The notes below the pieces were generated by a model. It made no database searches and was not told the origin of the DNA. It saw nothing but the letters and a program-made list of their open reading frames with translations. From a virus, in IMG/VR virus record IMGVR_UViG_3300049830_000090, positions 1 through 30,359 of that record: a stretch of DNA of 30,359 bases. One strand, 5' to 3'. Shown in pieces: positions 1-30,359 of the stretch; the stretch's first letter is position 1; every line of letters starts with the position of its first letter. The position numbers and the translations under genes are program-made.

Positions 1-224
1 TCTTTTGCTTGCCAAGACCACAAGCGGCGCGAGTCGGTCAGGATGACGTTTTCTCCGTCAACTGCTTTGACAGTTCCAGCATGCACCCCCGCCGAATAAC
101 AACGGGCGATAACGTATTGCCCAATCAGCGGGACACCAATGTTTTGCGCTGGCGCTGCTTGTGCGGTTGAAAACAAAGCAGCCAGTTCGCGGGCTTGCTT
201 GATGGTCAGGTCTTCGAGGTTCAT
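1..224 (-). CDS. DUF6948-like phage protein (3' end outside window)
   Basis: Partial gene read leftward off the window edge; 74 complete codons are visible. The start ATG at 224 follows an AGGAAG ribosome site. The protein begins MNLEDLTIKQARELAALF (a short helical head), followed by a small beta-rich part with 'GQYVIARCYSAGVHAGTV', 'GENVILTDSRRLWSW'. This pattern (YVIVRtYSAGVhaGtl...vvLtdaRRLW.W) is what I know as the DUF6948 family of small phage proteins of unknown function. It lies downstream of the 271-813 gene with 46 bp between, so both are probably made from the promoter at 844-873. The family assignment is from memory of the pattern; no function is known. Confidence 0.75.
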   Translation of the reverse strand, partial: MNLEDLTIKQARELAALFSTAQAAPAQNIGVPLIGQYVIARCYSAGVHAGTVKAVDGENVILTDSRRLWSWQAK

Positions 225-245
225 GGTCTTCCTTTGGGTTGAGAT

Positions 246-261
246 GCCCGGTTTGCCGGGC
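246..261. other. Short GC hairpin between two leftward genes
   Basis: GCCCGG and CCGGGC form a perfect 6-bp stem around the loop TTTG, in the gap between the stop of the 271-813 gene and the start of the DUF6948-like gene. Neither strand has a T-run after it, so it is more likely an mRNA processing or stability hairpin than a terminator. Confidence 0.35.
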
Positions 262-270
262 GGTGGGTGG

Positions 271-813
271 TTAGTCGTTGCTGCCAGTTGCTTTGGTGAT
301 GGCGGCGCGATTGGCCTTTACCAGCGCAACAACGGCGGCATGGTTGTTCGGGTCTTGCCACCTGACTGCGCTCTCAATCACCAACATCAAGCGATCAAGC
401 TCTAAGGCAACCGCGTGGTGATCAGGCGCAGCGGCGATTAGGCGGGCGTTGGCTTCCATTTGCGCCTCATCAGCCTGCTGCGACTCTTCGGTCGCGTGGT
501 TGATGTCTAGGCGGCAAACGCCGTGGTCGAATCCAGGGGCAATGATTGATGTGTCAGACCATGAGTGGCTCAGGACCGTCCAAGGCCCCGGCGTGTGTTT
601 TGCGGTCATGTCGTTCTCCTTGTGGGCGCGGCTTTGCATGTGCAGGGCGTATGCGCGGATTGCGCTGCCCTTTTTGCTGGCTGCGTGCAAAGTTGCCCAG
701 TGGTAGACCGTGTTCTTGTACAAAGCGACGCGCAGCAGGCTGTTTCGCTTCCAGTTGCGGCTGATGATTTCGTTGTCGGTTTGGCCATTAAAGGTGATTG
801 TTGCGGCATTCAT
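271..813 (-). CDS. 'HTPGPW' phage protein with N-terminal extension (possible fusion)
   Basis: 180-aa reading frame starting MNAATITFNGQ at 813, behind AACGGAGAACGAC, and 31 bp downstream of the extended -10 promoter. The C-terminal two thirds starts again with MTAKHTPGPWTV at 609 behind its own AAGGAGAACGAC. 'HTPGPW...' followed by 'ANARLIAAAPD' is a very common small phage protein of unknown function, usually about 100 aa. The first 68 residues (asparagine- and arginine-rich, 'ALYKNTVYHWATLHAASKKGSAIRAYA') look like a separate small phage protein that has lost its stop codon. The gene therefore probably makes a 180-aa fusion and, from the internal start, a 112-aa protein. Function unknown. 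Confidence 0.7.
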   Translation of the reverse strand: MNAATITFNGQTDNEIISRNWKRNSLLRVALYKNTVYHWATLHAASKKGSAIRAYALHMQSRAHKENDMTAKHTPGPWTVLSHSWSDTSIIAPGFDHGVCRLDINHATEESQQADEAQMEANARLIAAAPDHHAVALELDRLMLVIESAVRWQDPNNHAAVVALVKANRAAITKATGSND

Positions 814-843
814 GTCGTTCTCCGTTGCGTTGTCGATGAATGC

Positions 844-873
844 AATGTAGCACAGTCTTTTTAGCATCGTCAA
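844..873 (-). promoter_or_regulatory. Sigma70-type extended -10 promoter for leftward genes
   Basis: On the - strand: -35 TTGACG (868-873), 18-bp spacer, -10 TACATT (844-849) preceded by TGC, giving an extended -10 TGCTACATT. It sits 31 bp before the ATG at 813. It is the best promoter match in the control region. Confidence 0.7.
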
Positions 874-885
874 CATCTTTTTTGC

Positions 886-917
886 ATAGGATCGCATGCC
901 GACGGATAGGATTGCAT
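886..917. repeat. Direct repeat pair ATAGGATYGCAT (operator candidate)
   Basis: ATAGGATCGCAT (886-897) and ATAGGATTGCAT (906-917) are 11/12 identical and spaced 20 bp start to start, which is two turns of the helix, just upstream of the -35 box of the leftward promoter. This is the geometry of a pair of activator or repressor sites. The binding protein is unknown; the HTH protein at 3888 is a candidate by inference only. Confidence 0.5.
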
Positions 918-941
918 AACCTATCACTTTAAGAATCGGCG

Positions 942-962
942 CTAAGTTGTTGATTTATAAGG
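942..962 (+). repeat. Direct repeat, copy 1 (iteron-like)
   Basis: Begins CTAAGT, then TTGATTT, ends TAAGG. 18 of 21 bases match the copy at 1124-1144. Confidence 0.55.
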
Positions 963-988
963 CTAAGGGGTAAGAGATCGTCAAATAT

Positions 989-998
989 AGAGATCTCT
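989..998. promoter_or_regulatory. Palindrome AGAGATCTCT
   Basis: Perfect 10-bp palindrome; its GAGATCTC core recurs in TGAGATCTCA at 1105-1114. It lies inside the larger inverted repeat 971-1000. Possible binding sites for a dimeric regulator. Confidence 0.4.
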
Positions 999-1104
999 TA
1001 GAGATTATAGGAGTACCTCTGTGCAGGGATGGGTAGTGTCTGAGGCTGTGGATTTTTGAATTTGTATGAGTGGATGTTCCCAATGTGGACTCATGTATCC
1101 CATG

Positions 1105-1114
1105 TGAGATCTCA
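1105..1114. promoter_or_regulatory. Palindrome TGAGATCTCA
   Basis: Perfect 10-bp palindrome sharing the GAGATCTC core with 989-998, 116 bp away. Confidence 0.4.
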
Positions 1115-1123
1115 ACTAAGTTA

Positions 1124-1144
1124 CTAAGTCATTGATTTGTAAGG
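1124..1144 (+). repeat. Direct repeat, copy 2 (iteron-like)
   Basis: 18 of 21 bases match 942-962. An extra CTAAGT half-copy lies directly before it at 1116-1121. Confidence 0.55.
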
Positions 1145-1187
1145 GTTTTTTCAAAACGCACGATGCTAACTTAACGAAAAACCCGTT

Positions 1188-1211
1188 TATAGTTTTTTCT
1201 GATATGCTTTT
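1188..1211 (+). promoter_or_regulatory. Rightward promoter with extended -10
   Basis: TGATATGCT (1200-1208) fits an extended -10 (TGnTATnnT). The stretch from ATAG through the T-run to TGATAT..TTT is nearly the same as that before the gene at 11013, and both lead into AACAACGGAG just before the start codon. No good -35 is present, as is usual for extended -10 promoters. It would drive the replication operon from 1236. Confidence 0.5.
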
Positions 1212-1235
1212 ACATACCTAACAACGGAGATTGAC

Positions 1236-1460
1236 ATGACAAAGTTTACATTCAGGTCTGAGCCCATACCCCAAAAGCTCAAAGCGGCAGAGCGATACGG
1301 GTTTGGGCGGTTAGCCGTTGGAGAGACGGTTGAGATCCGCCTTGATGACGAGAATCCCGCCAAAGTGCGCGGGCACATTGGGGCGCATGGGCAGTACTAC
1401 CGCAAGCAGTTCCGCACGCGCACAATTCGCGGCTCCTTGTTCGTTACCCGCATTGCCTGA
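1236..1460 (+). CDS. Small basic phage protein, first gene of replication operon
   Basis: 74 aa, start ATG preceded by GGAG at a 6-base spacing. Small, rich in arginine, with the C-terminal pattern 'YYRKQFRTRTIRGSLFVTRIA' that I associate with small phage proteins of unknown function placed before replication genes. No catalytic motif. It is followed after 5 bp by the primase gene, so both are on one transcript. A DNA-binding role is possible from the charge but not shown. Confidence 0.7.
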   Translation: MTKFTFRSEPIPQKLKAAERYGFGRLAVGETVEIRLDDENPAKVRGHIGAHGQYYRKQFRTRTIRGSLFVTRIA

Positions 1461-1465
1461 CACCC

Positions 1466-3826
1466 ATGCAAACCACCTACAAAAACGCTTTAGAAGCGGG
1501 CTGGATCGTTTTCCCGCTGCACCCCATCATCAAACACCCCCAGCAAGGCCTCTCCTGCGGCTGTGGTGACGCCAAATGCGCGGCGATAGGGAAACACCCA
1601 CGCGCAAGCAATTGGCAGCACACAGGCGTTTTTGACGAACAGCAGATTGCCTACCTTGAAGACGAGGCCGGGCAGTTCTTTGGAAACCAGCTTTTGCGCC
1701 ACCACGGGGTGCTGTTGCCCGCGTCCAGCCTGCTGGTGGTGGACGTGGACGGCAGAAACGCCGGCTGGAAAAGCGCCGAGAAACTGGCCAACATCCGCGC
1801 ACAGGCGGGCTACATCGTCAAAACCGGCAGTGGCGACGGGGAGCACTGGTATTTCCACATTCCGCAGGAGTGGCGCGGCAAGTCGCTCATGACAAGCGTT
1901 AAAGACTATCCCGGCATTGATTTCAAGAGCACGGGGTTCGTGGTGGGCGCTGGATGTGACCATTTCAGCGGCAGACGTTACGAGGCGATCCACGGGGCAC
2001 CTGATGAGGTGGACGACGCCCCAGCGGAGCTTTTGGAAATGCTGCACCGCGCAGAGCGCACGCGGTTTGTCATGGATGGCGCGACGATTGACTACAGCCA
2101 GGCGGATCTGGCCGGTATCGTCATGGGCATTCGCAACGTAGGGCGCGACTATGAGCGGTGGATTCGTGTGGGGATGGGCATCCACCATGCCACAGGGGGC
2201 ACCGACGAGGGCTACAACTTGTGGCTCCAGTGGTCGTCGCAGTGCCAGGCGCACGACGACACCCACATGCCGCAAAAGTGGCATTCGTTTGGCAAATCGG
2301 CCAGTGAGGTCACGGTTGGCACGTTGATAGAATGGGCCAAAGCCGATGGCTGGACGCCCAGCGTGACGTTTGTGGATCAAACAGACTGGGGCGTCATCGA
2401 AGAGCCAGCGCCGCAGCCTGTGCGGGGCGTAGACCTGTTGCGCCCCCCTGGGCTTGTGGGCGAGGTTTGCGCGTGGATCAATGCACGATGCGCCATGCCC
2501 CGTGAAAACCTGGCGGTCGCAGCCGCCCTGCAAATCGTCAGCAACGCAGCGGGGCTGCATTATCTGGTGGCTGGGCGTAATACAAGCCTTAACCTGATCA
2601 CGTTTGCGATTGCTGCCAGTCGGACAGGTAAGGGCGCGGTCAAGCGGTGCATCAACGATGTCAACCGAGCCCTCGGCCTGGCGCGTGCAGAGCATGGGAA
2701 ATTCAAGTCCTCTCAGGAGTTGGTACGCAACGCCATCCACCACCAGGCGGTGATCTACACCTACGACGAGTTTGGCAAGCAGTTGGAAAAACTGGCGGCG
2801 GCAGGCAAGGGCAAAACGCCTTACCTTGAGGACTTGATGGCCGAGTTGATCGCCATGTATTCCGAGGCCACGGGTGTGCACCAGGTCAGCGGCGACGTCA
2901 AGCGCGAACTGATGGAAGAAGCCGATAAGGAAATCGCCAAGGCGGTCAAGGCGGCAGAGCTTGGCGACAAGGAGTCACCTCAAGACTACGCGCGCGAGTT
3001 TCCGGACTCCGAGCTGGCCAAGGCTCTGGCCAAGCGCGCAGGCGTGGAAAACGGGATTGTTGAGCCGTGGCTGTCGTTTTTCGGGCTGTCCGAACCCGGC
3101 TCGTTTGACGCGGCCATCCATGCTGACCCATGGCTGCTGACAGGCGGCTTGCTGGGCCGTGCGCTGATTTTCACGGAATCTGAAGACGTGCCAGAGGAAA
3201 AACCAGACAGCCAAGTTTTTGGCGGCCCACTGCCTGAACACGTCATGATGCGCCTGTTGTCGCTGCGCACAGGCGGGACAGCCAGCATTGGCAAGGACGA
3301 GCGGATTCAGCGCGGGGGCGAGTGGCAATACATCCGCTACGACAAAGGCGGCGAGGCCATGTTGCAAAACGTCCGGCAATACTGGCGCGAGGTGGCGCTG
3401 ACCGAACGCGATACGGGAAGTGGCTTGGCCAGTCAGGCGCTGGGGGCCACCGAATTGGTGATTAAGGTCGCGGGCATCCTGGCAGCGGGGACAGGGTGTA
3501 TCACACAGCAAGAAATGGCCTGGGCTCACGAGTTGGTTAAGAAGGTCACGCACGCAAAGATCGCCAAAGCAAAGGCGGATGAGAAAATCGAGTCCAGCGA
3601 CAGCGAAGAACGCGGCGACGGGCTGCTGTCTTCGATCATGGCGGCGATTGACAACGCGGGCGAGATTACGCCTGGGGTGCTGCGCCAAAAGATCCGTGGG
3701 GGCCGCAAGATGGGGCCTAAACCCATCCAATTGGCATTGGATCACCTGGTCAACGCGGGCAAACTGGTTGTGCAGGTGCGCACAAGCTCCAAAGGCAGGG
3801 CGTTTTCTTACTACAGCAAAAAATAG
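1466..3826 (+). CDS. Bifunctional primase-polymerase / DUF3987 helicase
   Basis: 786-aa replication initiator. Residues about 1-195 are a Prim-Pol (archaeo-eukaryotic primase) domain. It has a Cys cluster (C31, C33, C38) before GKHPR, the metal-binding pair D93/D95 in 'VVDVDG', and 'GSGDGEHWYF' with H127. Residues about 210-290 match the primase C-terminal helical domain PriCT_2 ('GIRNVGRDYERWIRVGMGIHHATGG'). From about 330 on it is a DUF3987/D5-like ATPase with Walker A 'SRTGKGAV' (385-392) and Walker B 'VIYTYDEFGK' (D434, E435). The expected role is priming and unwinding at the phage origin. No strong ribosome site precedes the ATG, which starts 5 bp after the previous stop, suggesting translational coupling. 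It sits directly beside the repeat-rich control region. Confidence 0.9.
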   Translation: MQTTYKNALEAGWIVFPLHPIIKHPQQGLSCGCGDAKCAAIGKHPRASNWQHTGVFDEQQIAYLEDEAGQFFGNQLLRHHGVLLPASSLLVVDVDGRNAGWKSAEKLANIRAQAGYIVKTGSGDGEHWYFHIPQEWRGKSLMTSVKDYPGIDFKSTGFVVGAGCDHFSGRRYEAIHGAPDEVDDAPAELLEMLHRAERTRFVMDGATIDYSQADLAGIVMGIRNVGRDYERWIRVGMGIHHATGGTDEGYNLWLQWSSQCQAHDDTHMPQKWHSFGKSASEVTVGTLIEWAKADGWTPSVTFVDQTDWGVIEEPAPQPVRGVDLLRPPGLVGEVCAWINARCAMPRENLAVAAALQIVSNAAGLHYLVAGRNTSLNLITFAIAASRTGKGAVKRCINDVNRALGLARAEHGKFKSSQELVRNAIHHQAVIYTYDEFGKQLEKLAAAGKGKTPYLEDLMAELIAMYSEATGVHQVSGDVKRELMEEADKEIAKAVKAAELGDKESPQDYAREFPDSELAKALAKRAGVENGIVEPWLSFFGLSEPGSFDAAIHADPWLLTGGLLGRALIFTESEDVPEEKPDSQVFGGPLPEHVMMRLLSLRTGGTASIGKDERIQRGGEWQYIRYDKGGEAMLQNVRQYWREVALTERDTGSGLASQALGATELVIKVAGILAAGTGCITQQEMAWAHELVKKVTHAKIAKAKADEKIESSDSEERGDGLLSSIMAAIDNAGEITPGVLRQKIRGGRKMGPKPIQLALDHLVNAGKLVVQVRTSSKGRAFSYYSKK

Positions 3827-3827
3827 T

Positions 3828-3857
3828 TTGTTCGGTGCAGTTGCTTTGTGTTAACAT
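3828..3857 (+). promoter_or_regulatory. Promoter before HTH/sak4/ssb genes
   Basis: -35 TTGTTC (3828-3833), 18-bp spacer, -10 TAACAT (3852-3857). It starts just after the primase stop codon. The match to consensus is moderate; the operator-like inverted repeat that brackets it adds support. Confidence 0.4.
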
Positions 3858-3867
3858 TACTGCACCG
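3833..3867. promoter_or_regulatory. Inverted repeat CGGTGCAGT / ACTGCACCG (operator candidate)
   Basis: Perfect 9-bp arms at 3833-3841 and 3859-3867 with 17 bp between them. The arms flank the -10 box, so a dimer bound here would block the polymerase. The next gene encodes an HTH protein, which suggests autoregulation. As RNA it could also form a long-loop hairpin; no T-run follows, so a terminator is unlikely. Confidence 0.5.
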
Positions 3868-3887
3868 CAACTTATTGGGAAACCACA

Positions 3888-4091
3888 ATGATGGATGAAC
3901 TGTTGGCCGAAGTGCGAAAGCACGACCGTGCCGAAGTGTCTTACAAGACAGGTGTTTCGCTGAGCACGCTCAACACGTTGCTCAGTGGCGCAAACAGCAA
4001 CCCCAAAATCAGCACGCTCAACAAGCTGCAAAAGTTTTTGGAAGACAAAGCTAAGGAGCAAAGCAATGTCACTACTGGCAAGGGCAACTAA
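3888..4091 (+). CDS. Small helix-turn-helix DNA-binding protein
   Basis: 67 aa. Residues about 14-52 ('AEVSYKTGVSLSTLNTLLSGANSNPKISTLNKLQKFL', seen in pieces) read as a short XRE-like helix-turn-helix with the usual final helix that follows 'P-x-ISTLNKL'. A GGGAAA ribosome site precedes the ATG; the second ATG at 3891 is an alternative start. It overlaps the next gene by 26 bp. It is probably a transcription regulator acting on the inverted repeat at 3833-3867 upstream. It is much smaller than a CI-type repressor and has no cleavage or dimerisation domain, so it could equally be a Cro-like switch protein. Confidence 0.7.
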   Translation: MMDELLAEVRKHDRAEVSYKTGVSLSTLNTLLSGANSNPKISTLNKLQKFLEDKAKEQSNVTTGKGN

Positions 4092-4896
4092 GCCCGTCAC
4101 CAAGCCGCCGATGATTACCATTGTTGGCACGCCCGGCACGGGTAAAACCACGCTGGGGGCACTGTTCCCTGGTGCGCTGATGCTGCAAGCAGAAGACGGG
4201 CAGGCGGTGTTTGAAAATTGGGACGAAGAAGCAAAGCCCACGGTTTTGCCAAGGCTGCCCAAGGCAACTAAAGACCGCAGCACACGCGAAATTCTTATGT
4301 CAACGATGGAAGAGTTGATTAGTGCTGACCATGGGTTTAAAACCCTCGTGGTGGACAGCGTGACCAGCCTTGACATGTTGTTTGGGCATGAGATTGCTTT
4401 GCGTGACAACGTGGGCACAGTGGCCGATGCGTCAGGCGGGTTCCACAAGGGGTTTGCCGAGGTGGCCCAGTGGCATGCCGAGTTTGTCTACAAATGCGAG
4501 CAGTTGCGCGCAGTTAAGAAAATGGGCATTGTGTTTTTGGCCCATGCTGGGATCAAGAAGATCCGCAACCGCCCAGATGCCGCAGCGGATTACTCGGTTT
4601 TCTCGCTGGACATGGACAACCAGGCTTTGAGCGTTTACACCAGTCAGTGTGACGCGGTGCTGTACCTGCGGAAAGAAGAGTTTGTGCAAGGCGCAGAAAC
4701 CAATCGCAAAGGCCAGACGACACGTTACGGACGCCTGATGCAAACCGGTGGTCGCAAGCTCGTGACCACAGGCGATGGCAACGTGGGCTTTATCAACGCA
4801 AAAAATCGCTATGACATGCCCGCAGAACTGGACGTGCCACACGGCGAAAACCCCATCATCCCCTACATCAAGTTTTACACACAGAAGGAGCAATAA
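4066..4896 (+). CDS. Sak4-like RecA-fold ATPase (single-strand annealing recombinase)
   Basis: 276 aa from the ATG at 4066, chosen because AAGGAGCAAAGC precedes it; the frame is open further upstream but lacks a ribosome site there. Walker A 'GTPGTGKTT' at 21-29 and Walker B 'TLVVDSVTSLD' at about 93-103; later 'VFLAHAGIKK' resembles the sensor strand. This is the AAA_24 / Sak4 type of phage nucleotide-binding protein, a shortened RecA core. Known Sak4 proteins act in phage recombination with an SSB, and here an SSB-like gene starts at the next base after the stop. The exonuclease, helicase and nuclease genes downstream fit the same pathway. Confidence 0.85.
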   Translation: MSLLARATKPVTKPPMITIVGTPGTGKTTLGALFPGALMLQAEDGQAVFENWDEEAKPTVLPRLPKATKDRSTREILMSTMEELISADHGFKTLVVDSVTSLDMLFGHEIALRDNVGTVADASGGFHKGFAEVAQWHAEFVYKCEQLRAVKKMGIVFLAHAGIKKIRNRPDAAADYSVFSLDMDNQALSVYTSQCDAVLYLRKEEFVQGAETNRKGQTTRYGRLMQTGGRKLVTTGDGNVGFINAKNRYDMPAELDVPHGENPIIPYIKFYTQKEQ

Positions 4897-5418
4897 ATGA
4901 GTTTTTGGCAAACAAGCACCGGCGAGGCCGTGCAACAAGTTGGCTCGTTTGAGTCTGGCGGCGGCGCTTTGCAGCCTATTCCTGATGGCACTGCCGTGCT
5001 GGCCAGCGCCGAAGAAGCAAGCTGGAAGGAGTACCAAGGCGATCGTTATATCAACATCAAGTGGCGCATTGCCAAGCCGCAAGAATACGGAAACCGCGTG
5101 ATTTTCCAGAAGGTGCGCGTGGCCGATGCTGACAGCCAAAAGGCTGACCGTGCAAAACAAATGCTGGCGGCGATTTCCACCAATGCGGGCGGGGCGTTGT
5201 TTGCTGCCATGCAAAAAAGCAAGGAGCACGAGCCCAGCGACCAGAGCCTGTCAACCTTGTGCAATCGCCCGATGGTGCTCAAGCTTGGCGTGTGGGACAT
5301 GAACGGCAAGACCGGCAACCATGTCAATGCTGTGTCGCCCGCCAAGGCGCAAGCGGCTGCGCCTACGCCCAAGCCTGCGCCACAAATGCCGGTCGAAGAC
5401 GGAGACATCCCGTTCTAA
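4897..5418 (+). CDS. Single-stranded DNA-binding protein (DUF669-like)
   Basis: 173 aa. AAGGAG lies 6 bases before the ATG. The N-terminal 120 residues look like a beta-rich OB-type fold ('WKEYQGDRYINIKWRIAKP', 'NRVIFQKVRV'). A proline/alanine-rich linker is followed by an acidic tip ending 'EDGDIPF', the hallmark C-terminus of SSB proteins that recruits partner proteins. The pattern matches the DUF669-type phage SSB group. It directly follows the Sak4-like gene, a known pairing. Its stop codon TAA falls inside the 8-bp target duplication of the adjacent mobile element, so the insertion left the protein intact. Confidence 0.85.
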   Translation: MSFWQTSTGEAVQQVGSFESGGGALQPIPDGTAVLASAEEASWKEYQGDRYINIKWRIAKPQEYGNRVIFQKVRVADADSQKADRAKQMLAAISTNAGGALFAAMQKSKEHEPSDQSLSTLCNRPMVLKLGVWDMNGKTGNHVNAVSPAKAQAAAPTPKPAPQMPVEDGDIPF

Positions 5419-5422
5419 AAAG
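5415..5422 (+). repeat. Target site duplication, left copy (CTAAAAAG)
   Basis: Eight bases identical to 6800-6807, directly outside the left terminal repeat. Eight is the usual duplication length for ISL3-family transposons. It contains the SSB stop codon. Confidence 0.85.
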
Positions 5423-5446
5423 GGGTAATCGGAATAACGTGTGGAA
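5423..5446 (+). repeat. Left terminal inverted repeat of the ISL3-like element
   Basis: Starts GGGTAATCGG and ends CGTGTGGAA; 19 of 24 bases match the reverse complement of 6776-6799, with the inner nine bases identical. Confidence 0.8.
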
Positions 5447-5498
5447 TGCATGATGTTGAAGCATAATACTCAAACGGATTATCGTGTTGAAAGAATTT

Positions 5499-6185
5499 AT
5501 GAAGAAACACAAGGTTTTGTCCATTTGCACGGGTATGGGGCTCCTGGACCGGGCGTTCATGGACGCCGGGTTCGAAGTAGTGCCGGGGTGCGAAATCGAC
5601 CCTCAGAAGCGGGCGATGTACCGGGAGCTGTGTGGCGGCGAGCCCCTGGTCCACGACCTGGCGGATTTGCCCGCAGCGGTTGCTGGCCAGCGCTTCGACG
5701 GTGTGATTGGCGGTCCGTCGTGCCAATCGCACAGCAAGCTGAAAGCCATTCGAGACCCGAAGTTCCCGGACCTGACGCCCCTGGTGGACGGGCTTCTGGC
5801 CTCTGTGGAATGGACGTGGTTCAACTTCGAGAACGTCGTGCCTATCGACCTGGCCGAGGCTCATACAGCCACCAAGTGCAATGCCATGCACTTCTATCAG
5901 CCGCACCAGTCGCGTGTCCGCTGGTTCACGCATTCGCCGGATATTCAGCCCCCCAGACCTATCTACTCGGGGAATGTGGACGACCTGATGGCCTACAGCA
6001 TCGTGGCTGGTCGAATCTACGGCCCAAAGCGTGGCGCTCGCCTCCAAGGCTACCCGGACGCCTCCAAGCTGCCGTTCCCCTGCATACAGCTTCAGCACGG
6101 CTTGGCGGACGCAGTGCCGTATCCGTTGGCCTTGGCTTGGGCGCGGGCCATTCTGGAGCAACAGGAGGTTGCAGAGGCCGCTTGA
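5499..6185 (+). CDS. DNA cytosine-5 methyltransferase
   Basis: 228 aa from the ATG at 5499; a GTG at 5484 is an alternative start five codons earlier. Neither has a strong ribosome site, and MKKHKVLSICTGMG fits the family start. Motif I 'VLSICTGMGLLDRAF' binds S-adenosylmethionine. Motif IV is 'GGPSCQS' with the catalytic Cys at 75 (PSC instead of the usual PPC). Motif VI is 'FENV' at 110-113. Motif VIII resembles 'QSRVRWF', and 'GYPD' and 'HGLADAVPYPLALAWARAI' match motifs IX-X. It is shorter than typical bacterial enzymes (300-400 aa), leaving little target-recognition domain. It would methylate cytosine in phage or host DNA, plausibly against restriction. It is cargo of the ISL3-like element. 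Confidence 0.85.
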   Translation: MKKHKVLSICTGMGLLDRAFMDAGFEVVPGCEIDPQKRAMYRELCGGEPLVHDLADLPAAVAGQRFDGVIGGPSCQSHSKLKAIRDPKFPDLTPLVDGLLASVEWTWFNFENVVPIDLAEAHTATKCNAMHFYQPHQSRVRWFTHSPDIQPPRPIYSGNVDDLMAYSIVAGRIYGPKRGARLQGYPDASKLPFPCIQLQHGLADAVPYPLALAWARAILEQQEVAEAA

Positions 6186-6189
6186 CCAT

Positions 6190-6207
6190 TTCCACACGAC
6201 AATCCGG
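6190..6207 (+). repeat. Internal third copy of the terminal-repeat core
   Basis: TTCCACACG, five variable bases, then CCGG: the same layout as the right terminal repeat (6776-6793) and as the reverse complement of the left one. It lies between the methyltransferase stop and the transposase-like start at 6210, so a protein that binds the ends would also bind here. Confidence 0.65.
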
Positions 6208-6209
6208 GG

Positions 6210-6788
6210 ATGAGAGACATATTGGATATGGAAGGCTGGACGCTGACCGACAAGAGGACCGAGGGCGCCATAGAGACGTTCTCGGGGGTGTACCTGCACG
6301 AGCCCAGGGCCTGCACCAAGTGCGGCGGTATGGCGCTGTATCGGCACGGCACGAAACTGACAACCTACGCGGACGCCCCGCTGCGGGGCTTTGCGGCCAA
6401 GCTGGAGGCCACGGTGCGCCGATACCGGTGCCGGGACTGCGGGGAGACGTTCCTCCAGCCATTGGGCGGGGTTCTGGACGAGCGCAGGATGACCGAGCGC
6501 TGTGCGGAGTTCATCGCCAGGGCCTCCCTGAAGCACACCTTTGTGCATGTAGCCCGGGAAGTGGGGGTGGACGAGAAGACGGTTCGGGCCGTGGCTGCGG
6601 AGCGAATGGCCGAGCTTTCCACCCAGCACCAGCCACGCCTGCCCTGTCGGGCCGAGGACATGCACCTGGTCACACTGCCGCCAGTCACCCGAGGACAGCG
6701 CGCACGGCGCGCCCTGGTATGCGACCTGTGCGAGCCTCGTTTCAACACGGAGACGCTCAAAGCTCATCGGAAGCTTTCCACACGGTAA
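6210..6788 (+). CDS. Truncated ISL3-family transposase-like DNA-binding protein
   Basis: 192 aa from the ATG at 6210 (ATG at 6228 is an alternative). A zinc ribbon is formed by C35/C38 and C74/C77 ('CTKCGG' and 'CRDCGETF'), with 'YRHGTK' after the first pair as in the zf-ISL3 domain. Residues about 92-132 ('RMTERCAEFIARASLKHTF' then 'VAREVGVDEKTVRAV') form the ISL3-type helix-turn-helix. Full ISL3 transposases are about 400 aa and continue into an RNase H-like DDE domain. Here the protein ends soon after 'AEDMHLV', which may be the remnant of the first catalytic strand, and its stop codon lies inside the right terminal repeat. It is expected to bind the terminal repeats but not to cut DNA, so it is either a remnant or an element-encoded regulator. 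Confidence 0.75.
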   Translation: MRDILDMEGWTLTDKRTEGAIETFSGVYLHEPRACTKCGGMALYRHGTKLTTYADAPLRGFAAKLEATVRRYRCRDCGETFLQPLGGVLDERRMTERCAEFIARASLKHTFVHVAREVGVDEKTVRAVAAERMAELSTQHQPRLPCRAEDMHLVTLPPVTRGQRARRALVCDLCEPRFNTETLKAHRKLSTR

Positions 6789-6799
6789 ACCGGATACCC
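6776..6799 (-). repeat. Right terminal inverted repeat of the ISL3-like element
   Basis: Inner end TTCCACACG, outer end TACCC. 19 of 24 bases match the left repeat in inverted orientation. It includes the stop codon of the transposase-like gene. Confidence 0.8.
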
Positions 6800-6807
6800 C
6801 TAAAAAG
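6800..6807 (+). repeat. Target site duplication, right copy (CTAAAAAG)
   Basis: Identical to 5415-5422, directly outside the right terminal repeat. Confidence 0.85.
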
Positions 6808-6838
6808 AAAACCCCGCTCAGCGTGAACCGAGCGGGGT
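6808..6838 (-). terminator. GC hairpin with T-rich tail on the - strand
   Basis: Perfect 9-bp arms ACCCCGCTC (6811-6819) and GAGCGGGGT (6830-6838) around a 10-base loop. On the - strand the hairpin runs into TTTTCTTTTT, a proper intrinsic terminator tail; on the + strand there is no T-run. All genes nearby are on the + strand, so it would stop antisense transcripts, or act as an RNA-stabilising hairpin for the + transcript. The T-tail runs into the right target duplication. Confidence 0.55.
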
Positions 6839-6862
6839 AAGGCACTACCACCAGGAGCAAAA

Positions 6863-7780
6863 ATGCAAGCGAATGATAGCACGGTGCAACAAGGCACGCA
6901 AGAATGGTTTGAACAGCGCAAATTGCGCATTACCGGCTCACGAATTGGGGCAATTCTAGGTCTGTCCCCATGGCAGACACGCGCCGATGTGTTGCGCGCT
7001 ATGGTGAGGGAGCATCACGGTGCGCCGTCCGAATTCGCGGGAAACCCAGCCACAGATCACGGCAGGGCCAACGAACAACGCGCCCAACTGGCGTTCATGC
7101 GTGAAACGGGCTTGAACGTTGAAAAGTGCGGGTTTTTCCCGTACGGCGACCGCATGGGCGCAAGCCCTGACGGGCTGACAAGCGACGGCGGCGTGCTTGA
7201 AGTAAAAGTGCCTTTTGGGTTGCGCAATAACCCAAAAGCTGAGTTCAAGCCACTGGCTGAGCAGCCGCACTATGCCGTGCAAGTGCAAATGGAAATGCTC
7301 GCGGCAGAGCGTGAGCATGCTTATTTTGCGCAGTATGTTGCGCCAAAAGGCGACCCGTTTAGCGCAGATTACGTGCCGGAGCAAATCAGCATTGAGCGCG
7401 TCCAAAAAGACGAAGGCTGGATTGATCGCGTTTTGCCGGATATCAGCGCTTTTTACGATTTGCTGTTGTCAGAGCTTGACAACCCCGAGCATTTGGAGCC
7501 GCTGCGCGTGTCGATCGACACCGAGGAAGTCGCGGCCAAGCTGGCCGAACTGGATATGCTGCGCAAACGCCAGAAAGATGATGAGGCCAGCGAAAAAGCT
7601 ATTTTGGCTGATTTGGTCAAAATGGCTGATGGCAAAAACGCGTTGCTTTGTGGGCGCAAGCTGACCAAGACCAAAGACGGCGAATCCGTGGCCTATGCCA
7701 AGGCGCTGGCAGCGTTGCTGCCTGACGCTGACCTCAAGCCCTGGACAAGCCCTAAAAAGGGAAGCTGGAGGTTGACATGA
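6863..7780 (+). CDS. YqaJ-type phage recombination exonuclease
   Basis: 305 aa, AGGAG 6 bases before the ATG. It belongs to the lambda-exonuclease/YqaJ fold. Motifs: 'QGTQEWFEQRKLRITGSRIGAILG' in the opening helices, E71 in 'GRANEQRA', D103 in 'SPDGL', E113 and K115 in 'LEVK', and 'YAVQVQMEML' with the conserved glutamines. These give the D..ExK nuclease centre. It would resect double-stranded ends 5' to 3' to supply single strands for the Sak4-like annealing protein and SSB encoded just upstream. Residues about 215-250 are a charged helical stretch. It overlaps the next gene by 4 bp. The mobile element sits between it and its partner genes. Confidence 0.88.
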   Translation: MQANDSTVQQGTQEWFEQRKLRITGSRIGAILGLSPWQTRADVLRAMVREHHGAPSEFAGNPATDHGRANEQRAQLAFMRETGLNVEKCGFFPYGDRMGASPDGLTSDGGVLEVKVPFGLRNNPKAEFKPLAEQPHYAVQVQMEMLAAEREHAYFAQYVAPKGDPFSADYVPEQISIERVQKDEGWIDRVLPDISAFYDLLLSELDNPEHLEPLRVSIDTEEVAAKLAELDMLRKRQKDDEASEKAILADLVKMADGKNALLCGRKLTKTKDGESVAYAKALAALLPDADLKPWTSPKKGSWRLT

Positions 7781-9588
7781 TCCAGCCACGCCCATATCAG
7801 CAGGAGGCGCATGACAAGGTCATCGAGCACTGGAAAGGCTCAACATTGCCGTGCCTTGTAGAAGCGGCCACAGGTGCTGGCAAAAGCGTGATTGTCGCCA
7901 TGCTGGCCCACACGCTGCACACCTTGAGCAAAGGCAAGCGGGTGTTGTGCTTGGCACCATCTGCGGAGTTGATTCACCAAAACGCCGAAAAGTATCAACT
8001 CATTGGAGAACGGTGCAGCATCTACAGCGCCAGTGCGGGCACAAAAAGCCTTCGTCATCAGGTTGTGTTTGCAACCGAAGGCACGTTCAAGACACAAGCA
8101 AAAAAGCTAGGCCCAGATTTCGCTGGCGTGATCGTAGATGAGTGCCACCGGCTGACGCCGACCATCAAGCAAATCATTGAGGACATGCGCGCTGGTAACC
8201 CAAATTTGCGGGTGTGCGGGTTGTCGGCCACGCCTTATAGGCTGGGGGACGGGTTCATTTTTGGGATTGATCCCGATGGGCGGGCACTGCCTGCCGAAGT
8301 GGCCCGCGACCCGTATTTTCACCAGTGCGTGTACAGCATTGGGGCGCGCATGTTGCTGAGCATGGGGTACTTAACGCCTTTGCGCGCTGCTGACATCAAC
8401 GCGGAGAGCTACGATACAAGCGGGCTCAAGGTGCAGGCCAATGGGAAATTCAGCGATGCATCACTGAAAGCGGCTTTTGAGGGCTGGGGGCGCAAAACGA
8501 GCGCCATCATTGCCGACGTGGCGGCTCAGACCCAAAACGCCACGGGCGTGATGATTTTTGCAGCAACCGTGCAGCACGCCAAAGAGGTCATGGCAAGCCT
8601 GCATCCTGACAATGCCCGGTGCATTGTGGGCGATACAGCAAAAGCAGAGCGCAAACAAATCATTGAAGACTTCAAAGCCCGCAAGTTTTTGTATCTGGTG
8701 TCGGTGGGCACGCTGACGACAGGGTTTGACGCTGGCCATGTGTCGCACATCGCCATTTTGCGCGCGACTGAATCCGTGAGCCTATTGCAGCAGATCATGG
8801 GCCGGGGCATGCGTTTGTTTGACGGGAAGGCTGAATGCGTTGTGCTGGACTATGCGGGCAACATAGACAAGCATATGCCAGATGGCGACCTGTACGCGCC
8901 ACAGATCAAGGCCGCATACCAGTCTAGCGGAGGCGGGATTATCGAATGTCTGTGCGAAGACTGCGGTCGCGTCAACCTGTTTTCAGCCAGGCCAAACGAT
9001 CACGAATACCAGATTGACCAACACGGGTATTTTGCCGATCTGGACGGAAATCGGATCACGGTGCAAGATCACAAGGGCGAACAAGTCCCCATGCCTGCGC
9101 ATTACGGCAGACGCTGCCAGCATGTCAACACAAGGACGGGTGAGCGGTGCGGATATTTCTGGTCTTGCAAGGTGTGCCCGGTGTGTGAGCATGTCAACGA
9201 CATTGCAGCCAGGTTTTGCGGGTCGTGTAAGGCGGAACTTGTAAACCCTAATGACAAGTTGCTGGAATTCTTTACCGCGCACAAGAAAGACCCGACGCAA
9301 CCACAAACTGACCTTGTTGTGTCAATTGACTATGTACGCGGCATCAGCCGATCAGGAAACGACATGATTACAGCCAACATCGTGACAACGCGCCGCAAGT
9401 TTTCGGTGTATCTGCTGGAAAACAGCACTTATGCCGCATCAAAAAAAGCGGCGTTTGCGCAAGGCACAAGCGAATTTACACGCGTCCCAAGGACGATCAG
9501 TTACGTCAAGGATGGCGATTTCTGGAAGGTGCTTGGGTTTGACCGTCCAAGTGACGAAGAGGTTTTGCAGGCTAGGTTGGCGGCATGA
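7777..9588 (+). CDS. SF2 DNA helicase with C-terminal zinc ribbons
   Basis: 603 aa. Q-motif-like 'PRPYQQEA' at the start, Walker A 'ATGAGKS' (31-37), motif II DECH (121-124), motif III SAT (150-152), then a second RecA domain with 'TLTTGFDAGHVSHIAILRAT' and motif VI 'QQIMGRGMR'. This is the DEAD/DEAH superfamily 2 layout of phage and UvsW/RadD-like helicases. After about residue 390 come zinc-ribbon-like pairs ('CLCEDCG', and several CxxC between about 447 and 490), then a small C-terminal domain. It probably works in recombination-dependent replication or branch migration. The start overlaps the exonuclease stop (ATGA) and the end overlaps the VRR-NUC start, so the three are translated together. 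Confidence 0.88.
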   Translation: MIQPRPYQQEAHDKVIEHWKGSTLPCLVEAATGAGKSVIVAMLAHTLHTLSKGKRVLCLAPSAELIHQNAEKYQLIGERCSIYSASAGTKSLRHQVVFATEGTFKTQAKKLGPDFAGVIVDECHRLTPTIKQIIEDMRAGNPNLRVCGLSATPYRLGDGFIFGIDPDGRALPAEVARDPYFHQCVYSIGARMLLSMGYLTPLRAADINAESYDTSGLKVQANGKFSDASLKAAFEGWGRKTSAIIADVAAQTQNATGVMIFAATVQHAKEVMASLHPDNARCIVGDTAKAERKQIIEDFKARKFLYLVSVGTLTTGFDAGHVSHIAILRATESVSLLQQIMGRGMRLFDGKAECVVLDYAGNIDKHMPDGDLYAPQIKAAYQSSGGGIIECLCEDCGRVNLFSARPNDHEYQIDQHGYFADLDGNRITVQDHKGEQVPMPAHYGRRCQHVNTRTGERCGYFWSCKVCPVCEHVNDIAARFCGSCKAELVNPNDKLLEFFTAHKKDPTQPQTDLVVSIDYVRGISRSGNDMITANIVTTRRKFSVYLLENSTYAASKKAAFAQGTSEFTRVPRTISYVKDGDFWKVLGFDRPSDEEVLQARLAA

Positions 9589-10010
9589 AATTCCCCCCAT
9601 GGCTCAACACCTACGGCGACACCACATACCGAGGCTCATGCCCCACCGAAACCGCCGAGCAAGTCACGTTGTTTGCGCGTTTGCGCCGCCAGTGGCCCGA
9701 CACCATTGGGCGTATTGCGGTGCATGTCCGAAACGAAGGCAAACGCACGGCGGGGCAGGTTTGGCACCAAAAAGCCGAAGGCATGACCAAGGGCGCGCCA
9801 GACGTCATCATCCCAGGTGCCCCCGCGCTTGTGCTTGAATTAAAGCGCCGAGACCACACGCAAAGCAAGTGGCAGGATGGGCAGCTTGAATACCTTGAAA
9901 CAGCATACAACGCGGGCGCATTTGTTTGCGTGGCGCTGGGTGCTGACGCAGCAATGGAGGCCATAGCGTGCTACCTCAAACACACCACCCGCATGACGCC
10001 CGGTGGATAA
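9585..10010 (+). CDS. VRR-NUC domain nuclease
   Basis: 141 aa, start overlapping the helicase stop by 4 bp (ATGA). The VRR-NUC core is at about 45-125: 'GAPDVIIPG' (D73), 'ALVLELKRRD' (E85, K87) and Q100 in 'WQDGQLEYLE', which form the PD-(D/E)xK centre, followed by the 'GAFVCVALGADAAMEAI' helix. The family includes phage structure-specific nucleases and Holliday-junction type enzymes. Here it follows a helicase and an exonuclease, suggesting processing of branched replication or recombination intermediates. Its 3' end overlaps the next frame by 43 bp. Confidence 0.85.
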   Translation: MKFPPWLNTYGDTTYRGSCPTETAEQVTLFARLRRQWPDTIGRIAVHVRNEGKRTAGQVWHQKAEGMTKGAPDVIIPGAPALVLELKRRDHTQSKWQDGQLEYLETAYNAGAFVCVALGADAAMEAIACYLKHTTRMTPGG

Positions 10011-10183
10011 GCGATCAATTACGCCGCCTGCCACACTGCAAACAAGGGCCTATTTGCGAAGCTTACAGCCAGGCTTATTTGGCGGCCATGCAGGCAGAGC
10101 CAGAAGAGCACAAAAAGGAAAACGCCGCACGTTTTGAGGCAAACTCAAGGCTTAGGGTGTACGTCAAAAAGGTGACAACATGA
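9968..10183 (+). CDS. Small hypothetical phage protein
   Basis: 71 aa starting at a GTG inside the end of the nuclease gene. Composition is hydrophilic, with one Cys pair ('HCKQGPIC') and a charged helical C-terminal half ('EPEEHKKENAARFEANSRLRVYVKK'). No known domain recognised. Evidence for coding: it fills the gap between coupled genes, and its stop overlaps the ATG of the next small frame. The pattern 'ARWISDQLRRLPHCKQGP' looks like a conserved phage protein but I cannot name it. A later start is possible. Confidence 0.6.
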   Translation: MLPQTHHPHDARWISDQLRRLPHCKQGPICEAYSQAYLAAMQAEPEEHKKENAARFEANSRLRVYVKKVTT

Positions 10184-10269
10184 AGCGGTGGCAAGATGAG
10201 CGCGACGAAGAACTAGACGAGTTTCCAGAGCCCGACTACGAAGCGCCATACAAGCCAAACCAATCATGA
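10180..10269 (+). CDS. 29-aa acidic micro-protein
   Basis: MKRWQDERDEELDEFPEPDY... ends in PNQS. The ATG overlaps the previous stop (ATGA) and its own stop overlaps the next ATG (ATGA). The exact chain of overlaps and the lack of another use for these 90 bases support translation. Strongly acidic after a basic first three residues. No ribosome site of its own, so expression would depend on coupling. Function unknown. Confidence 0.55.
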   Translation: MKRWQDERDEELDEFPEPDYEAPYKPNQS

Positions 10270-10460
10270 TAACGACGCTAACTGAAAAGCTGGCCCGCCT
10301 GGCGTTGTTGCTGCGCGAAGTGGCACAGGACATCGACTATCACCGGGGGACGTGCCCGGTGTCCCACGCGCTGGCGCAGTCCATGCAAGATTACGCCGAA
10401 GAAGTAGACGATTTTTCACTGGCAATCGACATAACCGAAAAAGAATCAACAAGGCACTGA
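10266..10460 (+). CDS. Small hypothetical phage protein
   Basis: 64 aa, start coupled to the previous micro-gene by ATGA. Predicted mostly helical ('LTEKLARLALLLREVAQDIDY' read in parts, then 'SMQDYAEEVDDFSLAI'). No motif recognised. Next gene begins 1 bp after the stop. Confidence 0.6.
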   Translation: MITTLTEKLARLALLLREVAQDIDYHRGTCPVSHALAQSMQDYAEEVDDFSLAIDITEKESTRH

Positions 10461-10461
10461 C

Positions 10462-10944
10462 ATGAGCAAAACACGCAAGAAGTACAGGCCCAAATACACC
10501 ACCGAGCAAATGCTAGGCGCAAGCCAGAATGCCATTTTTCCGCGCAGCGCCGAAGAGATTGACCCACAAGCGGCAACAAGCGTTGCGCATTCCATGTGGC
10601 TGTCACTGGATGCGATGAAAGCGGGCCGTGCTACGGAGAAAGATTTCAACATCTTGTGCACCGCCACGAACATCGGCACGGTTTTGTGTGAGCGTGGCAT
10701 AGGGCGGGAATTTATCCCCGTGTGCGCCACCGCGCTTAAAGAGCTTGCGCAGTGCGGGGCCGGGTACGAAAAAACAGGCAAGTTTGCCTTGTCTGAATCC
10801 GGGGTGAGCGCAGTGGCTGAAATGGTCGAGGTGCGCGAAGCGCAGCTTACCGCCGAGGGGTACACCGCTGGGCTTGACTACCAAGCTGCACAAATCGCGT
10901 GCGACAGGTTGCGCAGCGGGCATGTGCAAAAAGTACCCGACTAA
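10462..10944 (+). CDS. Conserved hypothetical phage protein ('TRKKYRPK')
   Basis: 160 aa. It begins MSKTRKKYRPKYTTEQ, a basic head that I recognise from hypothetical proteins of betaproteobacterial phages, followed by a helical body with 'ATEKDFNILCTATNIGTVLCERGIG'. No enzyme motif is visible. It is the last gene of the coupled run; a 68-bp gap with a promoter follows. The conserved basic N-terminus could bind nucleic acid, but that is a guess. Confidence 0.7.
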   Translation: MSKTRKKYRPKYTTEQMLGASQNAIFPRSAEEIDPQAATSVAHSMWLSLDAMKAGRATEKDFNILCTATNIGTVLCERGIGREFIPVCATALKELAQCGAGYEKTGKFALSESGVSAVAEMVEVREAQLTAEGYTAGLDYQAAQIACDRLRSGHVQKVPD

Positions 10945-10958
10945 TCTTTGTGGGCTTG

Positions 10959-10987
10959 TTGTTTCAATAGCTTTTTGTTGATATCAT
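10959..10987 (+). promoter_or_regulatory. Promoter for the second rightward unit
   Basis: -35 TTGTTT (10959-10964), 17-bp spacer, -10 TATCAT (10982-10987) preceded by TGA, i.e. extended -10 TGATATCAT. The surrounding sequence copies that in front of 1236, including the AACAACGGAG leader. Confidence 0.6.
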
Positions 10988-11001
10988 TTGCGCATCAACA
11001 A
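10975..11001. promoter_or_regulatory. Inverted repeat TTGTTGAT / ATCAACAA
   Basis: Perfect 8-bp arms (10975-10982 and 10994-11001) with 11 bases between, spanning the -10 box and leader and ending just before the GGAG ribosome site. Could be an operator, or a leader hairpin that leaves the ribosome site free. Confidence 0.45.
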
Positions 11002-11012
11002 CGGAGCAAACA

Positions 11013-11174
11013 ATGAAACAGTCCCACCTGATCACGCCACGGACTTTGGCAGATTGCGAATTTCGTACGGGCTACATTTCCCATGAAAAACGCCATGGCT
11101 ACAGCCCCGCTTGGTGGGTGTGCATGGGCGTCATTGCATTGCTGACCATCATCATCATTGGAGCGACAGCATGA
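11013..11174 (+). CDS. 53-aa single-pass membrane protein
   Basis: Starts MKQSHLITPRTLADCEFRTG; C-terminal membrane segment 'WWVCMGVIALLTIIIIGA' with only two residues after it. ATG preceded by CGGAG and by the promoter and leader described at 10959. Its stop overlaps the ATG of the next gene (ATGA). The N-terminal 33 residues would be cytoplasmic or periplasmic; no cleavable signal is seen. Function unknown. It is the first gene of its transcript, followed by a second small membrane protein. Confidence 0.65.
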   Translation: MKQSHLITPRTLADCEFRTGYISHEKRHGYSPAWWVCMGVIALLTIIIIGATA

Positions 11175-11425
11175 GCTACCACGAGGAATTGAGCGCCCAT
11201 TTGGAGCCGCTTGCAGCGCCTTTGCCAAAGCCCGGCGATGGCGAGACAAAACGAACCCAGCAATACGCCGAGTTGCTTGATGCAATGGCTTTTGCTTCGA
11301 TCAAGCGCGACGAACCCGCCCAGCAGGTTGATGCGCCCCGCGCTGGCACGAATTGGCCGTTTTTGTTGCTGCTGATTGCGGTCATTGCCTTTTGGCTTGC
11401 ATTGGCAGCGGAGGTGTTATTGTGA
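11171..11425 (+). CDS. 84-aa single-pass membrane protein
   Basis: Start ATG at 11171 chosen from the ATGA overlap with the previous stop; the frame is open upstream but that part belongs to the other gene. Hydrophilic helical head ('HEELSAHLEPLAAPLPKPGD') and a C-terminal membrane segment 'WPFLLLLIAVIAFWLALAAEVLL'. The previous product also has a C-terminal anchor, so the two may sit together in the inner membrane. No family recognised. Confidence 0.65.
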   Translation: MSYHEELSAHLEPLAAPLPKPGDGETKRTQQYAELLDAMAFASIKRDEPAQQVDAPRAGTNWPFLLLLIAVIAFWLALAAEVLL

Positions 11426-11637
11426 AAAAACGCGCCTACCTGATCATTGGCGACAAGTCAGATGCCGTAACGCTTGAATACGCCTCAGCCACAGACTACG
11501 CCTCAAAGCATCGCGGCATCATCATGCCGCTTGTGTCTGAGCTTGATGCCAAAGCGTTTGCAGAAACGATTTTGCAGCTTGCAGAAAACGGAAACCTTGA
11601 TTTGATTATCAAGGGGTGTAAGGAGCAAATTAAATGA
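11422..11637 (+). CDS. 71-aa hypothetical protein
   Basis: GTG start at 11422 overlapping the previous stop (GTGA). Sequence begins MKKRAYLIIGDKSDAVTLEY, beta then helix, ending 'LIIKGCKEQIK'. Soluble, no motif recognised. The stop overlaps the next ATG. Confidence 0.6.
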   Translation: MKKRAYLIIGDKSDAVTLEYASATDYASKHRGIIMPLVSELDAKAFAETILQLAENGNLDLIIKGCKEQIK

Positions 11638-11795
11638 CACGCGCCCAACTCAAGCATAACTTTTTGCTGTTCGCCGCGTTGTACGCGTCAGAGTCGTGGC
11701 ACCACAACTGGCGCACGGGGTACACACGCGCCCTCTACTGCAAAACACGCGCAATGGTCACTTATGACCGCGTTTTGAACCAGGATTTCAAATGA
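11634..11795 (+). CDS. 53-aa hypothetical protein
   Basis: MTRAQLKHNFLLFAALYASE...; AAGGAG lies 8 bases upstream of the ATG, inside the previous gene. Aromatic-rich ('ESWHHNWRTGYTRALYC'), basic. Ends at 11795 with the stop overlapping the next ATG (ATGA). Function unknown. Confidence 0.6.
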   Translation: MTRAQLKHNFLLFAALYASESWHHNWRTGYTRALYCKTRAMVTYDRVLNQDFK

Positions 11796-12778
11796 CCAAC
11801 CAAACCAATCAATCAGCCGCACCGAGCGCGGAGCCTGTGGGCAGCCGGGGCGCAGGGGGTGGGGATTATCCAGCATGGACACTGGCGCAAAAGGTTCGCA
11901 CAGAACTAGATCGCAAGTCATGCCCACGCTATTACATGGACATTGCTGTTGAATCTGTTGTGAAGCACTACACCGCCCCACCCGCCAGCCGGGAGCAGGC
12001 CGAGCCGGTGCATCACCGTCAGGCATGGGCTGCATTGACCGAAGCGTGCCAGCGGTTTGCAGCGGCTGGCAATGGCAACGCTTCCGACTTGATCCGCGCC
12101 ATCGACAGGTTTTCTGACGTACTGATGGGTGAAGCCAAGGCCGAGCGGGCGCAGCAGCCCAGTGAAGACGTGCGCGAGCTGTCCAAGTGGCTCAACGAGG
12201 AATTGACTTCGCCGATCAACCGGCAGGCGCTGGCCCGTGTTTTGGCGGCATCGCAGCAGCCCAGCGGCGGGGAGGTGGTGGCCGCACCCATTGAAAGCTA
12301 CCCATCGCAGGATCAAGCCTTTTACGCTTTCTGGTACTCGCACATGCTGGACGACTTGATGCAGCCACCATTGGCAGGCGTCAGTCACTCTGTGGCCCGG
12401 TACATATGGGACAGCGCCCGACGCCGCCCGCCAGCAACAGGAGGGGGTATGACCTTCACCCGCGAAGACTACGAGATGGCGGCTAAGGCTGCGGGGATCA
12501 GCCTGGATTTCACCATCCGTGGCGATTTTCCGCCGTACTACGTGAATGATCGGGGCGGACATTCGTCGTGGAACCCACTCGACGACGACGGCGAAGCGCT
12601 GCGGCTGGCGGTGGCTCTTGGACTGCGTGTGAGTACAGGCCAAGCCGACTGGTATCATTGGTATGATACAATCGGGGAAGGATTTAGGGTAGAAACAGAC
12701 GATGATCCATGCCCCTACGCCGCCACCCGCCGCGCCATCTTCCGCGCAGCTATTGCAGTTGGGAGGGCTATGCCATGA
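11792..12778 (+). CDS. 328-aa modular hypothetical phage protein
   Basis: Last rightward gene. It begins with a low-complexity Gln/Ala/Gly segment ('TNQTNQSAAPSAEPVGSRGAGGG'). Modules separated by Pro/Gln-rich linkers follow: about 30-65, about 75-120 ('AWAALTEACQRFAAAGNGNASDLIRAIDRF'), 150-210, and a C-terminal domain from about 215 ('FTREDYEMAAKAAG', 'WNPLDDDGEALRLAVALGL', 'RRAIFRAAIAVGRAMP'). The C-terminal module and the linkers resemble accessory proteins found in many phages, which seem to be assembled from interchangeable pieces. No activity can be assigned. It converges with the holin gene with 6 bp between stop codons. Confidence 0.65.
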   Translation: MTNQTNQSAAPSAEPVGSRGAGGGDYPAWTLAQKVRTELDRKSCPRYYMDIAVESVVKHYTAPPASREQAEPVHHRQAWAALTEACQRFAAAGNGNASDLIRAIDRFSDVLMGEAKAERAQQPSEDVRELSKWLNEELTSPINRQALARVLAASQQPSGGEVVAAPIESYPSQDQAFYAFWYSHMLDDLMQPPLAGVSHSVARYIWDSARRRPPATGGGMTFTREDYEMAAKAAGISLDFTIRGDFPPYYVNDRGGHSSWNPLDDDGEALRLAVALGLRVSTGQADWYHWYDTIGEGFRVETDDDPCPYAATRRAIFRAAIAVGRAMP

Positions 12779-12784
12779 ACCGCC

Positions 12785-13312
12785 CTATTTAGCCGGTGCG
12801 CTCTGTGCCAGCAATTCGGTTTTGCGGATGCTGTTGGATGTGGTTCCGAAGTAAAACGCCATCACGGTAGACCATGCGCCGCCAAGGCTGCCAACCATGA
12901 TCATGAGGGCGTCGCCCCCATTTTCTGGTTTTCCGTGAAACACCAGCAACGCCAGCACTGCAAAAAACCCGAGTGTCACAACTACAGCCAGGGCAGCAGG
13001 GATATAAGACCCTGTGGCCTGCTGCATTTTTCGTGCGCTGTCTCGGTCTGCTGCTTCGGTTTGGATAACGGTTTTGGCTTGCTCAACAACCAATTCCTGC
13101 AATTTCGTCGCCTTGTCGGCTTCGATTTGTCGCAGCTTGACCAAAGCATCCGGGTTATTGCTCAAAGCCTCAGATACGACATCGGGGTCGGCAGATGTGC
13201 CCAAAGCGGAGGCGATCATTGCACCAATTGCAGGGCCAGCGGGGCCACCCAAAAGGGTGCCTAACACGGGCGCTGCTTTGCCGACTGCCCCGGCTATGCT
13301 TTTCCAGTCCAT
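12785..13312 (-). CDS. Three-TM holin
   Basis: 175 aa from the ATG at 13312, chosen because TTGGAG lies just upstream; a TTG four codons earlier is less likely. Begins MDWKSIAGAVGKAAPVLGTLLGG, a Gly/Ala-rich hydrophobic stretch. A soluble helical section follows ('LVKLRQIEADKATKLQELVV'), then two clear membrane segments near 105-125 ('AALAVVVTLGFFAVLALLVF') and 135-155. This is the holin_3TMs family layout. Holins open the inner membrane to let the endolysin reach the wall. The start is 1 bp after the endolysin stop, so both are on one late transcript. Confidence 0.8.
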   Translation of the reverse strand: MDWKSIAGAVGKAAPVLGTLLGGPAGPAIGAMIASALGTSADPDVVSEALSNNPDALVKLRQIEADKATKLQELVVEQAKTVIQTEAADRDSARKMQQATGSYIPAALAVVVTLGFFAVLALLVFHGKPENGGDALMIMVGSLGGAWSTVMAFYFGTTSNSIRKTELLAQSAPAK

Positions 13313-13313
13313 T

Positions 13314-13820
13314 TCAAGCTCCAATCAAATTTTCAGCGATGCGCTGAGCCCAGCCTCGGCCATAAGTGGCCCACAGCTCTGGGTTATCGTTGAGGAAGTC
13401 CAGCCGGTGGCCGTTGAAACGGGCCAGCAGGCGGTATGGGTCGATTTGGCTGAGCGCCAAGGCGGTTACAGAGCCGATGACCCCGTCATCCGCCACGCCC
13501 AAAGCGCGCTGAATAAACTGCACCGCTCGTTTTGCGCCAGAATTTACCGCCGTATCGAAGATGTCGAAACGCATCCCGTCTGGAGACAAGTCGATACCTG
13601 CCTTGCTCCAAAAGTCGCGTGCGTAGATCAGTTTGGCGCGCTCAAGGGTCAGGTTCTCGATGTCCTCGCCAGGGTATGTCATGGCGCTGATGCCGAATTT
13701 CGTGCCTTTGAGTTGACCGACGCCAACCTTGCCGCCTGTCCAGTTGCCTTTGTCACGGGGGTCGTTTTGAAATCCACCCTCATGCCCAATCAGCCGCTCA
13801 AAAGCTTGGTCGAAGTTCAT
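13314..13820 (-). CDS. GH108 endolysin (N-acetylmuramidase)
   Basis: 168 aa from the ATG at 13820, which overlaps the stop of the upstream gene (ATGA); an ATG at 13835 is an alternative. The N-terminal half is a glycosyl hydrolase 108 domain: 'IGHEGGFQNDPRDKGNWTGG' with the catalytic Glu at 14, then 'GTKFGISAMTYP'. Residues about 85-168 match the family's C-terminal peptidoglycan-binding part ('DTAVNSGAKRAVQFIQRALGV', 'DGVIGSVTALAL'). It cuts the glycan strands of the cell wall. There is no signal peptide or anchor, so it depends on the holin. Confidence 0.88.
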   Translation of the reverse strand: MNFDQAFERLIGHEGGFQNDPRDKGNWTGGKVGVGQLKGTKFGISAMTYPGEDIENLTLERAKLIYARDFWSKAGIDLSPDGMRFDIFDTAVNSGAKRAVQFIQRALGVADDGVIGSVTALALSQIDPYRLLARFNGHRLDFLNDNPELWATYGRGWAQRIAENLIGA

Positions 13821-14032
13821 TTGTTGATCGCCCATGGTATGTGGCTGACAATCCAGCCGATGACGCCCCCAAAACTGGAGGCAATTGCCATGCCCATCCA
13901 AAACCCGCCTTTTGATTTGTTGGCCAATTCAAGCAAGATTTTGACATCTGAACTCAATTCAGATACTTGCGTTTCCAGCGTTTTGACTTGCGCTGTCAAA
14001 ATTCCGAATTGGTATGGGTCGATCTCGTTCAT
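13817..14032 (-). CDS. XhlA-like small membrane protein, lysis cassette
   Basis: 71 aa. Residues about 10-42 are an amphipathic coiled coil ('ILTAQVKTLETQVSELSSDVKILLEL'), followed by one membrane segment at about 47-66 ('MAIASSFGGVIGWIVSHI'). This is the layout of XhlA-type haemolysin/holin partner proteins. It sits directly upstream of the endolysin with an ATGA overlap. It probably helps the holin or acts as a second holin. Confidence 0.65.
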   Translation of the reverse strand: MNEIDPYQFGILTAQVKTLETQVSELSSDVKILLELANKSKGGFWMGMAIASSFGGVIGWIVSHIPWAINK

Positions 14033-14043
14033 GGTCGTTCGCG

Positions 14044-14289
14044 TTAGTTGGTTTTTGTCACAAGAGCTAAAACATCAGGGTTTGCAGAAAGGAAGGCCGC
14101 CAGCTTTTGTTCTGCGTTAACAATTGGCTCGGCCTGCACTTGCGCATCAATAGATTCCTGCCGAATAGATTCGGCTTCCTCGTCAGTGATTTCTGCGCAG
14201 CCAATTGGCAGCAAAGATTCACCGCCATTTGCAATGTCGTCGATGCTTAAAAAATGAAGGCTGTTATCAGGTGCTTTGAAGTAAGGCAT
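14044..14289 (-). CDS. Tail fibre assembly-like small protein
   Basis: 81 aa. 'MPYFKAPDNSLHFLSIDD' and 'GGESLLPIGCAEITDEEAESI' match the small proteins that follow tail fibre genes in many phages of Gram-negative hosts, where they help the fibre fold. It begins 10 bp after the fibre gene stop. C-terminal half is a charged helix. Confidence 0.65.
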   Translation of the reverse strand: MPYFKAPDNSLHFLSIDDIANGGESLLPIGCAEITDEEAESIRQESIDAQVQAEPIVNAEQKLAAFLSANPDVLALVTKTN

Positions 14290-14299
14290 GCTGTCACCT

Positions 14300-16075
14300 T
14301 TATCGAGTTTCTGACCAACTGACCAGCGCGGGTGTACCGCCTGAAACCTGCACAGAATATTGGGCTCCAGGCGGGATCGGCGCGCTTACAGTGGCCACAG
14401 AGAGTGCAGGGACAGACAGCCCGTAGCTGGCAACTACACTATTGCTGTAAAGGGACACGCCACTATTCCCGCTGGATGACAAAACAGCAGCCGATACAAA
14501 AATGGTTCGGCCTGTTGTGTTGTAGTAGGCAGTGCCCAGCACGCGGGAGGCGGTAAGGTCATTTGATTTTTGACCATATCCCAGCGAAGTCATGGCACCC
14601 AGCGATTGCCCGCCAGCGCCTTGCACCAGAGTGGGGCTGCTGGCCCAAGTGCCTGCCGTAGTCTCCGAAATGTCGCAGAACCCACGGATGCGATAGGCGA
14701 CATTCGTGCGTGCAGAATTGGAGTAAAACACACCTGCCGAGTTGGAAGATGAGCTGATCGCGGTTGTGCTGATCAGGCCCGTTTCGTCTAGGCTCACGCC
14801 TGTTGATGGGTTGACAACAAAAGGTTCGAGCGTACCGGCATTGTCCAGCAGGCCAAAATACAGCCGCCCAGCAACAGCGCTGGGCATGCCCAAAGTTGCG
14901 CCACTTGGGACAGTCAAGGTGGCCGGAGCGGAAAGAGTGCGTTTTAAAGCAGCCCCATTGGTGAGTGTGGCAGAACGGAAATCAAGTGACTCTGCGGGGA
15001 ATGAAGCAATCAGCGCATTGCTTGCTGCTGAAACAGTCAAAGATGCCAGTTCTGGGCGCAACATGATGCCAGACTGCCCGCCAAAACCTTGCACCAAAGT
15101 CGGCGCAGATGACCAAGTGCCAGCGGTAGATTCCGTGATATCGCAAAACCCACGGACACGATACGCAACGCTTGAACGAGCAGTGATCGTATAAAAAACA
15201 CCTGCTGTGCCAGCGGCTGAACTGATCGCCGTGGTGTTGACAAGCGTTGTTTCGTCAAGTATGAACCCATTCGGGGTGCTTACAACAAAAGGCTCAAGCG
15301 TGCCTGCGTTGTCAATCCATCCCCAATAAATGCGCGCCTGCACGCCGTTTGTGGTGCCAAGAGTTGCCCCAGTTGGGACGATCAAAGACACAGCAGCCGG
15401 GGCAATCCGCGTAATAGGCGTGCCGCTGGCAACGGTTGTAGACCGGAAATCCAAAGTTTCAGCGGCCAGCGTGCCTGTCAGTGCGCTGCTTGCTACCGTA
15501 CATGTCAGCGACCCCAATGGGGATTTATTGGAGATGCCAATAGCGGGCGCGTACAAAATGACGCGCCACCCGGTAGCGGGGTTGCCAAGTGGCACAGCAA
15601 TGGCATGGTCACCGGCTGCGGTGGTGATGTTTGCGCCGCCTGGCAGCGCCAGTGTTGAGCTATTGGTGAGCGTCAAAACGCCATCAAAACGCAAAAACCG
15701 TGGGCCGTTGTAGCTGGTGCCAAACGAGGTAATCGCCGTGGTGCCGGTGATGTTGACCAGCGTACTATTTTGGTCACCGATTTCCGTGGTTGCTGCGCTT
15801 GCGAGGTCTTGATAAAGCCCTTGGCTAAATAGCTGCTCCCACCGCAAAGAATCGCCCTCGGCATCGCCTGGGGCCAAGCCTGTCAGCTTGTTGCCACCCA
15901 TTGGCAAATTGCCAGTTAGCGAGGTTTGCCCATCCCGCGAAAGGGATTGACTCATGGCCGATGCAATATCGTTGATCAGCGTTTGCCAATCTGCTGCGGT
16001 AGCGGATTGACCGTTTTGTGCGGGGTTCCAACTGTTTGAAACGAGGGAAAAACTTCCCGAACCATTGCGCGGCAT
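14300..16075 (-). CDS. Tail fibre / spike with duplicated modules
   Basis: 591 aa, GAGGTAAC ribosome site before the ATG. Residues 1-95 form the virion-anchoring part typical of podoviral fibres ('SNSWNPAQNGQSATAADWQTLINDIASAMSQ' in pieces, 'LPMGGNKLTGLAPG'). Residues 190-335 and 346-491 are two copies of one 146-aa beta-rich module, both containing 'DNAGTLEPFVV', 'RGFCDI' and 'GTW.S.PTLVQG.GGQS'. The end (about 495-591) is a different, Ser/Val-rich receptor-facing tip. It binds the host surface. The module repeat suggests a lengthened shaft. Confidence 0.8.
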   Translation of the reverse strand: MPRNGSGSFSLVSNSWNPAQNGQSATAADWQTLINDIASAMSQSLSRDGQTSLTGNLPMGGNKLTGLAPGDAEGDSLRWEQLFSQGLYQDLASAATTEIGDQNSTLVNITGTTAITSFGTSYNGPRFLRFDGVLTLTNSSTLALPGGANITTAAGDHAIAVPLGNPATGWRVILYAPAIGISNKSPLGSLTCTVASSALTGTLAAETLDFRSTTVASGTPITRIAPAAVSLIVPTGATLGTTNGVQARIYWGWIDNAGTLEPFVVSTPNGFILDETTLVNTTAISSAAGTAGVFYTITARSSVAYRVRGFCDITESTAGTWSSAPTLVQGFGGQSGIMLRPELASLTVSAASNALIASFPAESLDFRSATLTNGAALKRTLSAPATLTVPSGATLGMPSAVAGRLYFGLLDNAGTLEPFVVNPSTGVSLDETGLISTTAISSSSNSAGVFYSNSARTNVAYRIRGFCDISETTAGTWASSPTLVQGAGGQSLGAMTSLGYGQKSNDLTASRVLGTAYYNTTGRTIFVSAAVLSSSGNSGVSLYSNSVVASYGLSVPALSVATVSAPIPPGAQYSVQVSGGTPALVSWSETR

Positions 16076-16085
16076 GTTTGTTACC

Positions 16086-16448
16086 TCACTTCAAGAATTT
16101 GAGTTTGTAGAGCACCGACAAAAACTCGCCAACAATCTCGTCAATGATGTTTTGCAATGGCGTGTCATTTTTGCAAAAGTCGCGTGATTCTTCAATAACC
16201 TCAAGCATGACCTGCAATTGCTTGAGTATATCGGCGTCAGGTGCTTTCATCGTCGGGATGACGCCAATTTTCTGCAAATTGCGGCCCATCCATGCTTCTG
16301 AAAATTTGTCAGCAAGCTCAATGATTGCATCGTAAAATGCGCCAAGCGCCATGTGCTGGGCATAGCTGTCCGTGTTCAGGTGCGCTTTGTGCGCAACGTC
16401 ACGCGCCAAAAACAGCATGCCGACGAATTCTTGAGCGTTTGATTTCAT
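16086..16448 (-). CDS. DUF5856 family phage protein
   Basis: 120 aa from the ATG at 16448; the frame is open 5 codons further. All-helical, with 'EFVGMLFLARDVAHKAHLNTDSYAQHMALG' (seen in parts) followed by 'FYDAIIELADKFSEAWMGR'. This is the pattern I know as DUF5856, a ferritin-like helical bundle found in phage structural regions, function unknown. It lies between the internal protein and the tail fibre in the late operon. Confidence 0.7.
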   Translation of the reverse strand: MKSNAQEFVGMLFLARDVAHKAHLNTDSYAQHMALGAFYDAIIELADKFSEAWMGRNLQKIGVIPTMKAPDADILKQLQVMLEVIEESRDFCKNDTPLQNIIDEIVGEFLSVLYKLKFLK

Positions 16449-16619
16449 ATGACACCTGAACAAATGTCGTTTGCTGCGGCAATGGTATTGAAGCCTTTTG
16501 CAGCCCTGTTGGTCATGGCTTGTTTGCTGGCCGTGCGATTCGCTGTCATCAAATATATGCCCGACTGTTGTCTAAAGCGTTTATTCCTGATTCGCCTTGA
16601 TAAGCCCCGGCGTGGCTGA
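16449..16619 (+). CDS. Candidate 56-aa membrane protein on the opposite strand
   Basis: MTPEQMSFAAAMVLKPFAAL... with membrane segment 'FAALLVMACLLAVRFAVI' and a basic tail 'LKRLFLIRLDKPRRG'. It fills the 132-bp gap between two late genes but runs against them, overlapping the end of the 621-aa gene by 39 bp. The hydrophobic core with a positively charged tail is coherent, and the 'MPDCCLKRLFLIR' ending resembles small phage membrane proteins. There is no clear ribosome site, so it is a candidate only. Confidence 0.4.
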   Translation: MTPEQMSFAAAMVLKPFAALLVMACLLAVRFAVIKYMPDCCLKRLFLIRLDKPRRG

Positions 16620-18446
16620 ACCCAGCGCGACACCCCCACGGCGAAGCCCTTGTATCAGGGCTTGAGTTTGTGGATTAACCATGCCAGATTCAAGCAGAGC
16701 GGCGGCTTTTTGAGGATCTAACAACGCTTGTGCCAATTCTTGCGCCATGCGTTCGTTTGCATCTTTGTAGACAACTTGCCCAGCACGCTGCGCCAAATTG
16801 CCAACGATACCAGCTGGGCCAAAATTACGGATGGCATTGGGCAAACCGGCTTGTCCCATCATGTTGCTGTAGGCCATTTTCTGTACGGTGTCAGAGCCTA
16901 CGCCACGGCCTGCGGTGTCAGCAAAGTTAGCCCGAGCCAAGTCTGCGCGCAAGGCATTCATAGATTGAAGCTGTGCAGGCTCTAGGGTGTTTTCAAGCGT
17001 TGCGCCCTTAAAGCCTGTAGCGGTCTGCGCAGTTTGATCACTAAGTTTTTTTGCAAACTGTGCAGGCATGATTCGGCCTGTCAATGGGTTAACTGAACCC
17101 ATCAATTCCTCGCCTACAGCCATTTGATTAATGGGGCGCGATGCTTGCTGGAATGCTTCACGAGATGCCCCATAAACTGGAGAAATATTGTCCATTTCAC
17201 GTGTAAGCGTGGACTTCATGTCCATCAATGCAGACTTTGCATTTCGTCCTAGTGCGTTTGTGGCGGTTGGCTCTAAAGCGTCATCAATTGCTAATTTCAA
17301 ATAATGCAAACCATCAATAGAAGTAAGCGGATTGCCAATATCAATCCCTTTGTTTGCGGCCATGCGTTTTGCGTCATTGATAAACCCAGCAAATGACGGA
17401 CGTTTTGCCAAATCCTCTAGAGCTTTTGTGGGGCGAATTGCCATTGCTGCGGATTGCGCCTCTGTGCGAACTGGAGCGTTAGCTAGTGAGCCAAGGCCCG
17501 TATATTGCGCATCCCTTGCAATTTGCCCCTGAATAGCCATCTCTCGGCGCATCAAATCAGAATTACGAGCGCGACTATATGCAACCTCTGCCGCACCTTG
17601 TCGGGCTTGCAGCGCGGCTTCTTTTTCGGCTTCATCCCCCGCCAAGTTGCGCAAAACAGCAATCCGCGCATCGTTCTGCGCAGCTTGGCGCGCAGCCAGT
17701 TGATTCATTGCTACCGGATCTGTAGCCGTGGCGGTACGTTGCAAAGCGGCCAGCCCTGGGTTTTGTGCGGCCTCTGCGGCAGTAGGCAACGAGCCGGGGA
17801 CGATTTGATTTGCCGAACGCAACTGGTTGGCAACTGCGGCACCCTGCCCGCCTGTTGCTTCATTGATCGTGCGCCCTATGATTTGGTTGCGCCCGCCTTC
17901 ATAAAGTGGCTCAACAAACGATTTGGCGACCTGATAGCCGCGCACCAGAGCGGGCACCGCTGCACCTGCAATTCCGCCGATTGCCACGTTTTTTGCTCGT
18001 TCTGCTGCATCGACGCCAGGCTGCAAAGCGCCAGACAGCGCACCAATTGCCGCGCCACCGGGGATAGTGGCAGCGCCTGGGATAAACGCCGTAGGCACAG
18101 CCATGGCGAGGTTCCCGGCCACATTACCCGCCGTACCCGCGCCGGTTTTCATCAGAGGCGCGTCCAGTTTGCGCGCCATGGCAATCTCGGCATTGGACAT
18201 GCCGCCCATCGAATCGGGCAAATATTGCCGGACACCGCGCCCCACATCGGTCATGGCTTTGCCGACACCAGCCAAAAACTTTTCTGTCCCCGACATGCCT
18301 TCTGTCGGGTCATATGCGGGTGAGGCAGGCGCGCTTGCAGATGAAAAATTCATCCCATTAGCCTGCAACTTCTGCAAAAGTTGAGCTTTGGTCGTGCCTT
18401 CTGGCACGTTTTTGATGATGGTGCCGTCAGGCAAGCGCACGTCCAT
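16581..18446 (-). CDS. Internal virion / DNA ejection protein (621 aa)
   Basis: Begins 'MDVRLPDGTIIKNVPEGTTKAQLLQKLQANG', a small head known from podoviral internal proteins. A Gly/Ala-rich hydrophobic region follows at about 100-165 ('GTAGNVAGNLAMAVPTAFIPGA', 'IAGAAVPALV'), then a long helical Ala/Gln-rich body. Such proteins are packed inside the head and ejected to form a channel for the DNA. ATG overlaps the stop of the preceding 438-aa gene (TAATG). Exact role not deducible. Confidence 0.65.
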   Translation of the reverse strand: MDVRLPDGTIIKNVPEGTTKAQLLQKLQANGMNFSSASAPASPAYDPTEGMSGTEKFLAGVGKAMTDVGRGVRQYLPDSMGGMSNAEIAMARKLDAPLMKTGAGTAGNVAGNLAMAVPTAFIPGAATIPGGAAIGALSGALQPGVDAAERAKNVAIGGIAGAAVPALVRGYQVAKSFVEPLYEGGRNQIIGRTINEATGGQGAAVANQLRSANQIVPGSLPTAAEAAQNPGLAALQRTATATDPVAMNQLAARQAAQNDARIAVLRNLAGDEAEKEAALQARQGAAEVAYSRARNSDLMRREMAIQGQIARDAQYTGLGSLANAPVRTEAQSAAMAIRPTKALEDLAKRPSFAGFINDAKRMAANKGIDIGNPLTSIDGLHYLKLAIDDALEPTATNALGRNAKSALMDMKSTLTREMDNISPVYGASREAFQQASRPINQMAVGEELMGSVNPLTGRIMPAQFAKKLSDQTAQTATGFKGATLENTLEPAQLQSMNALRADLARANFADTAGRGVGSDTVQKMAYSNMMGQAGLPNAIRNFGPAGIVGNLAQRAGQVVYKDANERMAQELAQALLDPQKAAALLESGMVNPQTQALIQGLRRGGVALGSATPGLIKANQE

Positions 18447-19762
18447 TACTTTAAGCTCCCAAAGTCAACGACGCCACCTTGTTGTGCAGCAGGCTCATCC
18501 ACGCTATAGAACGGAACAAGCGGGGAAGCGCCGGGCAACGCTTGGAGGCGCTTCACTTGCGTTTGGTGCTGCTGGATTCGGGCGCGTGCGTTCTTTTCGA
18601 TTGCGTTGGACAGCGTAACCAATTCCGCACCTGTCATGCCCATGTCCCCAGCCGCTGCGCGACGGATCAAGGCACGTTCGTTGTCCGTGATTGGCCCTTG
18701 CCCACGCATGCTTTGCGATGCATCGAGTTCTGTTTTCGCCAAGTTTTGCATCAACTGAGCGGTGTTCGACAGCTTTTCGGCATTGTCTTTGCCACCAACC
18801 CCCAAGCCCTCACCCAAGCGGGCAAGCGTGACGCGGTAATCTGCGCCAGGGCCGGTGATAACCTTCCCGGAATTGACCAGATCGCGGATTTTCCCGGCAA
18901 CTTGGACTGTATTTTGTGCGGACTGGGCACCAGCCAAGCTTGCATCCAACTGCTTGCCCAAACCTTCGCCCATGGTTGTCAGCAGCGATTTTTCCGTGTT
19001 TACAGCCAAATTTACAGAAGGCGCACCAGCGCGCGCCAAGCCTTGCTTGACCCCAACCAGCGGCGCATTCGGCACAACCGACCCATTAGGCCCAGCCACC
19101 ACCAGATCGGAAAACGGATTGCCCGTTTTGGCAATAGGCGCAGCCCCAGCCGGGGTGCCACCAAATTCGCTAACAGGCACGAGCGAGCCGCCCACGTCTT
19201 TGTATTCGACCTTTGGTTTGCCGTAGTTTTGCGATTCGGCATACTGCTTGACCATATCCGCAGGCACGCCCGCTGCAATCGCCTGCTGGGGCGTCATGTT
19301 TTGCAGCATTTGCAGCATGCGTTGGCGCTCAGCCTGTTGGGCTTGTTGCTGCGCAAACTGCAACGTCCCTTGCATGCCAGCTTGGCGCAAGTTTTGGTCA
19401 GGCGCATTCAGCAATGCCGCATATGCGCCCTGCATGTTGGGTGCTTGTGCGGGCATGGTGGGGCCTACGCCATCGCCTGGGGCATTGGCGGGGGAGCCTT
19501 GGGCCTGACGTAAAAAATCAGCCATGGCTTTTTGCGTGCCTTCTGATCGCTGTGTGTTCAGGTCTGACAAGCCCTGTGCAGCAATGTCTTGCCCACGCAA
19601 GCCACCAATTGACCGCAGCCCAGCAGCGAGGTATTGCAAAGCACTTGGCGCGATATAACGCCCGCCAATCATTTGCCCTTGCGGCGCTTGAAATTCGCTT
19701 TGAGCGGCAGCCTGTTGGCGCTGCTGCTCAAGGATCTTTTGCTGTAAATCAAAGTCGATCAT
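18446..19762 (-). CDS. Internal virion / DNA ejection-type protein (438 aa)
   Basis: Gln/Ala-rich helical protein beginning 'MIDFDLQQKILEQQRQQAAAQSEF', with a conserved-looking stretch 'GGRYIAPSALQYLAAGLRSIGG'. The middle (about 60-180) is low-complexity and coiled-coil-like; the C-terminal third is helical ('LSNTAQLMQNLAKTELDASQSMRGQGPITDNERALIRRAA' in parts). Position and composition match ejection proteins of podoviruses. Overlaps the upstream gene by 14 bp. Confidence 0.6.
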   Translation of the reverse strand: MIDFDLQQKILEQQRQQAAAQSEFQAPQGQMIGGRYIAPSALQYLAAGLRSIGGLRGQDIAAQGLSDLNTQRSEGTQKAMADFLRQAQGSPANAPGDGVGPTMPAQAPNMQGAYAALLNAPDQNLRQAGMQGTLQFAQQQAQQAERQRMLQMLQNMTPQQAIAAGVPADMVKQYAESQNYGKPKVEYKDVGGSLVPVSEFGGTPAGAAPIAKTGNPFSDLVVAGPNGSVVPNAPLVGVKQGLARAGAPSVNLAVNTEKSLLTTMGEGLGKQLDASLAGAQSAQNTVQVAGKIRDLVNSGKVITGPGADYRVTLARLGEGLGVGGKDNAEKLSNTAQLMQNLAKTELDASQSMRGQGPITDNERALIRRAAAGDMGMTGAELVTLSNAIEKNARARIQQHQTQVKRLQALPGASPLVPFYSVDEPAAQQGGVVDFGSLK

Positions 19763-20813
19763 ATTTCACAGCCTTGTATCCATTGACCTCAAACACTGCG
19801 TCAGGATTGACCTTTTCGACCTCTTGGGCCATCACGCCAATATGCACAGGGCCGCCCCATATGTACTCATACAGGTAAACGTTCAGCCCATTGTCCATTT
19901 TGCCGACAAGTTCGATGTTCTTTTTAAGACGTCTGTCAGAGAAAAGACCAGCCAGCCCCGCGCCACCAAGCGAGCCACCGCCAGCGATAGGCAGACTGGC
20001 GATGCTCGTCCCAAGGCCCAGCAGACCGCTAATAGAGTTGCTGGTTTGGGCGTTTGATGCATTAGTTGCATTCAACCCGGCGTTGTATTGGGAGTTTGTG
20101 GCACCGAGCGTATCCGCACCTTGCGTCGTCGCTTGCTGCGCAAAATTCTGAAATTGTGGCGTTGTCACCTGATTGCCAGAGCGCAGCGCGTTGATCAGGT
20201 TCAACGGCCTATCCTGCAAGTAGGCTTGCTCTTGCAGCGCGGATGTGCGGTTTTGCTGGTCAAGGTTGATGCCTTGTAACGCCGCTTGCGTGCGCAGATC
20301 ATTGGCGTTTTGACCAGCAAGGTTCATCTCTCGGTTATAGGCAGAACTGCCCAGCGTGATCCCCTGGTTTGCCAAGCGCGTGCGCAAGGCCTCATCTTGC
20401 GTTTGCAAGGTGGGGTTAAGCCGGGACAAGATAGCATCTTGCGCGGTTTGACCTACATTGATGGCGCGCGCTGGCAAGCTAGACGTGTCAAGCTGCGGAT
20501 TCTCAAAAATCTGACGTACTTTGTCGAACCCGATGTTTGCAACGTCGCCATATTTGGTATTGAGTTGCAATTGCTGGTCAAGCGCCGCTTGAGCCTGTGG
20601 CGTCAACTCAGTTTTTTGCGACCACCCACCACCAGTTTCATTCCCACTGGAATCGTATTGTGGTGTGTACGAATACGTCAGATTGCCATAAGGGTTTGTC
20701 TGATTGATCCGGTTTGCATTTGTCGCATATTTCGCTGCGGCAAGATTGCCCTCGGCAGTGGCATTTGCCGCTGAGGTGTAATCAGGCGTTGCTGGCGCGC
20801 TGGACTTTCCCAT
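19749..20813 (-). CDS. Structural protein with S74 intramolecular chaperone domain
   Basis: 354 aa from the ATG at 20813, preceded by GAGGAAAAT. Residues 1-290 are Gln/Asn/Ala-rich and helical ('NRINQTNPYGNLTYSYTPQYD', 'QDEALRTRLANQGITLGSSAYNREM' in parts). The last 63 residues are a Peptidase S74 (intramolecular chaperone) domain: 'SDRRLKKNIELVG' with the self-cleaving Ser at 292, then 'YEYIWGG', 'GVMAQEVEKVNPDAV' and the final 'VKYDRL'. S74 domains trimerise a tail spike and then cut themselves off. Here the domain is on a protein encoded next to the ejection proteins. Confidence 0.75.
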   Translation of the reverse strand: MGKSSAPATPDYTSAANATAEGNLAAAKYATNANRINQTNPYGNLTYSYTPQYDSSGNETGGGWSQKTELTPQAQAALDQQLQLNTKYGDVANIGFDKVRQIFENPQLDTSSLPARAINVGQTAQDAILSRLNPTLQTQDEALRTRLANQGITLGSSAYNREMNLAGQNANDLRTQAALQGINLDQQNRTSALQEQAYLQDRPLNLINALRSGNQVTTPQFQNFAQQATTQGADTLGATNSQYNAGLNATNASNAQTSNSISGLLGLGTSIASLPIAGGGSLGGAGLAGLFSDRRLKKNIELVGKMDNGLNVYLYEYIWGGPVHIGVMAQEVEKVNPDAVFEVNGYKAVKYDRL

Positions 20814-21222
20814 ATTTTCCTCGGATGTATTTGCAGTCATCCCGCCACATGCGGAATAAATGTAGATCACCGTCAGGGGTTGCCTGCGCTAGTGTGCATT
20901 CTAGCTCAAACCCCATGCGGGTTACAAGATTTATCGACGTCGCGTTATTGGCGTCATTTGGTGCCGTAATTCGTTTGACTTTGAGTTGGTTGAACGGGTA
21001 GTCAAAAATGACAAACAAAAAGTCCCGCGTTGCCCAATTACCTTCACCTGCAATGTGGCAAACAATGTTTGCGCCGTTCCAGTCTTCGTACAGCACGCCG
21101 GCCACCAAATTGCCTGCGCCATCCAATTTGCCGATGGCTGTCCCTCGACCCGGAGACCATGTCCCGCCACCACGGGCACAGACCCATGGGCCCACAATGG
21201 CTGGGTCAAGGCACAGCCTCAA
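20782..21222 (-). CDS. GNAT-like N-acetyltransferase in the structural cluster
   Basis: 146 aa with a TTG start that overlaps the upstream stop (TTGA). Residues about 45-130 look like a GNAT fold: beta strand 'AGVLYEDWNGANIVCHIAG', 'DFLFVIFDYPFNQLKVKRITAP', then 'NDANNATSINLVTRMGFELECTL', where a helix leads to the typical 'GFE' strand. Such genes are common in podoviral head/tail clusters; the substrate is unknown. It overlaps the next gene start by 32 bp. Confidence 0.65.
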   Translation of the reverse strand: MRLCLDPAIVGPWVCARGGGTWSPGRGTAIGKLDGAGNLVAGVLYEDWNGANIVCHIAGEGNWATRDFLFVIFDYPFNQLKVKRITAPNDANNATSINLVTRMGFELECTLAQATPDGDLHLFRMWRDDCKYIRGKYGKVQRASNA

Positions 21223-22748
21223 AGCACGCCCCCCACTTGGTGCAGGTAGTCCACATTGGTCATGCGCACATCAGCGCCCCCGTTGTTGACGCGCAGCCGC
21301 ATAGATGCGGACTTAGCCACTGCACCAACGGTTTGCCAAGAAGAGGACGCCACAAGGGCTCCTCCCCACACCATTGAGCCCCACACCATTGAGCCCCACA
21401 CCATGCCGGTTGGCGGCGAATACGACAACACGCCTTGCGGGTCTTGAATGGTGTAATCGATATTCAGGCCATAGTTAATCGAAGGCGACCCATTCGTGAG
21501 AATGTTTGGCCGAACCATCGTGAAAAATTTGTTTCGCGCACCTGAGCCAAATTGCGAAAACGCTGGCAGTACATCGGCAACAATACCAACCCCGTTATCA
21601 GTGTTGCTTGTCCAAGCCTTCACCACTGCCGAATCCGATCCAAAATACAAACCGGATGGTGAGTTTAACCAACAATTGGCATTCCAGCCTTTGAACTTCG
21701 TCCATGCACCGCTAATGGTGTTTTGGACATACTGGAAATTATTCCCATTCCCTGCGGGAACATTCAAAATCACCATGTTGGCGTCAGGATATACCTCAAC
21801 CTGCCAACCGTCATTGATTTGGTAATTTTGCGTGACTTCGCTGATACTGTTTTGGATTTTGTCAGACAAGGCAACCTGTCGGTTAATCGTCATCGACAAC
21901 AGCGCTTTCGATAGGGGCAAAAGCCCTTCCATCGAATTGATGATGATATCTCCGCCCATCTTTGCGCCGCATTTTCGTCCAAGCGGGCGGCCCAGCGTGA
22001 AAACACCGACGATTGACCAATCGGAGGCAGATGACGGGTCAGAGCCTTGATATACCGCAACCTCACCATTACTGGTAATAATCACAAAATGGTCGTCAGA
22101 ACCAGCGCCAGCGTCGATTGTCCATGTGTAGCATGCTTGGATATACCCGCCTTTGCGGAATATCGAGCCCATGTCAATTTGCGAAGCAGCGCCGCCAATT
22201 GAGTTAACTGGCAAATACCAGATATTCAAACTGCCAGACTCGACAAAAAACAGCCTATTTTTGAACAGGGTTGCATGCACCAGTTTTGTAGTGGCCACGC
22301 CTGTGATAGCCGGAGTGGATGCAGAATCAATCGCTTTCCACGTAGAGCCGTCCCACAAGCGCGGCTTGTCCACGCCGTTAAGCATGTACAGGAACGAGCC
22401 GCCCGGCGTGGTGATGCCCTGCCATTGCATCCAGCTTGTGCTCAGCCCCGTGACAACCGCAGCGCCGACCGTGCCGGGAGATGTAGCGTCATAGATGGAG
22501 CCATTGGACACGGCAAACAGTTTTGACCCGCCAGTGGGGGGCAGGTATTCGGCAATTGTCTGCACGGGGCCAGGAAAACCCGTCACATGGTTAGCACTGC
22601 CTTTGCGCACGCCAATATATGACGGGTATGGCCACCAGTTATCCAAAATCAGTGCGTCTGATTTTGGCATTTCCGCAATAGAGTCGCGGTCGTTCAAGCC
22701 GCCAACTGGTGCGGGGATAGATGCTGTGGATGCTGTTGCGCGTGCCAT
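21219..22748 (-). CDS. 509-aa structural protein, probable tail/neck
   Basis: Starts 'MARATASTASIPAPVGGLNDRDSIAEMPKSDALILDNWWPYPSYIGVRKG' (in pieces), a conserved opening of phage structural proteins made after the head-tail adaptor. Beta-rich throughout with many Gly/Ser/Trp turns, resembling beta-propeller stabiliser or tail-tube-B-like proteins; which one cannot be decided. 'GMVWGSMVWGSMVWGG' near the C-terminus is a three-fold repeat from a 15-bp tandem DNA repeat. Coupled upstream to the 299-aa adaptor by close spacing. Confidence 0.65.
   Translation of the reverse strand: MARATASTASIPAPVGGLNDRDSIAEMPKSDALILDNWWPYPSYIGVRKGSANHVTGFPGPVQTIAEYLPPTGGSKLFAVSNGSIYDATSPGTVGAAVVTGLSTSWMQWQGITTPGGSFLYMLNGVDKPRLWDGSTWKAIDSASTPAITGVATTKLVHATLFKNRLFFVESGSLNIWYLPVNSIGGAASQIDMGSIFRKGGYIQACYTWTIDAGAGSDDHFVIITSNGEVAVYQGSDPSSASDWSIVGVFTLGRPLGRKCGAKMGGDIIINSMEGLLPLSKALLSMTINRQVALSDKIQNSISEVTQNYQINDGWQVEVYPDANMVILNVPAGNGNNFQYVQNTISGAWTKFKGWNANCWLNSPSGLYFGSDSAVVKAWTSNTDNGVGIVADVLPAFSQFGSGARNKFFTMVRPNILTNGSPSINYGLNIDYTIQDPQGVLSYSPPTGMVWGSMVWGSMVWGGALVASSSWQTVGAVAKSASMRLRVNNGGADVRMTNVDYLHQVGGVL
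21365..21405 (-). repeat. 15-bp tandem repeat inside the 509-aa gene
   Basis: Two full units (CCCCACACCATTGAG on the + strand, 21365-21379 and 21380-21394) and a partial third. They encode repeated MVWGS. Likely slipped-strand expansion. Confidence 0.7.
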
Positions 22749-22750
22749 TA

Positions 22751-23650
22751 TCAGTTACCGGGCCAGTTGCCATCCTGAATATTGGCAATACTCAACAAAA
22801 CAGTTTGAGACTGCGGCGACAAGCTGATCTTTGGTGCGCTCTTGTCTTGCGCTTTCATGGTTTCAAGCAACAAGCGGAATTCTCCCAAATCGAATGTATT
22901 GTCAAGGCCCTTAGCAGCCTTCCATTGGGATTTCAGACCCGTGACAATCAAGGAATCAGGGAATATGCACGAATCCGTGTCAAGCGTGAATTTTGTTTTG
23001 CGGTTGTCTGACGTGTCAGTAACCCAGCCGTTTGAAATATATTCAGACGAAAACAGCAGGCCATTAGGGGGAGGCGGGTTAATGAGAATCTGGTTTTCTT
23101 GAATGCGAAACCGTTGGCGAGGCCCGGCATAAACAATCCCGGACTTGAACGATTGCCAATCCTGCGGGGATTGTGGCCCCAGCAATGGCCACCGATTGGT
23201 GCGGCTCCACTCGGTTTGTGGAATCTCGCTCAACCAATCATCAGGCAGGTCATACGCCACCTGAGAGAATTCAAACGACTGCCCAACATTGGTTTCAGTC
23301 ATGGGCATATTCAGCGTGACGCTGTTTGTCCCAACTGAAATAACCTGGGCAAACGGCACAGTGCCCGCACCATTAACGCCGAACTGCGTTGTAATCCCCG
23401 TGGTGCTTGAAATGCCGGTGATAACGGGCGACCCCGCTGTTGAGGTGCCCGTCTTGGTAAAAGCCACCGTGGTCAGGATATGCTCACGGTTAAGGCGCTG
23501 CCACTGAAACTGGCGCGAAATATCCGCGCCGAGCCTGTTCAGCAATGCCAGAAGCTGGCGAACTTGCGGGTCAGTTGAGCCAATAACAGCCGTTGGGCTG
23601 TTAATCATCAACTCATCGCATACTTGCTGAATAAGCTCGATCAGGGTCAT
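22751..23650 (-). CDS. Head-tail adaptor protein (299 aa)
   Basis: Begins 'MTLIELIQQVCDELMINSPTAVIGSTDPQVRQLLALLNRLGADI' (in parts), the helical opening of the phage adaptor family that includes SU10-type and tail-tube-A-like proteins. A beta-rich insert follows (about 65-125), then 'DLPDDWLSEIPQTEWSRTNRWPLLGPQSPQDWQ', a conserved core with paired Trp, and a final helical bundle. It binds under the portal to connect head and tail. ATG overlaps the stop of the upstream gene by 4 bp (ATGA). Confidence 0.7.
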   Translation of the reverse strand: MTLIELIQQVCDELMINSPTAVIGSTDPQVRQLLALLNRLGADISRQFQWQRLNREHILTTVAFTKTGTSTAGSPVITGISSTTGITTQFGVNGAGTVPFAQVISVGTNSVTLNMPMTETNVGQSFEFSQVAYDLPDDWLSEIPQTEWSRTNRWPLLGPQSPQDWQSFKSGIVYAGPRQRFRIQENQILINPPPPNGLLFSSEYISNGWVTDTSDNRKTKFTLDTDSCIFPDSLIVTGLKSQWKAAKGLDNTFDLGEFRLLLETMKAQDKSAPKISLSPQSQTVLLSIANIQDGNWPGN

Positions 23651-24189
23651 TCTGTTGCTTCTTCACTTTTTGGAGGACGACCACGGCGGGGGGCCACATC
23701 TGCGACCTGAGCCTTGAGCGCCTCGATTTCATCGCGCAGCCGTTGGTTTTCGGCTGCTTGTGCTGTTTCGGCTGCGGTGCCCTTGGCTGCGTCCAAATAG
23801 GCTTTGGCCTTGTTGCGCAAATCAAAAAACCCCATGCCCATTTTCTGGCATGAAGTATCGGACAATTCCGACATTTGCTCAACGGTATGCACCTCGAAAT
23901 ATTTGGCTTCTTTGACCTGCGCACGGGTCACTTGCGGCCATTGTTCCAAAGGGGTGCCCACCAGGCCGGTAGATTGCTGGCGCTTGAACACGTCCCATTC
24001 GCGTGGGTGCTGGCGCTGGTCAAACTCTTTGGCAACGCGCTCAATAACATTGCCCGCATCGCCTGGAATCATTTTCCGGATATGCGGCACGTCTTGGAAA
24101 ATTGGTCGGCCTTGTCGCTCAGACTCGGCTTTCAATTCCACCGCATCGGTGTAAAACTGCACAAAAACGCCAGATTGAGGATTGCTCAT
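23647..24189 (-). CDS. 180-aa structural-cluster protein with AT-hook-like end
   Basis: Start ATG at 24189; the frame is open 12 codons further, but that part reads through the terminator hairpin. N-terminal half: 'VFVQFYTDAVELKAESERQGRPIFQDVPHIRKMIPGD', a pattern seen in podoviral head genes. Residues about 130-160 form a coiled coil ('AETAQAAENQRLRDEIEALKAQVA'). The end has 'PRRGRPPK' (167-174), an AT-hook motif that fits the minor groove of AT-rich DNA. It may touch packaged DNA; this is inference. Confidence 0.65.
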   Translation of the reverse strand: MSNPQSGVFVQFYTDAVELKAESERQGRPIFQDVPHIRKMIPGDAGNVIERVAKEFDQRQHPREWDVFKRQQSTGLVGTPLEQWPQVTRAQVKEAKYFEVHTVEQMSELSDTSCQKMGMGFFDLRNKAKAYLDAAKGTAAETAQAAENQRLRDEIEALKAQVADVAPRRGRPPKSEEATE

Positions 24190-24210
24190 CTTTGACTCAC
24201 TGTTGAAGGT

Positions 24211-24234
24211 TAAAAGGGGAGCCAAAGCTCCCCT
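24211..24234 (-). terminator. Intrinsic terminator/attenuator after decoration gene
   Basis: On the - strand: AGGGGAGC, loop TTTG, GCTCCCCT, then TTTAA. An 8-bp perfect stem, 5 bp after the stop of the 24240-24605 gene. The T-run is short, so it is likely partial and would lower expression of the genes behind it. Confidence 0.65.
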
Positions 24235-24239
24235 ATAGT

Positions 24240-24605
24240 TTACGCTGAAAGAACAGCAAACCAGTTGGTATTGGTCACGCCGACAAAATCAGCGCGGCCA
24301 CCAGCGGCCACCGAGAAACCGCCCGTCGTTGCCGTCAAGGCATTGATCGTTGCACCAGTGCCGGGGTACACCAACAGGGCGTTAGCCCCGCTGTTGATCA
24401 CGGTCACACGGTCACCGGGGTTTGGCAGGGGCAACAAAACGCCAGTGCTCGCGGCAGTTGTGGTGACTCGGTTGATGGCCGAGCCAAGCTGCAAAGCATC
24501 GGCGTTGGTGGTACCAGTGGAGGTCAAGCCATTGGCCACCGTGCCGAAAAAGCCTTGCACCACCGCGCCAGGCATGAACGATGAAACATCGCGTTGGAGG
24601 GCCAT
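24240..24605 (-). CDS. Decoration-like capsid protein (121 aa)
   Basis: Beta-rich small protein without Cys: 'FMPGAVVQGFFGTVANG', 'LPLPNPGDRVTVINSGANALLVYPGTGATINAL'. Gly/Thr/Ala-rich style and place two genes after the major capsid gene suggest a head decoration or fibre protein. No family can be named with certainty. Lies 12 bp after the preceding gene and before a terminator. Confidence 0.6.
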   Translation of the reverse strand: MALQRDVSSFMPGAVVQGFFGTVANGLTSTGTTNADALQLGSAINRVTTTAASTGVLLPLPNPGDRVTVINSGANALLVYPGTGATINALTATTGGFSVAAGGRADFVGVTNTNWFAVLSA

Positions 24606-24617
24606 GATTACCCCCTA

Positions 24618-24914
24618 TTAGACGGATGCAGCGCCGAACCAGCCACGATCACCGGAGGCCATCGTGAAAGCTGGCGAGGTGTACGAACCGCCAGAGGCGG
24701 TGGCCAAGAAGGTCGAGGCGCTGACCGTGCAAACAGTGGTCGAGGCAGTGATGGCGGCATTGGCTTGTGCGTACACATAGCGTTTGCCATCAGAGCCCCA
24801 AACCTGGGTGCCCAACTGTGCGTCAACGACCTTGCCAGCGGCAATGTCAGCGGCCAACGTGATGCCCTTCAAGTCTGCGCCGACTCGGGGGGTGTGGGTA
24901 AATGGAGTAGCCAT
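24618..24914 (-). CDS. Decoration-like capsid protein (98 aa)
   Basis: 'TPRVGADLKGITLAADIAAGKVVDAQLGTQVWGSDGKRYVYAQANAAI' (in parts) followed by Ser/Thr-rich strands and 'GDRGWFGAASV'. A small beta-barrel-like protein next to the capsid gene, as expected of head decoration proteins. Separated from the capsid gene by a strong hairpin terminator, so it is made at a lower level than the capsid protein. Confidence 0.6.
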   Translation of the reverse strand: MATPFTHTPRVGADLKGITLAADIAAGKVVDAQLGTQVWGSDGKRYVYAQANAAITASTTVCTVSASTFLATASGGSYTSPAFTMASGDRGWFGAASV

Positions 24915-24936
24915 TTCAAAATCCTTTCAGTGTGTC

Positions 24937-24956
24937 AAGAAAGGGGCCGAAGCCCC
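24937..24956 (-). terminator. Intrinsic terminator directly after the major capsid gene
   Basis: On the - strand: GGGGC, tetraloop TTCG, GCCCC, then TTTCTT; 5 bp after the capsid stop codon. UUCG loops are especially stable. Read-through would supply the decoration genes. Confidence 0.75.
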
Positions 24957-24961
24957 GTTCA

Positions 24962-25954
24962 TCAGTCAGCCAAGATGCCTTGGAACTGAGCGCCCGAAGA
25001 AGTCAGCGCACCAGCCCAGCCCATCAGACGCACGATGGCGTCTTGGTTGACCGACTGACGATCGCCACCGATAGGAGCGAAATTGCGTTCGCGGTGTGGG
25101 CGGAACTTCAGGTACTTGGTGTTCAAGAAGTACATGCGGTTTGCGGGGGCAGAGCCACCGATACCGCCGTCCAGGAACACGTCGCAATTGAAGCCAGCGC
25201 CGAAATACTTCAGCGAGGTGAAACCAGAACCGCCGGTATCGGTCGAGCCGATGCGCTGGATCGCTTGCAGGCTTTCCAGGTACAGACGGTAGTAGTTGTT
25301 GTCGGCCACGATCAGATCAGGGCGATCAGTACCGCGAACCAACTGCACAGCCACACGGTTCATGTAAGACTGGATGTTGGCCGAAGTAGCAGCAGCGCCG
25401 CCGTCCGTGGTAGCGTCAAACGCCACGTTGCGCCAGAAGCTCCAGGTAGCACGGTTGATGCCGCCATAGGTGCCGCTGGTGGGCGAGGTGGACACAGCAG
25501 CGGCCAGGCCGATGATGTCTTTGCCACCGTTGCCGGTGCCATCGCTGTAAATGCCTGCGCTGATCTGGTTCAGAAGCTGGGCTTCAGCCACTTGAATGCG
25601 GCCTTCAAGCAGGTCGATAATCTGCTCTTTGCCCGCGTTTTGCAGCATTTCCAGACCAGAAATCGACACAGCAGCAGCGTACTGCTTGATGTCGAATTGC
25701 GCAGCCGAGATAGGGCTGTTGGGCGTGATGTCGATGGTGTCGTAACCAGAGTACGAACCAGCGTTTTGCGTGTTGGCATCGTTGTACATGATCTCTTCCA
25801 AGATCACGTTACCGCCCGAGAAGGGCTTGACGTTGCCGCGCTCGCGCATTTTCATGAGCAGCGCATTGTTTTTGGTCACGTTGTCAGCCAGCGATGCGGA
25901 GCGCGACTGAATCGTGGTCGAGATAATGTCACTCAAATTGGCAAAGGTAGCCAT
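24962..25954 (-). CDS. Major capsid protein
   Basis: 330 aa. Starts 'MATFANLSDIISTTIQSRSASLADNVTKNNALL' with the N-arm helix, then 'MRERGNVKPFSGGNVILEEIMY', a helical spine 'EMLQNAGKEQIIDLLEGRIQVAEAQLLNQI', and 'DRPDLIVADNNYYRLYLESLQAIQR' plus a beta end ('KYLKFRPHRERNFAPIGG'). This is the HK97-fold coat protein of a P22/SU10-like group. Position after scaffold and before decoration genes agrees. A terminator sits directly behind it. No protease gene is visible, in line with a separate scaffold. Confidence 0.85.
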   Translation of the reverse strand: MATFANLSDIISTTIQSRSASLADNVTKNNALLMKMRERGNVKPFSGGNVILEEIMYNDANTQNAGSYSGYDTIDITPNSPISAAQFDIKQYAAAVSISGLEMLQNAGKEQIIDLLEGRIQVAEAQLLNQISAGIYSDGTGNGGKDIIGLAAAVSTSPTSGTYGGINRATWSFWRNVAFDATTDGGAAATSANIQSYMNRVAVQLVRGTDRPDLIVADNNYYRLYLESLQAIQRIGSTDTGGSGFTSLKYFGAGFNCDVFLDGGIGGSAPANRMYFLNTKYLKFRPHRERNFAPIGGDRQSVNQDAIVRLMGWAGALTSSGAQFQGILAD

Positions 25955-25966
25955 GATTTAACCCTT

Positions 25967-26968
25967 TCAATTGTCAGCAAATTGCGCCGCGATCACATCA
26001 CGCAGCGAACCAGTTACTGGCTGACCTCCCGCGCCGTTGGGGCTTGAGCCTTTTACGCTGACAGCGGCAGTTTTTGCGCGCTGGGCCTGGGCCTGCTCCA
26101 ATGTCTTGCGCTGGGTGTCGGCGAGTTGCTGTTCGATCAGGGTTTGCCTGACATCCGGCCTCATCCACACAGCCATGTCGTACGCTTCTTGCAAATTCTT
26201 GGCCTTCCCGGTTTCGAGTAAATCGGCCATGTCATTGCGCACTGCGTCAAAGTGCGGTCTTTCAGGAGTAACAAACGACTGCAATTCATTTTGAATGCGC
26301 GCTTGTTCCTGCTGTTGGGTTTGATTTTGCCACATTTGTTGCTGTTGGCGCAATTCATTCAATTGCTGCATCAGAAACTGAGTTTGTGGGTCAACAGGTT
26401 GCGGGTTTTGAACCTGCCCCAAATCAATACCATATTCACGCGCAAGCTGGGCGAAATACTGCGCCTTGGTGGCAGGGTCGCCCGTGCGCAAAGTCACGTC
26501 GGCCTTCATCAAAGCACTGATTGCCGTGGGCGCGTCAACACCGAGCTTTTGCAAATGCTGCTGATATGGCGCAATCGCGGTGTCGTATGCCTTGGCGCGT
26601 TCGCTGTGGCTTTTGAACTCGCTCACGCCTCGGTGGAAATCAGATTCCCGGCGTTCGGCCTCGATGCGAACCAGTTTCAATTCCTCGGGCGTCAACGCCT
26701 CGCCGCGTTCTGCCTTCATCAAGGCCTGCTGTGCGTCGGGCTTCCAGCTGGAAAACGGGTTGCGCGTCGGCGTTGCAGCAGGCTCCACGGTGGCGGCGGG
26801 AGCTTCTTCCTGCTTGGCAGCAAACCGCCCGCTTTCGTCGCGTGCGCGGCCTTCTGTGGCCGGGGCTGCTGGCTCTTCAGCGGCTGGCGCTTCTTGCACC
26901 ACTTCTTCAGTGGTGGCTGGCTCGTCGTCGTTGAACGCGTCTTCGAGGGCGCTGCGAATGTCACTCAT
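25967..26968 (-). CDS. Scaffolding protein
   Basis: 333 aa, highly charged and Gln-rich. Acidic N-terminus ('EPATTEEVVQEAPAAEEPAAPATEG'), 'GRFAAKQEE', then helical segments and a long Gln-rich coiled coil at about 200-235 ('LNELRQQQQMWQNQTQQQEQARIQNEL' in parts), ending in a basic region 'AQAQRAKTAAVSVKG'. Typical of scaffolds that guide capsid assembly through a basic C-terminal end and then leave. Lies directly before the capsid gene. Confidence 0.8.
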   Translation of the reverse strand: MSDIRSALEDAFNDDEPATTEEVVQEAPAAEEPAAPATEGRARDESGRFAAKQEEAPAATVEPAATPTRNPFSSWKPDAQQALMKAERGEALTPEELKLVRIEAERRESDFHRGVSEFKSHSERAKAYDTAIAPYQQHLQKLGVDAPTAISALMKADVTLRTGDPATKAQYFAQLAREYGIDLGQVQNPQPVDPQTQFLMQQLNELRQQQQMWQNQTQQQEQARIQNELQSFVTPERPHFDAVRNDMADLLETGKAKNLQEAYDMAVWMRPDVRQTLIEQQLADTQRKTLEQAQAQRAKTAAVSVKGSSPNGAGGQPVTGSLRDVIAAQFADN

Positions 26969-26996
26969 GAGGATTTCTCACTTTGTTGGTGTTGAA

Positions 26997-27302
26997 TCAA
27001 TAGCCTTTGGATTGCATGACCTGCGCCAATGCTTGCCGAATGCCTTCACGGTCTATTTTAGTTTCAGGCCGTGCGGCCTTCATCATGGCGTCAACCTCGT
27101 TGCCAATTTCAAAGCAATTATGCCGCTTCAAATGCTCACGATGCTGTGACCGGCTAGTAATCATTTCACCCGTGATCGTTGAACGGTAAGGCTGAATATC
27201 TGGCGCAATATAAGTCGCCTGGCTGGAAGAGGGCCCGGCCCATTCTTCCTCGGGCACCAGTTGGTGAGTAACCGGGTCTTGTATATAACGCTTGCGGGCC
27301 AT
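26997..27302 (-). CDS. Conserved small protein between portal and scaffold
   Basis: 101 aa. 'RYIQDPVTHQLVPEEEW', 'PYRSTITGEMITSRSQHREHLKRHNCFEIGNE'. The middle part (request-to-Ser/His-rich 'ITSRsqHReHLkrhnc') resembles small phage proteins that sit beside the portal gene; their role is unknown, perhaps head assembly or packaging. The ATG overlaps the portal stop by 1 bp, so it is translated with the portal. Confidence 0.65.
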   Translation of the reverse strand: MARKRYIQDPVTHQLVPEEEWAGPSSSQATYIAPDIQPYRSTITGEMITSRSQHREHLKRHNCFEIGNEVDAMMKAARPETKIDREGIRQALAQVMQSKGY

Positions 27303-29254
27303 TATTCAAACTCCGATTCGTTTGTTTCGGCTTGTTCACGCGCCGCGTCTGCCTGCAATTGTGCAATTTGCAAACGGGTTTGGGCCTCAATACTGGCGCG
27401 CAGTTGAATGCGCTCAGTTTCTGCCTGCTGTTTCATGGCCTCGATTTGTTGCAAATGTTGGCCCTTCATTTGTTCAATTTGCATTTGAGCCTGTATTTTA
27501 GCCGATTCAATCTGTTGGTCAGATTGCATCTTGGCTTGCTCCACCTGCATTTGCGCCTGAGCCTTCATCATTTCTGGATCAGGTTTTGGCTGCTGTGGCG
27601 GTTTGGGTGCGCTCAGTTTCGCCATCGCGTCGTCAAACGCTGCTTCAAGCGGGCGAGAAGCGCGGAAAGACCGCACGCCAAAGAGCAGCATTTGAGCCAG
27701 CAGGGGGGCCAACTCAGGAACCTGCATGGTTGCGGGAATGGCTTGCTGCAAGAACCCACCGGCAGATTGCAGGAATTCCAGGCGGCTTTGCTTTTCGCTC
27801 TGTTCGTCAATCTCCACCAGGCTGTCAGACGCCACTTCGATGCGAAAGTTGCGCGACGGCTCACTTTTGAGCAACTGCATTGCAGGCTCTGCAAACTGCG
27901 CATCTTGCGTGCCCATGATGCCCGACATTTCGACCAGTTGCTGCGGGCTGTACAAGTCAGCCATCATCTGGCCCTTGATGCGCAGCAACTCGCTGGAGAA
28001 CAAAGCCACGCCGCGCTGCATGTCGCGCAAGCGCAGGGATGCAAACTGGCTCTTGATCTGCTGTGCTGTGGCCGTCTCAGACGCCATGGACGCACCACGG
28101 ATGATGTCAGACAGGCCCGTGACCTCATAAATCACCTGCTTGGCATGTTCGCGTGCTGTGTAGCACTGCTGCATGGCCATGGCCACCTGATCCAGCGGGA
28201 GAAAGTCAATCGCGCCTTTGATGCCGCCCTTTTCGCTGAACATCGCCCACGATGAAACAGGGATCAACGTGTTGTCAACACCCTCGTTGAGCATACGCTG
28301 AATGCCTTCTTGGCTTGCGTCATACACGCCAACAACCTTCATCGCCTTAACCAGCAGATTGATGCGCTGGGTCAGCAGGTCGATCTCATCGGCCTGGTCT
28401 TGGTACAGGGCGTAGTCCGGCACGGGCACCAGCGTGTCCGTGGTTTGCGTGGCGTACAGTGGTTTTGGGCACGGCCAGAACGAATCCAGCCCATAGGGGT
28501 CTGGCTTTTGGTCAAGCGCCTGCTGGTGGCCTTCTGCGATCCAGCAAACGGTTTTGCTGGGCTTGTCCCACACTTCCCACACCTGGGCCTTTTTTAGATG
28601 CCCAACGTCTTCCCCGGCCTTGGCCATCTCGTCAATGCCGATGGGCTCATGCGTCAGGGGCACCTGCTTAAAGTCCTCGCCAAATCGCTCGGTGCCGTCT
28701 TTGCGCGTCATGTAGACGCGGCGAGCCACCCATGTAACCTCCTCCCATGTGCGGGCAGGTGAGCACCGGAAATCTTCCCAATACACGGTGTCCACGCACG
28801 CATACGACTGCGGCACGATCTGCCCGTCTTGGGTCTGCACGTCTTTGGTCTCGAACCGCACCCACGCCACGCCCCGGCCTGGCAACAACCGATCCATGAC
28901 CGCAGCGCGCATGCCCGCGTCAAAATCGTTGTAGTTGTCCAGCTCGTATTGCAGCGCGCGCTCAAGGATCTGAGCCGCGCAACGCCCCACGGGGTCTTGG
29001 TCTTTGTGCCTGCGCTCGACTTGGGCCTGTGGCGTGCGGCCATACATCGAGGGAAACAGCGTTTGGACGTTGCTCCACAAGATGTTGTACCGCTTGGACG
29101 TGTCGGCATAGCCTTGACGGTCATCACGGTAACGACGAATAATCTTTTTGCCGCGCTTGATCCACTTGTCGTCCTCGCGCTTGGCCATCTTCAACTCTTG
29201 CAGCCAACGCTCGGCCACCTGAGTCGGGTTGTAGTCTTTTTCTTCGTCGTCCAT
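27302..29254 (-). CDS. Portal protein (P22-like)
   Basis: 650 aa. The N-terminal half is the portal core: 'KIIRRYRDDRQGYADTSKRYNILWSNVQTLFPSMYGRTPQAQVERR' (in pieces), 'QILERALQYELDNYNDFDAGMRAAVMDRLLPGRGVAWVRFE' and 'EDFRCSPARTWEEVTWVARR'. The clip and crown helices follow. The last 110 residues are a Lys/Gln/Met-rich helix repeated in roughly 11-residue units ('AQMQVEQAKMQSDQQIESAKIQAQMQIEQMK', in parts), matching the long barrel helix of P22 portals. It forms the ring through which DNA is packed and leaves. Its size fits the P22 type. Confidence 0.88.
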   Translation of the reverse strand: MDDEEKDYNPTQVAERWLQELKMAKREDDKWIKRGKKIIRRYRDDRQGYADTSKRYNILWSNVQTLFPSMYGRTPQAQVERRHKDQDPVGRCAAQILERALQYELDNYNDFDAGMRAAVMDRLLPGRGVAWVRFETKDVQTQDGQIVPQSYACVDTVYWEDFRCSPARTWEEVTWVARRVYMTRKDGTERFGEDFKQVPLTHEPIGIDEMAKAGEDVGHLKKAQVWEVWDKPSKTVCWIAEGHQQALDQKPDPYGLDSFWPCPKPLYATQTTDTLVPVPDYALYQDQADEIDLLTQRINLLVKAMKVVGVYDASQEGIQRMLNEGVDNTLIPVSSWAMFSEKGGIKGAIDFLPLDQVAMAMQQCYTAREHAKQVIYEVTGLSDIIRGASMASETATAQQIKSQFASLRLRDMQRGVALFSSELLRIKGQMMADLYSPQQLVEMSGIMGTQDAQFAEPAMQLLKSEPSRNFRIEVASDSLVEIDEQSEKQSRLEFLQSAGGFLQQAIPATMQVPELAPLLAQMLLFGVRSFRASRPLEAAFDDAMAKLSAPKPPQQPKPDPEMMKAQAQMQVEQAKMQSDQQIESAKIQAQMQIEQMKGQHLQQIEAMKQQAETERIQLRASIEAQTRLQIAQLQADAAREQAETNESEFE

Positions 29255-29268
29255 GTTTGTTCTCGCTT

Positions 29269-29604
29269 TTAGGCAACCGTGACCGCGCCGTTAGCCGCAA
29301 ACGGCACGCCATTGGCCCAGTAGGCCGTTGTCCCTGTGGACGTACACAAAGCCCCGTTTGACGCCACGGGCAAGCCGTTCGTCCATTGGGTGTTAGCGGG
29401 CAAGCCTGCTGTCGCATCAACCGTGACAATCTCGCCATTGGGGCCGATCAAAAGGCCATCATTGGCCAACGCCCCGGTCGTTGTGGTCGTGGTGTAAACC
29501 GCCGTGTCGTCGCTTTTGAGCCGAATGCCGTTGCTGTACTGGTCTGTACTGCCAGGCGTGAGGGTTGAAATTGCCACTTTGTCACCGTTGAATCGAAACT
29601 TCAT
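29269..29604 (-). CDS. Small beta-rich structural-type protein (111 aa)
   Basis: 'MKFRFNGDKVAISTLTPGSTDQYSNGIRLKSDD', then Thr/Gly-rich strands with repeated 'NG(L/V)P(V/F)A(S/A)NGA'. The repeat of 'WTNGLPVASNGALCTSTGTTAYWANGVPFAANGAVTV' suggests two similar beta turns. No family recognised. Lies upstream of the portal in the late block; its start overlaps the end of the next gene by 23 bp. Confidence 0.6.
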   Translation of the reverse strand: MKFRFNGDKVAISTLTPGSTDQYSNGIRLKSDDTAVYTTTTTTGALANDGLLIGPNGEIVTVDATAGLPANTQWTNGLPVASNGALCTSTGTTAYWANGVPFAANGAVTVA

Positions 29605-29785
29605 GTCGCCTCCCTACACCAAAACTTGCTGCCATTTGCTTGGCTTTGTCCGATTGCTTTTGCACCGCATCGCGCAACTCTTGCGTTGAGCAAGTCGGCA
29701 GCTTCGATGCATCAAACCCGCGCCCCTTGTGCCATTCGGCCTCAAACAGCCGGGCACCAATCGGGTTCAGCCACGAGGCTTTCAT
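29582..29785 (-). CDS. 67-aa hypothetical protein
   Basis: Start ATG at 29785, overlapping the upstream stop (ATGA), with GAGG 8 bases earlier inside the previous gene. Longer starts would overlap that gene in another frame. 'MKASWLNPIGARLFEAEWH', 'LRDAVQKQSDKAKQMAASFGV': helical, with one Cys. Function unknown. Confidence 0.6.
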   Translation of the reverse strand: MKASWLNPIGARLFEAEWHKGRGFDASKLPTCSTQELRDAVQKQSDKAKQMAASFGVGRRHEVSIQR

Positions 29786-30144
29786 TTCAACGCCTCGAGG
29801 CGGGCCTTGTCGGCGGCCCATACCTCCACCAAGGCTGGCGTCGTCCACGGATCACCTGTCCGATACTTGGCCACCAATGCGCGCAAATCGGCGGGGTCTT
29901 TGGTGGTCTTCACCCAGTTCTGCACGTCGGCGGCCTGTGTCGATGTCAGCGCATCCCACCGCTGCACGATCAGAATCTTCGTCCCGGCGCACATGTAGGC
30001 CAACCACACGCCGGTTTTGTTGACGCCGAAAATGCTGGGCGACATGGTGGCGCTATGGCTGATCTCAAATGGGCGGCAGTTGATCGTGGTTTCTGCATGC
30101 GCAATGCCACATAGAAACGCCAGAGCGAAAATAAAAGCGCGCAT
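29782..30144 (-). CDS. 120-aa protein with signal peptide
   Basis: Starts 'MRAFIFALAFLCGIAHAETTIN': charged n-region, hydrophobic core, and AHA^E, a clear signal-peptidase I site after residue 17. The mature protein has two Cys and ends in helical 'LRALVAKYRTGDPWTTPALVEVWAADKARLEALK' (in parts). It is expected in the periplasm. Phage proteins of this kind can work in superinfection exclusion or envelope remodelling, but no family is recognised here. Coupled to the next gene by ATGA; it starts at the stop of the LamG-like fragment. Confidence 0.65.
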   Translation of the reverse strand: MRAFIFALAFLCGIAHAETTINCRPFEISHSATMSPSIFGVNKTGVWLAYMCAGTKILIVQRWDALTSTQAADVQNWVKTTKDPADLRALVAKYRTGDPWTTPALVEVWAADKARLEALK

Positions 30145-30359
30145 TAGATGCCCCCCTCATAGCTGCAATTGACCTTCAAAATTCCGTTATTGCCGGGGTT
30201 CATCACCGCACGAATGCCGCCAATTGTGCCGAGGGTGGAAACAAAGTTATCCAGCAGCCATGCTTCCCGATAATCTGGCGTCATCACGGCTGTATTGTCA
30301 CTGAACAATGAATTGTAGTTATACAGAACTTCAGATGCAGTCAATTCGCGGGCGTAGAC
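30144..30359 (-). CDS. C-terminal end of a LamG/concanavalin-like protein (partial)
   Basis: Open to the right window edge: the readable part begins 'VYARELTASEVLYNYNSLFSDN', which is the typical end of a LamG-3/concanavalin-type jelly-roll ('vYdRaLsasEi..nYna'), followed by about 50 more residues to the stop. The start is outside the window, so length is unknown. The TTG at 30344 that gives a 66-aa frame is not the true start. LamG domains in phage virions often bind sugar on the host surface. Confidence 0.6.
   Translation of the reverse strand, partial: VYARELTASEVLYNYNSLFSDNTAVMTPDYREAWLLDNFVSTLGTIGGIRAVMNPGNNGILKVNCSYEGGI

Follow-up and report, generated by a model that had tools for sequence, protein, structure and literature searches.

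The element between ssb and exo

The window analysed here, a virus record of 30,359 bases from IMG/VR, encodes a primase, a Sak4-like annealing protein, a single-strand binding protein (SSB), a YqaJ exonuclease, a helicase, an amidase, a major head protein and a portal protein. A 1377-bp element lies between ssb and the exonuclease gene (exo), directly behind the ssb stop codon, and both phage genes are unbroken (Table 1). Subtracting the element and one copy of its target-site duplication (TSD) leaves an ssb-exo gap of 59 nt. Because the bases flanking the two copies of CTAAAAAG differ, the TSD is exactly 8 bp long, and the AT-rich target is as found for ISL3 elements. The ends, GGGTAATCGGAATAACGTGTGGAATG and the reverse complement GGGTATCCGGTTTACCGTGTGGAAAG, are matched at 20 of 26 positions, and a repeat finder gave 29-nt arms at 79%. 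With a non-transposition gene (5499–6185) inside its ends (5423–6799), the element has the make-up of a passenger-carrying insertion sequence (tIS). The terminal repeats, GGGTAATCGG... and GGGTATCCGG..., are related and imperfect, and start GG(G/C) as in ISL3, the end of ISPst2 being GGGTATCCGG (PMC6305408). These ends are not a product of chance, since the same ends were seen again at dozens of independent loci. Composition counts for little, because the GC fraction within the element (about 0.55–0.68) only moderately exceeds that of the flanks (0.53–0.60). The segment at 5423–6799 is a genuine ISL3-family transposon in the phage recombination operon. Long open frames also run across it, one of 481 aa antisense to the element (5415–6860, minus strand) and one of 461 aa in another frame of the plus strand; both were taken as artefacts of GC-rich sequence.

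Table 1. Features of the element and its flanking phage genes (window coordinates; TIR, terminal inverted repeat)
Feature	Position	Strand	Basis
Host phage ssb, intact	4897–5418	+	PHROG single-strand binding protein, 1.1e-47
Left TSD copy, CTAAAAAG; includes ssb stop codon TAA (5416–5418)	5415–5422		Exact repeat at 6800–6807
ISL3-family non-autonomous cargo transposon, 1377 bp	5423–6799	+	Ends, TSD, both end blocks homologous to about 40 relatives
Constant left-end block	5423–5491	+	First 70 bp or so are the sole part aligning to relatives upstream of the transposase gene
Outer repeat core, within left-end block	5431–5447		
-10-like box CATAAT, within left-end block	5462–5467		
Second repeat CGGATTATCGTGTTGAA, within left-end block	5475–5491		
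Compact C5 cytosine DNA methyltransferase, 228 aa from ATG 5499	5499–6185	+	Pfam DNA_methylase, PHROG, motifs, fold
Internal end-repeat copy, inverted, directly before transposase start codon	6188–6205	-	
Internally deleted ISL3 transposase, 192 aa, catalytic domain missing	6210–6788	+	Domain matches, protein and DNA alignment
Deletion junction, 5-bp microhomology, about 790 bp lost relative to L002	6639–6643		Element positions 1217–1221 align on both sides of the gap
Right TIR, overlapping 3' end of transposase ORF	6776–6799	-	
Right TSD copy, CTAAAAAG	6800–6807		Sequence
Host phage exo (YqaJ/RecE-like exonuclease), intact	6863–7780	+	Pfam YqaJ, 1.2e-20

Related loci collected in the analysis are given L-numbers here. 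By helicase, the window phage is closest among named phages to Alcaligenes phage CASP1 (58.8%). As proposed in the original prediction, relatives were searched for the empty site, and the operon of Sak4-like, ssb, exo and helicase genes was found without the element in L186, L187 and CASP1; L184 likewise has ssb and exo without it, as far as that contig extends. These element-free comparators are about 47–83% identical in protein, none being a near-identical sibling. A different insert of about 850 bp, in which no ISL3 ends were seen, lies between ssb and exo in another relative of the window phage (L183, 5529–6377), and given this insert the interval may be a hotspot for accessory genes.

The transposase is internally deleted

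The second gene of the element encodes a 192-aa protein in which Zn_ribbon_ISL3 and HTH_Tnp_ISL3 domains were found. Residues 1–145, comprising the zinc ribbon and HTH, match the N-terminus of full-length phage-borne transposases, and residues 144–192 match their C-terminal zinc-finger end, the two parts being fused in frame. The deletion of about 790 bp has removed the entire DDE catalytic domain. Against a cut-off of 180 bits for the ISL3 transposase equivalog, the 192-aa protein scored 63.8 bits, while its full-length relatives scored 270–301 bits (L002, 301 bits); the matching parts of these relatives are 77–88% identical to it. By these scores the full-length relatives are ISL3-type DDE transposases and the window protein is a deleted member of the group. 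Lacking a complete transposase because the catalytic domain is deleted, the window copy is non-autonomous, and as its sequence reads it is either stranded or in need of transposase supplied in trans. The 192-aa ORF could also be a decaying remnant without function. No transposase homologue was found when the PDB was searched by sequence.

The original prediction had described an ISL3-like transposon with imperfect inverted ends, exact 8-bp flanking repeats, two genes including a C5 methyltransferase, and a GC-rich interior unlike the flanks, inserted between ssb and exo without breaking either. The family, the ends, the repeats, the methyltransferase and the insertion site were all borne out, the TSD even containing the ssb stop codon, and the interior is indeed richer in GC, if just moderately so. 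Both genes are present (5484/5499–6185 and 6210–6788), the second as the deleted transposase, and the idea of an element with a functional transposase therefore had to be given up. Neither of the two outcomes named in advance as refuting the original prediction was obtained. The earlier observation is thus real and larger than first seen, with one correction, that this copy is non-autonomous.

The methyltransferase passenger

The passenger gene may alternatively start at GTG 5484, giving 233 aa. Its product matches Pfam DNA_methylase (PF00145, 6.2e-08) and a PHROG DNA methyltransferase, and has C5 methyltransferase motifs I, IV (Cys), VI (ENV) and VIII; the catalytic Cys, ENV and QxRxR motifs are kept across 9 homologues. 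The best Foldseek matches of its AlphaFold model were M.HaeIII and M.HhaI, the model being of low confidence at residues 124–170, where the target-recognition region of this protein of just about 228 aa would lie. Judged by these features the passenger probably methylates DNA, and from the function of its family it may act against restriction. The closest homologue (L019, 83%) is in another phage and stands without convincing transposon ends, and the window gene is therefore part of the phage gene pool. No convincing ends were found around any of the methyltransferase relatives L019–L027, which for this reason look like standalone phage genes.

Related elements and traces of transposition

In profile searches, viral contigs yielded about 90 related loci and GTDB genomes 80. 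A single plan is common to the window element and about 40 relatives, most of them from phage contigs, so that the other copies whose existence the original prediction had proposed to check were found in number. Transposases at least 68% identical to L002 were seen solely in viral contigs; among species-representative genomes the best reached 53%. At the DNA level, a search of GenBank phages for the window element gave no match. Identical 8-bp flanks were present at 39 of the 50 loci having both ends; the ends had been found by inverted-repeat consensus without use of the TSD, and five loci cut at the left edge were omitted. The TSDs of the family are 74% AT, versus 43% in the flanks. Insertion exclusively between genes was rejected, since insertions inside ORFs of at least 100 aa, although fewer than expected (25 versus 34.6, of 41; p about 0.0002), are common. 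No cargo-free ISL3 copies were seen in the same clade when up to 3–3.5 kb upstream was searched and a TSD required; in all TSD-bearing elements, and likewise in 39 more distant ones, the 5' region measures 358 bp or more.

Isolated phages provided exact empty sites: K303 for the element of K256, and NF and vB_VaM_H2 for that of Seahorse. One 2484-bp methyltransferase element of Vibrio phages is found in two related phage types, at a different site in each, and both types have element-free siblings. The K251 g2 genome (42722 bp) exceeds those of K242 and K279 (40230 bp) by 2492 bp, i.e., 2484 + 8, with an exact empty site. The K256 and K251 g2 elements are 99.92% identical over 2500 bp aligned including the TSDs, which are GAAAAGAG and GAAAAAAG for the two sites. 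That K256 and K251 g2 are unrelated phages was considered and rejected, part of their genes being common at about 98%; because they share this block, the movement was recent and took place among members of a phage community, not across unrelated phages. Comparison of genomes, through the empty sites and the one element at two Vibrio phage sites, thus supports transposition.

Further multiple copies were noted. One virus contig (IMGVR_UViG_3300048861_000085; loci L006, L030 and L018) has the same element twice, at a distance of about 4 kb, and both copies carry the same 90-aa cargo. Three near-identical copies of a family element, each with a different TSD, are found in one bacterial genome (Xenophilus sp.; L103, L105 and L106), and a MAG labelled Chloroflexota (L104) has a transposase identical to theirs. 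Pseudomonas phage vB_Pae_HB2107-3I (L196, 225–4231) has two tandem ISL3-type transposase genes, each with its own upstream gene (a Rha regulator; unassigned).

A constant backbone with a cargo slot

The plan of the family is a constant left end of about 70 bp, variable cargo, the transposase gene and the right end, with 358–1610 bp from left end to transposase in every delimited element. In 13 close pairs, whose transposase regions are about 80–95% identical in DNA, alignment is confined to two stretches, bases 1 to about 70–80 and a second one that begins at the transposase ATG or just before it and runs to the right end; the sequence between them is unrelated. Within the left block the end repeat occurs twice, at a spacing of about 44 bp, and a -10-like hexamer lies in the interval. 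This hexamer (at least 5/6 to TATAAT) is present in 28 of 38 elements, versus 1.2% at random cargo positions, and stands almost always at element position 40. Downstream of the second repeat, most elements have a stretch resembling a ribosome site and then the start codon of the cargo. From the position and consensus of these sequences, we infer that the left end is an element-borne promoter under transposase control.

The inverted end-repeat copy before the transposase start codon is also present in L002–L006, L008 and L030; L007 is without it. An origin of the slot by collapse of a composite transposon was rejected, because the inner repeats (first the left type, then the right type in front of the transposase) are not oriented as in a collapsed direct pair. 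In L007, L011, L014 and L056 nearly the same 62-aa gene (METKPKHPGGRPKLP...) directly precedes distinct transposases, its stop overlapping the transposase start. The exact joining of cargo to the transposase start codon may be enforced by a coupling between the stop of the one and the start of the other.

The cargo repertoire

Cargo was assigned by Pfam and PHROG. DNA methyltransferases are the cargo in 11 elements. C5 enzymes are carried by the window element and L008, N4/N6 enzymes by L005, L009 and L038, phrog_954 methyltransferases by L003, L112 and L064, a phrog_757 methyltransferase by L033, and a D12 methyltransferase by the element of Vibrio phage K256. Other cargos are DpdA (L044), NADAR (L054), DUF5131 (L115), MazG-like (L107) and, with antirepressors also among the cargo, Rha/KilAC (L013) and Bro-N (L067); most of the remainder are without assigned function. 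Dam in Lysinibacillus phage LspM-01 and Rha in Pseudomonas phage HB2107-3I accompany transposases for which element ends were not found in the scan. The idea of a methyltransferase cargo thus stands and has to be widened, many different genes occupying the same slot. Because many of these genes have no known function, an anti-restriction role cannot be generalised to the family.

When methyltransferase cargo was mapped as a label on a transposase tree of 67 rows, 10 changes were required for 10 tips, versus a shuffled mean of 9.5. Further, L003 and L112 have cargos that are 70% identical and transposases that are 44% identical. The absence of linkage to the tree and the L003/L112 mismatch indicate that cargo moves independently of the transposase. 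Comparison within the family shows that unrelated cargo is carried by members whose ends and transposases are nearly identical.

Proposed mechanism and alternatives

We consider it very likely, taking the proposed mechanism together with the rest, that the window element belongs to a passenger-carrying branch of the ISL3 family that dwells in phages, and that it is a non-autonomous copy. The fixed plan, the 8-bp duplications at AT-rich sites and the insertion into phage genomes are shown by comparison of the relatives. In the mechanism, the left end would be a portable promoter between two transposase-binding repeats, from which cargo and transposase would be co-transcribed, under repression by the transposase's own DNA-binding domain. 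Cargo would be swapped between elements by recombination at the constant blocks, with phage recombinases as the natural candidate, and would be kept for its benefit to the phage, which here may be cytosine methylation that lets the genome escape restriction. The window copy would have entered behind ssb using a full-length transposase, either its own before the deletion or one acting in trans, and its catalytic domain would have been lost after or before insertion. It would now be mobile solely if another element provides transposase, with its methyltransferase expressible from the element or from the ssb operon.

A more specific role for the 192-aa protein is conceivable, if on balance unlikely: a catalysis-dead DNA-binding repressor that occupies the ends, prevents transposition of related elements in trans and governs the promoter of the cargo. 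The in-frame deletion keeps exactly the zinc ribbon, the HTH and the C-terminal zinc-binding end, and repeats resembling binding sites lie around the -10-like box and before the 192-aa gene. The N-terminal protein identity to L002 (87.6%) exceeds the DNA identity (83.8%), so most differences between L002 and the window copy are silent, which may predate the deletion. Against such a role, this is the single such copy found, and the deletion could simply be recent.

The many small cargo proteins of no known function could also mean that cargo is neutral, an adjacent gene having been captured and carried along with no selection for a protective function. We regard this as rather improbable, given that 11 elements carry DNA methyltransferases and others DpdA and NADAR, all in a slot for a single gene; these are raw counts, from which enrichment is not proven. 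Dam methylation times the transposition of Tn10 and IS50, and several methyltransferase types recur as cargo here; the enzymes might thus serve the transposon, methylating its ends or promoter and timing its transposition, rather than protecting the phage. This is very doubtful, as most relatives with near-identical ends have no methyltransferase, C5, N4/N6, Dam and D12 enzymes alternate so that no common target in the ends is expected, and the standalone phage homologue of the window cargo (83% identical) has no detectable element around it. Finally, that both genes are ordinary phage accessory genes acquired by illegitimate or homologous recombination, with coincidental repeats, would agree with the frequent acquisition of accessory genes between core genes and with the non-ISL3 insert of L183 at the same place, but is refuted by the exact 8-bp TSD, the family-wide TSDs, the ends conserved at dozens of loci and the exact empty sites in isolated phages, and retains almost no probability.

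Returning to the phage-dwelling ISL3 branch, the family with different passenger genes in the same slot suggests one way in which phages trade protective genes. We think it probable that the branch is phage-adapted and a general vehicle for accessory genes, combining a transposase-regulated promoter with a slot, between the fixed left end and the transposase start codon, that takes up unrelated genes, many of them DNA-modifying or anti-defence, and moving between co-occurring phages. The uptake of single accessory genes by phages, including those for anti-restriction, has so far mostly been put down to vague illegitimate recombination; a general vehicle, if that reading is true, would give a concrete mechanism for the arrival of some morons. 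Transposition has left clear traces: the ends and duplications, the exact empty sites, and the element that occupies two sites in related phages. If the anti-restriction role is true, such elements would disperse counter-defence genes through phage communities. Since siblings that have the element and siblings that lack it are available in a collection of isolated Vibrio phages, the effect of the cargo on fitness is directly measurable.

Relation to known systems

Passenger-carrying ISL3 elements are known in bacteria, so the phage group is a variant of these. ISPst2 (ISPst2a/b), of the ISL3 family, has an ArsR regulator and a permease as passengers, ends GGGTATCCGGAATTTC... and 8-bp duplications (PMC6305408). 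The phage group is like ISPst2 in family, in its ends (GGGTATCCGGAATTTCTGGTTGAT), in its 8-bp AT-rich duplications and in having passengers inside the inverted repeats, and the similarity of the window ends to the ISPst2 end GGGTATCCGG disposes of the concern, raised with the original prediction, that its repeats might resemble no ISL3-family ends. ISPst2 differs in residing on plasmids and chromosomes with bacterial-type passengers, whereas the phage group has mostly one or two short phage-type genes between the fixed left end of about 70 bp and the transposase start.

A second bacterial group is the mer elements of Bacillota, exemplified by L133 (1565–5350), an ISL3-type element with MerR and a mercuric-reductase-like protein. 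Like the phage group it has cargo 5' of the transposase, a transposase 39% identical, and an 8-bp TSD; unlike the phage group it is found in bacterial genomes and has a conserved 5' region of about 2.4 kb in many species, the gene content being taken from L133 only. L133 and about 15 similar, mostly Bacillota loci, with 5' cargo of about 2.4 kb, agree in ends and size across many genera and differ in their duplications. Another Bacillota ISL3-type element (L117, 1895–5364) carries a SacI-family restriction endonuclease and, next to it, a 296-aa gene; together they may form a restriction system borne by the transposon. The open-access literature yielded passenger-carrying ISL3 elements in bacteria (ISPst2, mer) and no phage family; within open-access papers, the phage-resident version with a single-gene slot appears undescribed.

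Among broader classes, transporter insertion sequences (tIS) are those that carry passenger genes. The phage group shares with them one transposase, two ends and an unrelated passenger gene, and differs in its residence in phages and its exchange of cargo at constant boundaries, which were not found described in the open-access literature. Phage morons are likewise single accessory genes with their own promoter, putative here, between core genes; transposon ends and target duplications are no part of their definition, whereas the family of the window element shows a transposition mechanism. Non-autonomous derivatives such as MITEs and mobile insertion cassettes also have intact ends and no functional transposase; unlike them, the window element retains the DNA-binding part of its transposase in frame together with a complete cargo gene.
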